A stretch of DNA of 64,000 bases from Caulobacteraceae bacterium (GCA_947475875.1 CANJME010000005.1:1-64000), one strand, 5' to 3'; counted from the first letter of the stretch, positions 1-64,000 are shown. Numbers and translations: made by a program. The notes: generated from the letters alone by a model not told the origin.

Positions 1-352
1 ACTCTCATTATGATTGCATGAGAAATGGGGGTCACGTCAACTGGCTCACATGATCTCTTGTTTGTCAATCAAATGTTGAAATTGTTTTGACAACGCATTC
101 CGCATAACCCGCCATCGGTCGAGCAGATTAGTATGTAAGAGGGAAGCGTGGGTCCCATCTGACAAATTGGGGGTGTGCCCCCGGGGTGGGGTCTGGCTTG
201 GGGGAATTTGACCCCCTACCCCCCCCTGCGCGGCTAAATCTTCAGTTCGGGCGGTCGGCTACGCCCAAGTCGGTGATCTTCGCCACATTTGTCTGGTAAT
301 TTGTATGGTGATTACTTCTTGCGACATTTTATTCTACAATAACACCGGTCAG
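1..352. other. Non-coding left edge next to tRNA-Ser
   Basis: No convincing reading frame lies here. Bases 1-130 are clearly richer in A and T than the rest of the window and contain a small inverted repeat (TTGTCAA at 62-68, TTGACAA at 87-93). Bases about 168-230 hold several runs of four or five G or C. The stretch lies just beyond the 3' end of a tRNA gene, a usual integration site for mobile elements, so it may be a scar or the end of an element outside the window. No integrase or direct repeat of the tRNA end is visible. Confidence 0.4.
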
Positions 353-442
353 TGGCGGACAGGGTGAGATTCGAACTCACGGTGGGCGTAAACCCACGGC
401 GGTTTTCAAGACCGCTGCCTTAAACCACTCGGCCACCTGTCC
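353..442 (-). tRNA. tRNA-Ser (anticodon UGA)
   Basis: On the minus strand the 7-bp acceptor stem GGACAGG/CCTGTCC closes the structure, followed by discriminator G and an encoded CCA. The anticodon stem GCGGT/ACCGC holds loop CTTGAAA, giving anticodon TGA. A long variable arm (GTGGG..CCCAC) and the TTCGAAT T-loop make it a class II serine tRNA of 90 nt including CCA. Confidence 0.97.
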
Positions 443-716
443 GGCGCGCGGTCCTTACACTGCGTCTGATGGTGGTTCCAGCCTCGCGCAAACCCCGGGC
501 GAAATTCGCCATCCCGCCCAAATTGGGCTGTGACAAATTGGCATGGGCGCTCCGCAATTTGTGCGGGGAATTTCTTTATCGATAGTCGAGATGGCGCCTC
601 CGCAGGAAAATTGTGCTGCGATTCCATTGATCTGGATCAAATTTCGCCGACGCGTCAAACCCCGGGCTGACCTGGCGAAAGCTTTTGAAATACCGGTGGA
701 AATCACGTCGTTTTCA

Positions 717-745
717 TTGAATTTAACGTTTGATTCCGCTATCAT
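717..745 (+). promoter_or_regulatory. Candidate sigma-70-type promoter of the RCM1 operon
   Basis: TTGAAT at 717-722 and TATCAT at 740-745 are separated by 17 bases, a good match to the housekeeping -35/-10 consensus. It would start transcription near 752, about 40 bases before the ATG at 793. It is the best-formed promoter found ahead of any of the four RCM genes. Bases 443-716 between the tRNA and this promoter show no gene. Confidence 0.5.
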
Positions 746-792
746 GCATTACCGAATATCGACAAAACTGCTCGCACTCCTGGAGGACGACT

Positions 793-2889
793 ATGAAAGT
801 TTCACGTTTTATGGCTTCCGCGGCCGTCGCCGCGCTGGTCGGAGTTTGGGGTTTCACGGGCGCCGGGACCGGTCATGTGGACCAGGCCTCCGCCGCTTCG
901 GCCTCGAAGGTCGATAACTTCGAACTGACCGATCAGAACTTGCTGGCCCACAACCTCTACAGCATGGGCGTCGACACCAAGGCGATCGTCCTCATCACTC
1001 AGGGCAACGGTTGCCCGGTGAACCGCAACAACGCCACCGCGTACAATGCGCTGAAGGCGGCCTATGCCGGCAAGGGTGTCGAGTTCTTCATGCTCAACGC
1101 CAACTCGCAGGACAGCCGCGAAGACATCCTCAAGGAAGTCGCCGACTTCCACTATGACTTCCAAGTTCTGCAGGACACCAACCAGCTGGTCGGCGAGCAA
1201 CTGCACGTCGAGCGCACCGGGGAAGTCATCGTTATCGACCCGAAGACCTGGAACATCGTGTTCCGCGGCCCGGTCGACGATCGCGTGACCTATGAGCGCC
1301 AGAAGGCGGCGGCGACCAAGACCTACGCCAAGGACGCCCTGGACTCGTTCCTCGCCGGCCGCTCGATCAAGACCGCGCGCGTCGATGCGCCGGGCTGCCT
1401 GATCAACCTGCTGGAAGCCAAGGCCGATCACAGCAAGATTTCCTACGTCAAGGACATCGCGCCGATCATTCAGGACAAGTGCATCACCTGCCACCAGGCG
1501 GGCGGCATCGGTCCGATGACCCTGGTCAACTACGAAGACGTGCGCGGCCACTCGCTCATGATCCGCGAAGTTCTGCGGACCAAGCGCATGCCTCCGTTCC
1601 ACGCCGATCCGCGCGTCGGCCATTTCTCCAACGATCGCAGCCTCTCGGCTGACCAGATCAAGACCATGATCCACTGGGTCGAGGCCGGCTCGCCGCGCGG
1701 TACAGGCGCTGACCCGCTCGGCGTCCAGCAGTTCGCCGCCAAGGAATGGCCACTGGGCACGCCTGACGTAGTGCTGAACATCCCGGCCTACTCGATCCCG
1801 GCCAACGGCGTCGTCGACTACCAGAACCCCTGGGCCGCGATGCCCGCCAACTTCGAAGACCGCTGGTTGCGCGCCTCGACCATCAAGGTTGACCAGCGTC
1901 AGGCCGTCCACCACGTGCTGACCGGTTACCTGCCCCGCGTTCCGGCGAGTGGTGACCAAACCCGTGGCGGCGGCCTCGGCGGCCCGTCGGTCGGTGGCTA
2001 TGCCGTCGGCGCGGAATCGCAAACCTGGCCAACCGATTCGGGCACCTTCCTGCAAAAGGGCGGCGCAGTCGGCTTCCAGATGCACTACACCCCGTTCGGC
2101 AAGCCGGTCGTCGATAACACCAAGATCGGCCTGTACTTCTATCCGAAGGGCACGACCCCGACCTACGTCCAGCACAATTCGGTCATCGCGGATCAGAACA
2201 TCGCGGTTGCGCCGAACGACAACAACTGGGCGGACGTGGCCTACATGACATTCCCGGCCGACGCGAAGCTGTTCAACGTTTTCCCGCACACTCACTACCG
2301 TGGCCGGTCGTCGAGTGTCGAACTGCAGTATCCGGATGGCCGCAAGGAGTTGATCTTCTCCATGCCGAAATACGACTTCAACTGGCAGGGAGCGTACGAC
2401 TTCAAGGAGCCACTGAACATTCCGGCCGGCACCAAGATGATCGCGCACTTCACCTACGACAATTCCAAGCGCAATCCGTACAACCCCGATCCGAACCGGA
2501 CGGTGCCGTGGGGCGATCAGTCGTTCGACGAAATGTTCTACATGGCGTTCGACTATCAGTGGAAGGAAGAGACCTCTTCCCACCGCACCCCGCAGTATGA
2601 CGCCGCGCTCAACAACAGCCGTTTGATCGGCATGCTGGACAAGAACATCGACGGCAAGATTCAGTCCGCCGAGCTGACCGGACGGCAGTTCGCCGCCCTG
2701 AAGCCGATGTTCAGCATGTTTGATCGCAACGGCGACGGCGGCCTCGATTCCACGGAACTGGCGGCCGCCACCAGCGGCGCGCTCGGTGGTCGCGGCGGAC
2801 GGGCTCCGGACGGCGCGGCCCCGAACCGCGGCGAAGCGGCCATGCCGCCCGCCCCTGCCGCCAGCAACGGATCCACCCCGCGGGGCTAG
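793..2889 (+). CDS. RCM1: secreted redoxin-cytochrome c-copper monooxygenase-like protein with EF-hands
   Basis: A 698-residue exported multidomain protein. The ATG at 793 is chosen because GGAGGA precedes it by five bases and a signal peptide follows directly. Domains: signal peptide (1 to about 36); redoxin-like domain (about 40-200) with C74 in a CPVNR motif and a trailing G-C202; one haem-c site C230-x-x-C-H234 with a possible Met ligand in RMPP (M266); then a module resembling peptidylglycine/dopamine copper monooxygenases. Its putative ligands are H373-H374, H431, H499-x-H501 and M581, in the order and roughly the spacing of PHM (107/108, 172, 242/244, 314). Two EF-hands (616-627, 644-655) and a Gly/Ala/Pro tail end it. 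Alone among the four paralogues it keeps both redoxin cysteines. It heads an operon with a free redoxin and a TusA-like gene. The copper-enzyme role follows from family motifs; the substrate is unknown. Confidence 0.8.
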   Translation: MKVSRFMASAAVAALVGVWGFTGAGTGHVDQASAASASKVDNFELTDQNLLAHNLYSMGVDTKAIVLITQGNGCPVNRNNATAYNALKAAYAGKGVEFFMLNANSQDSREDILKEVADFHYDFQVLQDTNQLVGEQLHVERTGEVIVIDPKTWNIVFRGPVDDRVTYERQKAAATKTYAKDALDSFLAGRSIKTARVDAPGCLINLLEAKADHSKISYVKDIAPIIQDKCITCHQAGGIGPMTLVNYEDVRGHSLMIREVLRTKRMPPFHADPRVGHFSNDRSLSADQIKTMIHWVEAGSPRGTGADPLGVQQFAAKEWPLGTPDVVLNIPAYSIPANGVVDYQNPWAAMPANFEDRWLRASTIKVDQRQAVHHVLTGYLPRVPASGDQTRGGGLGGPSVGGYAVGAESQTWPTDSGTFLQKGGAVGFQMHYTPFGKPVVDNTKIGLYFYPKGTTPTYVQHNSVIADQNIAVAPNDNNWADVAYMTFPADAKLFNVFPHTHYRGRSSSVELQYPDGRKELIFSMPKYDFNWQGAYDFKEPLNIPAGTKMIAHFTYDNSKRNPYNPDPNRTVPWGDQSFDEMFYMAFDYQWKEETSSHRTPQYDAALNNSRLIGMLDKNIDGKIQSAELTGRQFAALKPMFSMFDRNGDGGLDSTELAAATSGALGGRGGRAPDGAAPNRGEAAMPPAPAASNGSTPRG

Positions 2890-2901
2890 TAAAGGACTAA
2901 A

Positions 2902-3576
2902 GTGATCGTTTTCCGGCAACAGTTCGCCGGCTTGCTATCCGGAGTTCAGGCTGCAGTCGCCCCGGCGCTTGCAGCCTGCTTCGTTTTTGGGGCCAGCCTA
3001 GCGGTGGCCCAGGGCGCAAGCCAGGCTTTCGGCCATCTCGAGATCGGCCAGCGCGCGCCCAGTTTTGTGCTGACTGGATCGGATGGCAAAAGCCACGCGC
3101 TGTCTGACTATCAGGGCAAAATTGTCGTGCTCGAATGGACCAGCCCGGTCTGCAACTACACCAAGGCCAAGTACGACTCCGGCGAAATGCGACGCCTGCA
3201 ACGTAAGGCCGCCGACAAGAACGTCGTCTGGCTCTCGATCAACACCGCCAATGTCCGACGCCCGGGCTATCTGACTCCGGCCAAGGCCAAGGCGCGGGTC
3301 GCCTCGACGCACGCAAAGGTCACCGCGTTCCTGCTCGACACCGACACTCGCGTAGGCCGGCTCTACGGCGCCAAGAGCACGCCCAGCTTCTTCATAATCG
3401 GCGCAAACGGCGCCCTCGCCTACCAGGGCGCGATCGACGACGACGTCTACGCCAACGGCCACCCGACCCGTAACTATATAGCCGAAGCGCTCGACGCCCT
3501 GACCACGGGTCGAACGCCGGCCGTGACCGAAACGCGGGCCTACGGCTGCAGCGTCGACTACGCGGCGGCGAAGTAG
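2902..3576 (+). CDS. Secreted thioredoxin-like (redoxin) protein
   Basis: 224 residues starting with GTG at 2902, behind an AAAGGA ribosome site and 12 bases after RCM1. A long hydrophobic leader ends near AVAQG (about residue 37). The AhpC/TSA-type fold is indicated by APSFVLTGSDG, a strand leading to TSPVC (C84) and the cis-proline loop STPSFF. There is no CxxC; the second cysteine is C216 in a terminal GCSVDY motif. The 132-residue gap between C84 and C216 resembles the 128 residues between C74 and C202 in RCM1, so the two share a cysteine layout. A periplasmic peroxidase-like or disulfide-relay role for RCM1 is inferred from context. Confidence 0.85.
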   Translation: MIVFRQQFAGLLSGVQAAVAPALAACFVFGASLAVAQGASQAFGHLEIGQRAPSFVLTGSDGKSHALSDYQGKIVVLEWTSPVCNYTKAKYDSGEMRRLQRKAADKNVVWLSINTANVRRPGYLTPAKAKARVASTHAKVTAFLLDTDTRVGRLYGAKSTPSFFIIGANGALAYQGAIDDDVYANGHPTRNYIAEALDALTTGRTPAVTETRAYGCSVDYAAAK

Positions 3577-3580
3577 TTCC

Positions 3581-3811
3581 GTGGACGAGGCCGTTCTGAT
3601 CGACGCCCGCGGACACCACTGTCCAGTGCCGACCCTCAAACTTCAAAAGCTGCTAAACAATCTGCCGGCCGGCGCGCGGATCCGTCTCCTCGCTGACGAT
3701 CCGATGGCCAAGGTCGACGTGCCGCACTTTTGCAACGAAGCCGGCCACAGGCTGATTTCCGCCGAACCGTTTGAGACCGCTATGGCGTTTATTGTGGAAC
3801 GGCGGGCCTAG
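3581..3811 (+). CDS. TusA/SirA-family sulfur carrier protein
   Basis: 76 residues from a GTG start four bases after the redoxin stop, so probably translated from the same message. The family signature is the CPxP motif (C14 in HHCPVPTLK), whose cysteine carries persulfide sulfur in TusA proteins, with a compact alpha/beta fold and second cysteine in VPHFCNEAGH. No signal peptide, so it acts in the cytoplasm while its two operon partners are exported. It could be a general sulfur-relay protein only co-transcribed here. The last 23 bases overlap the end of the convergent YihY/BrkB gene. Confidence 0.88.
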   Translation: MDEAVLIDARGHHCPVPTLKLQKLLNNLPAGARIRLLADDPMAKVDVPHFCNEAGHRLISAEPFETAMAFIVERRA

Positions 3812-4703
3812 GCTTTCCGCGGCGTTCGCGGGCGGGCCGGGCATTCATGGCGATCTCGATCTCTGTGGCCAGCGCCCCGCCAAAAAAGATCGCGTTCACG
3901 TTCCACGACAGCCAGATCAGCAGCACCACTACGGTGGCGATCGAGCCGTAGGTCGCGCCCAGATGGACGATCTGTTCGACATAAAAGGCGCTGGCCAGCG
4001 ACATGGCCACGAACATGAAGGCCGCCGCCATGCCGCCCAGGATCGCACCCTGCCAGACGATAGGCCGGCTCGACATGGCGTAACGGTAGATGAGCGCCAG
4101 ACCGACGGTCAGACCGACACTGGTCCAGGTCCATTCCGAAAACAGGAAGTTGACCCCGCGCAGGGGCGTCCAGTGCCAGGCCTGGGCGGCGACACGAATG
4201 GCCAGGAATGCGGCGGTGACGATAGCCGACATCAGGAAAGCGGCGATCAGCACCACCAGCGCCAGGATATTGAAACTCAAAAAACTGCGCGGCACCTCAT
4301 CGTCGTGGATGAATGACAGGCCGGCCAGCAGGGCCTTGAAGCCCCGGTGCGAGGCGTACGCGCCGATGAACAGCGCAAAGGCGCTCTGAAGCGAGACAAT
4401 CTGCGGCGGGGCCTGGATCAGCCGTTGCAGTTCGGTGTCGAACAGGGTCTCGGCTCCAGCCGGCATCATTCGGGCCACCAGTTCAGCCTGAAATGACGCC
4501 TGCTCGGGTGTCGCCAGCAGGCTGTAGAGACCGATCAGGATGGCGACGGCTGGAAACACCGCCAGGATCGCGAAGAACGAAACCCCGCCGACATAGAGCA
4601 TGACATCGCGGCCCCAGAGCCGCAGCAGGGCTTTCAGCGCGATGTTGGGCGTGCGCGCCGCCCACTTCCTCCATACGTCATGGCCGCCGAGAAAGACCTT
4701 CAT
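3789..4703 (-). CDS. YihY/BrkB-family inner-membrane protein
   Basis: 304 residues with about six membrane segments and the family region GVSFFAILAVFPAVAIL followed by the mid-protein stretch YGSIATVVVLLIWLSW. The family was once called ribonuclease BN or serum-resistance protein BrkB; its function is unsettled, and transport is often suggested. The C-terminus is short and basic (ARERRGKPR). It converges with and overlaps the TusA-like gene by 23 bases. A perfect 11-bp inverted repeat (4752-4785) lies some 50 bases ahead of its start codon. Confidence 0.9.
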   Translation of the reverse strand: MKVFLGGHDVWRKWAARTPNIALKALLRLWGRDVMLYVGGVSFFAILAVFPAVAILIGLYSLLATPEQASFQAELVARMMPAGAETLFDTELQRLIQAPPQIVSLQSAFALFIGAYASHRGFKALLAGLSFIHDDEVPRSFLSFNILALVVLIAAFLMSAIVTAAFLAIRVAAQAWHWTPLRGVNFLFSEWTWTSVGLTVGLALIYRYAMSSRPIVWQGAILGGMAAAFMFVAMSLASAFYVEQIVHLGATYGSIATVVVLLIWLSWNVNAIFFGGALATEIEIAMNARPARERRGKPRPAVPQ

Positions 4704-4751
4704 CCCGCCTTGGTAGCGCGATTTGACGGTGATGAGGAAACCCCAAAATGG

Positions 4752-4785
4752 GCGCGCCCTGCCTCCGGGGGGATGCAGGGCGCGC
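4752..4785. repeat. Perfect 11-bp GC-rich inverted repeat
   Basis: GCGCGCCCTGC (4752-4762) and its exact complement GCAGGGCGCGC (4775-4785) flank a 12-base loop. It lies between the divergent YihY/BrkB gene and popA. Neither side has the long T-run of an intrinsic terminator, although the minus-strand side is followed by CATTTT. It could be a leader hairpin or an operator. Confidence 0.6.
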
Positions 4786-5004
4786 TTCAGGCCGTGCGAG
4801 ACGAACCTGAGGCCGGACGGTGTTCGAGGGACGGGAAAAAACCCCGTCCAGCCATGAGGCGACTATCGATTCCGGCGCCTGAACCCGGTCTGAACACCGG
4901 TATGCGGCGATTTGTCAGGAATCAGAGCGAATGACCGTGCCGGATTCAGTTGGGAACCGGCCGCGCTTTGCTATGGTGAGCACTTCGAGTCGAAGGATGG
5001 GGCA

Positions 5005-6324
5005 GTGACGGTCCAGGCGCGCGTACTGATAGTCGCCCGCGATGATGAGGTCGCCGGCCCCCTCGCCGACGGCCTCGATCGGTTGGGATGGCGTACCGTG
5101 ACGGCGCGTGGGCCCAATGCCGCTCTGGTGGCGATCGGCGACCTTCAAATCGAGGCGGCGATCATCGACACCGCCTGCGCCGGCGACGATCCCGCCGCCC
5201 TGGCACGCCGCCTGAAGCGCGCGGTGCACCCCAGGCTCCTCCCCGTGGTCGCGATCGGCTCGCCCGAACCGCAGCTGCGCTCGACCTTCGACCTGACCCT
5301 GACCGCGCCGCTGCATCCGGCCCAGGCGGCCATGCGCCTGGAAACCCTCGTGCGCATGGCTGTGGCCGAAGAAGAATTTGAGCTGCGCACCGAAACCTTT
5401 ACGGAAAAAGGCGTTCAACTGGATGCCCCTGACCGTGAGCCGGGCCCCTATCGCATCCTTGCCATCGGCGAGCCGGCGCCGCAGTTCCTGGCTCTCTCCC
5501 ACGCGCTGGACCGGGAGGGCGCACAGGTTGTGGGAGCGTTCACGGCCTACACGGCTTTCGACTATCTCCATGAGCGCGCGTTCGATGCGGCGGTCTTGTG
5601 GGGCGGCGAGGATCACACCGAGGCCCTCTCGATCGCCGCCGGCATGCGCCGCAACACCCGGCTCTATCATATCCCCACCATGCTCTATCTGGCCGAGAAC
5701 TCCTTCGTCGGGGTCAATGACGCTTTCCAGAAGGGCATCACCGACGTCGCCAGCCCTGAGTCGCCCGAGACCGACACTGCCGCCCGGGTGGTAGAACTCG
5801 CCCGCAGCTATCGCCGTCAGACAAACATCCGCGCCAGCCTCGAAAAGGCGCGCTCCACCGGCCTGATGGATGCGTCAACGGGACTCTTTACCCGCGAGCT
5901 CTTCGCCGGACATCTGGCGCGGATGGCTGGGGCCGCCAGGGCCCGTAACCGGCCGCTGTCGGTCTGCGTATTGCGCATCGCCGAGACAGACGACGTCGCC
6001 AAGGCACGGGCCGGCGGCTGGCTTGACCGCGCTGCGCCGCAGATCGGCTCGATGGTCAGCCGCCTCGTGCGGGTGGAAGACACTGCCGCGAGGCTGGCGC
6101 CCGAGGTCTTCGCGCTCGCGCTCCCTGCGACGGTCGGCCACGAAGCCAAGGCGGCGGCCGAGCGGATTTCGGCGGTGATCGGCTGCACGGCCTTCGACGC
6201 CGGCGAGGGCAAGACGCCTTTCGTGGTCTCGTTCGACATCGGCATCGCCGCAGTCGAGCCCGGAGAGAACCCCGCCAACGCCCTGGAGCGCGCCGCGGCC
6301 AAATCCATGCGGAAAGCCGGCTAG
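5005..6324 (+). CDS. popA: PopA-like c-di-GMP effector (degenerate GGDEF protein)
   Basis: 439 residues from GTG 5005, preceded by AAGGA at seven bases; the frame extends upstream only to an unlikely TTG. Two receiver-like domains (about 5-130 and 150-280) precede a GGDEF-type domain (about 300-439), the layout of PleD and its paralogue PopA. The active-site GGEEF is replaced by APEVF (365-369), so cyclase activity is unlikely, while the inhibitory-site RxxD is intact as RVED (356-359) at the correct five-residue spacing. In Caulobacter, PopA binds c-di-GMP through this site and helps deliver CtrA to ClpXP during the cell cycle. It converges with mfd, sharing four bases at the stop codons. 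Confidence 0.82.
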   Translation: MTVQARVLIVARDDEVAGPLADGLDRLGWRTVTARGPNAALVAIGDLQIEAAIIDTACAGDDPAALARRLKRAVHPRLLPVVAIGSPEPQLRSTFDLTLTAPLHPAQAAMRLETLVRMAVAEEEFELRTETFTEKGVQLDAPDREPGPYRILAIGEPAPQFLALSHALDREGAQVVGAFTAYTAFDYLHERAFDAAVLWGGEDHTEALSIAAGMRRNTRLYHIPTMLYLAENSFVGVNDAFQKGITDVASPESPETDTAARVVELARSYRRQTNIRASLEKARSTGLMDASTGLFTRELFAGHLARMAGAARARNRPLSVCVLRIAETDDVAKARAGGWLDRAAPQIGSMVSRLVRVEDTAARLAPEVFALALPATVGHEAKAAAERISAVIGCTAFDAGEGKTPFVVSFDIGIAAVEPGENPANALERAAAKSMRKAG

Positions 6325-9300
6325 GCGGCGAGCTTCGCCAGGTCTGCCAGGATACGTTCCGCCGCCGCGAGACGGCGCTCGGGCGTCAGCCACTCGCCGC
6401 GCACCACGACCTTCTGATCGGGACGAACCTTCCACAGGGCGCCATTGGCCTGGACGTGCTGAACCAGGGACATCGGATTGGGGAAGGCATCGTTCCGGAA
6501 GGCGATTACTGCCCCCTTGGGCCCGACATCGACCTTGGCGACATTGGCCTGGCGGCACAGGCCCTTGATGGCCACCACCTTCAACAGGTGCCCGGCTTCC
6601 TCCGGCAATGGTCCGAAGCGGTCGATGAGTTCGGCGGCCAGGGCCTCGCGGTCCTCCGGACGTTCGGCTTCGGACAGGCGCCGGTAGAGCGCCAGGCGAA
6701 CGTTGAGATCGGGGACATATTCCTCGGGGATGAGGACCGAGACGCCTGTGTTGATCTGTGGCGACCAGCCGCGGTCGGCGACCACGTCCTCGCCGCCGCG
6801 CGCCCGCAGCTCAGCGACCGCGTCCTCCAGCATCTGCTGATAGAGCTCGACGCCGATCTCGCGGATGTGGCCCGATTGCTCTTCGCCCAACAAATTGCCG
6901 CCGCCGCGGATATCGAGGTCGTGGCTGGCCAGTTGGAACCCGGCGCCGAGACTGTCCAGGGACTGCAGCACCCGCAGGCGCTTATCGGCCGAGAGACCAA
7001 TCTGCTTGTTCGGCGGGGTAGTCAGATAAGCATAGGCCCGGTGCTTGGCCCGGCCGACCCGGCCACGCAGCTGATATAGCTGTGACAGACCGAACATATC
7101 CGCCCGGTGGATGATCAAGGTGTTGGCGGTCGGGATATCGAGGCCGCTCTCGACGATGGTCGTCGACAGCAGCACATCGTACTGGCCGTCGTAGAAGGCG
7201 CTCATCACATCTTCCAGCTGGGTCGGCGCCATCTGGCCGTGGCCGACCACGAAGCGGACTTCCGGCACCTGATCGCGCAGGAATCTCTCGATGTCGGGCA
7301 GGTCCTTGATGCGCGGCACGACATAGTAAGCCTGTCCGCCACGATATTTCTCCCGAAGCAGGGCTTCGCGCACGGTCACCGGATCGAACTCGGAGACATA
7401 GGTGCGCACCGCCAACCGATCGACCGGCGGGGTGGCGATTATCGACATCTCCCGGATGCCCGACAACGACATCTGCAGGGTGCGCGGGATGGGCGTGGCG
7501 GTCAGGGTCAGGACGTGGACTTCCGAGCGCAGGGATTTCAGCGCCTCTTTGTGGGCAACGCCGAAGTGTTGTTCCTCGTCGACGATGACCAGGCCGAGGT
7601 TGGAGAAGCCAACCTGTTTGGAAAGCACGGCATGGGTGCCGATGACGATCTCAACCTCGCCCTTTTTAAGATCTTCGCGGGTCTGGTTGGCTTCGGCCGT
7701 GGGGACGAGACGCGAGAGGCGGCGCACCTTGAGCGGCCAGCCCTGGAAGCGTTCGGTGAAGGTCTTGTGGTGCTGGCGGGCGAGCAGGGTCGTGGGGCAG
7801 ACGACCGCCACCTGATGGCCGCTCATCGCCACCACAAAGGCGGCGCGCAAGGCGACCTCGGTCTTGCCGAAACCGACATCGCCACAGATCAACCGGTCCA
7901 TCGGCCGGCCGGCGGCCAGATCGCCCAGCACATCAGCGATGGCGTTCAGCTGATCGTCCGTCTCTTCATAAGGGAAGCGGGCGCAGAACTCGTCATAGAG
8001 GCCGCTCGGCGGATCGACGGCTTCAGTTTCACGGGTGGCTCTGGCCGCGGCGATGCGGATCAGGCCGTCAGCCATCTCGCGCAGACGTTCCTTGGCGCGC
8101 GCCTTGCGCGCCTGCCAGGCCGCGCCGCCCAGCCGGTCGAGCTGTACCCCCTCGCTCTCGGCCCCGTAGCGGGTCAGAAGGTCGATGTTTTCGACGGGCA
8201 GATAGAGTTTGGACTCGGCCGCGTAGTGAAGCTCGAGACAGTCGTGCGGCGCGCCCTGCACTTCCAGCGTCGTCAGACCCTCGTAGCGACCGATGCCGTG
8301 GTCGATGTGGACCACCAGATCGCCGGGACTGAGCGAAGAGGCCTCGGCGAGGAAGTTGGCGGCGCGGCGCTTCTTCTTCGGCCGCGCCAGCCGATCGCCG
8401 AGGATGTCGGTTTCGGAAATGACCGCGAGGTTCTCGGTCTCGAAGCCATGCTCCAGCGGCAGGATAGCGCGTTGCGGGTGCTTGGGATCGGCCGCCTTGG
8501 CCGCCTGCCAGTAACGGGCGAGCGTCACGCCGGTCAGCCCGTGGTCGGCCAGCATGGTGGAGAGGCGTTCGGACGAGCCTTCGGTCCAGGAGGCGAATAT
8601 CACCCGCCGGCCGGCGGCGGCCTGGGCATTGGCGTGATTGGCGGTGGCTTCGAACAGGTTGACGCTGTCCTGGGCCCGTTCTGCGGCGAACTGACGGCCC
8701 TGGCGTGCGCCCATGTCGACGACGCCCGGCGCCACTTTCTGGAAGGGCGAGAACCTGCGGTTGGCGAATTCAGCGAGCCGCAGTTCCGTCTCGTCGGCCG
8801 ATAGATACAGACGGTCGGGCGGCAGAGCGCGATAGTGGGAGGAGCGCTCGGTATCGTTGCGGGCCTCGAATGCGTCGGCGATCATCGAAAGCCGCTCTTC
8901 CCGAGCCTCGGTGGTCAGGTGGTCGACGGCGATCAGCGCCTGTTTCGGGAAATAGTCGAAGAGGGTTTCGAGACCCTCGTAGAATAGCGGCAGATAGTGC
9001 TCCATGCCCTGCCGCCGCTGGCCGGCGGAGACAGACTCATAGAGAGCGTCCTCGCCCGGCGCGCCGAACGCCGCCAGATAGCCGGTGCGGAACCGCGAGA
9101 TGGTGTCGGGGGCGAGCAACACCTCGGAGACCGGCAACAGCTCCACACTCTGCAGCTGCCGGGTCGAGCGCTGGGTGAACGGGTCGAACGAGCGGATGGA
9201 TTCCAGGGTGTCGCCGAAGAGATCGAGCCTGACCGGCTCTTCTCCGCCGGGCGGGAAGATGTCGATCACCCCGCCGCGAATGGCGAACTCGCCACGGTCG

Positions 9301-9779
9301 GAAACGGTGGAGGCGCGCGAATAGCCGTTGACGGCGAAATAGCGCTCGAGCTCGGCCATCACCACGTCTTGACCGGGTCTGGCGGCATAGCCCGCCTGAG
9401 CGATCACCGAGCGCGGCGGCAGTCTCTGGATCAGCGAATTGACCGGCGTGACCAGGATGCGCGGCTTGCTATCCAGTCCCCGCGCCAGGCGGTCAAGAAT
9501 GGCCATGCGCCGGGCCGCCACGCCGCCCGACGGGCTGATTCGGTCGTAAGGCAGGCAGTCCCAGGACGGCAGGAAGAGAATTTCCGCCTCGGGGGCGAAA
9601 AACCCCATGGCGGCGATGAAGGCCTCGGCCCTGGATCCATCGCGGGCGATGAACACCGAAAGGCCACCGCGGGCGCGGGCGATATCGGCCATGACGAGAG
9701 CGTCGAAACCCTCGGGAGCGCCGGCCAGATCGAGCCTGCCGGGCGCGTCCGCAACGCGTTTGAAATCGGCCTTTTCCAT
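6321..9779 (-). CDS. mfd: Transcription-repair coupling factor Mfd
   Basis: 1152 residues, the usual length. Mfd removes RNA polymerase stalled at DNA damage and recruits UvrA. Visible parts: UvrB-like N-terminal region (FLPSWDCLPYDRISP), the RNA-polymerase interaction domain (GDLVVHIDHGIGRYEGL), the RecG-like translocase with Walker A GDVGFGKTEVA and DEEQHFGV, helicase motifs TATPIPRTLQMSL and QLRGRVGRAKHRAYAYL, and the C-terminal TRCF domain. It starts five bases after the sdhE stop, so the two are co-transcribed. Confidence 0.98.
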   Translation of the reverse strand: MEKADFKRVADAPGRLDLAGAPEGFDALVMADIARARGGLSVFIARDGSRAEAFIAAMGFFAPEAEILFLPSWDCLPYDRISPSGGVAARRMAILDRLARGLDSKPRILVTPVNSLIQRLPPRSVIAQAGYAARPGQDVVMAELERYFAVNGYSRASTVSDRGEFAIRGGVIDIFPPGGEEPVRLDLFGDTLESIRSFDPFTQRSTRQLQSVELLPVSEVLLAPDTISRFRTGYLAAFGAPGEDALYESVSAGQRRQGMEHYLPLFYEGLETLFDYFPKQALIAVDHLTTEAREERLSMIADAFEARNDTERSSHYRALPPDRLYLSADETELRLAEFANRRFSPFQKVAPGVVDMGARQGRQFAAERAQDSVNLFEATANHANAQAAAGRRVIFASWTEGSSERLSTMLADHGLTGVTLARYWQAAKAADPKHPQRAILPLEHGFETENLAVISETDILGDRLARPKKKRRAANFLAEASSLSPGDLVVHIDHGIGRYEGLTTLEVQGAPHDCLELHYAAESKLYLPVENIDLLTRYGAESEGVQLDRLGGAAWQARKARAKERLREMADGLIRIAAARATRETEAVDPPSGLYDEFCARFPYEETDDQLNAIADVLGDLAAGRPMDRLICGDVGFGKTEVALRAAFVVAMSGHQVAVVCPTTLLARQHHKTFTERFQGWPLKVRRLSRLVPTAEANQTREDLKKGEVEIVIGTHAVLSKQVGFSNLGLVIVDEEQHFGVAHKEALKSLRSEVHVLTLTATPIPRTLQMSLSGIREMSIIATPPVDRLAVRTYVSEFDPVTVREALLREKYRGGQAYYVVPRIKDLPDIERFLRDQVPEVRFVVGHGQMAPTQLEDVMSAFYDGQYDVLLSTTIVESGLDIPTANTLIIHRADMFGLSQLYQLRGRVGRAKHRAYAYLTTPPNKQIGLSADKRLRVLQSLDSLGAGFQLASHDLDIRGGGNLLGEEQSGHIREIGVELYQQMLEDAVAELRARGGEDVVADRGWSPQINTGVSVLIPEEYVPDLNVRLALYRRLSEAERPEDREALAAELIDRFGPLPEEAGHLLKVVAIKGLCRQANVAKVDVGPKGAVIAFRNDAFPNPMSLVQHVQANGALWKVRPDQKVVVRGEWLTPERRLAAAERILADLAKLAA

Positions 9780-9783
9780 GGCG

Positions 9784-10071
9784 TCAGGACCCCGAAATGT
9801 CGCCGGAGGCGACCGGGAGCGCGCGCTGGAAAATTCTCAGGCGTTCAAGGATGGGGGTGTCGAATTCGGCCGGCGGCTCGGTCTTGCCGTTGATCCAGTT
9901 ATAGACGTCGTGGTCTTCCTGGTTCAGCAGGGCTTCGAAGGCGACAAATTCGGCCTCTGTGAAGCTGCGGACATGGCTATCCGCAAACGGCCCCAAAATG
10001 AGGTCCGCTTCCCGAAACCCGCGCCGCCAGGCGCGAAACAAAATCCGCCCTATTCGCGTCTCGTCCATCAA
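9784..10071 (-). CDS. sdhE: FAD assembly factor SdhE
   Basis: 95 residues, the typical size of the YgfY/SdhE/Sdh5 family, which promotes covalent flavinylation of succinate dehydrogenase SdhA. The signature RGxxExD is present as RRGFREADLILG near residues 16-27, and YNWINGK is also conserved. A second ATG directly follows the first, so residue 1 is uncertain. Upstream member of an operon with mfd. Confidence 0.95.
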   Translation of the reverse strand: MMDETRIGRILFRAWRRGFREADLILGPFADSHVRSFTEAEFVAFEALLNQEDHDVYNWINGKTEPPAEFDTPILERLRIFQRALPVASGDISGS

Positions 10072-10112
10072 GGCGGCGGGGTATAGGCGGACTGGCTGTC
10101 CAGCGCCAGCCG

Positions 10113-10667
10113 TTAAGTCGGCCAGAACGGAATAAGCATCGGGGTTTTTGCGGCGTAGGCGTCGTAGGATTCGGCGCCCAGTTCAGCGCGCAGGAACCCC
10201 TCCTCCATGCGCGCCTTGACCCAGAATGACAGGGACCAGATCACGGCCCCCAGGATCGGCACGATTTCGAGCTTCAGGAAGGCCAGGCCAAAGCCCGCGA
10301 TTATGAGGCCGGTGTAGATCGGGTGGCGAACCAGCCGGTAAGGGCCGGTATCGACGACATGGTGACCCTCCTTGGTCGTCACCGTACCCGACCACAGCGA
10401 GCCCAGATGTAGCCGCGCCCACCAGCAAAAGGCGTATCCGCCCACCACCACGCCGACCAGGGGCCAGGCCAGGGGCAGCGCCAATGCGGCGTCGGCGCCG
10501 TCGGTGCTGAGCAGCATGCCGAATCCCAGCACGGCGAGCACAGTGTAGAAAGTCTGCGATCCCACTGGCGGGCGTTTGGTGGTGCTGCGGGTCCACACGG
10601 CGGCCAGCATCCACGACAGCCAGAAAAGGCCCGTCAGGGTGTAGGCCGCCACGACCGGCTGGTTCAT
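10113..10667 (-). CDS. Isoprenylcysteine carboxyl methyltransferase-like membrane protein
   Basis: 184 residues starting at the ATG on 10667, with GGAGG nine bases upstream; the frame runs open much further upstream but only antisense to recG. Four to five hydrophobic segments are followed by the ICMT/PEMT-family motif VDTGPYRLVRHPIYTG and a C-terminal ARMEEGFLRAELG segment. Members methylate small or lipid substrates using S-adenosylmethionine; the bacterial substrate here cannot be told. It is divergent from recG. Confidence 0.9.
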   Translation of the reverse strand: MNQPVVAAYTLTGLFWLSWMLAAVWTRSTTKRPPVGSQTFYTVLAVLGFGMLLSTDGADAALALPLAWPLVGVVVGGYAFCWWARLHLGSLWSGTVTTKEGHHVVDTGPYRLVRHPIYTGLIIAGFGLAFLKLEIVPILGAVIWSLSFWVKARMEEGFLRAELGAESYDAYAAKTPMLIPFWPT

Positions 10668-10748
10668 CGACGGCCTCCTCCCGCGCCGCACATCTAGGGA
10701 TCGCACTAGGCGTCGGCAAGGGCGCCATCGGGGAGTAAGCTTTGCCCC

Positions 10749-12824
10749 ATGCGCCCGGAGATTCTCTTTCCGCTGTTTGCGCCGACCACCTCGCTGAAGG
10801 GGGTCGGGCCAAAGGTTGCGCCGCTCATCGAAAAGGTGGCGGGACCGCTGGTGCGCGATGTGCTGTTCACCCTGCCGCAGGGACTGGTGCATCGAACGCG
10901 GACGACTTGCGCCCTGGCGCGCGACGGCGAGGTGCAGACCTTCCTCGTCCACATCCACGAGCACATCAAACCCAGGCGCGAAGGTCTCCCCTACAAGATC
11001 CGCGCGTCGGACGAGACGGGGTTCATCTTTCTGATCTTCTTCAAGGTGTTCGGCGACCACCTGCTGCGCGCCCATCCGATCGGCGCGGCGCGCGCGGTCA
11101 GCGGCAAGGCTGAGCGCTACAACGGCGTCGAGCTCCAGATGACCCATCCGGACTATTTTCTCGACGCCAAGCTGGCCGACACGATCCCGGATGTGGAGAC
11201 GGTCTATCCGGCGACGGCGGGCCTGGCTTCGCGGGCGATCCGCAAGCTGGCGCTGGAGGCGTTGGAGCGGGCCCCCGACCTGCCCGAATGGATCGACGGG
11301 CCGTGGAAGGCCAAAAACCAGTGGCCCGCCTGGCATGAAGCCTTTACCGCCGCCCACCATCCCACCGGCGAACTGGATATCTCGCCGGACTCGCTCACCC
11401 GCCGGCGCCTCGCCTATGACGAACTGCTGGCCCACCAGCTGGCGCTCGCTCGGCGCAAGGCGGCGTTCCGGCGAACCGAGGCGCCGGCGATCTTGGCGGG
11501 AGCTTTGGCCGGCAAGCTGGAAGCGGCCCTGCCCTTCAAACTGACCGGGGCCCAAATCCGCGCATTGTCGGAAATCCGGGGCGACCTCGCCTCCGGCCAG
11601 CGGATGAGCCGGCTGCTGCAGGGCGACGTTGGCTCAGGGAAAACCGTGGTCGCCATGCTGGCGGCGGCCGATGTCGCCGAGGCGGGCCGTCAGACGGTCA
11701 TCATGGCCCCCACCGAGATTTTGGCGCGGCAGCACTTCGAGACAGTCTGTGCGCCGCTGGAGGCCGTCGGCATTCAGACCGTGCTCCTGACCGGCCGCGA
11801 CAAGGGCGCACCGCGAGCTGAGAAGCTCCGGCAACTGGCCTCTGGCGAGGCCGGCGTCGCGGTCGGCACCCACGCGCTATTCCAGGACGATGTTCTCTAT
11901 CGAGACCTCGCCTTCGCGGTCATCGACGAGCAGCACCGCTTCGGCGTGGCCGAACGCCAGCGGCTGCAGGCGAAGGGCGAACACGCCCACCTGCTGGCCA
12001 TGTCGGCGACGCCGATCCCGCGCACCCTGGAGCTGACGGTCTACGGCGACCTCGATGTCTCGCGCCTGGAGGAAAAGCCGCCCGGCCGCACGCCGGTGGC
12101 GACGCGGGCCCTGCCCTCAAACCGTATCGACGAGGTGATCGAGCGCTTACGCAAGGTGACGGCGGCGGGCGCGCAAGCGTTCTGGATCTGCCCGCTGGTG
12201 GCCGAGTCTGAAATGAGCGACCTCGCCGCCGCCGAAAGCCGGTCGGCGCACCTGAAGAAGGTGCTCGGGCCATCGGTGGGGTTGGTGCACGGCCGCATGG
12301 CCAATGCGGAGAAGGACCAGGTCATGGCCGACTTCGCCGATGGCCGCGTCTCGGTGCTGGTGGCGACCACAGTGGTGGAGGTCGGCGTCAACGTGCCCAA
12401 CGCCTCGATCATGGTGATCGAGCACGCCGACCAGTTTGGCCTGGCGCAGCTGCATCAGTTACGCGGCCGCGTCGGCCGTGGCGCCCGCGAAAGCGCCTGC
12501 GTGCTGATGTACGACCCGCCGCTCTCGAAACTGGGTGAGGCGCGCCTCAACATCCTGCGCGAAACCGACGATGGCTTCCTGATCGCCGAGAAGGACCTCG
12601 AACTACGCGGCGGCGGCGATCCGCTCGGACTGAAGCAAAGCGGCTTTCCGGCCTACCGCCTCGCCGATCCGGTGGCCCACCGCGACTTGATTGCGCCTGC
12701 GGCCGACGAGGCGCGGCTGATCCTGGCGCTCGATCCCGACCTGTCAGCCGACCGATCAAAGGCGGTGCGGGTGCTTATCGAGCTGTTCGATTGGAAGCCG
12801 GCGGGGATGGGGGAGGCGGGGTAG
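10749..12824 (+). CDS. recG: ATP-dependent DNA helicase RecG
   Basis: 691 residues. RecG remodels stalled replication forks and branched DNA. The N-terminal wedge domain opens with LKGVGPKVAPLIEKV; the translocase carries Walker A GDVGSGKTVVA, the DExH-type box VIDEQHRFGV, SATPIPRTLELT, and motif VI QLRGRVGRG, then the C-terminal ELRGGGDPLGLKQSG. Full length and intact. The Mfd in this window shares the same translocase lineage but lacks the wedge domain. Confidence 0.98.
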   Translation: MRPEILFPLFAPTTSLKGVGPKVAPLIEKVAGPLVRDVLFTLPQGLVHRTRTTCALARDGEVQTFLVHIHEHIKPRREGLPYKIRASDETGFIFLIFFKVFGDHLLRAHPIGAARAVSGKAERYNGVELQMTHPDYFLDAKLADTIPDVETVYPATAGLASRAIRKLALEALERAPDLPEWIDGPWKAKNQWPAWHEAFTAAHHPTGELDISPDSLTRRRLAYDELLAHQLALARRKAAFRRTEAPAILAGALAGKLEAALPFKLTGAQIRALSEIRGDLASGQRMSRLLQGDVGSGKTVVAMLAAADVAEAGRQTVIMAPTEILARQHFETVCAPLEAVGIQTVLLTGRDKGAPRAEKLRQLASGEAGVAVGTHALFQDDVLYRDLAFAVIDEQHRFGVAERQRLQAKGEHAHLLAMSATPIPRTLELTVYGDLDVSRLEEKPPGRTPVATRALPSNRIDEVIERLRKVTAAGAQAFWICPLVAESEMSDLAAAESRSAHLKKVLGPSVGLVHGRMANAEKDQVMADFADGRVSVLVATTVVEVGVNVPNASIMVIEHADQFGLAQLHQLRGRVGRGARESACVLMYDPPLSKLGEARLNILRETDDGFLIAEKDLELRGGGDPLGLKQSGFPAYRLADPVAHRDLIAPAADEARLILALDPDLSADRSKAVRVLIELFDWKPAGMGEAG

Positions 12825-12829
12825 TTTCT

Positions 12830-14050
12830 CTACGGTTTCCTGCTCATCCGCGACTCAATTACGCCGATGCAGGAACTCCCAACAAAGCGGCCCTTGGGCA
12901 CCGGTACGGCCTGACCGAAGCAGTCCGTATAGCCCATTGACGCCCCCGCCCGCATGTTCGCGTCCGCTGTCAGGTCCGCGTAGAACCAGTTGTAGGGCCG
13001 CACGCGGATAGCGCCGGTCCAGCCCTGGCGGCCGCGCAGGGCGGATGAACGGGGTTTGCTCACCTCAAGGACGCCACCCCGGCATTGAGCGCTGACCTGG
13101 CGGGCCTGCGGGCCGGGCTGGACGCCGAGTTCGAGGCCCGACGCGTTGGCCGCGCCGAGGTTGGCGTCGGTGGGGGCGAGTACGCCGGTCTCGGACCCCA
13201 GCAAGGGATTGACGCAGAGCAACGGGGTTTTCGTGATGGGGACCAACCGTTCACCGGACCACAGGGGCGCGTGTTTCACTCGTTCACGCAGCAGACGGTC
13301 TTCGCCCGGGATATTGGCGAGGTATGCCACAACACACCCTGCCTGATCGCGCTTCGTGCAAGCCGGCAGGGCCGCATCGGACCCGTGCAAGCTGGCGGGT
13401 TCAGCGGTTTCGATCAGATAGACGGCGGCCAGTCTTGCTTTCAGGTCTGGATGCTGGACAAGGGCCTCTGTGGCCAGACGGCTGGCGAGAAGACCGCCCT
13501 GCTCTACCCCGACAATGATCAGCGCGCGGCCGCCGTTATCGCGGGCCAGATAGCTGTCGAAAGCATCCTTCACGTCGTGGTAGGCGAAGGCTCGGGCGTC
13601 TCGGGCGTCCTCGCGCAGGGTGATCTGGGTGTAGAGGCTGGCCTGGCGATAGCGGGGCGCATAGACGCGACCTACGGGCTCGAACGGCCCGGCGTAGTTG
13701 GGGATCATCAGCCGGGTCAGGCGGTCAGCGGCGTCCTTGTTATCAATGCCGGCGTTCCAGCGGCGGCCCTCGTAGGTGGTGGGGTGAATGAAAAAGATAT
13801 CGACCGGCTGATCGCTGGCGGTCCGCAGGGCCCACGCCTCAGGTTCGGAGTAATCCGGCGCGGCGAAGGGCTCAGCCGTCTGGAACGGTGTACGCGGGTC
13901 CATGGCGGCTTCGCGGATCTGGGGCCAGAAGGACCAGGTGCTGGCGGCAAGCACGCCGATCAGAATGCCGACGATCAGCGCCAGCCACTGAATCATGCTG
14001 ACGCCGCTCGGTTTGGTCTTGCGGATGGCCCTGACGATGCGCTCGGGCAT
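12830..14050 (-). CDS. DUF3089-family protein with altered nucleophile elbow
   Basis: 406 residues with one N-terminal membrane segment (about 19-40), so anchored or exported. It matches the DUF3089 alpha/beta-hydrolase-like family through VDIFFIHPTTYEG, YAPRYRQASLY and the periodic tail ending in DCFGQAVPVPKG. Where the family usually has GHSQGG, this protein reads GVEQGG, so the expected nucleophile Ser is Glu183 and hydrolase activity is doubtful. It begins six bases after the kdsA stop and is likely co-transcribed. A second possible start is the ATG at 13996. Confidence 0.8.
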   Translation of the reverse strand: MPERIVRAIRKTKPSGVSMIQWLALIVGILIGVLAASTWSFWPQIREAAMDPRTPFQTAEPFAAPDYSEPEAWALRTASDQPVDIFFIHPTTYEGRRWNAGIDNKDAADRLTRLMIPNYAGPFEPVGRVYAPRYRQASLYTQITLREDARDARAFAYHDVKDAFDSYLARDNGGRALIIVGVEQGGLLASRLATEALVQHPDLKARLAAVYLIETAEPASLHGSDAALPACTKRDQAGCVVAYLANIPGEDRLLRERVKHAPLWSGERLVPITKTPLLCVNPLLGSETGVLAPTDANLGAANASGLELGVQPGPQARQVSAQCRGGVLEVSKPRSSALRGRQGWTGAIRVRPYNWFYADLTADANMRAGASMGYTDCFGQAVPVPKGRFVGSSCIGVIESRMSRKP

Positions 14051-14056
14051 CCGGCG

Positions 14057-14914
14057 TCAGGCTCCGGCGCGGCGTTTGGTGAGGGTGTCGTATTCCAGAA
14101 GTTCGCCCACCAGGGCCTCGAACTGGCTCATCGGCACCATGTTGGGACCGTCAGAGGGGGCGCTGTCCGGATCGGGGTGGGTTTCCATGAAGACCGCGGC
14201 GACGCCCACGGCGACGGCGGCTCTCGCCAGCACCGGCACGAATTCGCGCTGGCCGCCCGAGGTTGTCCCTTGCCCGCCCGGTTGCTGCACCGAGTGGGTG
14301 GCGTCGAACACTACCGGACAACCGATCTCGGCCATAATGGGCAGGGCGCGCATATCGGAAACCAGGGTGTTGTAGCCGAAGCTGACGCCTCGCTCGCAAA
14401 CCATCACATTGGGATTGCCAGTCGAAACAACCTTTTGGGCGACATTCTTCATGTCCCAAGGAGCGAGGAACTGACCTTTTTTGACGTTCACCACCTTGCC
14501 CGTTCGACCGGCGGCGAGCAGCAGGTCGGTCTGGCGGGACAGGAAGGCGGGAATCTGCAGAACATCGACGACGGTCGCCGCCTCGGCGCACTGGTCGATT
14601 TCGTGCACGTCGGTGAGCACCGGCAGGCCCAGCTTTTCACGGATCTCGGCGAACACCGGCAGCGCATCAGCCAGCCCCACGCCGCGCTGGGTCGAAACCG
14701 AGGTGCGGTTGGCCTTGTCGAAGCTGGTCTTGTAGATCAGCCCCACATCCAGCCGCGCGGCCATTTCCTTCAGCGCCTGGGCAGTTTCCAGCGCATGTTG
14801 CCGGCTCTCCAGCTGGCAGGGCCCGGCGATGATGGTCAGACGCAGACTATTGCCGATCCGCACGGGAAGCCCCCCGGGGGCCTGAACAGTCACAATGGCA
14901 TTGGGCTGGGTCAT
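14057..14914 (-). CDS. kdsA: 3-deoxy-8-phosphooctulonate synthase KdsA
   Basis: 285 residues from the ATG at 14914; an upstream in-frame start would give a non-conserved leader. KdsA condenses phosphoenolpyruvate with arabinose 5-phosphate to Kdo-8-phosphate for lipopolysaccharide. Conserved blocks [37 protein letters not shown] and [12 protein letters not shown] are present. The cysteine in GPC marks the metal-dependent (Aquifex-type) class. Divergent from parE. Confidence 0.97.
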
Positions 14915-15043
14915 TGGATTGGGTTTAGCAGTTTCCCTGTTCGGTGAAACACAGGAAAGCGCCTCCCCTGTCATCCCCGGTCCCGCTTGCGTGCGACTCC
15001 GCTGACTCCCATAGAGAGCCCCGAATCATCGCACAAAGACCCC

Positions 15044-17074
15044 ATGACCACGCCTGCCCAGTCCAGTTTGTTTGACGACGCGCTCTCGCCCGTTCCGGCC
15101 GCGCCGCTCGCGCAGAGCCATGAGCCGCGACCGGCGGCCAACACCTCGTCCTATTCGGCCAAGGACATCGAGGTCCTGGAGGGGCTGGAGCCCGTCCGCA
15201 AGCGCCCCGGCATGTATATCGGCGGCACCGACGAGCGGGCGCTGCATCACCTGTTCGCCGAGGTGCTGGACAACGCCATGGACGAGGCCGTGGCCCGCCA
15301 TGCGCGCCTCATCGAGGTGACCCTGGACGGCGAAGGCTTTTTGACCGTCAAGGACGACGGGCGCGGTATCCCCGTCGATCCGCATCCCAACTATCCAGGC
15401 AAGTCGGCGCTCGAGGTCATCATGACCATGCTGCACTCGGGCGGGAAATTCTCAGGCAAGGCGTATGAAACCTCTGGCGGCCTGCACGGCGTGGGCGTCT
15501 CCGTGGTCAATGCGCTGTCCGAGCGGCTGGACGTCACCGTCTGGCGCGACGGTTTTCAATATCACCAGTCGTTTTCGCGCGGCAAACCACTCGGAAAGAT
15601 CGAACGGGGCGAGCCTTCGAAGAAGAAGGGCACCGCGATCCGCTTTAAACCCGACGATGAGATCTTCGGCGAGGGCGCGACATTCAAGCCGGCAAGGCTC
15701 TACCGCATGGCGCGGTCCAAGGCCTATCTCTTCCGCGGCGTTGAAATCCGCTGGTCATGCGATCCGGAGATCATCCGCGATCAAACCGCCGCCACGGCGA
15801 CCTTCCACTTCCCCGGAGGCCTGGCCGACTTCCTGGCGGAACGCACGGCGGGGATCGCCACGGTCACCGAAACCTTCGCCGGGCGCGTCGAGCGCGAGGG
15901 CGAGGCCGGCGCGGTCGAATGGGCCATCACCTGGAGCCCGGCCGGGTTCGGCGACGCCGACGGCTTCATGCAGTCCTACTGCAACACTGTGCCGACCCCC
16001 GAAGGTGGCACCCACGAGGCCGGCTTCCGCGCCGCCCTGACGCGGGGTCTCAGGGCCTATGCGGATCTCGCCGGCGAAAAACGCGCCGGCATCGTCACCG
16101 CCGAGGATGTGGCGGCCCAGGCCGGCGGCCTGATCAGCGTCTTCGTGCGCAACCCCGAATTCCAGGGTCAGACCAAGGAGAGGTTGTCGTCCTCCGACGC
16201 CCAGCGGCTGGTCGAGACGGCGTTGCGCGATCCCTTCGACCACTGGTTGACCGCCAGCCCCAAGGCCGCGCGCACCCTGCTCGACTTCGTCATCGAGCGG
16301 GCCGAAGAACGGCTCAAGCGCCGCAAGGACAAGGAAGTGGCGCGGGCGTCCGCGACCCGCAAACTGCGCCTGCCCGGCAAGCTCGCCGACTGTTCGGGCG
16401 ACGCCACCGACGGGACCGAGCTCTTCATTGTCGAGGGGGATAGCGCCGGCGGCTCGGCCAAACAGGCCCGCAACCGCAGAACCCAGGCCATCCTGCCCCT
16501 GCGCGGCAAGATCCTCAATGTCGCTTCCTCCACCGGCGGCAAGGCGGCCGAGAACATTGAGCTAGGCAATCTGATGCTGGCCCTCGGCGTGTCGGGCGGG
16601 TCGCGCTTCAACGAAGATGACCTGCGCTATGAGCGCGTGATCATCATGACCGACGCCGACGTCGACGGCGCCCATATCGCGTCCTTGCTCATCACCTTCT
16701 TCTATCGGACAATGCCGGGGCTGATCCGCTCAGGTCGCCTGTTCCTCGCCCTCCCCCCGCTCTATCGCCTCAGCCACGGCGGAACGGTGGAATACGCCCG
16801 CGACGACGCCCACCGCGAGGAGCTGCTCGCCACCGTCTTCAAGGGCAAAAAGCCAGAGACCAGCCGGTTCAAGGGCCTGGGCGAAATGATGCCGGCCCAG
16901 CTGAAAGAAACCACCATGGAGCCCACCAAGCGGACCCTGGCGCGGGTGACGTTGCCGCGATCCGAAGAGGCGGTGGAGGACCTGGTGGAGACTCTGATGG
17001 GACGGAAGGCGGAACTCCGCTTCCGTTTCATCCAGGAAAACGCTGAATTCGCGGCAGGCGATCTGGACGTTTAG
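15044..17074 (+). CDS. parE: DNA topoisomerase IV subunit B ParE
   Basis: 676 residues from ATG 15044. ParE provides the ATPase of topoisomerase IV, which unlinks daughter chromosomes. The GHKL ATPase motifs (VLDNAMDEA, DDGRGIPVD, GGLHGVGVSVVNALS) come first, then the Toprim domain (ELFIVEGDSAGGSAKQ, LRGKILNV, TDADVDGAHI) and the terminal RFKGLGEM. The N-terminus carries about 40 extra residues rich in Ser, Pro and Ala ahead of YSAKDIEVLEGLEPVRKRP. ParE rather than GyrB is chosen from its length and the absence of the large GyrB insertion; moderately firm. Confidence 0.93.
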   Translation: MTTPAQSSLFDDALSPVPAAPLAQSHEPRPAANTSSYSAKDIEVLEGLEPVRKRPGMYIGGTDERALHHLFAEVLDNAMDEAVARHARLIEVTLDGEGFLTVKDDGRGIPVDPHPNYPGKSALEVIMTMLHSGGKFSGKAYETSGGLHGVGVSVVNALSERLDVTVWRDGFQYHQSFSRGKPLGKIERGEPSKKKGTAIRFKPDDEIFGEGATFKPARLYRMARSKAYLFRGVEIRWSCDPEIIRDQTAATATFHFPGGLADFLAERTAGIATVTETFAGRVEREGEAGAVEWAITWSPAGFGDADGFMQSYCNTVPTPEGGTHEAGFRAALTRGLRAYADLAGEKRAGIVTAEDVAAQAGGLISVFVRNPEFQGQTKERLSSSDAQRLVETALRDPFDHWLTASPKAARTLLDFVIERAEERLKRRKDKEVARASATRKLRLPGKLADCSGDATDGTELFIVEGDSAGGSAKQARNRRTQAILPLRGKILNVASSTGGKAAENIELGNLMLALGVSGGSRFNEDDLRYERVIIMTDADVDGAHIASLLITFFYRTMPGLIRSGRLFLALPPLYRLSHGGTVEYARDDAHREELLATVFKGKKPETSRFKGLGEMMPAQLKETTMEPTKRTLARVTLPRSEEAVEDLVETLMGRKAELRFRFIQENAEFAAGDLDV

Positions 17075-17090
17075 GCGCAGGGGACGCGGA

Positions 17091-17373
17091 ATGAGCGAGC
17101 TGGTCCTCAGCACCTTCGACTGAGTTCCCGAGCCACCGCGAGGCGATGTGCGCGACCTGCGCATCCGCTGGGCCCTGGAAGAAGCCAGCCTGCCCTACCG
17201 GGTCGAGACGACCCCTTTCGAAGGGCGCAAGGACGGGCACAATACACCCCAGCCGTTCGGCTAGGTTTCGTGGCGGACTGGCGGCCTACAAGGCCAAGGC
17301 TTAAATGGAGCAGGCCGTGGCGAGACCGGCGTTCAAGAAGGCATACGCTGACCAGATGGCGCGCTTCGCCAAG
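17091..17373 (+). pseudogene. Broken glutathione S-transferase gene
   Basis: From ATG 17091 the frame reads MSELVLSTFD, stop, VPEPPRGDVRDLRIRWALEEA and on to NTPQPFG, stop. This is a GST N-terminal domain in which a TGG (Trp) codon has become TGA and a CAG (Gln) codon TAG. After VSWRTGG the central part is missing; the piece GLAAYKAKA, stop, then VARPAFKKAYADQMARF is recognisably the GST C-terminal helix. Two nonsense changes plus a large internal deletion show it is dead. It lies 16 bases after parE, at the edge of the accessory island. Confidence 0.8.
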
Positions 17374-17407
17374 GGGGGATTGAGGTTCTGGAGCCCAGAA
17401 TCCCCCC
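17373..17407 (+). terminator. Strong hairpin after parE/GST remnant
   Basis: GGGGGGATT (17373-17381) pairs exactly with AATCCCCCC (17399-17407), and TTCTGG/CCAGAA forms a nested stem with loop AGC. The T-run after it is poor (CGTCCCTTTT), so it may be a weak terminator or just a stable hairpin. It separates the GST remnant from RCM2. A TATACT at 17434-17439 could be the -10 box for RCM2, but no good -35 was found. Confidence 0.5.
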
Positions 17408-17501
17408 ACGTCCCTTTTCGGGCGCAGTCGGGCTATACTGTGGCGTCCAAAATAAAGAATGAGGCAAGGCCATCGGACCTTTGCCCTTCAGGAGGCAGGC
17501 T

Positions 17502-19520
17502 ATGACGGTTTCACGCAAGGCGTTGGGATTATGGTCGGCCGGGGCCGTGCTCGCCCTCGTGGCCGGCAGCGCCGGTATGAGCGCGCCGGGGCCGCAAAAG
17601 GTCGGCGACTTCCAGCTGCCGGATCAGAACTATATCGGCCGACACCTATACAAGATGGCCGACGCCAAGGCGGTGGTGCTGATCACCTATCAGGCGGGCG
17701 ATGCGGCGTTCCGGGCCGATGCGCCGGCCTACAAGGCCCTCAGGGACGCCTATGCGGCCAGGGGCGTTGAATTCCTGATCCTCGATCCGAAGCTGGGCGA
17801 GAGCCGCCAGACTGTGGCCGCCGACAAGGCCGCCTCGGACCTCGGCATGCCGATCCTGTTCGACTATGAGCAACTGACCGGCGAGGACCTGGATGTCTCA
17901 CGCGCCGCCGAGGTCATCGTCATCAATCCAAAGGACTGGACCATCGCCTTCCGGGGCCCGGTCAGCCACGCCTCGACACGCCGGGCCCTCGATTCCCTGG
18001 TGGACGGCAAATCCATCGCCCTGCCCGCCGTCGCCGCGCGCGGCGGCGCCATCGCCTTTCCGCTGAAGGCGGCCGTCTCCAAGACTGGCAACCTCTCATA
18101 TGCCAAGGATGTCGCGCCGATCATCCAGGCCAAGTGCGTCGCCTGCCACCAGCCGGGCGGTATCGGGCCCATGACGCTGACCAGCTACGAGCAGATCCGC
18201 GGTCACGGCCAGATGATCCGCGAGGTGCTGCGCAACCACCGCATGCCTCCCTTCCAGCCCGACCCGACCGTCGGTCACTGGGCGCCGGACGATGGCCTGT
18301 CGTCGGATCAGTTGAAGACCGTGGTTCACTGGATCGAGGCCGGCGCGCCGCGTGGAGCCGGGGACGATCCTCTGGCGAAGATCACCTTCCGGGCGCCGGA
18401 ATGGCCGATGGGCCAGCCGGACCTGATCCTGACCCTGCCGGAGGTGAAGGTGCCGGCCACCGGCGTCATGCCCTATCAAAACCAGGTGCTCGACACCCGC
18501 ATGACCGAGGGACGGTGGGAGCGGGCGACCGCGTTCAACTATGAGGATCGCCAGGCGCTGCACCACATCGTCACCGGCATCCGTGTACCTAGCGACAGCG
18601 GCCGGGGCGTAACCCTGGACGGCAATTCCGACTCACTGGGCGGTCAGGGACCGGGGCGGGTGATCAATCTGACGCCGCCGGAAATGGGTGTCTGGGTGCC
18701 GGCGGGCTCGCAGATCACATTCCAGAACCACTTCACGCCCTATGGCCGGGAAACCACCGAGAACATAAAGCTCGGCATCTATTTCTATCCCAAAGGCCAG
18801 GAGCCCAAGTACCCCCTGCGCACCTACGGTTTGCAGGACTACGGCATCTCGATCCCGGCCGGCGCCGAGTATCACCCTGAGACGTCCTATCTGGATGTGC
18901 CGAAAGACATGCTGCTCTACGGCCTGACGCCGCACGCCCACATGCGCGGCGGCTCGACCCAGGTGTCGATCAAGTTCCCCGACGGGCATGAGCAACTGAT
19001 CCTGGCTGTGCCGAAATACCAGTTCGACTGGCAGACGGAATACTATCTGAAAGAACCCATCCTGGCGCCGGCGGGCTCGAAAATCATCAACCGCTGGACC
19101 TATGACAACTCAACGCGGAACACCAACAACCCCGATCCGGCCAAGGTCGTCGCCTTCGGAGAACAGTCGTGGGAGGAGATGCTGAGTTTCTTCATCCACT
19201 ATCGCTGGGTGGGCGAGACGACAGCGGCGCCGCGCGAAGACTATGACCGCCTGCTGATGGCCGGCCAGACCATGGGGGTGCTGGACGACAACATGAACGG
19301 CAAGATCGAGGTTGCCGAGATGCGCGGCCGCAATGGGGTAACGCTGAAGAACAACCTCGCCAACTACGACCTTAACCGCGACAATGCCATCGACCTGGCC
19401 GAGCTCGCCAAGACCCCGTTCGGACGCGGCAACAACGGTGGCGCCACGCCCGGCGCCGGTGTTTCCGGCGGCGCGCGCCCTGTTGCGGCCACGACGCCGG
19501 CGAGGGCGGCCGCGAACTAA
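17502..19520 (+). CDS. RCM2: redoxin-like/cytochrome c/copper monooxygenase-like protein
   Basis: 672 residues from ATG 17502, with GGAGG six bases upstream. Same layout as RCM1: signal peptide (about 1-28), redoxin-like domain (about 32-180), haem site C212-x-x-C-H216 with RMPP following, PHM-type ligands H354-H355, H410, H478-x-H480 and M560, and EF-hands at 595-606 and 623-634. The position matching RCM1 C74 is D67 (QAGDAAF) and the GC pair is GG, so the redoxin domain cannot do thiol chemistry. EF-hand 1 has Asn for Asp at position 5 and EF-hand 2 has Asn for the central Gly, so calcium binding may be weaker than in RCM3. Its stop is three bases from the convergent carboxylesterase stop. 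Confidence 0.8.
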   Translation: MTVSRKALGLWSAGAVLALVAGSAGMSAPGPQKVGDFQLPDQNYIGRHLYKMADAKAVVLITYQAGDAAFRADAPAYKALRDAYAARGVEFLILDPKLGESRQTVAADKAASDLGMPILFDYEQLTGEDLDVSRAAEVIVINPKDWTIAFRGPVSHASTRRALDSLVDGKSIALPAVAARGGAIAFPLKAAVSKTGNLSYAKDVAPIIQAKCVACHQPGGIGPMTLTSYEQIRGHGQMIREVLRNHRMPPFQPDPTVGHWAPDDGLSSDQLKTVVHWIEAGAPRGAGDDPLAKITFRAPEWPMGQPDLILTLPEVKVPATGVMPYQNQVLDTRMTEGRWERATAFNYEDRQALHHIVTGIRVPSDSGRGVTLDGNSDSLGGQGPGRVINLTPPEMGVWVPAGSQITFQNHFTPYGRETTENIKLGIYFYPKGQEPKYPLRTYGLQDYGISIPAGAEYHPETSYLDVPKDMLLYGLTPHAHMRGGSTQVSIKFPDGHEQLILAVPKYQFDWQTEYYLKEPILAPAGSKIINRWTYDNSTRNTNNPDPAKVVAFGEQSWEEMLSFFIHYRWVGETTAAPREDYDRLLMAGQTMGVLDDNMNGKIEVAEMRGRNGVTLKNNLANYDLNRDNAIDLAELAKTPFGRGNNGGATPGAGVSGGARPVAATTPARAAAN

Positions 19521-19523
19521 GGT

Positions 19524-21107
19524 TTACGCCGTCTGCGCGAAGAGCTTGCGCTGATCGCTGCGGGGATCGTCCACCACTCGAGACGGGTCGTCGAACACCA
19601 TGGTTGAGCGCTTTTCGAGCGTATAGGGCGCCCAGCCAGGATTGCCGGTCCGGGCGAACTTGATCCAGGCCGAGCTGACCGTGGCGGCCAGGCGGTCCTG
19701 GGCTGGACCGTGGCCGACCATGCTTTCGGAGACGGCTACGTTGTCGAACACGAAGGCATGCTCGACCGAGTGCGGCGCGCGCCACTTGCCGCCATCGACC
19801 GGCGACTGCCAGGCGAAGAGATACATGTACGGTTTGGCGCCGCCGGCCGCGGCCTGGGCCGCCTTGCGCTCGGCCTGCAGGATGGAGCGCGAGCGGAACT
19901 GCACTTCGGTGGTGGCGGTCCAGTAGATTTCGGGCGGGGTCTTCTGCGGGTAGATGCGGCGCAGTTCCGAGACGATACGGGTGACGTTGCGCCCGCCGAT
20001 GTTGGGGGCAAGGCGGCCGGGCAGCGTGTCCCAGGTCAGGGCGAATAGGGACTCGTCCCGGCCACCGACCAGGCTGGCGGTCTCGTCGGTCGTGCCGCCG
20101 ATCAGCATGGGGATGTTGCGGCTGATCGGCGGAGCGTCGGGCTGGAACGGATGACGCTGAATGAAGCGGTAGTCGAGCACCGGGCCGAAGGAGACGTTGG
20201 CGGCGTTTGGCAGGGCCGCGCTCAGGCGCGGTTGCGGCATGGCGGCAAGTTGCCGGGCCCCGGCCGCGGAGACCGGCAGGTTCAGGGACTGCAGCAGGCG
20301 GCCCGTGCTCGCCTCAGCCGCTTGCGTCGTGATCGAGGTGATGCCGGAGCCGGACTGGACGACGGCGCGGTGGAACAGTCCCTGGGCGCCCGGCGCGGCG
20401 AGGAGGGTCGAAACCTTTCCGCCGCCGCCCGACTGGCCGAAGATCATCACAGTGTTGGGGTCGCCCCCGAACTCGCGGATGTTGTCGCGCACCCAGCGCA
20501 GGGCCTGGGCCATGTCCATGGTCCCGACATTGCCGCTGTCGGCCAGGGTCGGATCGAGGTGCGCCAGATAGGTGAAGCCAAAGGCGTTCAGCCGGTGGTT
20601 CACGGTCACCACCACCACGTCGCCGCGACGGCACAGGCGCGTGCCGTCCATGTACTTCGAGGATCCCGAGCCCGAGGTGTAGCCGCCGCCGTGAAACCAC
20701 ACCATCACCGGCCGTTTGCCGCCGTCGCGCAGTCCCGGCGTATAGACGTTGAGGAACAGGCAGTCTTCGCTCTCGGGCCTCGGATTGGCCCAGGAGGCGT
20801 AGACCGTTGGTCGCTCGGCTCCGAGCTGCGGCGATGAATTGCCGAACTCCAGAGCCGGCGCCGGGCTGGTCCAGGGCGCCGGCGGCAACGGCGGCATGAA
20901 GCGCCGGCCGGCCGTGGTCGCGCCATAGCGCACGCCCCTGAAGGCATGAACGCCGTCGCGGGTGGCGCCGTAGATCGGCCCGGCCCTGGTGGCGGCGGTT
21001 GGCGCGCCCTTCGGAGCGGCTCCGAAGATCTGGGCGAAGGCCGGCGCGGCAATGAGGCTGACCCCGGCGGCTGTAATGACGTCGCGGCGAGTTGATGGGT
21101 TGGTCAT
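19524..21107 (-). CDS. Secreted type-B carboxylesterase
   Basis: 527 residues. The leader carries a twin-arginine-like TRRDVITAAG and ends near AFAQ (residue 26), so it is exported. It belongs to the carboxylesterase type-B alpha/beta hydrolases: SEDCLFLNVYTP, oxyanion loop WFHGGGYTSG, nucleophile S226 in GQSGGGG, acid in GGTTDETA, and His in APHSVEHAF. It hydrolyses carboxylic esters, substrate unknown. It is the last gene of a minus-strand set: alpha/beta hydrolase (21735-22724), DUF6152-1, then this gene, with gaps of 37 and 98 bases. Confidence 0.92.
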   Translation of the reverse strand: MTNPSTRRDVITAAGVSLIAAPAFAQIFGAAPKGAPTAATRAGPIYGATRDGVHAFRGVRYGATTAGRRFMPPLPPAPWTSPAPALEFGNSSPQLGAERPTVYASWANPRPESEDCLFLNVYTPGLRDGGKRPVMVWFHGGGYTSGSGSSKYMDGTRLCRRGDVVVVTVNHRLNAFGFTYLAHLDPTLADSGNVGTMDMAQALRWVRDNIREFGGDPNTVMIFGQSGGGGKVSTLLAAPGAQGLFHRAVVQSGSGITSITTQAAEASTGRLLQSLNLPVSAAGARQLAAMPQPRLSAALPNAANVSFGPVLDYRFIQRHPFQPDAPPISRNIPMLIGGTTDETASLVGGRDESLFALTWDTLPGRLAPNIGGRNVTRIVSELRRIYPQKTPPEIYWTATTEVQFRSRSILQAERKAAQAAAGGAKPYMYLFAWQSPVDGGKWRAPHSVEHAFVFDNVAVSESMVGHGPAQDRLAATVSSAWIKFARTGNPGWAPYTLEKRSTMVFDDPSRVVDDPRSDQRKLFAQTA

Positions 21108-21205
21108 GGCGTGTCCCCCTGCCCGTCTGTCTCGCGGGCTATCAATCGGGGGAGCGGATCACGGCCAGAAGCGTCTTTCAAGACCCCCGCGGGGTGTGGT
21201 GTCCC

Positions 21206-21697
21206 CTAGCCTTTGGCCTTGGCCCCGGCAGCCGTCTGGCAAGCCGCCAGATTACTGGTTCCAGGCACGCCGACCAGAGGCGCGCCCTCAGGACGGTAGC
21301 CCAGATCGATGGTCTGGCCGTTGTCGAAGACAACATAACTCCCACCCGCCGTGCATCCGGCTTTCTTCGCGCGCTCACAAGGCTTGAGGCGGGATTCATA
21401 TCCACTGATGGTGACATGAGTTCCGGCCTTGAGGGCCTCGCGGCAAAGGCCCCGCCGGAGCATGGTGTTGGGCGTGCCGGTCAGCACCGTCCATACCCGC
21501 GCCGGGCCGTTGCGGTCGGTGGCGGTGACCTGGATCAGCACGTGCGGATTGATCCATTGCACCGAATTCACCCAACCGGTCAGGGTGACAGGCGCGGCCG
21601 CATCGAACTCGGCCTGAAATCCGTGGTGGGCCTGGGCCGGCGCGGCGATCAGGGCAAGAAGCGCCAAGGTGGCGATGCGGCGCAGGTTTGCTCTCAT
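21206..21697 (-). CDS. DUF6152-family secreted protein 1
   Basis: 163 residues. A clear signal peptide ends in AQA (residue 23) directly before His24-His25, so the mature protein should begin HHGFQAEFD. A conserved WINPH places another His at mature residue 29. Four cysteines near the C-terminal half could form disulfides. The family, DUF6152 by my recollection, has no known function to me; GTPNTMLRRGL is shared with the four other copies here. It sits between two exported esterase genes on the same strand. A copper-binding role is inferred from the N-terminal His pattern and context. Confidence 0.75.
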   Translation of the reverse strand: MRANLRRIATLALLALIAAPAQAHHGFQAEFDAAAPVTLTGWVNSVQWINPHVLIQVTATDRNGPARVWTVLTGTPNTMLRRGLCREALKAGTHVTISGYESRLKPCERAKKAGCTAGGSYVVFDNGQTIDLGYRPEGAPLVGVPGTSNLAACQTAAGAKAKG

Positions 21698-21734
21698 GGA
21701 GCGCAGGATAGCCCAGTTTCAGGCAATTGTTCGT

Positions 21735-22724
21735 CTACCTCGTATGAATTCGCCGCGGGTCAACGGGTACAACCGGCATGCCCGCGAGGCGCTTCAGCGC
21801 ATCGTTCTGCGCCCGGGCCGTCAGCACCTGCTCATTGATCCAGTCACGCGGCGGGTTGAGCTCGCGCTGCAGGAAGGCGAGCGCATCGCGGTTGCGGACC
21901 TGGATCGAGGGGCCGACGTGATCGGCCCCCTTCACCAACCGGTACTCATGGCTGATCCCAGCATCGAACAGGATGCGGTGCAGGAACTCGGTTCCATGGT
22001 TCAGGTAGAACATGTCCTGGTCGCCGACCTCGAGATAGATGCCGAGACCCAGCAGCCGGTCGGGGTTGGCCTTGGCGATATTGGCCGGGTTGTTGGCGGC
22101 CCAGTAGGCGCGGTCGACCGGCTTGCCGTATTTTTCTTCGAAGATCGGCTCGCCGCGCCAGAAGCGGTCGCGCACCTGAATGTCGTCATAGGATAGGGCC
22201 GGTTCGATGCCAGGCTCCTGGCTGGCCACCGCCTGGAAGAGCTCGGGGTGTTTGAAGGCGATGCGCAAGCTTCCCATGCCGCCCATGGAGATCCCGGTGA
22301 TCAGCGTGCCATCACGGCCCTGAACCACGTGATAGTGCGAGCGCATGTAGGGCATCAGGTCGGAGAGGATGAACGCCTCCCACTTCTGGGAGCCATCCTT
22401 GTAGTCCATGTAGAATGAACGCTCGGCCGAGGGCATGACCGAGACGACCGGTTCGATCGTCCCGCTTTTGATGGCGTCGTCGAGGATGTTGGCCATGCCG
22501 GTCATGTTGGCCGACGAGCCGTTTCCGCCATGCAGCTGGATAAGCAGCGGATAGGGTTTGGTGCGCGCCGGATCATAATTCGGCGGCAGATAGACGGCGA
22601 TATCGACCGGGCCCGGTACATTGCGGCTGACCAGCGGCACGTGGGTGAGCTTGCCGTCGATGGCGTGAGCCGTGGGCGCGATCAGCATGACGAGAAGGAA
22701 CAGCAGGGGCCGGACGAACTTCAT
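21735..22724 (-). CDS. Secreted alpha/beta hydrolase (esterase D/PF00756-like)
   Basis: 329 residues from ATG 22724, with GGAG seven bases upstream. Signal peptide to about residue 21 (APTAHA). The esterase fold shows in YLPPNYDP, the oxyanion region LIQLHGGNG, nucleophile S146 in GISMGGMGSLRIA and the catalytic His in KGADHVGPS. Relatives include S-formylglutathione hydrolases, feruloyl esterases and mycolyltransferases, so the exact substrate is open. It is the first gene of the unit with DUF6152-1 and the type-B carboxylesterase. Confidence 0.9.
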   Translation of the reverse strand: MKFVRPLLFLLVMLIAPTAHAIDGKLTHVPLVSRNVPGPVDIAVYLPPNYDPARTKPYPLLIQLHGGNGSSANMTGMANILDDAIKSGTIEPVVSVMPSAERSFYMDYKDGSQKWEAFILSDLMPYMRSHYHVVQGRDGTLITGISMGGMGSLRIAFKHPELFQAVASQEPGIEPALSYDDIQVRDRFWRGEPIFEEKYGKPVDRAYWAANNPANIAKANPDRLLGLGIYLEVGDQDMFYLNHGTEFLHRILFDAGISHEYRLVKGADHVGPSIQVRNRDALAFLQRELNPPRDWINEQVLTARAQNDALKRLAGMPVVPVDPRRIHTR

Positions 22725-22917
22725 GGCGCACTCCATCGGGCGGGGTGCGGCAAGGATGGATCAGGGAGGCAAGCGGGGCAATGGCGAAGGAGGATCTCGT
22801 GGGGGCCGCAAGCCTGCGTGACGGCCGACTAAACCGCTTGGCCGCGGCGCATCGTCTGCTCGAGTGAGACCACCGACAACGGAACGGTGAAATGGATGTC
22901 GATCAGCGCCGTGCGCT

Positions 22918-23448
22918 TTACCGTCGCTTGACCACGGGATCGGGCGCGCAGACATCGGTCATGGTGCCGAGCAGCTGTTCGGGCGTCGCGTTCCAGCGGT
23001 TGTAAAGGCTGTTGTTGAGTGGCCGCGAGCCTTCGTCGAGATTGGACAGCCTGCCGCCTTCGAGCGTGATGGCGCCGCCGATCGCCTGACAGGTGGCCAG
23101 ATGGGTTTCCGGGTTTTGGGGGCAACGGCGATCCTTGGCCTGGTGCGCCTTGACGCTGACGGTCAGCCCGACTGTCAGATCGCCCCGCTCAAGGCCCATG
23201 CGGTTGAGCGCCACCGGCGTGCCGCCCTCGATCCGCCAGTCTCTGTCCGCCTTGCCGGGCGCCGAGACCCGCACGTGCAGCCAGGTATGGGGGCTGACCC
23301 ATTCCATAGCTGTGATCTTGCCGGCAATCGTGACGGGGGTCGAGCAATCGTACTCGGCCTCAAACGAGTGGTGCGCGCCGGCGGGCGCGGCGGTGAGCGC
23401 AAGAACGAGGCAAGCGACAAGCGGGACGATTTTACCAGGGCGGATCAT
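22918..23448 (-). CDS. DUF6152-family secreted protein 2
   Basis: 176 residues from ATG 23448; an upstream ATG at 23487 would add 13 residues ahead of the signal peptide. The leader ends in AGA (residue 25), then His26-His27. WVSPHTWLHV gives His at mature residues 29 and 33. EGGTPVALNRMGL matches the shared core. It has one of the weaker core matches of the five. About 190 bases separate it from the esterase downstream on the same strand, and nothing is recognisable in that gap. It is divergent from the FkbM gene. Confidence 0.73.
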   Translation of the reverse strand: MIRPGKIVPLVACLVLALTAAPAGAHHSFEAEYDCSTPVTIAGKITAMEWVSPHTWLHVRVSAPGKADRDWRIEGGTPVALNRMGLERGDLTVGLTVSVKAHQAKDRRCPQNPETHLATCQAIGGAITLEGGRLSNLDEGSRPLNNSLYNRWNATPEQLLGTMTDVCAPDPVVKRR

Positions 23449-23586
23449 GCGGGCCGGAAGAAACCCGAAAGCCGATGGAAAGTCCAACCCTGACGCGCTG
23501 AAAGGTCAGAAACCAGCGCAGGACACCCGACCGATCGCTCGATATGGTGTCCAAACGCCTCGCCGATCCGCGGCCGGCGCGGCGGA

Positions 23587-24330
23587 ATGGACGGGCCTAT
23601 GGATCAGGACGAGTATTACCTGGGCCTGATCGAGACCCTGGCGGCGTACCGACACAACCTCGATAAATTCCAGCCTTGCGACGACTTCACCTTTGTCGAC
23701 TACGTCATGCGCAATTGGCACAATTCGCACGCCCAGGGCTTCCAGGACCTGTTCGTGGCGATCTGGCACCAGCACGCCCGGGGCAAGTTCTTTGTCGAGT
23801 TCGGGGCCACCGACGGCGTGGCGATCAACAACACATTTATGTTGGAGCGGAGCTTGGGTTGGAACGGCATCCTGGCCGAACCGGCGAAGTTTTGGCACGA
23901 GGCCTTGCGCAAGAACCGCCATTGCGTGGTCGACCAGCGCTGTGTCTGGACGACGACGGGCGAGACGCTGCTGTTCAACCAGACGCCCAATCCCGACCAC
24001 TCGACCATCAGCAGCTTTTCCGGCCACGACTATCTGGCCGCTGAGCGGGAGGGCGGCGAAGTCTATGAGGTCAAGACCGTCTCCCTGCTCGATCTTTTGA
24101 TCCAGCACGGCGCGCCCAAGGTCATCGACTACCTTTCGGTCGATACTGAGGGGTCGGAACTGGAAATCCTCGAGGCCTTTGACTTTCGGCGCTTCGATGT
24201 GCGGGTCATTACCGTAGAGCACAATGACACCCCCGACCGACAGGCGATCTTCGACCTGCTCAGCGCCGAAGGTTACACCCGCATCCTGCCGCTGTTCTCG
24301 CGGTGGGACGACTGGTACGTGAAGCAGTAA
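23587..24330 (+). CDS. FkbM-family methyltransferase
   Basis: 247 residues. The SAM-binding motif FFVEFGATDGVAINNT, the partner strand NGILAEPAKFW, and DYLSVDTEGSELEILEAFDF are characteristic of FkbM-type O-methyltransferases, which methylate sugars or natural-product hydroxyls. No signal peptide, so cytoplasmic. It is the only plus-strand gene among seven minus-strand ones here and looks unrelated to the copper/redox theme. The start may instead be the ATG at 23599. Confidence 0.9.
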   Translation: MDGPMDQDEYYLGLIETLAAYRHNLDKFQPCDDFTFVDYVMRNWHNSHAQGFQDLFVAIWHQHARGKFFVEFGATDGVAINNTFMLERSLGWNGILAEPAKFWHEALRKNRHCVVDQRCVWTTTGETLLFNQTPNPDHSTISSFSGHDYLAAEREGGEVYEVKTVSLLDLLIQHGAPKVIDYLSVDTEGSELEILEAFDFRRFDVRVITVEHNDTPDRQAIFDLLSAEGYTRILPLFSRWDDWYVKQ

Positions 24331-24349
24331 GACGTGCGCCTAGAGCCAA

Positions 24350-24850
24350 TCAGCCTGCCGCCCCGCCGTCGCAGATATTGGGGTCAACTGGAACCGAGCC
24401 TCCCGGAACCTGTCCGTAACCAATCCTGGCCGTCTTGCCGTCCGCGAAGGTGATCGAATTCGCCCCGGCCTTGCAGGTCCCGGCCGGCACCGACCAGACC
24501 GTGCCGTTCGGACTGCTCCTGGCGCTCTCGCAGTCGTGATTTCGTGTGCGCCACGCCCGCACAGTGACCTCGGCTCCCACCGGGAGGTTCGCGCGGCAGA
24601 CGCCCAGCCGGAGCATTGAGTTGGGCGTGCCGGCCATGACGGCCCAGTTGGCCGGCGCCCTGCCGGGTTCCTCGACGGTCATAAGGATCAGGGTGTGGGG
24701 GTTTGCCCACTGAACCGAATTGATCTTGCCCTTCAGCACGACCGGCGCCTCGCCGTCGAACTCGGCCTGGAAGGCATGATGAGCGAGCGCCGGCGGCGCG
24801 ATGAGCGCCACCGTCAAAAGAATGGCTGGGAGTCTGAAACCTGATTTCAT
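24350..24850 (-). CDS. DUF6152-family secreted protein 3
   Basis: 166 residues from ATG 24850 (an ATG four codons upstream is also possible). Leader ends in ALA (residue 23), then His24-His25 (HHAFQAEFD). WANPHTL gives His at mature residue 29. Closest to copy 1 in the shared pieces FQAEFD, NSVQW and AGTPNSMLRLG. Cysteines are spread through the C-terminal half (GVCRAN, HDCES, GTCKAG, NICDG). Third gene of a three-copy array (copies 5, 4, 3), 92 bases after copy 4. Confidence 0.75.
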   Translation of the reverse strand: MKSGFRLPAILLTVALIAPPALAHHAFQAEFDGEAPVVLKGKINSVQWANPHTLILMTVEEPGRAPANWAVMAGTPNSMLRLGVCRANLPVGAEVTVRAWRTRNHDCESARSSPNGTVWSVPAGTCKAGANSITFADGKTARIGYGQVPGGSVPVDPNICDGGAAG

Positions 24851-24942
24851 GATGCGCCCCATCTGAAAATCGGGGCTGAAGTGTTACACCCCTAATCATT
24901 GGTACGCGCAGGAACGGCCCTTCCCTCAAGTCGAGGATAAAT

Positions 24943-25530
24943 TCAGCCGGAGGCGCGTGGACACGCGCTGGCGGGCACCTCGCCACTCGCAGGAGCAACA
25001 CCGCTCTTCAGGTAAGTTCCCCCCACCACCAACGGACGCCCGTTGGCGTCCAGCCGTTGCGGCGTCGGCGCCGGGACCGGCCAGTCGGCGTAGGGCGGTG
25101 GGGCGCCCGTCCCGCTGGCGCCAAAAATGATCGGCGGCGCGCCATCCAACGACAGCATGTGACCTTCGCCCTTACAGGTCGGCTTGCCCGTCGCGGCCGC
25201 CTCCTTGCAGCTCTGGTCCTTGGCCTTCCAGCCATAGACAGTGACGGCTTCTCCCGGTTTGAGCATGGCTTGCGTCAACCCCATGCGCACCAGGGTGTTG
25301 GGTGTGCCACCGCCGAACATCCAGTCCTGCGAACCTTTGCCGGGCTCGGCCACGGTGAGGTGCACCCAGACGTGCGGATTGGTCCATTCGACCGCCGTGA
25401 CGTGGCCGGAAATCTTGATGGGCGCGTTGCAGTCGGCGTTCGAGTCGAAGGCGTGGTGGGCGAGCGCCTGTTGCGCCACAGCGGCCAGCAGCGTGGCGGA
25501 AAGGGTCGCGATAATCGGTCCTGCCCTCAT
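24943..25530 (-). CDS. DUF6152-family secreted protein 4
   Basis: 195 residues. The ATG at 25530 is preferred because it overlaps the stop of copy 5 in an ATGA arrangement, which implies translational coupling. Leader ends in ALA (residue 24), then His25-His26. WTNPHVWVHL gives His at mature residues 29 and 33. After the shared core (GGTPNTLVRMGL) comes a longer Pro/Gly-rich tail with PPPYADWPVP. Role unknown, as for the other copies. Confidence 0.75.
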   Translation of the reverse strand: MRAGPIIATLSATLLAAVAQQALAHHAFDSNADCNAPIKISGHVTAVEWTNPHVWVHLTVAEPGKGSQDWMFGGGTPNTLVRMGLTQAMLKPGEAVTVYGWKAKDQSCKEAAATGKPTCKGEGHMLSLDGAPPIIFGASGTGAPPPYADWPVPAPTPQRLDANGRPLVVGGTYLKSGVAPASGEVPASACPRASG

Positions 25531-26153
25531 TTGGCGAACCTGGGCTGAGGGAAATCCACGCGGCAACCGCGAAAGTCGGATGGGGGGCCCGCGACCGGCG
25601 TCCCGTTCTGCGTCACGCCGTTCCGCACAGGTGGACTGCCCAGGCCGTCCGGCGGCGTAACGACGCGTTTGCCCCAGGTCACTTCCTCGCAGCAGCCCGG
25701 CGGCTCGACCGGATCATAAGGCGCGCCCTCGCCGGCTACACCCATATAGACCCACGCCGCCCCCTCGATGGATATCGCCTGACCGCTGGCCTTGCAGGTC
25801 ATCGTATGGGTCAGCGGGCTCTCAAGGCAGCGCTTGTCCCTGGCCTGGTAGCCGCGGATCACGACATCGGCGCCGACCTTGAGGGTCGAGCGGTCGAGGT
25901 TCTGGCGCAACATGCTGTTGGGCGTCGCGCCCTCGGCCATCCAGTCGACCGGGTCCTTGCCGGGTTCGGTGACCGTCAGATGAATCCAGGTGTGCGGGTT
26001 TTGCCATTCGACCGCGATGACCTTGCCATGCAGCAGAACCGGCGCATTGCAGTCGTGCTCTGCCTGAAAGGCGTGGTGCGCCAGCGCTCGCTCACAGGTC
26101 ACACTGGCGAACAGTGCGGCCACGGCGGCGGCAATTAACGGATGCGATCTCAC
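25527..26153 (-). CDS. DUF6152-family secreted protein 5
   Basis: 208 residues, longest of the five. Leader ends in ALA (residue 25), then His26-His27 (HHAFQAEHD, with an extra His at mature residue 8). WQNPHTWIHL gives His at mature residues 29 and 33. The core GATPNSMLRQNL is followed by a tail with a vicinal Cys-Cys (PPGCCEEV). It is the first gene of the copy 5-4-3 array and is divergent from RCM3, with 230 bases between them that probably hold both promoters. Confidence 0.75.
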   Translation of the reverse strand: MRSHPLIAAAVAALFASVTCERALAHHAFQAEHDCNAPVLLHGKVIAVEWQNPHTWIHLTVTEPGKDPVDWMAEGATPNSMLRQNLDRSTLKVGADVVIRGYQARDKRCLESPLTHTMTCKASGQAISIEGAAWVYMGVAGEGAPYDPVEPPGCCEEVTWGKRVVTPPDGLGSPPVRNGVTQNGTPVAGPPSDFRGCRVDFPQPRFAK

Positions 26154-26383
26154 AGGATCTGCCTTTCGCTGCCGGTCGCCTCGCTTACGCGTGAAAACCC
26201 GCCCTGCCTGCGTAAACCCGGCCCTCGCTCAGGGTCAAGCCGAACTCAGGTGGGAATGACCTAACACCGCTAGATTATTGGACAAAGCTCGCCTTGGCGT
26301 CGAAACGGGGTTACCCTCGGCTTATCGAGGAACACAAAGAGCGGCCTGCGTTCGTGAAAGGCCGCCAACCCGGAGACAAGCCC

Positions 26384-28429
26384 ATGTCCAACACCCGCAA
26401 ATTCGTGCGTTTCGCTTTCGCCGGCGCCACCATGGCGCTGCTGGCCGGATCGGCTGGCCTGTCGGCGACGACAACGCAGCGCGTGGATGATTTCCAGCTG
26501 GCCGACCAGAACTTCCTGGGTCGTCATCTCTATAAAATGAGTGACGCCAAGGCGATCGTGCTCATCAGCTATCAGGCGGGCGATGCGACCATCGCCAAGG
26601 ATGCCGCGTCTTATAAAGCGCTGAAAGACGCTTATGCCTCCAGGGGCGTCGAATTCCTGATGGTCGATTCCAAAGCGGGTGAAACACGGGCGACCGTTGC
26701 GGCCGACACGGCTGTCTCTGGCCTCGGTATCCCGATCCTGTTCGACTACAATCAGATTGTCGGCGAGGGTCTCGACCTGACCCGCGCGGCCGAGGTCATC
26801 GTCGTCAATCCGAGGGACTGGACCGTGGCCTTCCGCGGCCCGGTGGGCAACGCCTCGACGAAGCGGGCGCTCGACAGCCTGGTGGCCGGTCAGGCCGTAA
26901 AGCTGCCGGCCGCGGCGCCCAAGGGCGGCCTGATCGCCCTGCCTCTCAAGGCCGCGGTGACCAAGCGCACCGAGGTCACCTATGTGAAGGACATCGCCCC
27001 CATCGTGCAGGCCAAGTGCGTCGCCTGCCACCAGCCCGGCGGCATCGGGCCGATGACGCTGACCAACTACGACCAGATCCGCGGCCATGCCCCGATGATC
27101 CGCGAAGTCATCCGCACCCAGCGCATGCCGCCATACCTGGCTGACGCCACCGTGGGTCACTTCACCGACGACGACCGCCTCTCGGGCGATCAGATCAAGA
27201 CCCTGGTCCACTGGATCGAGGACGGCGCCAAGCGAGGGACCGGCGATGACCCGCTGGCCAGGATCACCTTCCAGGCGCCCGAGTGGCCTCTGGGCCGCAA
27301 GCCCGACATCATCGTGGACCTGCCGGAACAGAAGGTTCCGGCGACGGGCCGCTTGCCCTACACCACCCCGGTGGTGCCGGCGGTAATGACCGAGGGCCGC
27401 TGGATGCAGGCCACCGCCTTCCGCATCAGCGACCGCCAGGTCGTCCACCACATCCTGACCAGCATTGTCCCCGGTGCGCCTCAGCCCGGATCGGCCGCGC
27501 CGGGTAACGCCAACGCCGGGGTCTCCATCGGCGGCTACGGCCCCGGGCGCCTCGCCAACACCACGCCCAAAGACATGGGCGTGTGGATCCCGCCCTCGGG
27601 CGGCGTCTCGTTCCAGAACCACTACACGCCCTACGGCAAGGAAACGACGGAACGCACCCAGATGGGCATCTACTTCTATCCCAAGGGGCAGGAGCCGCTC
27701 TATCCGATGCGCACCTTCGGCATCTTCGATTTCGGCATCACCATCCCGGCCGGCGCCGAGTGGCACCCGGAAAGCGCCTATATCGATATTCCCAAGGACG
27801 CCTGGATCTACGGCATCACCCCGCACGCCCACCATCGCGGGTCTTCGGCCCAGGTCGCCATTCGCTATCCGGACGGCCATGAGGAAATGCTGCTCTCCCT
27901 GCCCCACTATGATTTCAATTGGCAGTACGAGTTCTATCTGGCCGAGCCTCTGAAAGCCCCTGCGGGCTCGAAGATCATCACCCGCTGGACCTACGACAAC
28001 TCGAGCCGCAACAAGGACAATCCCGATCCGACCCGGGAAGTCGTCTGGGGCGAGCAGTCGGACGAGGAAATGTTGGCCATGTACCTGCACTATCGATGGG
28101 ACGGCGAGACGACCAAGTCGCTGCATGACGACTATGACCGGCTGCTGTCGGCCGGCCAGCTGATGGGCGTGCTGGACGACAATATCGACGGCAAGCTGCA
28201 GGTTTCAGAACTGCGGGGTCGAACGGCTGCGGCTCTGAAGACCAACTTCGCCATGCTCGACCGCAACGGCGACGGCTCTCTCGATCCGACCGAAATGGCC
28301 GCCACCGGTGGACGCGGCGGCGCCACGCCGGCGCGCGCAGCCTCGGCGGCTCCGGCCACCGGCGCGGCGGGTCGTGGAGCGGCTCCTTCCGGCGCCAATG
28401 CGAGCAGCGTGACGCCGCGAACTAACTAG
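26384..28429 (+). CDS. RCM3: redoxin-like/cytochrome c/copper monooxygenase-like protein
   Basis: 681 residues from ATG 26384, with GGAG eight bases upstream; the frame is open for another 30 codons but the signal peptide begins here. Haem site C212-x-x-C-H216; putative copper ligands H355-H356, H413, H481-x-H483 and M563. The redoxin cysteines are replaced as in RCM2 (D67 in QAGDATI; GG for GC). Both EF-hands are canonical (DDNIDGKLQVSE and DRNGDGSLDPTE), followed by an Ala/Gly tail. It is followed by the PQQ dehydrogenase and RCM4 in the same direction, spaced by 90 and about 130 bases. Confidence 0.8.
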   Translation: MSNTRKFVRFAFAGATMALLAGSAGLSATTTQRVDDFQLADQNFLGRHLYKMSDAKAIVLISYQAGDATIAKDAASYKALKDAYASRGVEFLMVDSKAGETRATVAADTAVSGLGIPILFDYNQIVGEGLDLTRAAEVIVVNPRDWTVAFRGPVGNASTKRALDSLVAGQAVKLPAAAPKGGLIALPLKAAVTKRTEVTYVKDIAPIVQAKCVACHQPGGIGPMTLTNYDQIRGHAPMIREVIRTQRMPPYLADATVGHFTDDDRLSGDQIKTLVHWIEDGAKRGTGDDPLARITFQAPEWPLGRKPDIIVDLPEQKVPATGRLPYTTPVVPAVMTEGRWMQATAFRISDRQVVHHILTSIVPGAPQPGSAAPGNANAGVSIGGYGPGRLANTTPKDMGVWIPPSGGVSFQNHYTPYGKETTERTQMGIYFYPKGQEPLYPMRTFGIFDFGITIPAGAEWHPESAYIDIPKDAWIYGITPHAHHRGSSAQVAIRYPDGHEEMLLSLPHYDFNWQYEFYLAEPLKAPAGSKIITRWTYDNSSRNKDNPDPTREVVWGEQSDEEMLAMYLHYRWDGETTKSLHDDYDRLLSAGQLMGVLDDNIDGKLQVSELRGRTAAALKTNFAMLDRNGDGSLDPTEMAATGGRGGATPARAASAAPATGAAGRGAAPSGANASSVTPRTN

Positions 28430-28519
28430 CCGGCGCCAGTCGACAAGCGCCCGGCGAGGCGTAAGCTGATCCTCAAAAGCGCGGGACGCATCGAAGCGTT
28501 TCGCTGGGGAGGGTGATCG

Positions 28520-30595
28520 ATGAAGTTTCGCACCGGAGCGATCGCGGGGCTCGCCGCCCTTGTCTTGGCCGCGAGCGCAGCTGGAATTTCCTGGTCCCAG
28601 CAAGGCGCGCCAGCCGTCCCCTCCGGCGCCGCGGTCTTCGACGCCCGCTGCAAGCGCTGTCACGAACCGGCGATCACCCGAGCGCCCAACCTCGAACAGC
28701 TGCGTGCGCGCACCAACCAGGACATCATTGATGCGCTGACGCGGGGGGTCATGCAGCCTCAGGCCGTCGGCATGACCCCGGCCGAGATGAGCGCTGTCGC
28801 CACGTTTCTGACCGGTCAGGCCGCTCCGACGCCCGGGCGCGGTGGCGCGGCGGCGGGCCGCGGACCGGCCGCCCCTCCGGCCCCACCTGTCACCTACGAT
28901 CCGGCGCCCGCTTCTGTGACGACCAGCCTGCTCGGTAGGCTGCGCTCGGTCTCGCGGGCGATGCTGCATCGGCCCGCACCCGGCGACTGGCTGCGTTGGG
29001 GACGAACCGATGACGGACAGGGCTTCAGCCCCCTCACCCAGATCAATCGCAGCAATGTCGCCAGTCTCCATCAGGCCTGGCGCACACCCCTGCAGCCCGG
29101 CCCCAGCATGCCGACCCCTATCGTCCACGACGGGGTGATGTTCCTGCAGACCAACCCGGACACCGTACTGGCGCTCGACGCCACGACAGGCAAGCTCCTG
29201 TGGCGCCAGACCTATGCGCCGGTCGGTCCTTCCAGCCAGAAGATGGGCATCGCGCTCGCGGGAGACCGGGTGTTCGTCCCGACCTCGGATATCCATGTGA
29301 TCGCGCTCGACGCCAAAACGGGTCAGAAGACCTGGGATCACACCATCGAGCTCAGCGCGCCGGCCACCGATCGCACCCAGTTCCAGCTGCGCAGCGCACC
29401 GATCGTCGTCGGCGACAAGGTCATTCAAGGCGTCACCGGCAGCGGCGCGCCGGGCGGCGGTTTCATCGTCGCGCTGGATATCAATACCGGCCGCGAAGTC
29501 TGGCGCTTCCACACTATTCCCCGCCCGGGTCAGCCGGGTGACAACAGCTGGAACGGGCTTTCCCTGGAAAAGCGCAGCGGCGCCTCGGTGTGGGACCAGG
29601 GCACTTACGATCCGGCGCTCAATCTGGTCTATTTCGGCGTCGGCCAGACCTACGACACCGCGCCCCTCAACCGACCCTCGGGCGCGGCGGGTACGAACCA
29701 GGACTCGCTCTACACCGACTCCACCCTGGCGCTGGATCCGGACACCGGCGAACTCAAGTGGCACTACCAGCATCTCAAGAACGATCAGTGGGACCTCGAC
29801 TGGGTGTTCGAACGCCAACTGGTGACCATGAAGGTCGCCGGCAAGACCCGCCGGGTCGTCACCACAATCGGCAAGATGGGCATTCTCGACGCCCTCGACG
29901 CCAAGACCGGCGAGTACCTGTTCTCGATCGATGCAGGCACGCAGAACGTCATCACCGGGATCGACCCAAAGACAGGGGCCAAGACGACCGATCCCCAGAA
30001 GTGGCCCGACCCGTCACGAACCTCCCTGATTTGTCCGGGCGTCTCGGGCGCCCGCGCCTGGCCGACCACCTCGTTCAGCCCGCAGACGGGCCTCGTCTAT
30101 GTGCCGATCACCGAATGGTGCTTGACCTTCAGCGCTCAGGGCTCGCGGCTGCTCTCGGCGCCCGGCGCACAGTTCGCCGCCGCCGACCACCCCGATGCGG
30201 CGAAAGACGGCATGATGGGCCGGGTTACGGCCATGGACCTCAGTGGACGCAAATTGGGCTGGAGCCACGACGTGCCGGCGCCGGTATCGACCTCGGTCAT
30301 GGCGACGGCCGGGGGCGTGGTCTTCGCCGGCGATCTCGATCCGGCGCTCAAGGCCTTCGACGACCGCGACGGCAAACTGCTGTGGACCGCCCAACTCGAT
30401 GCCTTCCCCAGCTGCAACCTGATTACCTACAGCGTCGGGAAGACCCAGTACGTGGCCGTGGTCATTGGCATGACCAACAATCAGATCGGCGATCTGTCGC
30501 GGCGCTATCAAGCCTTCCAGCGTGCGCGAACCGTGACGCCAACCAGACAGACCGGAGCGCCGGCCATCGTGGTGTTTGCTTTGTCAGGCCGTTAA
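28520..30595 (+). CDS. Secreted PQQ-type dehydrogenase with N-terminal cytochrome c domain
   Basis: 691 residues from ATG 28520 behind a strong GGGGAGGG site. Signal peptide (about 1-27), then a small cytochrome c domain (C44-x-x-C-H, motif CKRCH) and a Gly/Ala/Pro linker, then an eight-blade quinoprotein propeller (about 150-690). Blade repeats such as LALDATTGKLLW and IALDAKTGQKTW, plus SVWDQGTYDPALNLVYFG and KNDQWDLDW, support the family. Such enzymes oxidise alcohols in the periplasm and give electrons to cytochrome c. In known quinohaemoproteins the cytochrome is usually C-terminal, so this order is less usual. I do not see the vicinal Cys-Cys seen in many alcohol dehydrogenases. Between RCM3 and RCM4, likely one transcript. 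Confidence 0.85.
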   Translation: MKFRTGAIAGLAALVLAASAAGISWSQQGAPAVPSGAAVFDARCKRCHEPAITRAPNLEQLRARTNQDIIDALTRGVMQPQAVGMTPAEMSAVATFLTGQAAPTPGRGGAAAGRGPAAPPAPPVTYDPAPASVTTSLLGRLRSVSRAMLHRPAPGDWLRWGRTDDGQGFSPLTQINRSNVASLHQAWRTPLQPGPSMPTPIVHDGVMFLQTNPDTVLALDATTGKLLWRQTYAPVGPSSQKMGIALAGDRVFVPTSDIHVIALDAKTGQKTWDHTIELSAPATDRTQFQLRSAPIVVGDKVIQGVTGSGAPGGGFIVALDINTGREVWRFHTIPRPGQPGDNSWNGLSLEKRSGASVWDQGTYDPALNLVYFGVGQTYDTAPLNRPSGAAGTNQDSLYTDSTLALDPDTGELKWHYQHLKNDQWDLDWVFERQLVTMKVAGKTRRVVTTIGKMGILDALDAKTGEYLFSIDAGTQNVITGIDPKTGAKTTDPQKWPDPSRTSLICPGVSGARAWPTTSFSPQTGLVYVPITEWCLTFSAQGSRLLSAPGAQFAAADHPDAAKDGMMGRVTAMDLSGRKLGWSHDVPAPVSTSVMATAGGVVFAGDLDPALKAFDDRDGKLLWTAQLDAFPSCNLITYSVGKTQYVAVVIGMTNNQIGDLSRRYQAFQRARTVTPTRQTGAPAIVVFALSGR

Positions 30596-30724
30596 TTCCC
30601 TATCGGCGGTAGGTGCAAGCGTCTGCAAGTTCTCGCCTTTTCAGAGAATGTGAAGTAGCCTTTCAGCAACAGAAACGAGCGATCGTAGACTTAGGTAAGG
30701 CGATCGCCATGCGGGAGCGAAGTG

Positions 30725-32749
30725 ATGTCGGCATCCTCGAAGGTAGCGCGATTCATGGTTGCAGGAGCGGCCCTGGCACTTCTGGCCGGATCGGTCGGGC
30801 ACGGCGCGGCGACGCCGCAGCGGGTGGATGACTTCCAGCTGCCGGATCAGAATTACGTCGCCTATCGCCTGCACAAGAGCTTCGACGCCAAGGCCATCGT
30901 GCTGATGAGCTACCAGGCAGGCGATGCGACCTTCAAGGCCGATGCGCCGGCCTACAGGGCTCTCCGGGACGCCTACGCATCCAGAGGCGTCGAATTCAGG
31001 ATCATCGATTCCAAGCTGGGCGAAACCCGAGAGGCGGTCGCGGCCGACACCGTGGCTTCCAGCCTCGGCATGCCGATCCTGTTCGACTACGAACAGTTGG
31101 TCGGCGAGGGCCTGGACCTGACCCGCGCGGCCGAGGTCATTATCGTCAACCCCAAAGACTGGACCGTCGCCTTCCGAGGGCCCGTCGGCCACGCCTCGAC
31201 GAAGCGGGCGCTCGACGCCCTGGTGGACGGCAAGTCCATCGCCCTGCCCGCCCAGGCGCCCAGGGGCGGCGCGATTGTCTTCCCGATGAGGGCAATGGCG
31301 ACGACAAAGGCGACCGAGATTTCCTACGCCCGGGACATCGCGCCGATCGTTCAGGAAAAGTGCGTCACCTGCCACCAGTCCGGCGGCCTGGGTCCAATGG
31401 CCCTGACCAGCTATGAAAAGATCAAGGGCACAGCGCCGATGATCCGCGAGGTACTGCGCACCCACCGCATGCCGCCGTTCCAGCCCGATCCCACGGTCGG
31501 TCACTGGGCGCCGAACGAGGGCCTGTCCTCCGAACAGCTCAAGACTATGGTTCACTGGATCGAAGCGGGCGCCCCGCGCGGGACTGGCGATGATCCGCTC
31601 GCCAAGGTGACCTTCACGGTTCCGGCCTGGCCGGTGGCAGGCACGCCCGATGTGGTGCTGTCGATTCCCGAGGTGAAGGTCCCCGCCACCGGCGTCATGG
31701 CCTATCAGAACCCCGTGGTCGCCACGAATCTGACCGAAGGCCGCTGGATGCGCGCCTCGGCCTTCCAAGTCAGCGACCGGGCCGCTCTGCACCACGTCAC
31801 CACCGTGGTCCGCGCGCCCAATGACTCAGGCGCGATGATGTCGCTGGAATCGGGCTCGTCCTCGATCGGCGGCCAGGGCCCTGGCCGGGTGATCAATCTG
31901 GTGCCCAAGGACATGGGCGTGTGGGTGCCGGCGGGGTCCGTCGTAGCCTTCTCGACGCACTATACGCCCTACGGCCGCGAGACGACCGAGAAGACCAATA
32001 TGGGTCTCTACTTCTATCCCAAGGGCGAGACGCCGAAGTATCCGATGCGCACCTACGGCATCTACGACATGGGCATCTCGATCCCGGCCGGCGTCGAATA
32101 CCACCCGGAAGTCGCCTATACCGACATCCCCAAGGACATGCTGCTCTACGGAATCACGCCCCACGCCCACATGCGCGGCGGCTCGACCCAGGTGTCGATC
32201 AAATACCCCGACGGCCACGAGCAGATGATCCTGGCCGTGCCGCACTACAATTTCGAATGGCAGTGCGAGTTCTATCTCGAACAGCCGATCATGGTGCCGG
32301 CCGGCTCGCGCATCATCAACCGCTGGACCTATGACAACACCGTCCGCAACACCGGCAATCCGGCGCCGGACAAGACCATCACCTTCGGCGAACAGTCCTG
32401 GGAAGAGATGCTGGTCTTCTTCCTGCACTATCGCTGGGTCGGCGAGACGACGGTCGCCCTGCGTGACGACTATGATCGCCTGATGTCGGCCGGCCAGACC
32501 ATGGGCGCACTGGACGACAACCAGGACGGCAAGCTGCAGGTGGCAGAGCTGCGCGGCACGCAAGCTGCCCGCTACCGCACCAATGTCGCCACGCTCGACC
32601 TGAACAAGGACGGCGCGCTCGACATGGCGGAACTGGCCGCGGCCGGAAGCGGCCGGGCGCCCGCCGCCGGACGGGGTCAAGCCTCCACAGGCGCCGCTCC
32701 CGCGCCGGCGGCGATTGCTACGCCAAGGCCTGTCGCCGCGCGCCAATAG
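30725..32749 (+). CDS. RCM4: redoxin-like/cytochrome c/copper monooxygenase-like protein
   Basis: 674 residues from ATG 30725; GGGAG lies seven bases upstream, and a GTG one codon earlier is possible. Haem site C213-x-x-C-H217; putative copper ligands H356-H357, H412, H480-x-H482 and M562. Redoxin cysteines replaced (D67; GG). EF-hands DDNQDGKLQVAE and DLNKDGALDMAE are complete. Sequence is nearest RCM2 in the cytochrome (VGHWAP) and copper (LLYGITPHAHMRGGSTQ) regions and nearest RCM3 in the redoxin region. The next 265 bases to the tRNA show no gene. Confidence 0.8.
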   Translation: MSASSKVARFMVAGAALALLAGSVGHGAATPQRVDDFQLPDQNYVAYRLHKSFDAKAIVLMSYQAGDATFKADAPAYRALRDAYASRGVEFRIIDSKLGETREAVAADTVASSLGMPILFDYEQLVGEGLDLTRAAEVIIVNPKDWTVAFRGPVGHASTKRALDALVDGKSIALPAQAPRGGAIVFPMRAMATTKATEISYARDIAPIVQEKCVTCHQSGGLGPMALTSYEKIKGTAPMIREVLRTHRMPPFQPDPTVGHWAPNEGLSSEQLKTMVHWIEAGAPRGTGDDPLAKVTFTVPAWPVAGTPDVVLSIPEVKVPATGVMAYQNPVVATNLTEGRWMRASAFQVSDRAALHHVTTVVRAPNDSGAMMSLESGSSSIGGQGPGRVINLVPKDMGVWVPAGSVVAFSTHYTPYGRETTEKTNMGLYFYPKGETPKYPMRTYGIYDMGISIPAGVEYHPEVAYTDIPKDMLLYGITPHAHMRGGSTQVSIKYPDGHEQMILAVPHYNFEWQCEFYLEQPIMVPAGSRIINRWTYDNTVRNTGNPAPDKTITFGEQSWEEMLVFFLHYRWVGETTVALRDDYDRLMSAGQTMGALDDNQDGKLQVAELRGTQAARYRTNVATLDLNKDGALDMAELAAAGSGRAPAAGRGQASTGAAPAPAAIATPRPVAARQ

Positions 32750-33014
32750 ACTGAGCCGGGGGCGGTTGCGACCGCCGCCTCGCCAATAGCGATCAGTCTT
32801 TGCTGAGAGGGGGTTGCGCTGGCCCGACCCCCTGCCAGCAGCGCGCTTGAGCGCCGGCGAGACCGGGGACGGATGCGGGAGAGACGGCCAGGAGAGCGAT
32901 CCAGCGCAGGAGACAAGCTCTACCATCCCGCGGTTCAGGAATGATGCAGAGACGATGAAATCCTGGCCGCACTAGCCGGAAACCCGGCGATCCCATATTG
33001 GTCTGCGCGAACCT

Positions 33015-33099
33015 GCGGATGTGGCGGAACTGGTAGACGCACTGGATTTAGGTTCCAGCGCCGTGAGGCGTGGAGGTTCGAGTCCTCTCATCCGCACCA
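33015..33099 (+). tRNA. tRNA-Leu (anticodon UAG)
   Basis: Acceptor stem GCGGATG/CATCCGC with discriminator A and encoded CCA. The anticodon stem CTGGA/TCCAG encloses TTTAGGT, giving anticodon TAG. The long variable arm and GGTTCGAGTCC T-arm fit a class II leucine tRNA, 85 nt with CCA. Confidence 0.97.
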
Positions 33100-33154
33100 C
33101 GCTTCGCTCGCAGCGCGGGTCTCACGTGGCAGGCCACCCTTGCTGTGAGGGCGC

Positions 33155-33280
33155 ATGGACGACGACGCGACCAGACTGGATGTCCTGACCGACCGGTTCT
33201 CACTCAAGGTCGCGGGCGAGGCGCGGGCGGCGCTGGCCAGGATGCGGGCGCTGGTCGACCACGCGCTGGATCAGAAAGGG
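33155..33280 (+). pseudogene. Orphan gene fragment joined to a reversed remnant
   Basis: The first 42 codons from ATG 33155 have the strong G/C third-position bias of real genes (for example VAGEARAALARMRALVDHAL) but I do not recognise the protein. Beyond about 33280 this frame loses the bias, and the opposite strand becomes coding instead. It looks like the 5' end of a gene cut off at a rearrangement joint. The open frame itself runs to 33409. Confidence 0.35.
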
Positions 33281-33284
33281 CGCT

Positions 33285-33502
33285 CGCTCGATTTCCAACC
33301 CGGGGTCGTGGAACGGTACGAGGTTGTTCAGGTACATCGCCCCGATATCGAGCACGCGGGTCGAATTGCCGATATCCGGCGCCAGCGAACAATAGCGCTT
33401 GGAAAATAGCGCCCGCAGCATCACCTCGCTGGGATGGTGCCGCACCAGCCTGGGGGCGAGGCCCAGGTTGCCAGCGTTCCAGGACTTGCCCTTCTCACTC
33501 AT
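33285..33502 (-). pseudogene. Truncated SAM-dependent methyltransferase
   Basis: From ATG 33502, residues 1-72 read as the start of a class I SAM methyltransferase: RVLDIGAMYLNNLVPFHD is motif I and its following helix. After LEIERAPF (about base 33285) the frame continues only as antisense of the neighbouring fragment and stops at 33200, so the remaining fold is absent. Ends nine bases ahead of the LysE gene region on the same strand. Confidence 0.5.
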
Positions 33503-33511
33503 GGGGTCGGT

Positions 33512-34141
33512 CTAGCCCGATTCCGCGCCGCTGAGGTGCGCGAGGTGCTCCAGCGCCGGCGGGATCAGCGACAGGGCCAGCAGCAGGGCCATGAGGACGT
33601 TGAAGATCCGCAGGAGGCGGGGCTTGTCCAGCAACTGGCGGACACCGAGGCCGCCGGCCGTCCAGAGCACGACGGCCGGAATGGTCGTGGCGATCGACAG
33701 GCCGACAAGCAGCGCCAGGTCGGAATAGGAGGCGTTGCGCGGGGCAAAGGTTCCGACCGTTCCGATGGCGCCGGTCCAGGCCTTGGGATTGATCCACTGA
33801 AACGCGGCGGCCTGCAGGAACGAAAACGGTGAGGATCGAGTAGCCGCGCCGCCCAGGCCGGCGGCGGTGGCGATCTTCCAGGCGAGGTAGAGCAGGTACA
33901 GCGTGCCCAGCGCCCAAATGATGTCCTCCAGCACCGGCGCCACCTGGAAGAGCAAGCCGAGCCCCAGGCCAACGCTCAGGACCAGAAATCCGTAGCCGAT
34001 CGAGACGCCCATCATGTGCGGGATTGTCCGCCGCACCCCGAAGTTGGCGCCGGACGCCAGCAGCATGGCGTTGTTCGGCCCCGGTGTGATCGCGCTGGCG
34101 AGCGAGAACTGGATAAAGGCGAGGATGTGTCCCGGGGTCAT
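33512..34141 (-). CDS. LysE/RhtB-family amino-acid exporter
   Basis: 209 residues with five or six membrane segments. The family signature near the N-terminus, SAITPGPNNAMLLASGANFG, is intact, as is FQWINPKAWTGAIGTVGTF in the second half. Family members export amino acids or similar small molecules; substrate not predictable. A terminator (34161-34189) just upstream on the same strand suggests it has its own promoter in the short gap. Confidence 0.93.
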   Translation of the reverse strand: MTPGHILAFIQFSLASAITPGPNNAMLLASGANFGVRRTIPHMMGVSIGYGFLVLSVGLGLGLLFQVAPVLEDIIWALGTLYLLYLAWKIATAAGLGGAATRSSPFSFLQAAAFQWINPKAWTGAIGTVGTFAPRNASYSDLALLVGLSIATTIPAVVLWTAGGLGVRQLLDKPRLLRIFNVLMALLLALSLIPPALEHLAHLSGAESG

Positions 34142-34160
34142 CCCTTAAGTTCAGAGCATG

Positions 34161-34189
34161 AAAAACCCCTCGCCGGAACCCGGGAGGGG
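34161..34189 (-). terminator. Intrinsic terminator of the small membrane-peptide gene
   Basis: On the minus strand a stem formed by CCCCTC (66-71 of the 34100s) and GAGGGG (84-89) is followed by TTTTT (34165-34161). It lies 27 bases after the stop codon of the 38-residue gene on the same strand. Confidence 0.75.
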
Positions 34190-34216
34190 CGTGAACCTTG
34201 GCCGTGGACGAGGCGC

Positions 34217-34333
34217 TTAGCGGCGGTAGCGCGAGCGAACCTTGACCGGAGCGAGCTTGGCTTCGCGGACCGTCTTATAGACGACAGCGGCAGTGGCGAC
34301 GGCGAGCACAATGGCGGCGGCGACGATGATCAT
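34217..34333 (-). CDS. 38-residue single-span membrane peptide
   Basis: ATG at 34333, stop at 34217-34219. The first 18 residues form one hydrophobic segment (IIVAAAIVLAVATAAVVY) and the rest is basic (KTVREAKL..VRSRYRR), so it should insert in the inner membrane with a positive cytoplasmic tail. Third codon positions are nearly all G or C, as in the neighbouring genes, and an intrinsic terminator follows immediately; both support a real gene. No clear ribosome site was found. Not recognised as any named family. Confidence 0.55.
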   Translation of the reverse strand: MIIVAAAIVLAVATAAVVYKTVREAKLAPVKVRSRYRR

Positions 34334-34370
34334 GAACAAAAACCTAATGCATATAGCGCTGATTTGCAAC

Positions 34371-35819
34371 TCATGTGCGCCCGTAGAGACGTTTTAACGC
34401 ATGAGGAGCCAAGTCGGGCAGGTCCTCGGCAATTAATCCTGGACCGAAACTGGCCCCGGCGTCCGCGTGAATCCATGATCCGGCGCAGGTGGCCTCGAAA
34501 CTGTCCATGCCCTGGGCAATCAGCCCGCCGATGAATCCGGCCAGGACGTCGCCCGAACCGGCCGTCGCGAGCCACGGGGCGGGTTCGACATTGACCGCCG
34601 CCCGCCCGTCCGGCGCTGCGATGACGGTGTCGGGGCCCTTCAGCAGCACCACGCAACCGGCGTAGACTGCGGCCTGACGGGCGGCGGTGATCCGGTCAGG
34701 CCGGGCGGCCAGCAGGCCGGGAAAGATCCGCTCAAACTCACCCGGGTGCGGGGTCAGCACATCGTCGCGGTCGAGCAGGCTGAACAGTCGGGCCGGATCG
34801 TCCTGGAACGAGGTCAGGGCGTCGGCGTCGAGCACCAGGGCCGCGCCCGTCTTGGCCAGGGCGAGAACCTGGGCGACTGTCGCCGATCCGACGCCGACCG
34901 CCGGGCCGATGATGACCGCGTCCGCGCCCTCGCCCAGCCGTACGAGCTCGGCCTCGCTGTCGAAGCCCCGCAGCATGATAGCTTCCAGATGGGCGGCGTT
35001 GACGGCGAGCGCGTCGGGCGGCGACAGCACCGTGACCAGACCCGCGCCGACCCGCAGCCCTCCCCTTGCCGCCAGCCGCGCTGCGCCGGTGTTCCACGGC
35101 CCGCCGGAAACCACGGCGAGGCGCCCGCGCAGATGCTTGTGGGTCTGGGCGTCCGGCCACGGAAAATGCTTTTGCCAAAGCGCCGGCGCATTGACGTGCA
35201 GGCTGGTCGGTGTGGGGCCAAGGCCGATGTCAGAGATGATGATCTCGCCGCAGGCGTCGGCGCCCGGCTGGAGCACATGGGCGGGCTTGCGGCGATGAAA
35301 GGTGACAGTGAGCGCAGCGGAGAAGGCGTCCGGGCCCAGCGCCTTGCCTGTGTCGCCTGCAATGCCACTGGGAATGTCGACCGCCACGACCTTGCGCCGG
35401 TCGGTTGCGCGGGCGCGGGCCTGGGCGGCGCCCTCCAGCGGTTTGGAGAGCCCCACGCCGAAGAACGCATCGACCACCAGCTCAGCCTCTCCGTCGGTGG
35501 GCGAAAGCTCCAGCGTCCGCCCTCGCCAGCGCGCGGCCATGGCCTGCGCATCCGGCGTTTGCGGCGGACCTGTCCGTTCAACCCAGACCGTCCAGCCCCG
35601 GCGTTTCAGCCGCCGGGCGATGACATAGCCGTCGCCGCCGTTGTTGCCCGGTCCGCAGAGCACCGCCGTGGGCCGTGGCGTCCAGCGCGCACAGATGGCG
35701 TCTGCTACCGCGCCGCCGGCCCGCTCCATCAGAGCCGTTCCGGGCGTACCCAGCCCGATGGCCGCCGCGTCGGCAGCGGCGGTCTCGGCGACGGTGAAGA
35801 TTTCGAGCCCGGTCGGCAT
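34371..35819 (-). CDS. nnr: Bifunctional NAD(P)H-hydrate epimerase/dehydratase Nnr
   Basis: 482 residues. The N-terminal epimerase (YjeF_N, about 1-210) has LCGPGNNGGDGYVIARRL and VAVDIPSGIAGDTG; the C-terminal ADP-dependent dehydratase (about 220-482) has DALTS, LTPHPGEFERIF, VLLKGPDTVIAAPDGR and the catalytic GSGDVLAGFIGGLIAQG. It repairs hydrated NADH and NADPH. It lies eight bases after the histidine phosphatase gene, in the same direction. Confidence 0.97.
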   Translation of the reverse strand: MPTGLEIFTVAETAAADAAAIGLGTPGTALMERAGGAVADAICARWTPRPTAVLCGPGNNGGDGYVIARRLKRRGWTVWVERTGPPQTPDAQAMAARWRGRTLELSPTDGEAELVVDAFFGVGLSKPLEGAAQARARATDRRKVVAVDIPSGIAGDTGKALGPDAFSAALTVTFHRRKPAHVLQPGADACGEIIISDIGLGPTPTSLHVNAPALWQKHFPWPDAQTHKHLRGRLAVVSGGPWNTGAARLAARGGLRVGAGLVTVLSPPDALAVNAAHLEAIMLRGFDSEAELVRLGEGADAVIIGPAVGVGSATVAQVLALAKTGAALVLDADALTSFQDDPARLFSLLDRDDVLTPHPGEFERIFPGLLAARPDRITAARQAAVYAGCVVLLKGPDTVIAAPDGRAAVNVEPAPWLATAGSGDVLAGFIGGLIAQGMDSFEATCAGSWIHADAGASFGPGLIAEDLPDLAPHALKRLYGRT

Positions 35820-35827
35820 GGCGATAT

Positions 35828-36911
<1,084 letters not shown>

Positions 36912-36954
36912 AACAACCTAATCATCGCGAACCATAACAAGGGGACTACTCGAC

Positions 36955-38364
36955 ATGACGACCGCCAAAGACATCCAGGCGCTGATCAAGGAAAAGGAGG
37001 TCCAGTACGTGGACGTCCGCTTTTCGGACATGCGCGGCAAGCTGCAGCACGTCACCTTCGACCTCAACCTCGTCGACGACGACTTTCTGAACGACGGCAC
37101 CATGTTCGACGGCTCGTCGATCGCCGGCTGGAAAGCGATCAACGAAAGCGACATGAAGCTGCGCCCGGACCTGGCCAGCGCCTATATCGACCCCTTCTAT
37201 CAGCAGACCACCCTGGTTCTGCACTGCGACGTCATCAATCCCAACGACGGCACGCCCTATAACCGCGACCCGCGTTCGATCGCCAAGGCGGCGCTGAACT
37301 TCGTCAAGTCGGCCGGCGTGGGCGACACCGTCTACTTCGGCCCCGAGGCCGAGTTCTTCATGTTCGACGACGTGCGCTGGGGCACCTCGCCGCAGAACAC
37401 CTTCTATTCCTATGACTCCACCGAGCTGCCGACCAGCTCGACCAAGGAATATCCCGAGGGCAACATGGGCCACCGCCCTGGGCCGAAGGGTGGCTATTTC
37501 CCGGTTAACCCGGTGGACTCAGCCCAGGACATCCGCGGCGAGATGCTGCAGATCATGGGCGAACTGGGCATGAAGCCGGAAAAGCACCACCACGAAGTGG
37601 CGCCCGCCCAGCACGAACTTGGTCTGATGTTCGACACCATGATCACCATGGCCGACCGTCTGCAGATGTATAAGTACGTCATCCACAACGTCGCCAACGC
37701 CTACGGCAAGACCGTCACCTTCATGGCCAAGCCGATGTTCGCCGATAACGGCTCGGGCATGCACGTCCACCAGTCGATCTGGAACAACGGCAAGCCGCTG
37801 TTCGCCGGCGACAAGTACGCCGGCCTGTCGCAAATGTGTCTGTGGTACATCGGCGGCGTCATCAAGCACGCCAAGGCGATCAACGCCTTCACCAACTCGA
37901 CCACCAACAGCTACAAGCGCCTGGTGCCCGGCTATGAAGCCCCCGTGAAGCTGGCCTACTCGGCCCGCAACCGCTCGGCCTCGATCCGCATCCCGCACGT
38001 CGACAGCCCCAAGGGCAAGCGTATCGAAGTCCGCTTCCCGGACCCGATGGGCAACCCCTATCTGGGCTTCACCGCCATGCTGATGGCCGGCATGGACGGC
38101 ATTATCAACCAGATCGATCCGGGCGGCCCGGCCGACAAGAACCTCTACGATCTGCCGCCGCGCGAGCAAAAGAAGATCCCCGAGGTGTGCGGCAGCTTGC
38201 GCGAAGCCCTCGAAAGCCTCGACAAGGATCGCGCCTTCCTGAAGGCCGGCGGCGTCATGGATGACGATTTCATCGACGCCTACATCGAGCTGAAGATGGA
38301 AGAAGTGATGCGGCTTGCCCTGCACCCGCACCCGGTCGAATTCGACATGTACTACAAGTGCTAA
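36955..38364 (+). CDS. glnA: Glutamine synthetase, type I
   Basis: 469 residues; ATG 36955 behind AAGGGGA. Joins ammonia to glutamate using ATP. GSI landmarks: [18 protein letters not shown], the metal residues in [33 protein letters not shown]-type loop, NRSASIRIP and the adenylylation tyrosine in KNLYDLPP, which means regulation by GlnE is expected. A terminator follows 27 bases on. Confidence 0.98.
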
Positions 38365-38391
38365 TCGACTGAAGTTCAGGTGAATGTGAGA

Positions 38392-38417
38392 GGGCCGCAG
38401 GAAACCGCGGCCCTTTT
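38392..38417 (+). terminator. Intrinsic terminator after glnA
   Basis: GGGCCGC (38392-38398) and GCGGCCC (38407-38413) form a 7-bp stem with loop AGGAAACC, followed by TTTT. It sits between glnA and the convergent response-regulator gene. Confidence 0.85.
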
Positions 38418-38420
38418 GCT

Positions 38421-38840
38421 TTACGACGCCAGTTGCATCGGCGGAGTGTCGCGGCAAGGCGGGACGGCGAGCATCTGCCTGACCAGCTCTACCAGTTCAT
38501 CCAGGTCATAGGGCTTGGGCAGGAAGCGCGCGCGATGCGGCATTTCCCCGAGGCTGGGCTGGGCCCGGCCCGAAACCAGCAGCAGGCGAATATCAGGCCA
38601 TTGCAGACAAACCTTTTGCGCCAGAGCCAGGCCGTCCATTTCTCCGGGCATGTTGATGTCGGTGAACAGCAGGCTGATCTGGCGGTTATTCCTGAGCAAG
38701 CGAAGAGCCGCCTCGGCGTCTGCGGCCTCAATGACGACATAGCCCGCGTGGGTGAGCACTTCGGCGCCCAAAAGCCGTATCATAGGCTCGTCCTCAACCA
38801 TGAGGACGACGGCCGGACCTGTTCCTGGCAATCTGTTCAT
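38421..38840 (-). CDS. Single-domain response regulator
   Basis: 139 residues, receiver domain only. Acid pocket E16-D17, phospho-acceptor D61 in LLFTDINMPG, and the conserved K109 in FLPKPYD. With no output domain it should act by protein contact or as a phosphate relay, like many receivers paired with HWE/HisKA_2 kinases in alphaproteobacteria. It follows the kinase gene by 79 bases on the same strand and probably receives its phosphate. Confidence 0.93.
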   Translation of the reverse strand: MNRLPGTGPAVVLMVEDEPMIRLLGAEVLTHAGYVVIEAADAEAALRLLRNNRQISLLFTDINMPGEMDGLALAQKVCLQWPDIRLLLVSGRAQPSLGEMPHRARFLPKPYDLDELVELVRQMLAVPPCRDTPPMQLAS

Positions 38841-38919
38841 GCAAGTGCAACGCCTCGCCTGCCGCTAGGTTCATCACAATCTTTCGTGTGATCAGCGGTT
38901 TATGAGGCGCGTTGGGGCC

Positions 38920-39969
38920 CTAGACTGCTTTCTGGGGGGCAGGTGTGTCACCCACGACCGCGTGTCTTGCCGCCGGCATGTGGGCGATCGAGATCTTTGT
39001 GCCCGGATGCAGGTCGTCGACATCGACGCGGGCGCCGAGTTGTTTGGCCAGGGCCTGAACGATGCTGGTGCCAAGCCCCGCCATGACCGGTGGCTTGACC
39101 TTGGGAATGCCGACTCCGTCATCGGACACTGACAGCGTCCACATCCCGCCTTCGGTCTGGTAGTCGACCTTGATGGCGCCGCCTCGCCCGTCCGGAAAGG
39201 CGTGCTTCAGGGAATTGATGACCAGTTCGGTGACAATCAGGCCCATGCTGACCGAAACGCCAGCGTCAACTGTCGCCTCTTCTGCCGTTACCGTCAGCGA
39301 GAGGTTGTCGTCGGCGATCATCGAAGCGGCGATGGTCGCGCAAAGCTTGGTCAGGTAGGCGCCGATGTTGACCGTTCCGAGGGTGGAGACCGCCAGTTGC
39401 TGCTGCAGTTCGGCCACCGACATGACCCGGTGATGGGCGTCACGCAGGTGGCTGCGGGTTTCTTCGGACTGGGCGCGCTTGGCGCCCTGCATCATGACAC
39501 TGGCGATGATCTGCAGGCTGTTGGCGACCCGGTGACGCACTTCCTGCACGAGAAGCTCGTTGTTGCGAGCCAGTTCCTGGTTTTGATGCTGCTGATCACG
39601 CAGCAGCTTGCGGTCTTTGCTTGTCCTGGCGCGGGCCTCGGTGACGTCGGCCACGGCCATCAGCAGCCGGGTCTCGTTCGGATTACCGTAGGCCAGCTTG
39701 TGGACATTGATGACAAGACAAAGCGTCGGCAGACCGGGACGGTGGAGCTCCATCTCGTAGGCCTCGATTTCCGCGTCACCTGAGGCCGTGGCCTTGAACA
39801 GCGAGCGCAGTTGCGGCACGTCCCACGCACCCTTGCCCAGCTGGAACAGCGTACGGCCCGCGGCCTGCGAATGGTCGATATCGAAGGCCTGACAGAACGA
39901 CGCGCTGGCTGCGATGACGGTCACATCCCCATCCAGCAGAACCAGAGGCGCGGTTGAGGAAAACACCAT
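38920..39969 (-). CDS. PAS-domain sensor histidine kinase, HisKA_2 type
   Basis: 349 residues without a membrane segment, so a soluble sensor. A PAS-like domain (about 5-112) is followed by a coiled linker and the HisKA_2 dimerisation box with H146 in EVRHRVANSLQIIASVM, then the HATPase_c domain (TELVINSLKHAFPDG, VSDDGVGIP, GLGTSIVQALAKQLG). The signal is unknown. I see no cysteine placed like the flavin-binding Cys of LOV domains (NCRFLQ), so a light sensor is not supported. Upstream of the response regulator. Confidence 0.92.
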   Translation of the reverse strand: MVFSSTAPLVLLDGDVTVIAASASFCQAFDIDHSQAAGRTLFQLGKGAWDVPQLRSLFKATASGDAEIEAYEMELHRPGLPTLCLVINVHKLAYGNPNETRLLMAVADVTEARARTSKDRKLLRDQQHQNQELARNNELLVQEVRHRVANSLQIIASVMMQGAKRAQSEETRSHLRDAHHRVMSVAELQQQLAVSTLGTVNIGAYLTKLCATIAASMIADDNLSLTVTAEEATVDAGVSVSMGLIVTELVINSLKHAFPDGRGGAIKVDYQTEGGMWTLSVSDDGVGIPKVKPPVMAGLGTSIVQALAKQLGARVDVDDLHPGTKISIAHMPAARHAVVGDTPAPQKAV

Positions 39970-40256
39970 GGCAAGCGCCAGGCTCAGGCCCGGATCGTCG
40001 ACTGGTAATTTACCTGGGGAGCCAAGGGCGCGCCGATCCGATGACCCGGGACTCGCGAAGCGAAAGCCACACCGGGGGCAGGAGGGGCGTTCGCGCCAGC
40101 CCTGCAGAAAGGCAGCCTATCATAAACTCGTCCCGCCGGTACTACACATACCGCCGCGCTACCCAAAACCAGCACATATGGGTGCGCCGCGAGGACAGGC
40201 CTTGCAAACCCGCCCAACAACGGGGCTAGAAGGGCATTATCCAAGGAGGACAACCG
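39970..40256. other. 287-base gap with no recognised gene
   Basis: Divergent region between the kinase gene and bcp. I see no coding frame with family support, no tRNA and no terminator. The last bases before bcp carry a good ribosome site (AAGGAGG at 40241-40247). Confidence 0.5.
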
Positions 40257-40724
40257 ATGCCCGAACTGAAGGAAGGCGACGCCGCCCCAGATTTCACCCT
40301 GCCCACCGACCAGGGCGAGGTTTCGCTGTCCAGTCTGCGGGGCAAGCTGGTGGTGCTCTATTTCTACCCCAAGGACGACACCTCGGGTTGCACCGTCGAA
40401 GCCCAGGACTTCACCTCCCGCCTGGCCTCGTTTGAAAAGGCCAGGGCCACGGTGATCGGCGTCTCAAAGGACAGTCCGAAATCCCACGCCCGATTTCGCG
40501 CCAAATACGATCTGGCGCACGTCCTCGCCTCCGACGAGGATACCGCAGTGATGGGGAAATACGGCGTCTGGGTCGAAAAGAGCATGTACGGGCGCAAGTA
40601 CATGGGCGCATCGCGCGACACCTTCCTGATCGGCGCCGACGGCAAAATCCGCAAGATCTGGCGCAAGGCCAAAGTCTCGGGCCACTCCCAGGACGTGCTC
40701 GCCGCGCTCAAGTCGATGAGCTGA
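40257..40724 (+). CDS. bcp: Peroxiredoxin of the Bcp/PrxQ family
   Basis: 155 residues. Reduces peroxides with the peroxidatic C45 in TSGCTVEAQDF. E. coli Bcp has a resolving cysteine five residues later; here that position is Gln50 and no other cysteine is present, so this is a one-Cys form that needs an outside thiol. Start chosen at ATG 40257 behind AAGGAGG. Confidence 0.94.
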   Translation: MPELKEGDAAPDFTLPTDQGEVSLSSLRGKLVVLYFYPKDDTSGCTVEAQDFTSRLASFEKARATVIGVSKDSPKSHARFRAKYDLAHVLASDEDTAVMGKYGVWVEKSMYGRKYMGASRDTFLIGADGKIRKIWRKAKVSGHSQDVLAALKSMS

Positions 40725-40923
40725 ACATCGTTCTCCTTGAACATTGTCGGGAAGGCGACATTCACGCGATAAAACAAGGCATTTAGGGCCCGCGCTTGAC
40801 CAAAAACTTCACGTCATGCGGGAATTGCCGGATATGTGAACGGCCTTCCGGGCGAGCGGACTTGCATAACTCCTTCTTATAATTGCATATCGCCCACGAC
40901 TAAGGGCGGGAAACCCCAAGGAT

Positions 40924-42051
40924 ATGGTGGCACTCGACATTGCGCGCTGGCGCAAGGCCCTGGAGGCCTATTTCCCCGAACGCCACATCTATGTGCGCTC
41001 GGGCGGGGAAGTCCGCGCCGTTGCGCTGAGCACGGGACGGCAGATGGCGATCGCCTCGGCAATCGCCGCCTGCGCCCTGTGGATGGGCATTTCCACCGCC
41101 GCCATGGCCGTCGGCGCCATGTCCGACAGCAAGGTTGAAAAGGCGGTCGCCGCCGAGCGGGCCAAGTTCGAGCGCCGTATGGCCGACCGCGAAGCGCGCC
41201 TGAACAGCGCTGTTGTGCAGCTCTCCGACACCAACGGCTCGACCGAAATGCTGGCGCAAGCCGTGGAGCATCGCCAGGCTGCGCTCGCGATGTTGCTCGA
41301 CGCCGCGGGCGCTACCGCAGCGCCCACCCAGACATTGGTCGGCACGCCCTCCGAACGCATCCAGACGGTCAGCAACGATACCGATAGGCTGATCGACCAG
41401 GCCGAAACCTACGCCAAGACCAGAGCCGAGCGTCTGCGCCTGGCCCTTCGCCTGGCCGGCCTCAATCCCGCCGCGCAGTCCCCGCCCGGCGCCGCCCTGG
41501 GCGGGCCGCTGATCGAGGCGGGTGATCCGCGCGCGCTGGCCGCCGTTCTCGACGTCGATGAAGATTTCGCCCGCCGCATCCAGCGCGCCGCCAACGACAT
41601 GTCTGATATTCGCGTCATGAAGGTCGCCGCCGAGAAACTGCCCATCGCCGCCCCCACCGTCGGCACGCGCCGCTCCAGCGGCTTTGGCGTGCGCCTCGAT
41701 CCCTTTTCGCGGTCGGTCGCCTTCCATTCGGGCCTCGACTTTTCGGCGGCCATGCGCACGCTGGTCTATTCCACGGGCCCGGGCATTGTCTCCTACGTCG
41801 GGCCTCGTAACGGCTATGGCAACGTCGTGGAAATCGATCACGGCGGCGGCTTCAAAACCCGATACGGCCACCTGTCGTCCTCAACAGTCGCGGTTGGCCA
41901 GCATGTCGCGGTGGGTCAGCGGATCGCATCCACCGGCAGCTCGGGCCGTTCAACCGGACCGCATCTGCATTATGAAGTATGGGTCAATGGGCGGGCGCAA
42001 AATCCAGATCGTTTTTTGAAGGCAGGTTCTTATGTTCACGAAGCCGAATAG
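40924..42051 (+). CDS. lmdC: M23-family peptidoglycan endopeptidase partnered with bactofilin
   Basis: 375 residues. A cytoplasmic head (1-40), one membrane span (about 41-63), a charged coiled-coil (67-130), a linker, and a C-terminal LytM domain (about 250-365). Zinc and catalytic residues are H268 and D272 (HSGLDFS), H316 (RYGHLSS), and H347-x-H349 (PHLHYEVW), all intact, so it should be active. The downstream bactofilin gene overlaps it by 20 bases. The same pair, LmdC and BacA, is described in stalked alphaproteobacteria, where the bactofilin places the enzyme; the symbol is given on that synteny. Confidence 0.85.
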   Translation: MVALDIARWRKALEAYFPERHIYVRSGGEVRAVALSTGRQMAIASAIAACALWMGISTAAMAVGAMSDSKVEKAVAAERAKFERRMADREARLNSAVVQLSDTNGSTEMLAQAVEHRQAALAMLLDAAGATAAPTQTLVGTPSERIQTVSNDTDRLIDQAETYAKTRAERLRLALRLAGLNPAAQSPPGAALGGPLIEAGDPRALAAVLDVDEDFARRIQRAANDMSDIRVMKVAAEKLPIAAPTVGTRRSSGFGVRLDPFSRSVAFHSGLDFSAAMRTLVYSTGPGIVSYVGPRNGYGNVVEIDHGGGFKTRYGHLSSSTVAVGQHVAVGQRIASTGSSGRSTGPHLHYEVWVNGRAQNPDRFLKAGSYVHEAE

Positions 42052-42529
42052 CCCCATGTCATCCACCGATCCCATCGACACCAACCTCGATATGCCCTCA
42101 CCCCGAAAAGGGCCCAGGGCCGCGAGCCTGATTTCCAGCGACATGAAGATCGAGGGCAGCGTCTCCTGCGAAGGCGAACTGCAGATCGACGGCAATGTGA
42201 AGGGGGACGTCAAGGTCGCCCGGCTGACCATCGGCGAGCACGGTGAAATCGAAGGTTCAATCGTCGCCGAAAGCGTCGAATGCCGCGGCCGCGTGATCGG
42301 CTCGGTCACCGCCAAGCAGGTGCGCCTGCACGCCCAGAGCCACGTCGACGGCGATATCACCCACGAGCAGCTTGCCATGGAAGCCGGCGCCTTCTTCCAG
42401 GGCCGGTCCTTACGCCTGCAACGCCCCGCCGCGCCCAAGCCCGCCGCCGCGCCGAGCTTTGCCGCTCCGGCCGCGCCTGGCGCCAACGCCAATACCAACG
42501 GAACGTCTTCCACGACACCGTCGGTCTAG
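42032..42529 (+). CDS. bacA: Bactofilin BacA
   Basis: 165 residues. The central bactofilin domain (about 28-132) is a right-handed beta-helix with repeats such as IEGSVSCEGELQIDGNVKGD and HGEIEGSIVAESVECRGRVIG, between short disordered ends; the C-terminal tail is rich in Ala and Pro. Bactofilins polymerise into membrane-bound filaments that localise cell-wall enzymes. The start may be ATG 42032, inside the M23 gene, or the ATG at 42056. Confidence 0.93.
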   Translation: MFTKPNSPMSSTDPIDTNLDMPSPRKGPRAASLISSDMKIEGSVSCEGELQIDGNVKGDVKVARLTIGEHGEIEGSIVAESVECRGRVIGSVTAKQVRLHAQSHVDGDITHEQLAMEAGAFFQGRSLRLQRPAAPKPAAAPSFAAPAAPGANANTNGTSSTTPSV

Positions 42530-42574
42530 CCGCGCTCCGCCCTCCCCTCTATGGAGGGTGAGAGAGAGGATCCC

Positions 42575-43441
42575 ATGACAGAGTTTTCGACCCTGACGCT
42601 CGAGGTGACGGACGGCGTTGCCGTGGTGACATTTTCGCGTCCCGAGCAAATGAACACCTTTACGCCCACGAGCATGCTCGAGCTGATGAAGGTGTTCGAC
42701 ATTACCGACGCTGACGATGCGGTGAAATCAGTGATCGTCACCGGCTCGGGCCGGGCGTTCTGCGCGGGGGCGGACCTCGGCGAAGGCGGCAACACCTTCA
42801 ACTATCACAAACGCGACGCCAGTGAGCAGATCATGGTGGGTGGCATCCGCAGGGATGGCGGCGGCCGCGTCTCCTTGCGCATCTTCCAGAGCCTGAAACC
42901 GGTGATCGCCGCCTGTAACGGCGCGGCGGTCGGCGTCGGCGCGACCATGCAGCTGCCGATGGATTTCCGCCTGGCCTCGGCCACCGCCCGCTACGGTTTT
43001 GTCTTTGCTCGCCGGGGCATCGTGCCCGAGGCCTGCTCCAGCTGGTTCCTGCCGCGCCTGGTGGGCATGCCGACCGCGCTGGAGTGGGTCTATTCCGGTC
43101 GGGTGTTCAACGCCGACGAAGCCCTGGCCAAGGGTCTTGTCCAATCCCTACACGCGCCTGAGGATCTAATGCCGGCGGCGATGGAATTCGCCCGCAAGCT
43201 GACCGAGGCCTCCGCCCCGGTGTCGGTCGCCCTGTCGCGCCAGATGCTGTGGCGCGGGTTCGGTGCGACCCATCCGATGGAAGGCCACATCATGGAAAGC
43301 CGTGCGCTCGCCTCACGCGGCAAGAACACCGATACCGCCGAGGGCGTAGCCGCCTTCAAGGAAAAGCGCGAGGCGCATTTCCCGAACAAGGTTTCGAGCG
43401 ACTATCCGGACCTGTTCGATCCGGAACCTGACTTCCGTTAA
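42575..43441 (+). CDS. Enoyl-CoA hydratase/isomerase family protein
   Basis: 288 residues from ATG 42575, behind GAGAGAGAGGA. Crotonase fold: oxyanion-hole segment GRAFCAGADLGEG and the second loop AACNGAAVGVGATMQLPMDFRLA; GIVPEACSSWFLPRLVG carries the usual Glu. Probably hydrates enoyl-CoA in fatty-acid or related breakdown, though the family has many reactions. CCCTCC/GGAGGG (42540-42558) forms a small hairpin upstream. Converges with the next gene, overlapping by four bases. Confidence 0.92.
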   Translation: MTEFSTLTLEVTDGVAVVTFSRPEQMNTFTPTSMLELMKVFDITDADDAVKSVIVTGSGRAFCAGADLGEGGNTFNYHKRDASEQIMVGGIRRDGGGRVSLRIFQSLKPVIAACNGAAVGVGATMQLPMDFRLASATARYGFVFARRGIVPEACSSWFLPRLVGMPTALEWVYSGRVFNADEALAKGLVQSLHAPEDLMPAAMEFARKLTEASAPVSVALSRQMLWRGFGATHPMEGHIMESRALASRGKNTDTAEGVAAFKEKREAHFPNKVSSDYPDLFDPEPDFR

Positions 43442-44322
43442 ACCAGCTTGCGCTTGTACATCGGCAGCAGCAGGGCCCAGGCCCGGTCGGCCTCGGCCTT
43501 GTTGTAGACATCGCTGCCGGCCACGCACCAGCCGTGGTTGGCGCGGAACACCTCGACGTGGTGCGCCTGCTTGTTGGTTTCGTACGTCGTATTCAGAATA
43601 GTCTTCGACGTCGGCTGGGACATGTCGTCGTTCTGGGCGATGCAGTTCAGGAACTCCGCGGCCGGGTTCTTGGCCGCGAAGGTGTGCGGGCTGGTCGCCG
43701 CCGCCGAGGTCAGGCCGCCGCCATGGAAAGTGGCTCCGGCCGCCACGCGGTCTGGATGGTTGCCGACGGTGCGCATCACGGGCGGGCCGCCCCAGCAATA
43801 GCCCTGGACGCCCATTTTTTTCTTCTTGTTGGTCTGCGGCTGGGCGTCGAGGAAAGCGATGAAGGTGTTACAGTCCTTGTCGACCAGATCCATATTGGGG
43901 GTCGCCGGCAGCTGGGCGCGGTCGCGGGCGAAGTTGAAATTGTCGCCGATCACCGGCGCCTTCTTGGCGCGGTAATAGATGTTCGGGATCAGCACGACGT
44001 AGCCTTCTGACGCCAGGGCCTTGCCGATGTCCCGGAACGCGGGCCGCAGGCTCATGATGTCCGGCCAGATCAGAACCGCGGGCCATTTGCCCCGGCCCGT
44101 CGGATAGAACAGCGCGGCGTCGGCCTTGCCGTCGGCGGTGGTGATTTCGACGTCCTTTACAGTGACTTCCTTGGCCGCGGCGGCGCCCCCGCTGCTGGTC
44201 GCGCAACCGGCCAGCCCTGTCACCGCGACCCCGGCGGTTACTGCCGAAAGCGTGCTGAAATTGCGCCGTGACATCTTGCTGGTGTCACGGACGATGCCTG
44301 GAGAAACGTCTTCATCGCACAT
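43438..44322 (-). CDS. Exported dienelactone hydrolase-family protein
   Basis: 294 residues. The N-terminus combines a twin-arginine-like SRRNFSTLSAVTAG with a lipobox LAGC40, so it may be a Tat-exported lipoprotein. The alpha/beta hydrolase has the DLH-type nucleophile Cys in GVQGYCWGG, and His in RANHGWC. The body includes AVLIWPDIMSLRPAFR, common in this branch. Substrate unknown. ATG 44274, just before the RR, is another possible start. Confidence 0.88.
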   Translation of the reverse strand: MCDEDVSPGIVRDTSKMSRRNFSTLSAVTAGVAVTGLAGCATSSGGAAAAKEVTVKDVEITTADGKADAALFYPTGRGKWPAVLIWPDIMSLRPAFRDIGKALASEGYVVLIPNIYYRAKKAPVIGDNFNFARDRAQLPATPNMDLVDKDCNTFIAFLDAQPQTNKKKKMGVQGYCWGGPPVMRTVGNHPDRVAAGATFHGGGLTSAAATSPHTFAAKNPAAEFLNCIAQNDDMSQPTSKTILNTTYETNKQAHHVEVFRANHGWCVAGSDVYNKAEADRAWALLLPMYKRKLV

Positions 44323-44401
44323 GGCGGTACCTCCCTTTGGTGTTGTTTGGGCCGATCATCCACCGAAAACCGGTCCCTCGCCAGCGGGAAATTCGCCGGG
44401 G

Positions 44402-45515
44402 CTAGGCTTCGGGGCTCAACCCAACGCGCTGCGCCAGCGAAGCCCCCATGAAAGCGTCGAGATCGCCGTCGAGCACGCCGGCCGTGTCGGAGGTTTCCAC
44501 GCCGGTCCGAAGGTCCTTGACCATCTGATAGGGCTGCAGGACGTAGCTGCGGATCTGGTGGCCCCAGCCGATGTCAGTCTTGGCGTCCTCGACCGCCTGG
44601 GCGGCCGCCTCGCGCTTTTGCAGTTCCTGTTCGTAAAGGCGCGCACGCAGCATCTTCCATGCGGTGTCGCGGTTCTGGTGCTGTGAGCGCTGGGTCTGGC
44701 AGGCGACGACGATGCCCGTCGGAATATGGGTCAGGCGAACGGCGGAGTCGGTCTTGTTGATGTGCTGGCCGCCGGCGCCGGAGGCCCGGTAGGTATCGGT
44801 GCGCACATCGGCCGGGTTGATCTCGATCTCGATGGTGTCATCAACCACCGGATAGACCCAGGCAGAGGCAAAGCTGGTGTGCCGCCGGGCGCTGGAATCG
44901 TAGGGGCTGAGGCGCACCAGCCTGTGAACCCCGGCCTCGGTCTTCAGCCAGCCATAGGCGTTCTGGCCCTTGACCAGCAGGGTCGCTGACTTGATGCCGG
45001 CCTGGTCGCCGCCGGTTTCCTCGACCAGTTCGGTTTCATAGCCGTGCTGGCCGGCCCAGCGCGTGTACATGCGCAGCAGCATCAGCGCCCAGTCGCAGGA
45101 CTCCGTCCCCCCTGCCCCGGAGTTGATTTCCACATAGGCGTCGTTGCCGTCCGCCTCGCCCGACAGCAGGGCCTCGAGCTCTGCCCGGCCCGAGCGTTCC
45201 TTTAGAGCGATCAGTTGGGCGGCCGTGTCGTTGAGCGAGGCCTCATCGCCCTCGGCCTCGGCCATTTCGGCGAATTCCAGCGCGTCGGCGCGTTCGCGCT
45301 CTATGGCGCGCACAACTTCAATCTGGTCAGCCAGGCGCGTGCGTTCGCGGCTGATCGCCTGGGCGAGATCGGGTTTGTTCCAGAGAGTCGGGTCCTCGAC
45401 CCGCGCGTTCAGTTCGTCCAGGCGACCAAGGGCGACATCCCAGTCAAAGACGCCTCCTGAGCAGCCCGACCGACCGCTCGATGTCCGCGGCCGCAGCCTC
45501 GATATCCGCTCGCAT
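44402..45515 (-). CDS. prfB: Peptide chain release factor 2 (programmed +1 frameshift)
   Basis: Recognises UGA and UAA stop codons and releases the peptide. Translation starts at ATG 45515, runs 23 codons ([20 protein letters not shown] and on), meets TGA at 45446-45444 and shifts +1 to continue [19 protein letters not shown]. The joined protein is 370 residues, the normal RF2 length. The GGQ motif is in [16 protein letters not shown]; the stop-recognition tripeptide is SPY ([15 protein letters not shown]) where E. coli has SPF. An annotation starting inside at about 45313 would lose some 68 residues. Confidence 0.97.
45443..45458 (-). promoter_or_regulatory. prfB: prfB programmed frameshift site
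   Basis: The minus strand reads AGGAGGCGTCTTTGAC: a Shine-Dalgarno-like AGGAGG three bases ahead of the slippery CTT, followed by TGA and C. This is the classic RF2 autoregulation signal: when RF2 is scarce the ribosome pauses at UGA and slips forward by one. Confidence 0.95.
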
Positions 45516-45579
45516 AACTTGAACCTCCAGAATCTCAGCGCCGCAGATAACCCTCCCGGCCTCGAAATTCAAACCCGGG

Positions 45580-48048
45580 TCAGTACAGCCCTTCGAGATT
45601 GTCCGGCGCTTTCTTGGTCGCCGGCGGTGGGGGCGGCGGCGGCAGGGCGACCCTGGGCGCGGCCGGCGGCGGCGGCGGCGGGGCTTCGGAGCGCGGACCG
45701 GAAATTTCCACGGCCGGAGCAGACGTTGCCGGACCCCGCGCGGTTTCGCCGGTCAGCGACACCGGCTCGCCGGTCTCCAGCACGTTTTCGATCTTGAGCT
45801 CGGTGCCGGGCCGGAAGGCTTCCATGATGCCGTTGACCATCATGAACCTCGCCTCCCTGGGCGCGGCGAACACATGCCCGGGCGGGTCTTTGGGTACATG
45901 GCTCATGAACTCCATGAAGATCGGCAGAGCCGCCTGGGAGCCCGTCTCGCCGCTGCCCAGCGAGCGGTTGTCGTCAAAACCCACGAACACACCGACCACC
46001 AGGTCGGGGCTGAAGCCCATAAACCAGGCGCTGCGAAAATCGTTGCTGGTGCCGGTCTTGCCGCCCAGCGGCCGGCCGAGCGAACTGGCCGCCGCCGCCG
46101 TTCCTCGCTGCACCACGCCCTGCAGCATCGAATTGATCTGATAGGCGGTGACGGGGTTGATCACCTGTGTGCCCTGATCGGTCAGGCGCGGCGATTCCGC
46201 GCCGTTGAACCCCGCCGTGCAGCGCGCGCAGACCCGTTTGTCGGTCTTGAATATGGTCTTGCCGTCGCGATCCTGAACCAACTCGATGAGATGGGGGTCG
46301 ATCCGTCTCCCGCCGTTGATGAAGATGGAATAGGCGCCTGCCAGCCGCAGCGGCGTGGTCTCACCGGCTCCAAGCGCCATGGCCAGGACGGGGTCCATCT
46401 TGTCGACGATGCCGAACTTCACCGCATTGTCGGCGACCTTGCGCATGCCGGTCGCCTGGGCAAGGCGCACGGTCATGGTGTTGCGTGACAGCTCAAGGCC
46501 CTTGCGCATGACCAGCGGGCCCAGGAAGTCGTGGGCGTAGTTTTCGGGCGTCCAGTCCTCTCCGTTGGCCCCTTTCAGGGTGATGGGCCCATCGAGAATG
46601 ACACTGGCCGGCGTGAAGTCGTTTTCCAGCGCCGTGGCATAGACGAACGGCTTGAAGGACGAGCCGGGCTGCCGCTTGGCCTGGGTGGCGCGGTTGAAAT
46701 TCGACAGCGAGAAACTGTAGCCGCCGACCATGGCGACCACCCGGCCGTTGTGCGGGTCGACCGCCACCATCGCTCCGTTCACCGCCGGCATTTGCCTCAG
46801 GCGATAACGGCCCACGTCGTTCAATTCGACAAAGACGATGTCACCGACTGCAAGGCCCCGGCCCGCCTTGGACCAGGTGACATCTTCCGGCGCCAGGAAC
46901 CCCGGCGCGGCGTTGTCGGTGGCCGGCGTCACCCGGATGTCGGCGCCGTTGATGCTTTCCACCATGGCGGAGCGCCAGCCGGTTCGCTCGGACGGCGGCT
47001 TCATGGTCAGAGCTTTTGCCCGCCAGTCACCCGGCGGATCGATGTGCAGGGTGGCGCCGCGCCACCCATGCCGCCGGTCATACTTTTCCAGCCCGTTCAT
47101 CAGCGCGTTGCGCGCCTGCTCCTGCAGCGGCGCGTCGAGCGTGGTGCGGATATAGTAGCCACCACGTTTGATCCGGTCGCCGAACTTGTCCAGCGATTGA
47201 CGACGCACTTCCTCTACGAAGAAGTCGGCATAGGAATATGCCGCGCGGGTCGGGCCGGGCTGAACAATCAGATCGGTCCGCTTGGCCTCGTTGGCTTCCC
47301 GTCGGCTGATCGCGCCGGTCTGCACCATCTGATCGAGGATCCAGTTGCGGCGCGCGATGGCCTGGTCCTTGTGATCGTTGGGATCGTAGTTGTTGGGGCC
47401 CTTGGGCAGGGCTGCCAGATAGGCCATCTCGGGCAGGGTCAGCTGGTTCAGCGACTTGCCGAAGTAGTTGTAGGCGGCGATCGCCACGCCGTAGGACCGG
47501 TAGCCCAGGAAGATTTCGTTCAGATAGAGCTCGAGGATGTGCTGCTTGGGCATCTGCCGCTCAAGCTGCACGCTCAGCACCGCCTCCTTGATCTTCCGAT
47601 CGAAGGTGCTGTCGTTATTCAACAGGATGTTCTTGGCGACCTGCTGGGTGATGGTCGAGCCGCCCTCCAGCCGCCGGCCCATGGCGATGTTGTAAACGTC
47701 CTTGATCAGGGCCCTGGACAGGCCCTGGAAATCAACTGCTCCGTGCTTGAAGAAGTTGCGATCCTCGGCGGCCAGGAAGGCGTTGACCAGCTGCGGCGGC
47801 ATCTGGTCGTAGGGCACATAAACCCGCCGCTCGTTCGAGTACTCACCGATCAGGGTGCCATCCCAGGCGAAGACGCGCGTGGCCGTATCGGGCCGATAGC
47901 TGGGATCGGTGTCCGGAATGTCGTGGAACAGCAGGGCAAAATAGACCGCCAACGACACGCCCGCCATCACGACGGCGCCGATCAGGGCGACACCGACCTT
48001 GGCCATGGGTCGTCCGGGCGGGTGCGCCGGTGCGGACTGGGTACTCAT
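45580..48048 (-). CDS. mrcA: Penicillin-binding protein 1A
   Basis: 822 residues, bifunctional class A PBP. One membrane anchor (about 18-40), then the glycosyltransferase domain (catalytic E95 in EDRNFFKHGAVDF; GGSTITQQ; LYLNEIFLG) and transpeptidase domain with S463 in PGSSFKPF, LSRNTM, and KTG in GGKTGTSND. The tail is a Pro-rich repeat. It builds and cross-links peptidoglycan. It follows amiC by 57 bases on the same strand. Confidence 0.97.
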   Translation of the reverse strand: MSTQSAPAHPPGRPMAKVGVALIGAVVMAGVSLAVYFALLFHDIPDTDPSYRPDTATRVFAWDGTLIGEYSNERRVYVPYDQMPPQLVNAFLAAEDRNFFKHGAVDFQGLSRALIKDVYNIAMGRRLEGGSTITQQVAKNILLNNDSTFDRKIKEAVLSVQLERQMPKQHILELYLNEIFLGYRSYGVAIAAYNYFGKSLNQLTLPEMAYLAALPKGPNNYDPNDHKDQAIARRNWILDQMVQTGAISRREANEAKRTDLIVQPGPTRAAYSYADFFVEEVRRQSLDKFGDRIKRGGYYIRTTLDAPLQEQARNALMNGLEKYDRRHGWRGATLHIDPPGDWRAKALTMKPPSERTGWRSAMVESINGADIRVTPATDNAAPGFLAPEDVTWSKAGRGLAVGDIVFVELNDVGRYRLRQMPAVNGAMVAVDPHNGRVVAMVGGYSFSLSNFNRATQAKRQPGSSFKPFVYATALENDFTPASVILDGPITLKGANGEDWTPENYAHDFLGPLVMRKGLELSRNTMTVRLAQATGMRKVADNAVKFGIVDKMDPVLAMALGAGETTPLRLAGAYSIFINGGRRIDPHLIELVQDRDGKTIFKTDKRVCARCTAGFNGAESPRLTDQGTQVINPVTAYQINSMLQGVVQRGTAAAASSLGRPLGGKTGTSNDFRSAWFMGFSPDLVVGVFVGFDDNRSLGSGETGSQAALPIFMEFMSHVPKDPPGHVFAAPREARFMMVNGIMEAFRPGTELKIENVLETGEPVSLTGETARGPATSAPAVEISGPRSEAPPPPPPAAPRVALPPPPPPPATKKAPDNLEGLY

Positions 48049-48105
48049 CGGCCTTGGGTCTAGCCTGTGTCGAAGCCCGGGAAAAGCGTCGAGACGCCCC
48101 AGAGA

Positions 48106-49362
48106 TCAGAGCGCGGCTGTAACGATCTGGCTGTTGAAGTATTTGTCGATCGAGCGGGCGATCGAAGCGGCAAGCGCCTCGCGCTGGGCCGTGCTGTTCA
48201 GCAGGGCCTCGTCCGACGGATTGGTCACAAAACCCATTTCCAGCAGAACGGCCGGTACGTCGGGCGCGAACAGCACCACATACCCGGCGTCACGGTGGGC
48301 GCGGGTCAGCAGCGGACGCTCACCACCAACTTCCTGGATCAGGGTTTCGGCGAAGGCTGCCGACTTGTTGCGGGTGACCCGCTGGGTCAGGTCGAAAAGG
48401 ATCTGCCGCACGGCCTTGGCGCCGTCCTGACCGGCGTTGATCGCCCAGTTGCTGGATCCGGCGTCCGCCTTCTGGGCGACGCGGTCGGAACCCCGGTCGG
48501 AGAGGGTGTAGACGCTGGCGCCGCGCGTTCCGGCCGGTCCGGAATCGGCGTGCAGCGAGATGAACAGGTCGGCGTTGGCGTCGCGGGAGATGCGCACCCG
48601 GTCTTCCAGCGGAATGAAGGTATCGCCCGAGCGGGTCAGCACCACCTTGTAGCGCCCGGTCGCCTCGAGCCGGGCTTTCAGGGCCTTGGCGGCGGCCAGG
48701 GTAATCTGCTTTTCCTGCACATGACTGCCGAGCGCGCCGCAGTCGTGGCCGCCGTGGCCGGCGTCGATGACGATAGTCTTGCGAATTCCCGAGGTGCGCG
48801 ACTGGGGCGCGGGCGCGCGCGGGGCCGACACCGGAACAACCGCGACCACAGGCGCCGCGACAATGGCAGGCCTGGCGGCGGGCGCCGCGCCTTGCGGTTT
48901 CAGGTCGATGACATAGCGATAGAAGCCAACGCCCTCGGTGGGCGGCAGCGAAAACCGGCGATCGATGGCCGCATCGCTGGCGAGGTTCAGCGTCAGGCGC
49001 GCAGCGGAACCGATCTTTGCCAGGGTCCAGCTTTCGACCAAGCCCTGCCCCTTGCCGCCGCCGGCGTCGACCGTCAGTCGAGGAAAGTCCACAATGATCT
49101 TGCGCGGCGCATTGCTGGCGATCAGCTTTCCGTCGACCTGCTGGGCGACATCCAGCACCAGACGGGTCGACAATTGATCGCCGCCAAAGCGGACTTTTGC
49201 GGGAATGGCTTCAGCCACGGCAGAGCCGGTCGCGACGGCGCAACCGGTCATCAGAGCCAGAACCATGAGAAGGCGACGCCAAAAGACGCCAACCCCCGAC
49301 AATCTCGCGTCCATGGACGCCCACCACCGCAGATTTTTGAATTTATTGGCGCCCATCTTCAC
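48106..49362 (-). CDS. amiC: N-acetylmuramoyl-L-alanine amidase AmiC
   Basis: 418 residues. A signal peptide follows a short N-terminal extension (hydrophobic core about 31-50), then an AMIN domain (about 55-150) for septal localisation, a linker, and a zinc Amidase_3 domain (about 190-410) with DAGHGGHDCGALG, RSGDTFIPLEDRV, SLHADSG and LLEMGFVTN. It splits septal peptidoglycan. ATG 49314 is an equally good start, closer to the signal peptide. Divergent from rne. Confidence 0.93.
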   Translation of the reverse strand: MKMGANKFKNLRWWASMDARLSGVGVFWRRLLMVLALMTGCAVATGSAVAEAIPAKVRFGGDQLSTRLVLDVAQQVDGKLIASNAPRKIIVDFPRLTVDAGGGKGQGLVESWTLAKIGSAARLTLNLASDAAIDRRFSLPPTEGVGFYRYVIDLKPQGAAPAARPAIVAAPVVAVVPVSAPRAPAPQSRTSGIRKTIVIDAGHGGHDCGALGSHVQEKQITLAAAKALKARLEATGRYKVVLTRSGDTFIPLEDRVRISRDANADLFISLHADSGPAGTRGASVYTLSDRGSDRVAQKADAGSSNWAINAGQDGAKAVRQILFDLTQRVTRNKSAAFAETLIQEVGGERPLLTRAHRDAGYVVLFAPDVPAVLLEMGFVTNPSDEALLNSTAQREALAASIARSIDKYFNSQIVTAAL

Positions 49363-49705
49363 TTATGGCCGTTCAGAAAGCGTTAAGGCCAACTCCGCCG
49401 AACGCCGCTTTCCTTTTGCGCGCAATTGTTGCAGAGTCGCAGGGCTTCACGGGTTTGCCGCCGACCACGGCGCGGCCCTGTCGCCCCCTTCCGCATCAAT
49501 GATGCGCACCATTTCACCCGCGCCTTACAAGGTGGCGCGACAGGATTTGAACCCATGGGCGGCGCCTCCGCTAAGATCATGACCCGCATCGCCCCGCTTT
49601 CGGCGATATCGGCTGATCATGTCGCTGGCGCGCCCGAACAACACCGGCCCCGCAACGCTCGTCCCACGTGGACGGCCGCTCGCGCGCGCCGTGGAGAGTC
49701 TTTTG
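49363..49705. other. amiC-rne intergenic region, probable rne leader
   Basis: 343 bases between divergent genes. An rne-frame extension (from 49619) is open but not conserved in character. RNase E genes are usually autoregulated through a long 5' leader, and this space would allow one, but I could not identify specific leader hairpins or promoters. Confidence 0.4.
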
Positions 49706-52324
49706 ATGTCCAAACTGATGCTTATCGACGCCGCCCACGCCGAAGAAACGCGGGTGGTGGTTACCGACGGAAACCAGGTCCAGGAATTTGATTTTGAAAG
49801 TGCGGCCCGCAAGCAGCTCCGCGGCAACATCTATCTGGCCAAGGTCAGCCGCGTAGAGCCCAGCCTGCAGGCGGCGTTCATCGAGTATGGCGGCAATCGC
49901 CATGGCTTCCTGGCGTTTTCAGAAATTCACCCGGATTACTATCAGATCCCCCTCGCCGACCGCGAAGCACTGATGCGCGAAGCCGCCGAGGACCACGACG
50001 ATGACGCGCCCAGCCATCACGAAGCCGGTGGCGAAGACGGCGAAGGCGGCGATGACGATGTCGTCGAGGAAGAGGTCGCCCGTGTGCGCCGGCGCCTGAT
50101 GCGGCGCTACAAGATCCAGGACGTCGTCAAGCGCCGCCAGATCATGCTGGTGCAGGTCGTCAAGGAAGAGCGCGGCAACAAGGGCGCGGCGCTCACCACC
50201 TATCTGTCGCTGGCTGGCCGCTATGGCGTTCTGATGCCGAACACGGCGCGCGGCGGCGGCATCAGCCGCAAGATTGTCGCCGCGGCCGACCGCAAGCGTC
50301 TGAAGACCATTGTGCAGGGCCTGGATGTGCCCGACGGCATGGGCCTGATCATCCGCACGGCGGGAGCCAAGCGCACCAAGCTCGATATACAGCGCGACTA
50401 CGAATACCTGATCCGCACCTGGGACGGCATTCGCGAAACGACCATGAACTCGATCGCGCCGGCCGCGATCTACGCCGAGGAAGACCTGGTCAAACGGGCC
50501 ATCCGAGACATGTACGACAAGGAAATGGACGGCATCGTCGTCGAGGGCGACAAGGGCTTTAAGGACGCGCGCGAGTTCATGCGCACCCTGATGCCGACCC
50601 ACGCCAAGAAGATAAGCCAGCACCGCGACCCAACGCCGCTGTTCGTCAAGTACAAGATTGAGGACCACCTCGCCCAGATCTATTCGCCTACTGTGCCGCT
50701 GCGCTCGGGCGGCTATCTGGTCATCAACCAGACCGAGGCGCTGGTCGCCATCGACGTCAACTCGGGCCGCTCCACTCGCGAGCGGAATATCGAGACCACG
50801 GCGCTAAAAACCAATCTGGAAGCCGCCGAGGAAGCCTGCCGCCAGCTGCGGCTTCGCGACCTTGCCGGTCTGATCGTCATCGACTTCATCGACATGGAGG
50901 AAAGCAAGAACAACCGGGCCGTCGAAAAGCGCCTGAAGGACGGGCTGGCTAGCGACCGGGCCCGTGTCCAGATGGGCAAGATCTCGATGTTCGGCCTGAT
51001 GGAGATCTCCCGTCAGCGCCGCCGGACCGGCGTGCTGGAAGGCACCACCCATGTCTGCGAACACTGCGGCGGCACCGGCCGTGTCCGCACTGCCGAATCC
51101 AGCGCCCTGTCCGCCTTGCGGGCCGTCGAGCTGGAAGCGGCCAAGGGCGGCGCAGGAGCAGTGGTCTTGCGTGTCCCGCGCGCCGTCGGCCTCTACATTC
51201 TCAACGAAAAACGCGGCTACCTGGAGCGCCTCGACCGCACCCACGGCCTGTTCGTCACGGTGCTGATCGATGAAGCCGTCAGCCCCGCCGAACACTTCAT
51301 CGAGCGCACGGCCCACAGCGACGTGGTCCGCCCGCCGCGCGAGCCCTATCCGGACGAAGGCGAGTCCGCCGCCGTCGATGACATCGATGACGACCTGATC
51401 GAGGACGAGGAAGAGGAAGACGAAGAGGAAGAAGATCTCGAGGACGCCGGCGAAGAAGACGGTGAACGCCCGACGAGCGAAGCGGGCGCCGAGCGCGGGG
51501 ATCGTCCCCGCGGCGAAGGACGCGGCCGCACTCGCCGCCGTCGCGGCCGGAGCCATCGCGGCCACGACGACGACGCTCCGGCAGATTCGGCGGAAGGTGG
51601 CGAGGATCGCGAGTCAGCTCGCGACGACGGTCAGACCGAAGATGACGGCCAGGGCGGACGGCGACGCAGACGGCGTGGCCGGCGCGGCGGCCGCCGCATT
51701 CGCGAGGAAGGCGGTCCGAATGATGCCTACGGCTGGGCCCGGATGCGCGCGCCGGATGGCGACCCCTATGTGTGGCTCGACCCTGCCGACGTCTTGCGTC
51801 CGGCCGAAGAGGGGGCAGCGCCACGCCCCGAACGAACTGAACCCAGGCCCCAACAGGCCGCGCCGGCAATTGGCGGCCATGATGACGTTTGGGTGGAGTT
51901 GCCGCCAAAAGAAGACCGCCCTTCCCGCTCACGCCGCGGACGTGGACGGGGTCGCGACCGCGACCGGTCAGATCGCCAGGATCGCGCGCCGCGCGACGAC
52001 CAGCCAGGCGAGGTCTTCGAAGAGACCGTGATTGAAGCTGGGCCGGTGGAAGCCGCCCCGCCCCCGCCCCCAGCACCTGAACCGCAACCCACGCCCGAGC
52101 CCGAGGCTGAAGCGGTCGAAGCCCCGGTGAAGGCCAAGCCGAAGGGCCGAGGCCGCGCCAAGGCGGCAGAGGCGCCCGCGCCGTCTGAAGCGTCCGCTCC
52201 TGCTGAAACGCCCGCACCCAAGGAAAGCAAGGCGCGCCCGAGCAAACCGGTCGCTATCGAGCCGGATCCGGCTGAAATCGTCGCCCCGCCGGCCGCCCCA
52301 AAACGAGGGTGGTGGCGTCGCTGA
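49706..52324 (+). CDS. rne: Ribonuclease E
   Basis: 872 residues from ATG 49706 (MSKLMLIDAAHAEETRVVV), the usual N-terminus. S1 domain with an acidic insertion (about 85-150: EDHDDDAPSH..GDDDVVEEE), then 5'-sensor and DNase-I-like catalytic region with the metal aspartates in LVAIDVNSGRST and IVIDFIDMEE, and the zinc link CEHCGGTG. The C-terminal half is disordered: acidic runs, Arg-rich blocks (RRRRRGRRGGRR) for RNA binding, and a final KRGWWRR. In Caulobacter the terminal GWWRR segment binds PNPase, so a degradosome is expected. Confidence 0.96.
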   Translation: MSKLMLIDAAHAEETRVVVTDGNQVQEFDFESAARKQLRGNIYLAKVSRVEPSLQAAFIEYGGNRHGFLAFSEIHPDYYQIPLADREALMREAAEDHDDDAPSHHEAGGEDGEGGDDDVVEEEVARVRRRLMRRYKIQDVVKRRQIMLVQVVKEERGNKGAALTTYLSLAGRYGVLMPNTARGGGISRKIVAAADRKRLKTIVQGLDVPDGMGLIIRTAGAKRTKLDIQRDYEYLIRTWDGIRETTMNSIAPAAIYAEEDLVKRAIRDMYDKEMDGIVVEGDKGFKDAREFMRTLMPTHAKKISQHRDPTPLFVKYKIEDHLAQIYSPTVPLRSGGYLVINQTEALVAIDVNSGRSTRERNIETTALKTNLEAAEEACRQLRLRDLAGLIVIDFIDMEESKNNRAVEKRLKDGLASDRARVQMGKISMFGLMEISRQRRRTGVLEGTTHVCEHCGGTGRVRTAESSALSALRAVELEAAKGGAGAVVLRVPRAVGLYILNEKRGYLERLDRTHGLFVTVLIDEAVSPAEHFIERTAHSDVVRPPREPYPDEGESAAVDDIDDDLIEDEEEEDEEEEDLEDAGEEDGERPTSEAGAERGDRPRGEGRGRTRRRRGRSHRGHDDDAPADSAEGGEDRESARDDGQTEDDGQGGRRRRRRGRRGGRRIREEGGPNDAYGWARMRAPDGDPYVWLDPADVLRPAEEGAAPRPERTEPRPQQAAPAIGGHDDVWVELPPKEDRPSRSRRGRGRGRDRDRSDRQDRAPRDDQPGEVFEETVIEAGPVEAAPPPPPAPEPQPTPEPEAEAVEAPVKAKPKGRGRAKAAEAPAPSEASAPAETPAPKESKARPSKPVAIEPDPAEIVAPPAAPKRGWWRR

Positions 52325-52399
52325 GGATCAGGCTATAGGATGCTCTCAAGGGGCCGTAAGGAAACACGAGCGATCGTGTCCACAAGGGAGCATTGCGGA

Positions 52400-53809
52400 A
52401 TGCTGAACCCGGTCGGTCCTGGATTCATCAAGACGGCATCCCGCAGCCTGCGGGCGGCGATGGCAGTCCTGGCCGCCTTCATCCTGCCGGGCGCACCGCG
52501 GGCGGTAGCCCAGGATGGCCCCGTCGCTCTGATCCGTGACAGTGAGATCGAGTCAATCCTCAAGGCCGAGGCCACCCCGCTGCTGCGTGCGGCGGGCCTG
52601 AACCCCGACGCAGTACATATCTATATCGTCAACGACCGGACGCTGAACGCCTTCGTGGCTGGTGGACAGAACCTGTTTCTGAACACCGGACTGATCATGA
52701 AGACCAAGAACCCCAACGAGCTGATGGGGGTAATGGCCCACGAAACCGGCCACATGGCCGGCGGTCACCTGGTGCGCAGCGACGAGGGCATGCGCGCGGC
52801 GCTGGTCACGCAGATTATCACCCTGGGTATTGGCCTCGCGGCCGCCTTCGCCGGCGGCGATCCGCGCGGCGCTGCCGTCATCATGGCCAGCTCAGGTGAG
52901 TTCGCCACCCTGCAGCTGTTCACCTACACCCGTGTGCAGGAGTCATCAGCCGACCAGGCAGCAGCGACCTACCTCGAGGCCTCGGGCCGTTCCGGGAAGG
53001 GCCTCGTCGATTTCTTCCGCAATTTTCAGTATGAGGAGACCTTCTCCGACGCCAAGCGGGACGCGTTTTTTCGCAGTCACCCGCTGAGCAGCGAGCGGAT
53101 TGAGGCCCTGCGTGAAACCGTTACCCGCGCCCCTCATTTTGAGACCAAGGATACGTCTGAGGATCTGGCTCAGCACGCGCTGATGATCGCCAAGCTGAAG
53201 GGCTACATCAACTATCCGGTGGAAACCCTGAACGAATTTCCGGAAACAGACACAACTTTCCCGGCCCGCTACGCCCGCGCCATCGCCTGGTACAAAGACG
53301 TTGAAACCACCAAGGCGCTGGAGGCCCTGGACGCCCTGATCAAGGAACAACCAGAAAACCCCTATCTGCAGGAATTCAAGGGTCAGGTGCTGTTCGAGCG
53401 TGGCCGGATCCGCGAAGCCGAGGCGCCCCTGCGCCGCGCTGTCGAGCTGGCGCCCAAGGCTTCTCTCATTCGCATCTCCTTCGCACAGGTCTTGCTCGCC
53501 ACCCGCACGCCCGACAACGTCAAGGAGGCGCTGGACAACCTGATCCCGGCCGTCAACCTGGAACGCGAAAACGGAATGGGATGGCGCCTTCTTGCCGATG
53601 CCTACGAGCAAACAGGAAACTCACCCATGGCCAGGCTGGCGACTGCCGAGGGCGCCTTCAACCAGGGAAACATGATCGATGCCCGCAACTTTGCCCGTAG
53701 AGCCCAGGAATTGCTGACCAAGGATACGCCGGAGTACCGCCGGGCCTCGGATATCGTGAACGCGGCCGAGGGCCAGGTCATGCGTGAACTGCGCGGGAGA
53801 GGAGGGTGA
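52400..53809 (+). CDS. Periplasmic M48 metalloprotease with TPR repeats (BepA-like)
   Basis: 469 residues from ATG 52400. Signal peptide to about residue 38 (AVAQ). Zinc protease domain with HETGH (H114, E115, H118) and a downstream ESSAD motif, then tetratricopeptide repeats (about 290-460: EALDALIKEQPENPYLQEFK, EAEAPLRRAVELAPKAS). This is the layout of BepA/YfgC, which controls outer-membrane protein assembly. Its stop overlaps the GTG start of the DsbA-like gene. Confidence 0.92.
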   Translation: MLNPVGPGFIKTASRSLRAAMAVLAAFILPGAPRAVAQDGPVALIRDSEIESILKAEATPLLRAAGLNPDAVHIYIVNDRTLNAFVAGGQNLFLNTGLIMKTKNPNELMGVMAHETGHMAGGHLVRSDEGMRAALVTQIITLGIGLAAAFAGGDPRGAAVIMASSGEFATLQLFTYTRVQESSADQAAATYLEASGRSGKGLVDFFRNFQYEETFSDAKRDAFFRSHPLSSERIEALRETVTRAPHFETKDTSEDLAQHALMIAKLKGYINYPVETLNEFPETDTTFPARYARAIAWYKDVETTKALEALDALIKEQPENPYLQEFKGQVLFERGRIREAEAPLRRAVELAPKASLIRISFAQVLLATRTPDNVKEALDNLIPAVNLERENGMGWRLLADAYEQTGNSPMARLATAEGAFNQGNMIDARNFARRAQELLTKDTPEYRRASDIVNAAEGQVMRELRGRGG

Positions 53810-54522
53810 CGCTTCGTAACGTCCGCGCCTGCCGCGCGGTGATCTTTCTGGCGCTCGCCAGCTTCTTCGTGGCCCTTGGCGGCTGCCAGCGCGAAACCGA
53901 CGAGGCGTTCGGCAAGCGGGTCCGCACCTATCTGCTGAAGCACCCGGAAGTGCTGGAGGAAACCATCGCCCAGCTGAACGCCAACCGCACCAAGCTTGCC
54001 ATCAATCGCAATCGCGCCGCCATTGAGCGTGATCCCAGGGACTTCGTGGCCAACCCCAAGGGCAAAATCACCGTCACCGAATTTTTCGACTACAACTGCA
54101 CCTACTGCAAAGCCGCCGCCCCGCAGGTGCTGGCGATCATCCGTGACAATCCAGACGTCCGTTTCGTGTTTAAGGAATATCCCGTGCTGAGCGCCGATTC
54201 CGAGCGGGCGTCAGCCCTGGCGATCGCCGCGAAGGATTCCGGCCACTACATCGCCCTGCACCGCCAGTTCTATAGCGCCGAGGGTCACCTCGACGCCGAA
54301 GGCATGCGCGCGGCCCTGGCGGCGGCGGGCCTCAACCCGACCAGTATCGAAAACCGGGCGCTGTCGCTGCAGGTTCGCCAGCAACTGGTCGACACCCACC
54401 AGCTGGCCGGCGAGCTCGGCATCGAGGGTACGCCCAATTTCGTGGTCGGCGACCAGATCGTCGTTGGCGGTAACATGGACAAGCTGATGCGCGCCATCAA
54501 CGAAGCGCGCCGCAAGGCTTAG
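53806..54522 (+). CDS. DsbA-family lipoprotein thiol oxidoreductase
   Basis: 238 residues from GTG 53806, overlapping the previous stop (GTGA) and behind GGAGAGGAGG. The lipobox LGGC27 predicts a lipoprotein. The thioredoxin fold has C98-x-x-C101 in YNCTYCKAAAPQ and cis-Pro in GTPNFVVGD, like Com1/ScsC-type proteins. Likely makes or repairs disulfides in the cell envelope and is translationally coupled to the M48 protease. Confidence 0.93.
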   Translation: MTLRNVRACRAVIFLALASFFVALGGCQRETDEAFGKRVRTYLLKHPEVLEETIAQLNANRTKLAINRNRAAIERDPRDFVANPKGKITVTEFFDYNCTYCKAAAPQVLAIIRDNPDVRFVFKEYPVLSADSERASALAIAAKDSGHYIALHRQFYSAEGHLDAEGMRAALAAAGLNPTSIENRALSLQVRQQLVDTHQLAGELGIEGTPNFVVGDQIVVGGNMDKLMRAINEARRKA

Positions 54523-54530
54523 AACGGACT

Positions 54531-55304
54531 CTAAATCAGCCCCGCGAGCGGCGACGACGGATCGGCGTAGAGCCTGGGCGCCATGCGACCGGCCAGGTAG
54601 GCCTCCCGGCCCGCGATCACCGCATGATTCATGGCTCGCGCCATGCCGATCGGATCCTTGGCGTGAGCGATGGCGGTGTTCATCAAGACGGCGTCGCAGC
54701 CCAGCTCCATGGCAATCACCGCGTCCGAGGCCGTGCCGACGCCGGCGTCTACAAGGACCGGGACCTTCGACTGTTCGACGATCAACCGGATATTGACGCG
54801 ATTCTGGATGCCGAGGCCCGAACCGATTGGCGCCGCCGCCGGCATGATCGCCGCCGCCCCGGCCTCTTCCAGCTTCTTGGCGAACACCACATCGTCGGTG
54901 CAATAGACCATCACATCGAAGCCGTCGGCGACCAGCAGCTTGAGGGCTCGCAAAGTCTCTTCCATGTCGGGATAGAGGTGCGGGGTGTCGGACAGCACCT
55001 CAAGCTTGACGAGGTTCCAGCCACCGGCTTCGCGGGCCAGCCGAAGTGTGCGCACCGCGTCCTCTCCGGTGAAACAGCCGGCTGTATTGGGCAGATAGGT
55101 GAATTCCTCGGGCCTCAAATAGTCGGCCAGCATGGGTTTGGTCGGATCCGACAGATTGACGCGCCGAAGCGCCACGGTGACGATTTCGGCCCCTGCGGCC
55201 CGCGCCGCCGCCGCGTTCTGCTCATAGTCCTTGTACTTGCCGGTGCCGACGATCAGCCGCGAGGAAAAGGTGCGACCCGCGACACTCCAGGTGTCATCGC
55301 CCAT
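54531..55304 (-). CDS. thiG: Thiazole synthase
   Basis: 257 residues. Forms the thiazole phosphate of thiamine from deoxyxylulose phosphate, dehydroglycine and ThiS-thiocarboxylate. [14 protein letters not shown] is the N-terminal signature; the Schiff-base lysine is in [31 protein letters not shown] and [11 protein letters not shown] bind phosphate. It starts three bases after thiS. Confidence 0.97.
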
Positions 55305-55307
55305 GCT

Positions 55308-55508
55308 TCAGCCTCCCCCAATGAAGTGAACGATTTCAATGCGGTCGCCGTCCGCCAGCGGCGTCGCCGCATAGACCCCGCGCGGCACAATCTCGAGGTT
55401 GCGCTCCACCGCCACCTTGCGGGGGTCAAGCCCGATGAAACCCACGAGCGAAGCCACATCCGCCGGTCCGTCAATATAGCGCTCTTCGCCGTTGATGGTC
55501 AGTCTCAT
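55308..55508 (-). CDS. thiS: Sulfur carrier protein ThiS
   Basis: 66 residues from ATG 55508, ubiquitin-like, ending in FIGGG, the C-terminal Gly-Gly required for thiocarboxylate formation. VAVERNLEIVPR and ADGDRIEIVHFIGG are typical. Translation-coupled with thiG. No TPP riboswitch was seen in the 150 bases to accB. Confidence 0.96.
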   Translation of the reverse strand: MRLTINGEERYIDGPADVASLVGFIGLDPRKVAVERNLEIVPRGVYAATPLADGDRIEIVHFIGGG

Positions 55509-55659
55509 GGCTCTCAACCTTGCCTCAGCGCTTGTTAGCCCGGCGGCCGGGGGATACAAGGGCGCCTGGAGGAAATCGGGCCCAGGCCCACAAAAACAAA
55601 TATCCGCCGCGATCCGAGAGCGGCGCCCCAGTCGGCTTAACAGCAAGGTTTTCTATTCT

Positions 55660-56160
55660 ATGCCCGATCCCAAAGGCGCGGACGCCGATACCGAGGCGGA
55701 CTCCGCGATCGACACCCGTCTCGTGCGCAAGCTTGCCGGTATCCTTACCACCACAGGCCTCACCGAGATCGAAGTTGAGAAAGGCGGCCTGCGCATCAAG
55801 GTCGCCCGCCAGGCCGGCCAGATCGTCACCGCAGCGCCGCCCGCTCCCGTCGGTCCCGCGCCCGCTGCACCGCCTGCCGCCGTCGCCGCGGCCGCGGCCG
55901 CACCCGCGGCCCCTACTACGGCCGCCGGCGAACAGGTAAAATCGCCGATGGTCGGCACCATCTATCTGGCCGGGCAACCGGGCGCCCAGCCCTTCGTCAA
56001 GATCGGCGACAAGGTCACCGCGGGCCAAACCCTGCTGATCGTCGAAGCCATGAAGACCATGAACCCCATTCCCTCGCCCCGGGCCGGTACGGTCCTCCAG
56101 GTGCTGGTCAGCGACGGCAAGCCGGTGGAATTCGGCGAACCGCTGCTCGTGCTGGAATAG
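55660..56160 (+). CDS. accB: Biotin carboxyl carrier protein of acetyl-CoA carboxylase
   Basis: 166 residues from ATG 55660; the frame is open upstream but overlaps thiS antisense. An N-terminal helical part, an Ala/Pro hinge (about 55-90) and the biotinyl domain with the biotin lysine in [10 protein letters not shown]. Carries CO2 for malonyl-CoA synthesis. Accompanied by accC after 13 bases. Confidence 0.97.
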
Positions 56161-56173
56161 GCGCGCAAAGCTC

Positions 56174-57529
56174 GTGTTCGAAAAAATCCTGATCGCCAAC
56201 CGGGGCGAAATCGCCCTTCGCATCCACCGGGCCTGCAAGGAGATGGGGATCGCGACGGTGGCGGTGCACTCCGAAGCCGACGCCGGATCCATGTGGGTGC
56301 GACTGGCCGACGAGAGCGTCTGTATCGGGCCGGCTTCGGCCGCCAAGAGCTATCTGAACGTTCCTTCGATCATCGCCGCGGCCGAGATCACCGGCGCTCA
56401 GGCCATCCATCCGGGCTACGGTTTCCTATCGGAAAACGCCCGCTTCGCCGACATCGTCGAAGCCCATGGCATGACCTTCATCGGGCCCAAGGCCGAACAC
56501 ATCCGAATCATGGGCGACAAGATCACCGCCAAGCAAACGGTAAAGGCGGCGGGCATCCCTTGCGTTCCCGGCTCCGAAGGGGCTCTGGAAACGGAAGAAG
56601 AAGCCATCGCGGCGGCCGAGACCATCGGCTTTCCGGTGCTGATCAAGGCCGCGGCCGGCGGTGGCGGGCGCGGCATGCGTGTGGCCCAGACCCCGGATGA
56701 TCTCGTCGAAGCCGTGGTCGCGGCGCGCAACGAGGCCAAGTCCGCGTTCGGGAACGACGCGGTCTATATGGAGCGTTATCTCCAGAAACCCCGCCACATC
56801 GAACTGCAGATCATCGCCGACAGTTTCGGCAATGTCGTGCACCTGGGCGAGCGCGATTGTTCCCTGCAGCGACGCCACCAGAAGGTACTGGAAGAGGCGC
56901 CCTCACCGGCCCTCTCCGCCCAGCAGCGCGCGGACATCGGCAAGGTCGTCGTTGATGCGATCAAGAAGATTGGCTACCTCGGCGTCGGCACCATCGAATT
57001 CCTGTGGGAAGACGGCGAGTTCTTCTTCATCGAGATGAACACCCGCCTGCAGGTCGAACACCCTGTCACCGAAGCGATCACCGGCATCGACATCGTCCGC
57101 GAGCAGATCCAGATCGCCGCGGGCCTGCCGCTCTCCTTCACCCAGAAAGACGTGGTCTTCGAAGGTCACGCCATCGAATGCCGGATCAACGCGGAAAACC
57201 CACGCACCTTCACCCCCTCGCCAGGCATGATCACCGACTTCCATGCGCCTGGGGGCCTGGGCGTGCGTCTCGATTCAGCGCTCTACGCCGGCTATGTGAT
57301 GCCGCCCTATTATGACAGCCTGGCGGGCAAGCTGATCGTTCACGGCCGCGACCGCGCCGAATGCATCGCCCGCCTGAAACGCTCTTTGGGTGAAATGGTA
57401 GTGGCCGGGATCGAGACAACCATCCCGCTCTTCCAGGATTTGCTGGTCCAACCCGACATTCTTTCGGGGAGTTACAACATCCACTGGCTCGAAAAGTGGA
57501 TCAAGGACGAGGCCGCCGCAGGGTCGTGA
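56174..57529 (+). CDS. accC: Biotin carboxylase subunit of acetyl-CoA carboxylase
   Basis: 451 residues from GTG 56174. ATP-grasp enzyme that carboxylates biotin on Acc[22 protein letters not shown] loop [48 protein letters not shown] and RINAENP are all intact. Its stop overlaps the GTG of aat. Confidence 0.98.
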
Positions 57530-58179
57530 GCGGCCTTACCGCCGATGATCTGATCGACTGCTACCGCCACGGCGTCTTTCCCATGGGCGAGGCGAGAGAC
57601 GACCCGGAGATCATGATCGTCGAGCCGCGGCTGCGTGGGATCATCGACCTTGCCGCCTTTCACGTTCCCCGGCGCCTGGCGCGACTAGTTCGGGCCGACA
57701 CCTTCCAGGTCACGGCCGACCAGGCCTTCGCAGAGGTTGTAGCCGCCTGCGCCCGCGCGTCGAAGACCCGGAGCGAAACCTGGATCAACGCCCCAATCGA
57801 GGCGCTCTACGGCGAACTGCACGCGCGCGGACTGGCTCACAGCGTCGAGGCCCGACTGGATGGGGAACTGGTCGGCGGACTCTATGGCGTGGCCCTGGGC
57901 GGCGCCTTCTTCGGCGAAAGCATGTTTTCCACCGTGACCGGCGCCAGCAAAGTGGCGCTCGTCCATCTGGTCGCCCGCTTGCGCCTGGGCGGTTTCCGGC
58001 TCTTGGACTGTCAGTTCAGAACGCCGCATCTGGCCCAGTTCGGAACGCGGGAAATTTCCCAGGCCGACTATCTGGGACTGCTGGCCCCGGCGCTGGGGGT
58101 TGCCGCCGACTTCGGCGCGTCCGGCGCTGGCGGGGGCGGCGGCAGGTCGGTCTTGCAGGCGATCAGCCAGGCGTCATAG
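57526..58179 (+). CDS. aat: Leucyl/phenylalanyl-tRNA-protein transferase
   Basis: 217 residues from GTG 57526 (GTGA overlap with accC). Adds Leu or Phe to proteins with N-terminal Lys or Arg, an N-degron for ClpAP. Family blocks: [44 protein letters not shown]-like [15 protein letters not shown], and [21 protein letters not shown]. The last 35 or so residues are a Gly-rich tail that overlaps the convergent DUF2155 gene by 112 bases. Confidence 0.95.
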
Positions 58180-58709
58180 GTGGAGTGCTCGAATGGCGAG
58201 ACGCTGGGCGAGGAAGCGTACATCCAGCCACGGAACACCGCCTTGCGCGCCGGCCTGGGCCTTCCCTGCGGCGCGGGGGCCTGAAAATCCACAGACATGT
58301 GGGCCACGAAATCGCGGTCGATCTCTCCCGGCGCCGAGCCCTCGCAGGCATGCAAGGTGAAGATAAGGGTCTTGTACTGAACCGGCCGGTCGATCCGGAT
58401 TTCGAAGCGGTTGGTCTCCGTGGTGATCTTGTCGACCACCTGCACGATCGCGATGGGAAACCGCGAGCGGGTCATCGACGGGGCGGCCGGCCCCCGAGCC
58501 TGGGCCTGCTTGTCCTCCGGAACCACCTCCACCTTGAGCGGTTCGGCCGGCGGCAAAGGCTCATTGGCGGCCTCGACGGCCTTGCCCCGGCCAACGCCGG
58601 GCGGGACTTCGTCCGGAATGATCCTGGGCGCGGGCTGGGCCAGAGCCAGACCGCCACCGGCGGTCGCCAGCGAAAGAACAATCAGTAGCTTTCTGGCGAA
58701 AGGCGCCAA
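58068..58709 (-). CDS. DUF2155-family secreted protein
   Basis: 213 residues with a signal peptide to about residue 24 (GLALA). The conserved DUF2155 region (about 85-195) includes [24 protein letters not shown] and [25 protein letters not shown] written here in parts: [13 protein letters not shown] and [12 protein letters not shown]. The function of the family is not known to me. A Pro-rich tail overlaps aat by 112 bases on the other strand. Five bases after the NDUFA12 gene. Confidence 0.9.
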
Positions 58710-58714
58710 GCCGC

Positions 58715-59110
58715 CTACTCCGGCTTCCAGGCCTGATAGTCGCCTGTCGCATGCGGCCGCTCGCCAGCCTTCGAAATCGACCCGGCCGGCCGCCAGGCGC
58801 TGGTCGTACCCGTCAGGTTGGGCTCATGATCCTTCTCCCAGGACTGGCGATGCAGCGGGTCCTCGGTCGGCGGCAGATCGAAGGTGTAGTGCAGCCAGCC
58901 GTGCCATTCAGCCGGCACCTTTGAGGCCTCCGCATAGCCCGAATAGATCACCCAGCGGCGCTTGCGGCCGTCGTAGCTGTCCTTGGTGTCGCGCGCCTCA
59001 TAGTAGGTGTTGCCCAGGCTATCCTGGCCGATTCTCACGCCGCGCCGGGCGATGTGGAATTTCGTGCCAAAGGTTCCGCCGTTCCACCAGGTAAAGATCG
59101 CCTTCAACAC
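58715..59110 (-). CDS. NADH dehydrogenase accessory subunit, NDUFA12 family
   Basis: 131 residues, homologous to the small complex I subunit NDUFA12 (B17.2), found in mitochondria and alphaproteobacteria. Typical pieces: FTWWNGGTFGTKF, GNTYYEAR, RRWVIYSGYAEASKVPAEWH and WLHYTFDLPPTEDP. Peripheral, supernumerary role in complex I stability. First gene of a pair with DUF2155. Confidence 0.95.
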   Translation of the reverse strand: MLKAIFTWWNGGTFGTKFHIARRGVRIGQDSLGNTYYEARDTKDSYDGRKRRWVIYSGYAEASKVPAEWHGWLHYTFDLPPTEDPLHRQSWEKDHEPNLTGTTSAWRPAGSISKAGERPHATGDYQAWKPE

Positions 59111-59299
59111 GCGCGGGTCCTCATTTCGGTCCGGCAGGGCCGGGCAAAGCCTTATAGGGCGGCGATGGCGCCTGGTCCAGCAGCAGCCCGGGCATTCTGT
59201 TTACCACTAATTGTGGAATAGCCCGCCATCACCCCCAACATCTGTTGTTCCAAAGCCGTTGGCGGCTTAAGCTGGCCCGGCTTTTCGAGGAGAAGGCGC

Positions 59300-61603
59300 G
59301 TGCGCTTCGAGAGACGATTCGCCGACGGTGTTTTCGAGACCGAGCTTTCGGCCGCCATTGAGCAGGACCTCATTGCCCTCGAGGGCGCAAGAGATCAGCA
59401 GGCGGATTTGATCGACACCGCAGGATTTGAGTTCGGGCCGGCGCTCGAAACACACCTTGCGCTTCACCGTATGTCGAAGATCGCCGCGCGCGTGGCGGCG
59501 GCGGCTACGGGGCGCCTACAAGCCGTAGCCGATGCGGTCAGCCGCTGCGAAGGACCGGCCAGGTCCTGTTCGGATCCCCGACAGAATGCGGCGTTGGCAA
59601 GAGCAGCGGCAGCCGCGCGCGAGGCGGGCTGCGACGATGCCTCCATCGCCGATGCAATCGCGCTTGGCGGCGCCGGTCAGGCCATTGCGACAGGCGGCGC
59701 TATCGACCTTCCGTCCCCGCGGCCCCTGGTCGCCATCGCAGATCGAACCCTGGCCGAAGCCGGCCATCCCCAGGCTGCTCGCGCCGCCTCGGCCGCCTGG
59801 GAATGCGGCGATGTGGCCCTGGCTTTTTCAGTTAAGGACGCCGAAGCGCTGGCTCGGCAAATGGGCGCCCCGCGTGGGAGCGTAAACGCATTTGCCTTCT
59901 TCGCCGGTGGCGCCTGCGACATTGATGGATTCACCGCCTGCGTACGGCTTGCGGCGGCCGCGTTGGACCAGCAGGCGGAGGGCGGATGGCGGGCGATCTC
60001 GCTGAGCGTATCGGGTTTGGCCGACATGCTGGTTTCAAAAGGATTGGCCTATGACAGCAAACCGGGGCGCGCCCTGGCGGCGCAGGTTCAGGCGCTGGCG
60101 TCGGGAACCGCCGTCGCAGCCTCGGCCGAACTCGCCGGGGCGCACGGCCCCTACCCTGAATTCGAGGGTGAGAAGGCGCGCGTAGCGGAGGCGATCGAGG
60201 CCCGGCTGGCGGCCCTCAAGGCCTTCGACTCCTCTCCAGTCGTTGATGCCGCACACGCTGCCTTCGAGGTGGCGGCGAAGGCTGGGGTCTTGCGCAACGC
60301 CGAAGTAACGGCAGCGGATGCGAGCCTGTGGAGCGGCCCCCTCGCCGCCTCCGAAGGCGGCTTCGAACTGTCCCCCGCCGCCCGGCTGGGTCTAGATGCG
60401 CTGAAGGCCGATGGTGTCACCCTGCTTGGCGCGCGTACGCTCGCCGATGCCCCGGGCATCGACCACGCCGCGCTGCGGCGCAAGGGACTGACCGATCATG
60501 AAATCGCCTCCGTCGAGGCGGCCTTGAAATCCGCTGGGGCGCTGGATGAGGCCTTCTCCCTCCCGGTGCTCGGTGATGGGTTCTTGAAGGACATATTGGG
60601 TCTATCGGCCGAGACACTGGCCGAACCCGCCTTCAGCGGCCTTTCGGCGCTTGGTTTTTCGCAGACGGACATCCGGAAGGCCGAAACCTTCGCCCTGGGC
60701 GGAGGACCGCTGCAAGGCGCGGCAGGTAAGGTTTTCGCCACGCCCGAGCTTTCCGCGCGGCTGGCCATGACCGCGGCGCTTGAGGTCTTCGCCGATGCGC
60801 CCTCGCCTCGGCCCCTGTTGCTCGATTGGGATTGCGAGCCGGCGGTCGCTGTGCGGCAGATGTCGGCCGCCGCCCGCACCGGGCTACGCGTAGCGGCCCT
60901 GCGTCGGCAGGCCCCACCAGCGGCGTTCGCGCTCGATCTCCCGCCGGTAGAAGCTGAAGCCCCCCGCAAACAGGCGTGGGAGCCGCCGGCCGCCGAACGC
61001 ATCGTCGAGAAGATCATCGAGCGCGAGCGCACGCGTCAGAAGCTCCCCGACCGGCGCAAGGGCTATATCCAGAAGGCATCCGTCGGCGGCCACAAGGTCT
61101 ACCTGCACACCGGCGAATACGACGACGGCCAGCTGGGCGAGATCTTCCTCGACATGCACAAGGAAGGCGCGGCCTTCCGGTCCCTGATGAACAATTTCGC
61201 CATCGCCATCTCCATCGGCCTGCAATACGGCGTGCCGCTGGACGAATTCGTCGACGCCTTTGTCTTCACCCGGTTCGAGCCGGCAGGTCCCGTCGAGGGC
61301 AACGATTCCATCAAGTCGGCGACCTCAATCCTCGACTATATCTTCCGCGAACTGGCGGTCAGCTACCTAGACCGCGACGACCTGGCCAATGCCGATCCCG
61401 AGGAATTTTCCGCCGACGGCATGGGCGCAGGCGAAACCGAGGGCCTGGCGGCGCCCTCCGCCGCCAAGTTCATTTCCAAGGGTTTCGCCCGAGGCGCCGC
61501 CCCCGACAACCTGGTCTTCCTGCCGTTCGGAACCAAGAACGCCGAGCCCCTACCGGGCGACTTCGAAGGCGACGGGACCCTCCGGGAAGCCAACGACGAG
61601 TAG
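59300..61603 (+). CDS. NrdJ-derived protein lacking the reductase core
   Basis: 767 residues from GTG 59300, behind GAGGAGAAGG. The start MRFERRF resembles the N-terminus, and residues about 590-700 ([26 protein letters not shown] written in parts: [59 protein letters not shown]) match the C-terminal domain of adenosylcobalamin-dependent ribonucleotide reductase. NrdJ itself is about 1200 residues. The middle here is Ala-rich helical sequence with no recognisable barrel, active-site Cys or terminal redox Cys cluster, so it should not be a reductase. It may regulate or assist NrdJ, or be a repurposed relic. Confidence 0.65.
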
Positions 61604-61648
61604 GCGATCCGCGCTTTCCCACCCCGCGCGTTCGTGGGACTAGAGGTC

Positions 61649-62497
61649 ATGACCAAGGCGCCTGCGCTCTTCATCGGCCATGGCAGCCCGATGAACACCC
61701 TAGAACGCAATGGCTATACCGACGCCTGGCGCGCGATGGGCCGGTCGCTGCCGAGGCCCAGGGCGATCCTGGCGATTTCCGCGCACTGGTACGTCGGCGC
61801 GACGGCGGTGACCGCGATGCCCCGCCCCCGCACCATCCATGACTTCTACGGCTTTCCCCAGGCGCTGTTCGACTTCGACTATCCGGCCCCGGGCCTGCCC
61901 GAACTGGCCGATGAAGTCGCCGAAGTGGTCAAACCCCACTGGGTCGGCGCCGACCAGGATCAATGGGGCCTGGATCACGGAACCTGGAGTGTTCTGGCCC
62001 ACATCTATCCCGACGCAGACGTGCCGGTCGTGCAACTGTCGATCAATGCGCTGAAGCCGCTGGACTACCACCTCGACCTCGGCGCGCGTTTGGCGCCCTT
62101 GATGGACCGAGGCGTGATGATCCTTTCCAGCGGCAATGTGGTGCACAATTTGCGTCTGATCGACTGGCAGGACCCAACCGGCGGCGCCGACTGGGCCCGG
62201 CGCTTCGACGACGCTGTGGCGGACCTGATGACGACAGCTCCCGAAGACATTCTTCGTCTGGCAGAACATCCCGACTACGAACTGGCGGTTCCGACCCCGG
62301 ATCACTTCATCCCCCTGCTCTATACGGCCGGCCTCGCCGCCGGAGCCGGTAGCGCGCAGGCCCTGTTGCGCGGCTATGCCATGGGGTCGCTGTCGATGAG
62401 CTGTTATGGCCTCGGCGCGGGAGACGTTCGTCTTGCCGCGGGCGAGGCGTCGGAGGGCCCGCCAAGCGGCATTCCGCCTGACCAGACCAACGCATGA
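61649..62497 (+). CDS. ygiD: DODA-type extradiol aromatic ring-opening dioxygenase (YgiD)
   Basis: 282 residues from ATG 61649; a GTG at 61634 is also possible. LigB superfamily, 4,5-DOPA dioxygenase branch. Zinc-site residues: [24 protein letters not shown], the catalytic DHGTWSVL and the [10 protein letters not shown] loop, with PDHFIPLLY near the end. It opens catechol rings; the natural substrate is not predictable. Confidence 0.92.
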
Positions 62498-62569
62498 AGC
62501 CAGTCACGTGGTCTTAGGTTTTCGCACTTAGGGTGAATCTTATGTCTACCCACCCAAAGGTGCTCTGAA

Positions 62570-63055
62570 ATGAAGCGCGTCCTTGTTTTGATCGCCCTTG
62601 CCACCCTCGCGACGCCGGCGTTGGCCCAGAACCCCAGCCAGATCGCCTCGGTTCAGCGCGGCGCGAGCTGCCCTGGCTGCAACCTCTTCCAGGCTGACCT
62701 GTCCAGCAAGGAACTGAAGGGCAAGAACCTCTCCGGCGCGCGGTTGCGCCAGGCGGACCTGTCCATCGCTGTGATGAACAACACCGACTTCTCCCGCGGC
62801 GACCTGCGTGACGTGAACGCCTATGCGACGGTGTTCACCGGCGCGAACTTTTCCGGCGCCAATATGGAAAACGCCAGCTTTGTCGGGACCTATCTGCAGG
62901 GGGCAAAGTTTTCGGGTGCGACGCTCACAGGCGTGAACTTCTCCGGCGCGGAAATGGACCGCGCGAGCGGTTTGACGCAAAGCCAACTGAACAAGGCCTG
63001 CGGCGATCCTTCGACCAAACTGCCGAGGGGCCTGCGCATTCCGGACTGCAAGTAG
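62570..63055 (+). CDS. Secreted pentapeptide-repeat protein
   Basis: 161 residues. Signal peptide to residue 19 (PALA). From about residue 38 on, five-residue A(D/N)LxX repeats (FQADL, NLSGA, RLRQA, NFSGA, SFVGT, KFSGA, NFSGA) form a right-handed quadrilateral helix. Cys pairs CPGC near the N-terminus and C..C at the end (KACGD, PDCK) may be disulfides. Function unknown; scaffolding or binding is the usual suggestion. Confidence 0.9.
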   Translation: MKRVLVLIALATLATPALAQNPSQIASVQRGASCPGCNLFQADLSSKELKGKNLSGARLRQADLSIAVMNNTDFSRGDLRDVNAYATVFTGANFSGANMENASFVGTYLQGAKFSGATLTGVNFSGAEMDRASGLTQSQLNKACGDPSTKLPRGLRIPDCK

Positions 63056-63110
63056 TCAAGCGCTCAAGCAGCGCGGCGCCTGCCGAGCGTTAGCGCAAGC
63101 AAAATGGCGA

Positions 63111-64000
63111 TCATTTGATCGCGGCGATCGTCCGGATACTCAACTCTTTCAACTGCTTGTCGCTCGGCCCCGAAGGCGCGTTCATCAGCAGATCCTCGCC
63201 CTGCTGGTTCAGCGGGAAGGCAATGACTTCGCGTATGGCCTGTTGACCGGCCAGCAGCATGACGATGCGGTCGATACCGGGCGCCAGACCCCCGTGCGGC
63301 GGGGCGCCATAGCGGAAGGCGTTCAGCATGCCGCCGAACTGGGCCTCGACCACGTCGGCGCCATAGCCGGCGGTCTCGAAGGCCTTCAGCATGATTTCGG
63401 GCTTGTGGTTCCGGATCGCGCCGGAACACAGCTCATAACCGTTGCAGACGATGTCGTACTGGTAGGCGAGGATAGAGAGCGGGTCCTTGGACTGCAGCGC
63501 TTCCAGCTCGCCCTGCGGCATCGAGAAGGGATTGTGCGAGAAATCGACCCGCTTTTCCTCCTCATTCCACTCGAACATCGGGAAATCGACGATCCAGCAG
63601 AAATCGAAGCGGTCCTCGGCGACGAGACCGAGGTCGGTTCCCACCTTGGTGCGGGCGAGCCCCGCGAACTTGGCGAACACGCCTGGATCGCCGGCCACGA
63701 AGAAGGCCGCATCGCCAGCGCTTAAGCCCAACTGACCAATGGCCGCGCCGGTGCGCTCTGGTCCGAGGTTTTTCGCAAGCGGACCGGCCCAGTCGCCGCC
63801 CTCTTCGCTCCAGAAAATGTAGCCCAAGCCTGGCTGGCCTTCGCCCTGCGCCCAGGAGTTCATCCGATCGCAGAAGGCGCGACTGCCGCCCTTCGGCGCC
63901 GGCACGGCCCAGACGGCGTTTTTCGCGTCGGCGTCGAGGATGCGGGCGAAGATGCCAAAGCCGCCGCCGCGGAAATGTTCGGAGACGTCCTGCATCTTCA
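63111..64000 (-). CDS. aspS: Aspartyl-tRNA synthetase, 3' part
   Basis: The frame runs out of the window at 64000; the C-terminal 295 or so residues are present. Bacterial type: the GAD insertion domain ([14 protein letters not shown]), class II motif 2 region [36 protein letters not shown] and motif 3 [15 protein letters not shown] (with Pro-Gly-Ile where many have Tyr-Gly-Leu or similar). Whether it is discriminating for Asp cannot be told from this part. Confidence 0.96.

Follow-up and report, generated by a model that had tools for sequence, protein, structure and literature searches.

The DUF6152 gene array

The window, by which we mean the whole stretch of 64,000 nucleotides from a Caulobacteraceae bacterium, harbors five DUF6152 genes, all on the minus strand and each confirmed at the coordinates given in an initial annotation. 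All five match the Pfam DUF6152 model (PF19649) with 81–89 bits against a cut-off of 27, and the genome of which the window is part carries eight DUF6152 genes. The features are as follows, the mature starts and histidine codons being predictions computed from the sequence:

21206..21697, minus strand: DUF6152 copy 1; Pfam 83 bits; predicted mature part 21209–21628, His1–His2 codons 21623–21628, His29 codon 21542–21544
21735–22736: esterase gene, between the DUF6152 copies and unrelated to them
22918..23487, minus strand: DUF6152 copy 2; Pfam 87 bits; predicted mature part 22921–23373, His1–His2 codons 23368–23373, His29 codon 23287–23289
23587–24330: FkbM methyltransferase gene, transcribed opposite to the DUF6152 copies; interleaved and unrelated
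24350..24862, minus strand: DUF6152 copy 3; Pfam 81 bits; predicted mature part 24353–24781, His1–His2 codons 24776–24781, His29 codon 24695–24697
24943..25566, minus strand: DUF6152 copy 4; Pfam 89 bits; predicted mature part 24946–25458, His1–His2 codons 25453–25458, His29 codon 25372–25374
25527..26153, minus strand: DUF6152 copy 5; Pfam 83 bits; predicted mature part 25530–26078, His1–His2 codons 26073–26078, His29 codon 25992–25994
26294..28429, plus strand: RCM2, a PHM-like multidomain protein; PF03712 28 bits, cut-off 23; divergent from copies 5–3

Copies 5, 4, and 3, which lie in a row, probably form one operon. The true start of copies 2 and 4 is probably an internal ATG, and that of copy 4 (MRAGPII, 25530–25528) overlaps, by its coordinates, the stop codon of copy 5 as ATGA. 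Scans of the array for promoters and terminators returned nothing above chance. The initial annotation had drawn attention to the N-termini of the five proteins, and its reading of them stands: in every copy the signal peptide ends, by sequence, in AxA directly before HH, and a histidine occupies mature residue 29. The His33 that it assigned to three copies is likewise confirmed, in copies 2, 4, and 5 only.

Conserved histidines and export across the family

The N-terminal His–His and the later histidine are, by alignment, a trait of the whole DUF6152 family and extend well beyond the window. Among 188 distinct members, H1 and the later histidine are present without exception (188/188 each) and H2 is present in 187, the sole exception (L215) starting with His–Cys; one member has NH in place of the usual PH. 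A weighted frequency of 1.0 is reached in only three columns of the alignment, those of the three histidines, against 0.39 for the median column. A first alignment of 36 members had left H1, H2, P28, H29, and G69 as the only invariant columns. The three histidines are also kept in relatives at about 22% identity and in divergent members that score 28–50 bits. The HH-bearing sequences (n = 187) comprise 111 retrieved by HMM searches that did not require HH and 76 retrieved with patterns that included HH or NPH. A set of 80 distant loci, discussed below for its gene neighborhoods, was found with window-subfamily patterns containing HH or NPH; it is consequently biased for any count of histidines and was kept apart from the HMM-derived set.

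The spacing is somewhat looser than the initial annotation had it. A histidine at exactly residue 29 characterizes the five window copies and the AEFD-type subfamily, but family-wide the later histidine falls at mature position 25–29, mostly 28 or 29, with AMFD-type and divergent members placing it mostly at 28 or 27 by way of a one-residue indel. His33, which is not conserved across DUF6152, was rejected as a family ligand.

Export appears equally general. With the cleavage site judged by the −3/−1 rule of signal peptidase I together with conservation, 187 of 187 members satisfy the rule, position −1 being A (176), G (7), or S (4) and position −3 being A, V, S, L, T, or I. The divergent HHGW clade has the same HH start and PH motif; some signal peptides of this clade look Tat-like. 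A search of relatives found DUF6152 in 16 of 60 genomes, with 1 to 42 copies each, and a phylum sample found at least one copy in 31 of 299 genomes.

Predicted fold

An AlphaFold2 model of copy 5, computed from an alignment of 36 sequences, is confident in its core, with block-mean pLDDT above 90 over residues 11–110. It places strands at 8–25, 30–36, and 44–49, a helix at 53–58, and further strands at 71–79, 84–86, and 93–104, and this modelled order is that of an OB-fold, unlike LPMO or CopC. The structural matches listed are likewise OB-folds, with PriB at Z 9.1 and an rmsd of 2.5 over 82 residues (VIA), and further include many SSBs and the OB domains of tRNA synthetases. CusF, CopC, and LPMO chains are not among the matches listed, an absence that is no evidence either way. 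Searched with the family profile, the PDB yielded no sequence hit with an E-value under 0.07 and hence no clear relative.

Can a protein of this topology assemble a histidine brace, as known from a number of copper proteins, from its own chain? In the model, the 18-residue first strand runs between H1 and H29, and because the two histidines thus sit at opposite ends of one strand, an intramolecular brace is doubtful and perhaps impossible; the first ten modelled residues have a mean pLDDT of 75. In SSB-type dimers, the first strands of two subunits can meet antiparallel, an arrangement in which H1 from one subunit would come close to H29 from the second, and one may speculate about a metal site that spans such a dimer. 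A search of the accessible literature found no paper that brings together a histidine brace and an OB-fold.

The PHM-like neighbors

The initial annotation regarded the genes around the array as putative copper enzymes and suggested that DUF6152 serves the RCM proteins as a chaperone or as a partner in copper or electron transfer. The description of the neighbors is borne out: the RCM proteins, with PF03712 scores at or near the cut-off, carry a CxxCH motif and the invariant residues H361, H362, H417, H485, H487, and M567, which, mapped by motif, we take to be the six PHM copper ligands. That these ligands are kept is one reason to consider DUF6152 a dedicated partner of such enzymes, as their copper chaperone or electron donor. 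Gene order in the lineage is another, as in the sister species G001 a DUF6152 pair and an RCM gene lie head to head, the layout also of RCM2 and copies 5–3, and the copies beside RCM genes, namely the five of the window and two of G001, form one clade with a support of 0.97. Moreover, every relative with a full RCM homologue (E < 1e-100; 7/7) also bears DUF6152.

The converse does not hold, however, and a role confined to RCM is improbable when the family is surveyed more widely. Of the 16 DUF6152-bearing relatives, 7 have a full RCM homologue and 9 lack one, among them the genome with 42 DUF6152 copies; flanks of up to 10 kb contain an RCM homologue in only 6 of the 80 distant loci; and PF03712, found in 2 of the 299 genomes of the phylum sample, coincides with DUF6152 in just one of them, the genome of the window. 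Since the association is rare elsewhere and the RCM-adjacent copies fall into one clade, the link to RCM belongs to this lineage in particular. RCM2 is a lineage-specific neighbor rather than a general partner of DUF6152.

Two constant gene associates

The constant partners of DUF6152 are instead two other families. The first, which we call PDLNGIW after its consensus PDGKPDLNGIW, consists of secreted proteins or lipoproteins and has neither a Pfam nor an NCBIfam name. Its gene is present in 74 of the 80 distant loci, usually directly upstream of DUF6152 on the same strand, and adjoins 29 of 49 DUF6152 copies in four expanded genomes and the genus mate G002. Its invariant residues are Cys98, Cys236, Tyr108, Arg133, Trp156, and Glu189, and its model resembles the fatty-acid-binding (calycin) barrels, a borderline likeness at Z 8.1. 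The second, DUF6644 (PF20349), is a predicted multi-spanning membrane protein encoded directly downstream of DUF6152 in all 11 loci of the divergent clade, in whose alignment His36, Arg53, Lys105, Trp149, and Arg157 are invariant. DUF6644 also lies near canonical DUF6152 copies (loci L180 and L205), and at L205 a PDLNGIW-like gene is followed by DUF6152 and then by two DUF6644 genes.

The three families occur in the identical 16 of 60 relatives, and in the two genera that include both presence and absence the three switch state jointly. This co-occurrence has a nominal probability of 7e-15, a value that assumes independent genomes, which they are not. Copy numbers follow those of DUF6152 with Spearman coefficients of 0.87 for PDLNGIW, whose counts in the largest genomes are lower bounds, and 0.97 for DUF6644. 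In the phylum sample, all 9 genomes with PDLNGIW bear DUF6152. The genomes of the divergent HHGW clade are without the PDLNGIW family. Neither associate is encoded within the window; its genome contains 28 matches to PDLNGIW, including a tandem row of 8, and 3 matches to DUF6644.

No known copper gene recurs beside DUF6152, and its strongest recurrent neighbors are themselves uncharacterized. Around the divergent clade, where 65 neighboring ORFs were scanned for copper genes, no family besides DUF6644 turned up in more than 2 of them. DUF6152 itself seems to be an unstudied family, neither it nor DUF6644 being mentioned in the literature that could be searched.

A candidate metal site and its possible role

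That an exported protein has three invariant histidines, two of which sit at its free N-terminus, is best accounted for by a metal site, and the sequence pattern suggests copper as the natural guess. An N-terminal histidine is a strong chelate for Cu(II), with copper as its preferred metal, and the Irving–Williams order favors Cu(II) as well (PMC10952591). Sequence cannot discriminate among metals, and the same three residues could bind zinc, nickel, or haem, for instance in a haem exchange with DUF6644, whose invariant histidine and lysine in predicted membrane segments could hold haem and one member of which weakly resembles UPF0093. Yet this resemblance is limited to 1 of 12 DUF6644 members (E 0.018), and a histidine at the mature N-terminus is classically a chelate for copper, with the preference just described; we regard a different metal or cofactor as rather unlikely.

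Alternatively, the histidines may have nothing to do with metals, the His–His start and the PH motif forming a docking or catalytic surface for partner proteins or answering a requirement of export. The tight linkage of the partner families and the poorly ordered modelled N-terminus are compatible with this idea. Against it, the divergent clade keeps all three histidines while having no PDLNGIW partner, the later histidine is some 28 residues into the mature protein, where export does not need it, and one would expect more variation in a contact surface than in the core of the fold, whereas the histidines are the most constant part of the protein. We consider a metal-free function a poor prospect.

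We prefer, at a probability of roughly 45%, the reading that DUF6152 binds copper and acts as a redox or cofactor protein in a periplasmic system, so far undescribed, that includes PDLNGIW and DUF6644. The small secreted OB-fold protein would hold one metal ion, most likely copper, through the amine of its processed N-terminus together with the side chains of His1, His2, and His28/29, in a site resembling a histidine brace but built on a fold that known brace proteins do not use. Together with the secreted beta-barrel PDLNGIW protein and the integral membrane protein DUF6644, it would make up a periplasmic system in which DUF6152 might shuttle copper, or electrons by way of copper, between DUF6644 and the secreted partner. 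The combination of a membrane partner with invariant histidine and lysine and a secreted barrel suggests such a transfer of copper or electrons between membrane and periplasm; both the carrier or redox role and any direction of transfer are what we infer from that combination. A plain copper chaperone is hard to reconcile with as many as 42 paralogues in a genome, and because the paralogues of the families multiply together, they probably represent many substrate-specific versions rather than a housekeeping copper chaperone. Within the window, the subfamily has expanded beside PHM-like genes and may serve these locally.

A bolder version of the copper reading would make the three families undescribed, substrate-specialized periplasmic copper oxidoreductases, with a mononuclear copper site, which might span a dimer, on His–His and His28/29 of the OB-fold protein, electrons fed from the membrane by DUF6644, and the calycin-like barrel binding a small hydrophobic substrate; in so specific a form it is unlikely to be correct.

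If copper binding by DUF6152 is real, the few proteins known to use their own N-terminus for a metal site would be joined by one with a new fold, and three uncharacterized families would gain a first functional handle. The families are linked in Proteobacteria; they are also present in Acidobacteriota and Myxococcota, and in some genomes they number in the dozens. The proposal lends itself to simple testing, as it concerns a small secreted protein with three histidines and one predicted metal site.

Comparison with known systems

The closest functional parallel would be the histidine-brace proteins (LPMO families, CopC, PmoF1, and pMMO, as well as the mono-His YcnI/DUF1775), with which DUF6152 shares export, a mature N-terminal histidine, as the AxA|HH junction and the −3/−1 pattern indicate, and a further invariant histidine at 28/29, here a putative ligand. 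It differs in that its second histidine directly follows the first, and copper and a T-shaped geometry would be suppositions in its case. LPMO and CopC have Ig-like or beta-sandwich folds, in contrast to the predicted OB-fold of DUF6152. The Pfam models of CopC, LPMO, and YcnI gave no match, and a full Pfam scan at E 0.001 returned DUF6152 only. Several bacterial histidine-brace proteins are copper-transport proteins (PMC10952591).

CusF (PF11604), a periplasmic OB-fold copper chaperone, is similarly small and exported, has a short LKxGDxV stretch in common with DUF6152, and shares the OB-fold as judged from the AlphaFold2 topology and the OB-fold matches. The AMTM stretch that holds the methionine ligands of CusF is absent from DUF6152, however, and CusF is not known to use a mature N-terminal histidine. 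A kinship of the two was dropped, as there is no Pfam match and hhalign gave probabilities of 18.6% and 16.0% over 18–19 columns.

The pairing of DUF6152 with DUF6644 recalls that of CopC with CopD, in that an exported protein with an N-terminal histidine stands beside a multi-spanning membrane protein. DUF6152 differs from CopC by sequence and by predicted fold. For DUF6644 and CopD (PF05425), one member reaches 26.3 bits against a cut-off of 32.1, and hhalign gives 0.5% on a thin alignment, with no CopD among the matches listed.

PriB and the SSBs, finally, are the best structural matches of DUF6152 (Z 8–9 over about 80 residues) at an identity of 7–20%. They are cytoplasmic, whereas DUF6152 is exported and carries invariant histidines, and what the two groups have in common is the fold alone.

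RCM paralogues and the PQQ dehydrogenase between them

Four RCM paralogues, each combining redoxin-like, CxxCH, PHM-like and EF-hand-like parts, are encoded in the window, and a search of the whole genome returned nine RCM-type matches. Judged from their sequences, the paralogues look to have kept all six of the six PHM-type copper ligands. Two of their genes flank that of a PQQ dehydrogenase. Among the 80 distant loci that carry DUF6152, 19 also contain a relative of this dehydrogenase.

RCM genes and the PQQ dehydrogenase gene in the window
730-2889, RCM paralogue, PHM-like multidomain
17481-19520, RCM paralogue, PHM-like multidomain
26294-28429 (+), RCM paralogue (RCM2), PHM-like multidomain
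28520-30595, PQQ dehydrogenase with N-terminal cytochrome c domain, flanked by two RCM genes
30722-32749, RCM paralogue, PHM-like multidomain

Other loci and DUF6152 variants

At locus L178 (genome G000, contig C34, 2939-13496), eight PDLNGIW-family genes form a head-to-tail row with no DUF6152 gene interspersed. In the marine gammaproteobacterial loci L063, L064 and about 23 others, DUF6152 is followed immediately by two genes on the opposite strand, one for a HupE/UreJ_2 membrane protein and the other unnamed. At 6495-10944 of L185, genes for a TonB-dependent receptor and a PepSY_TM membrane protein adjoin a DUF6152-DUF6644 pair, hinting at metal uptake or reduction.

The minus-strand DUF6152 copy of L215, the sole member found whose mature protein would start His-Cys instead of His-His, represents a natural variant at the putative second ligand. 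Twin arginines in the DUF6152 signal peptides of L140 and L142 suggest that part of the divergent clade may be exported by Tat.
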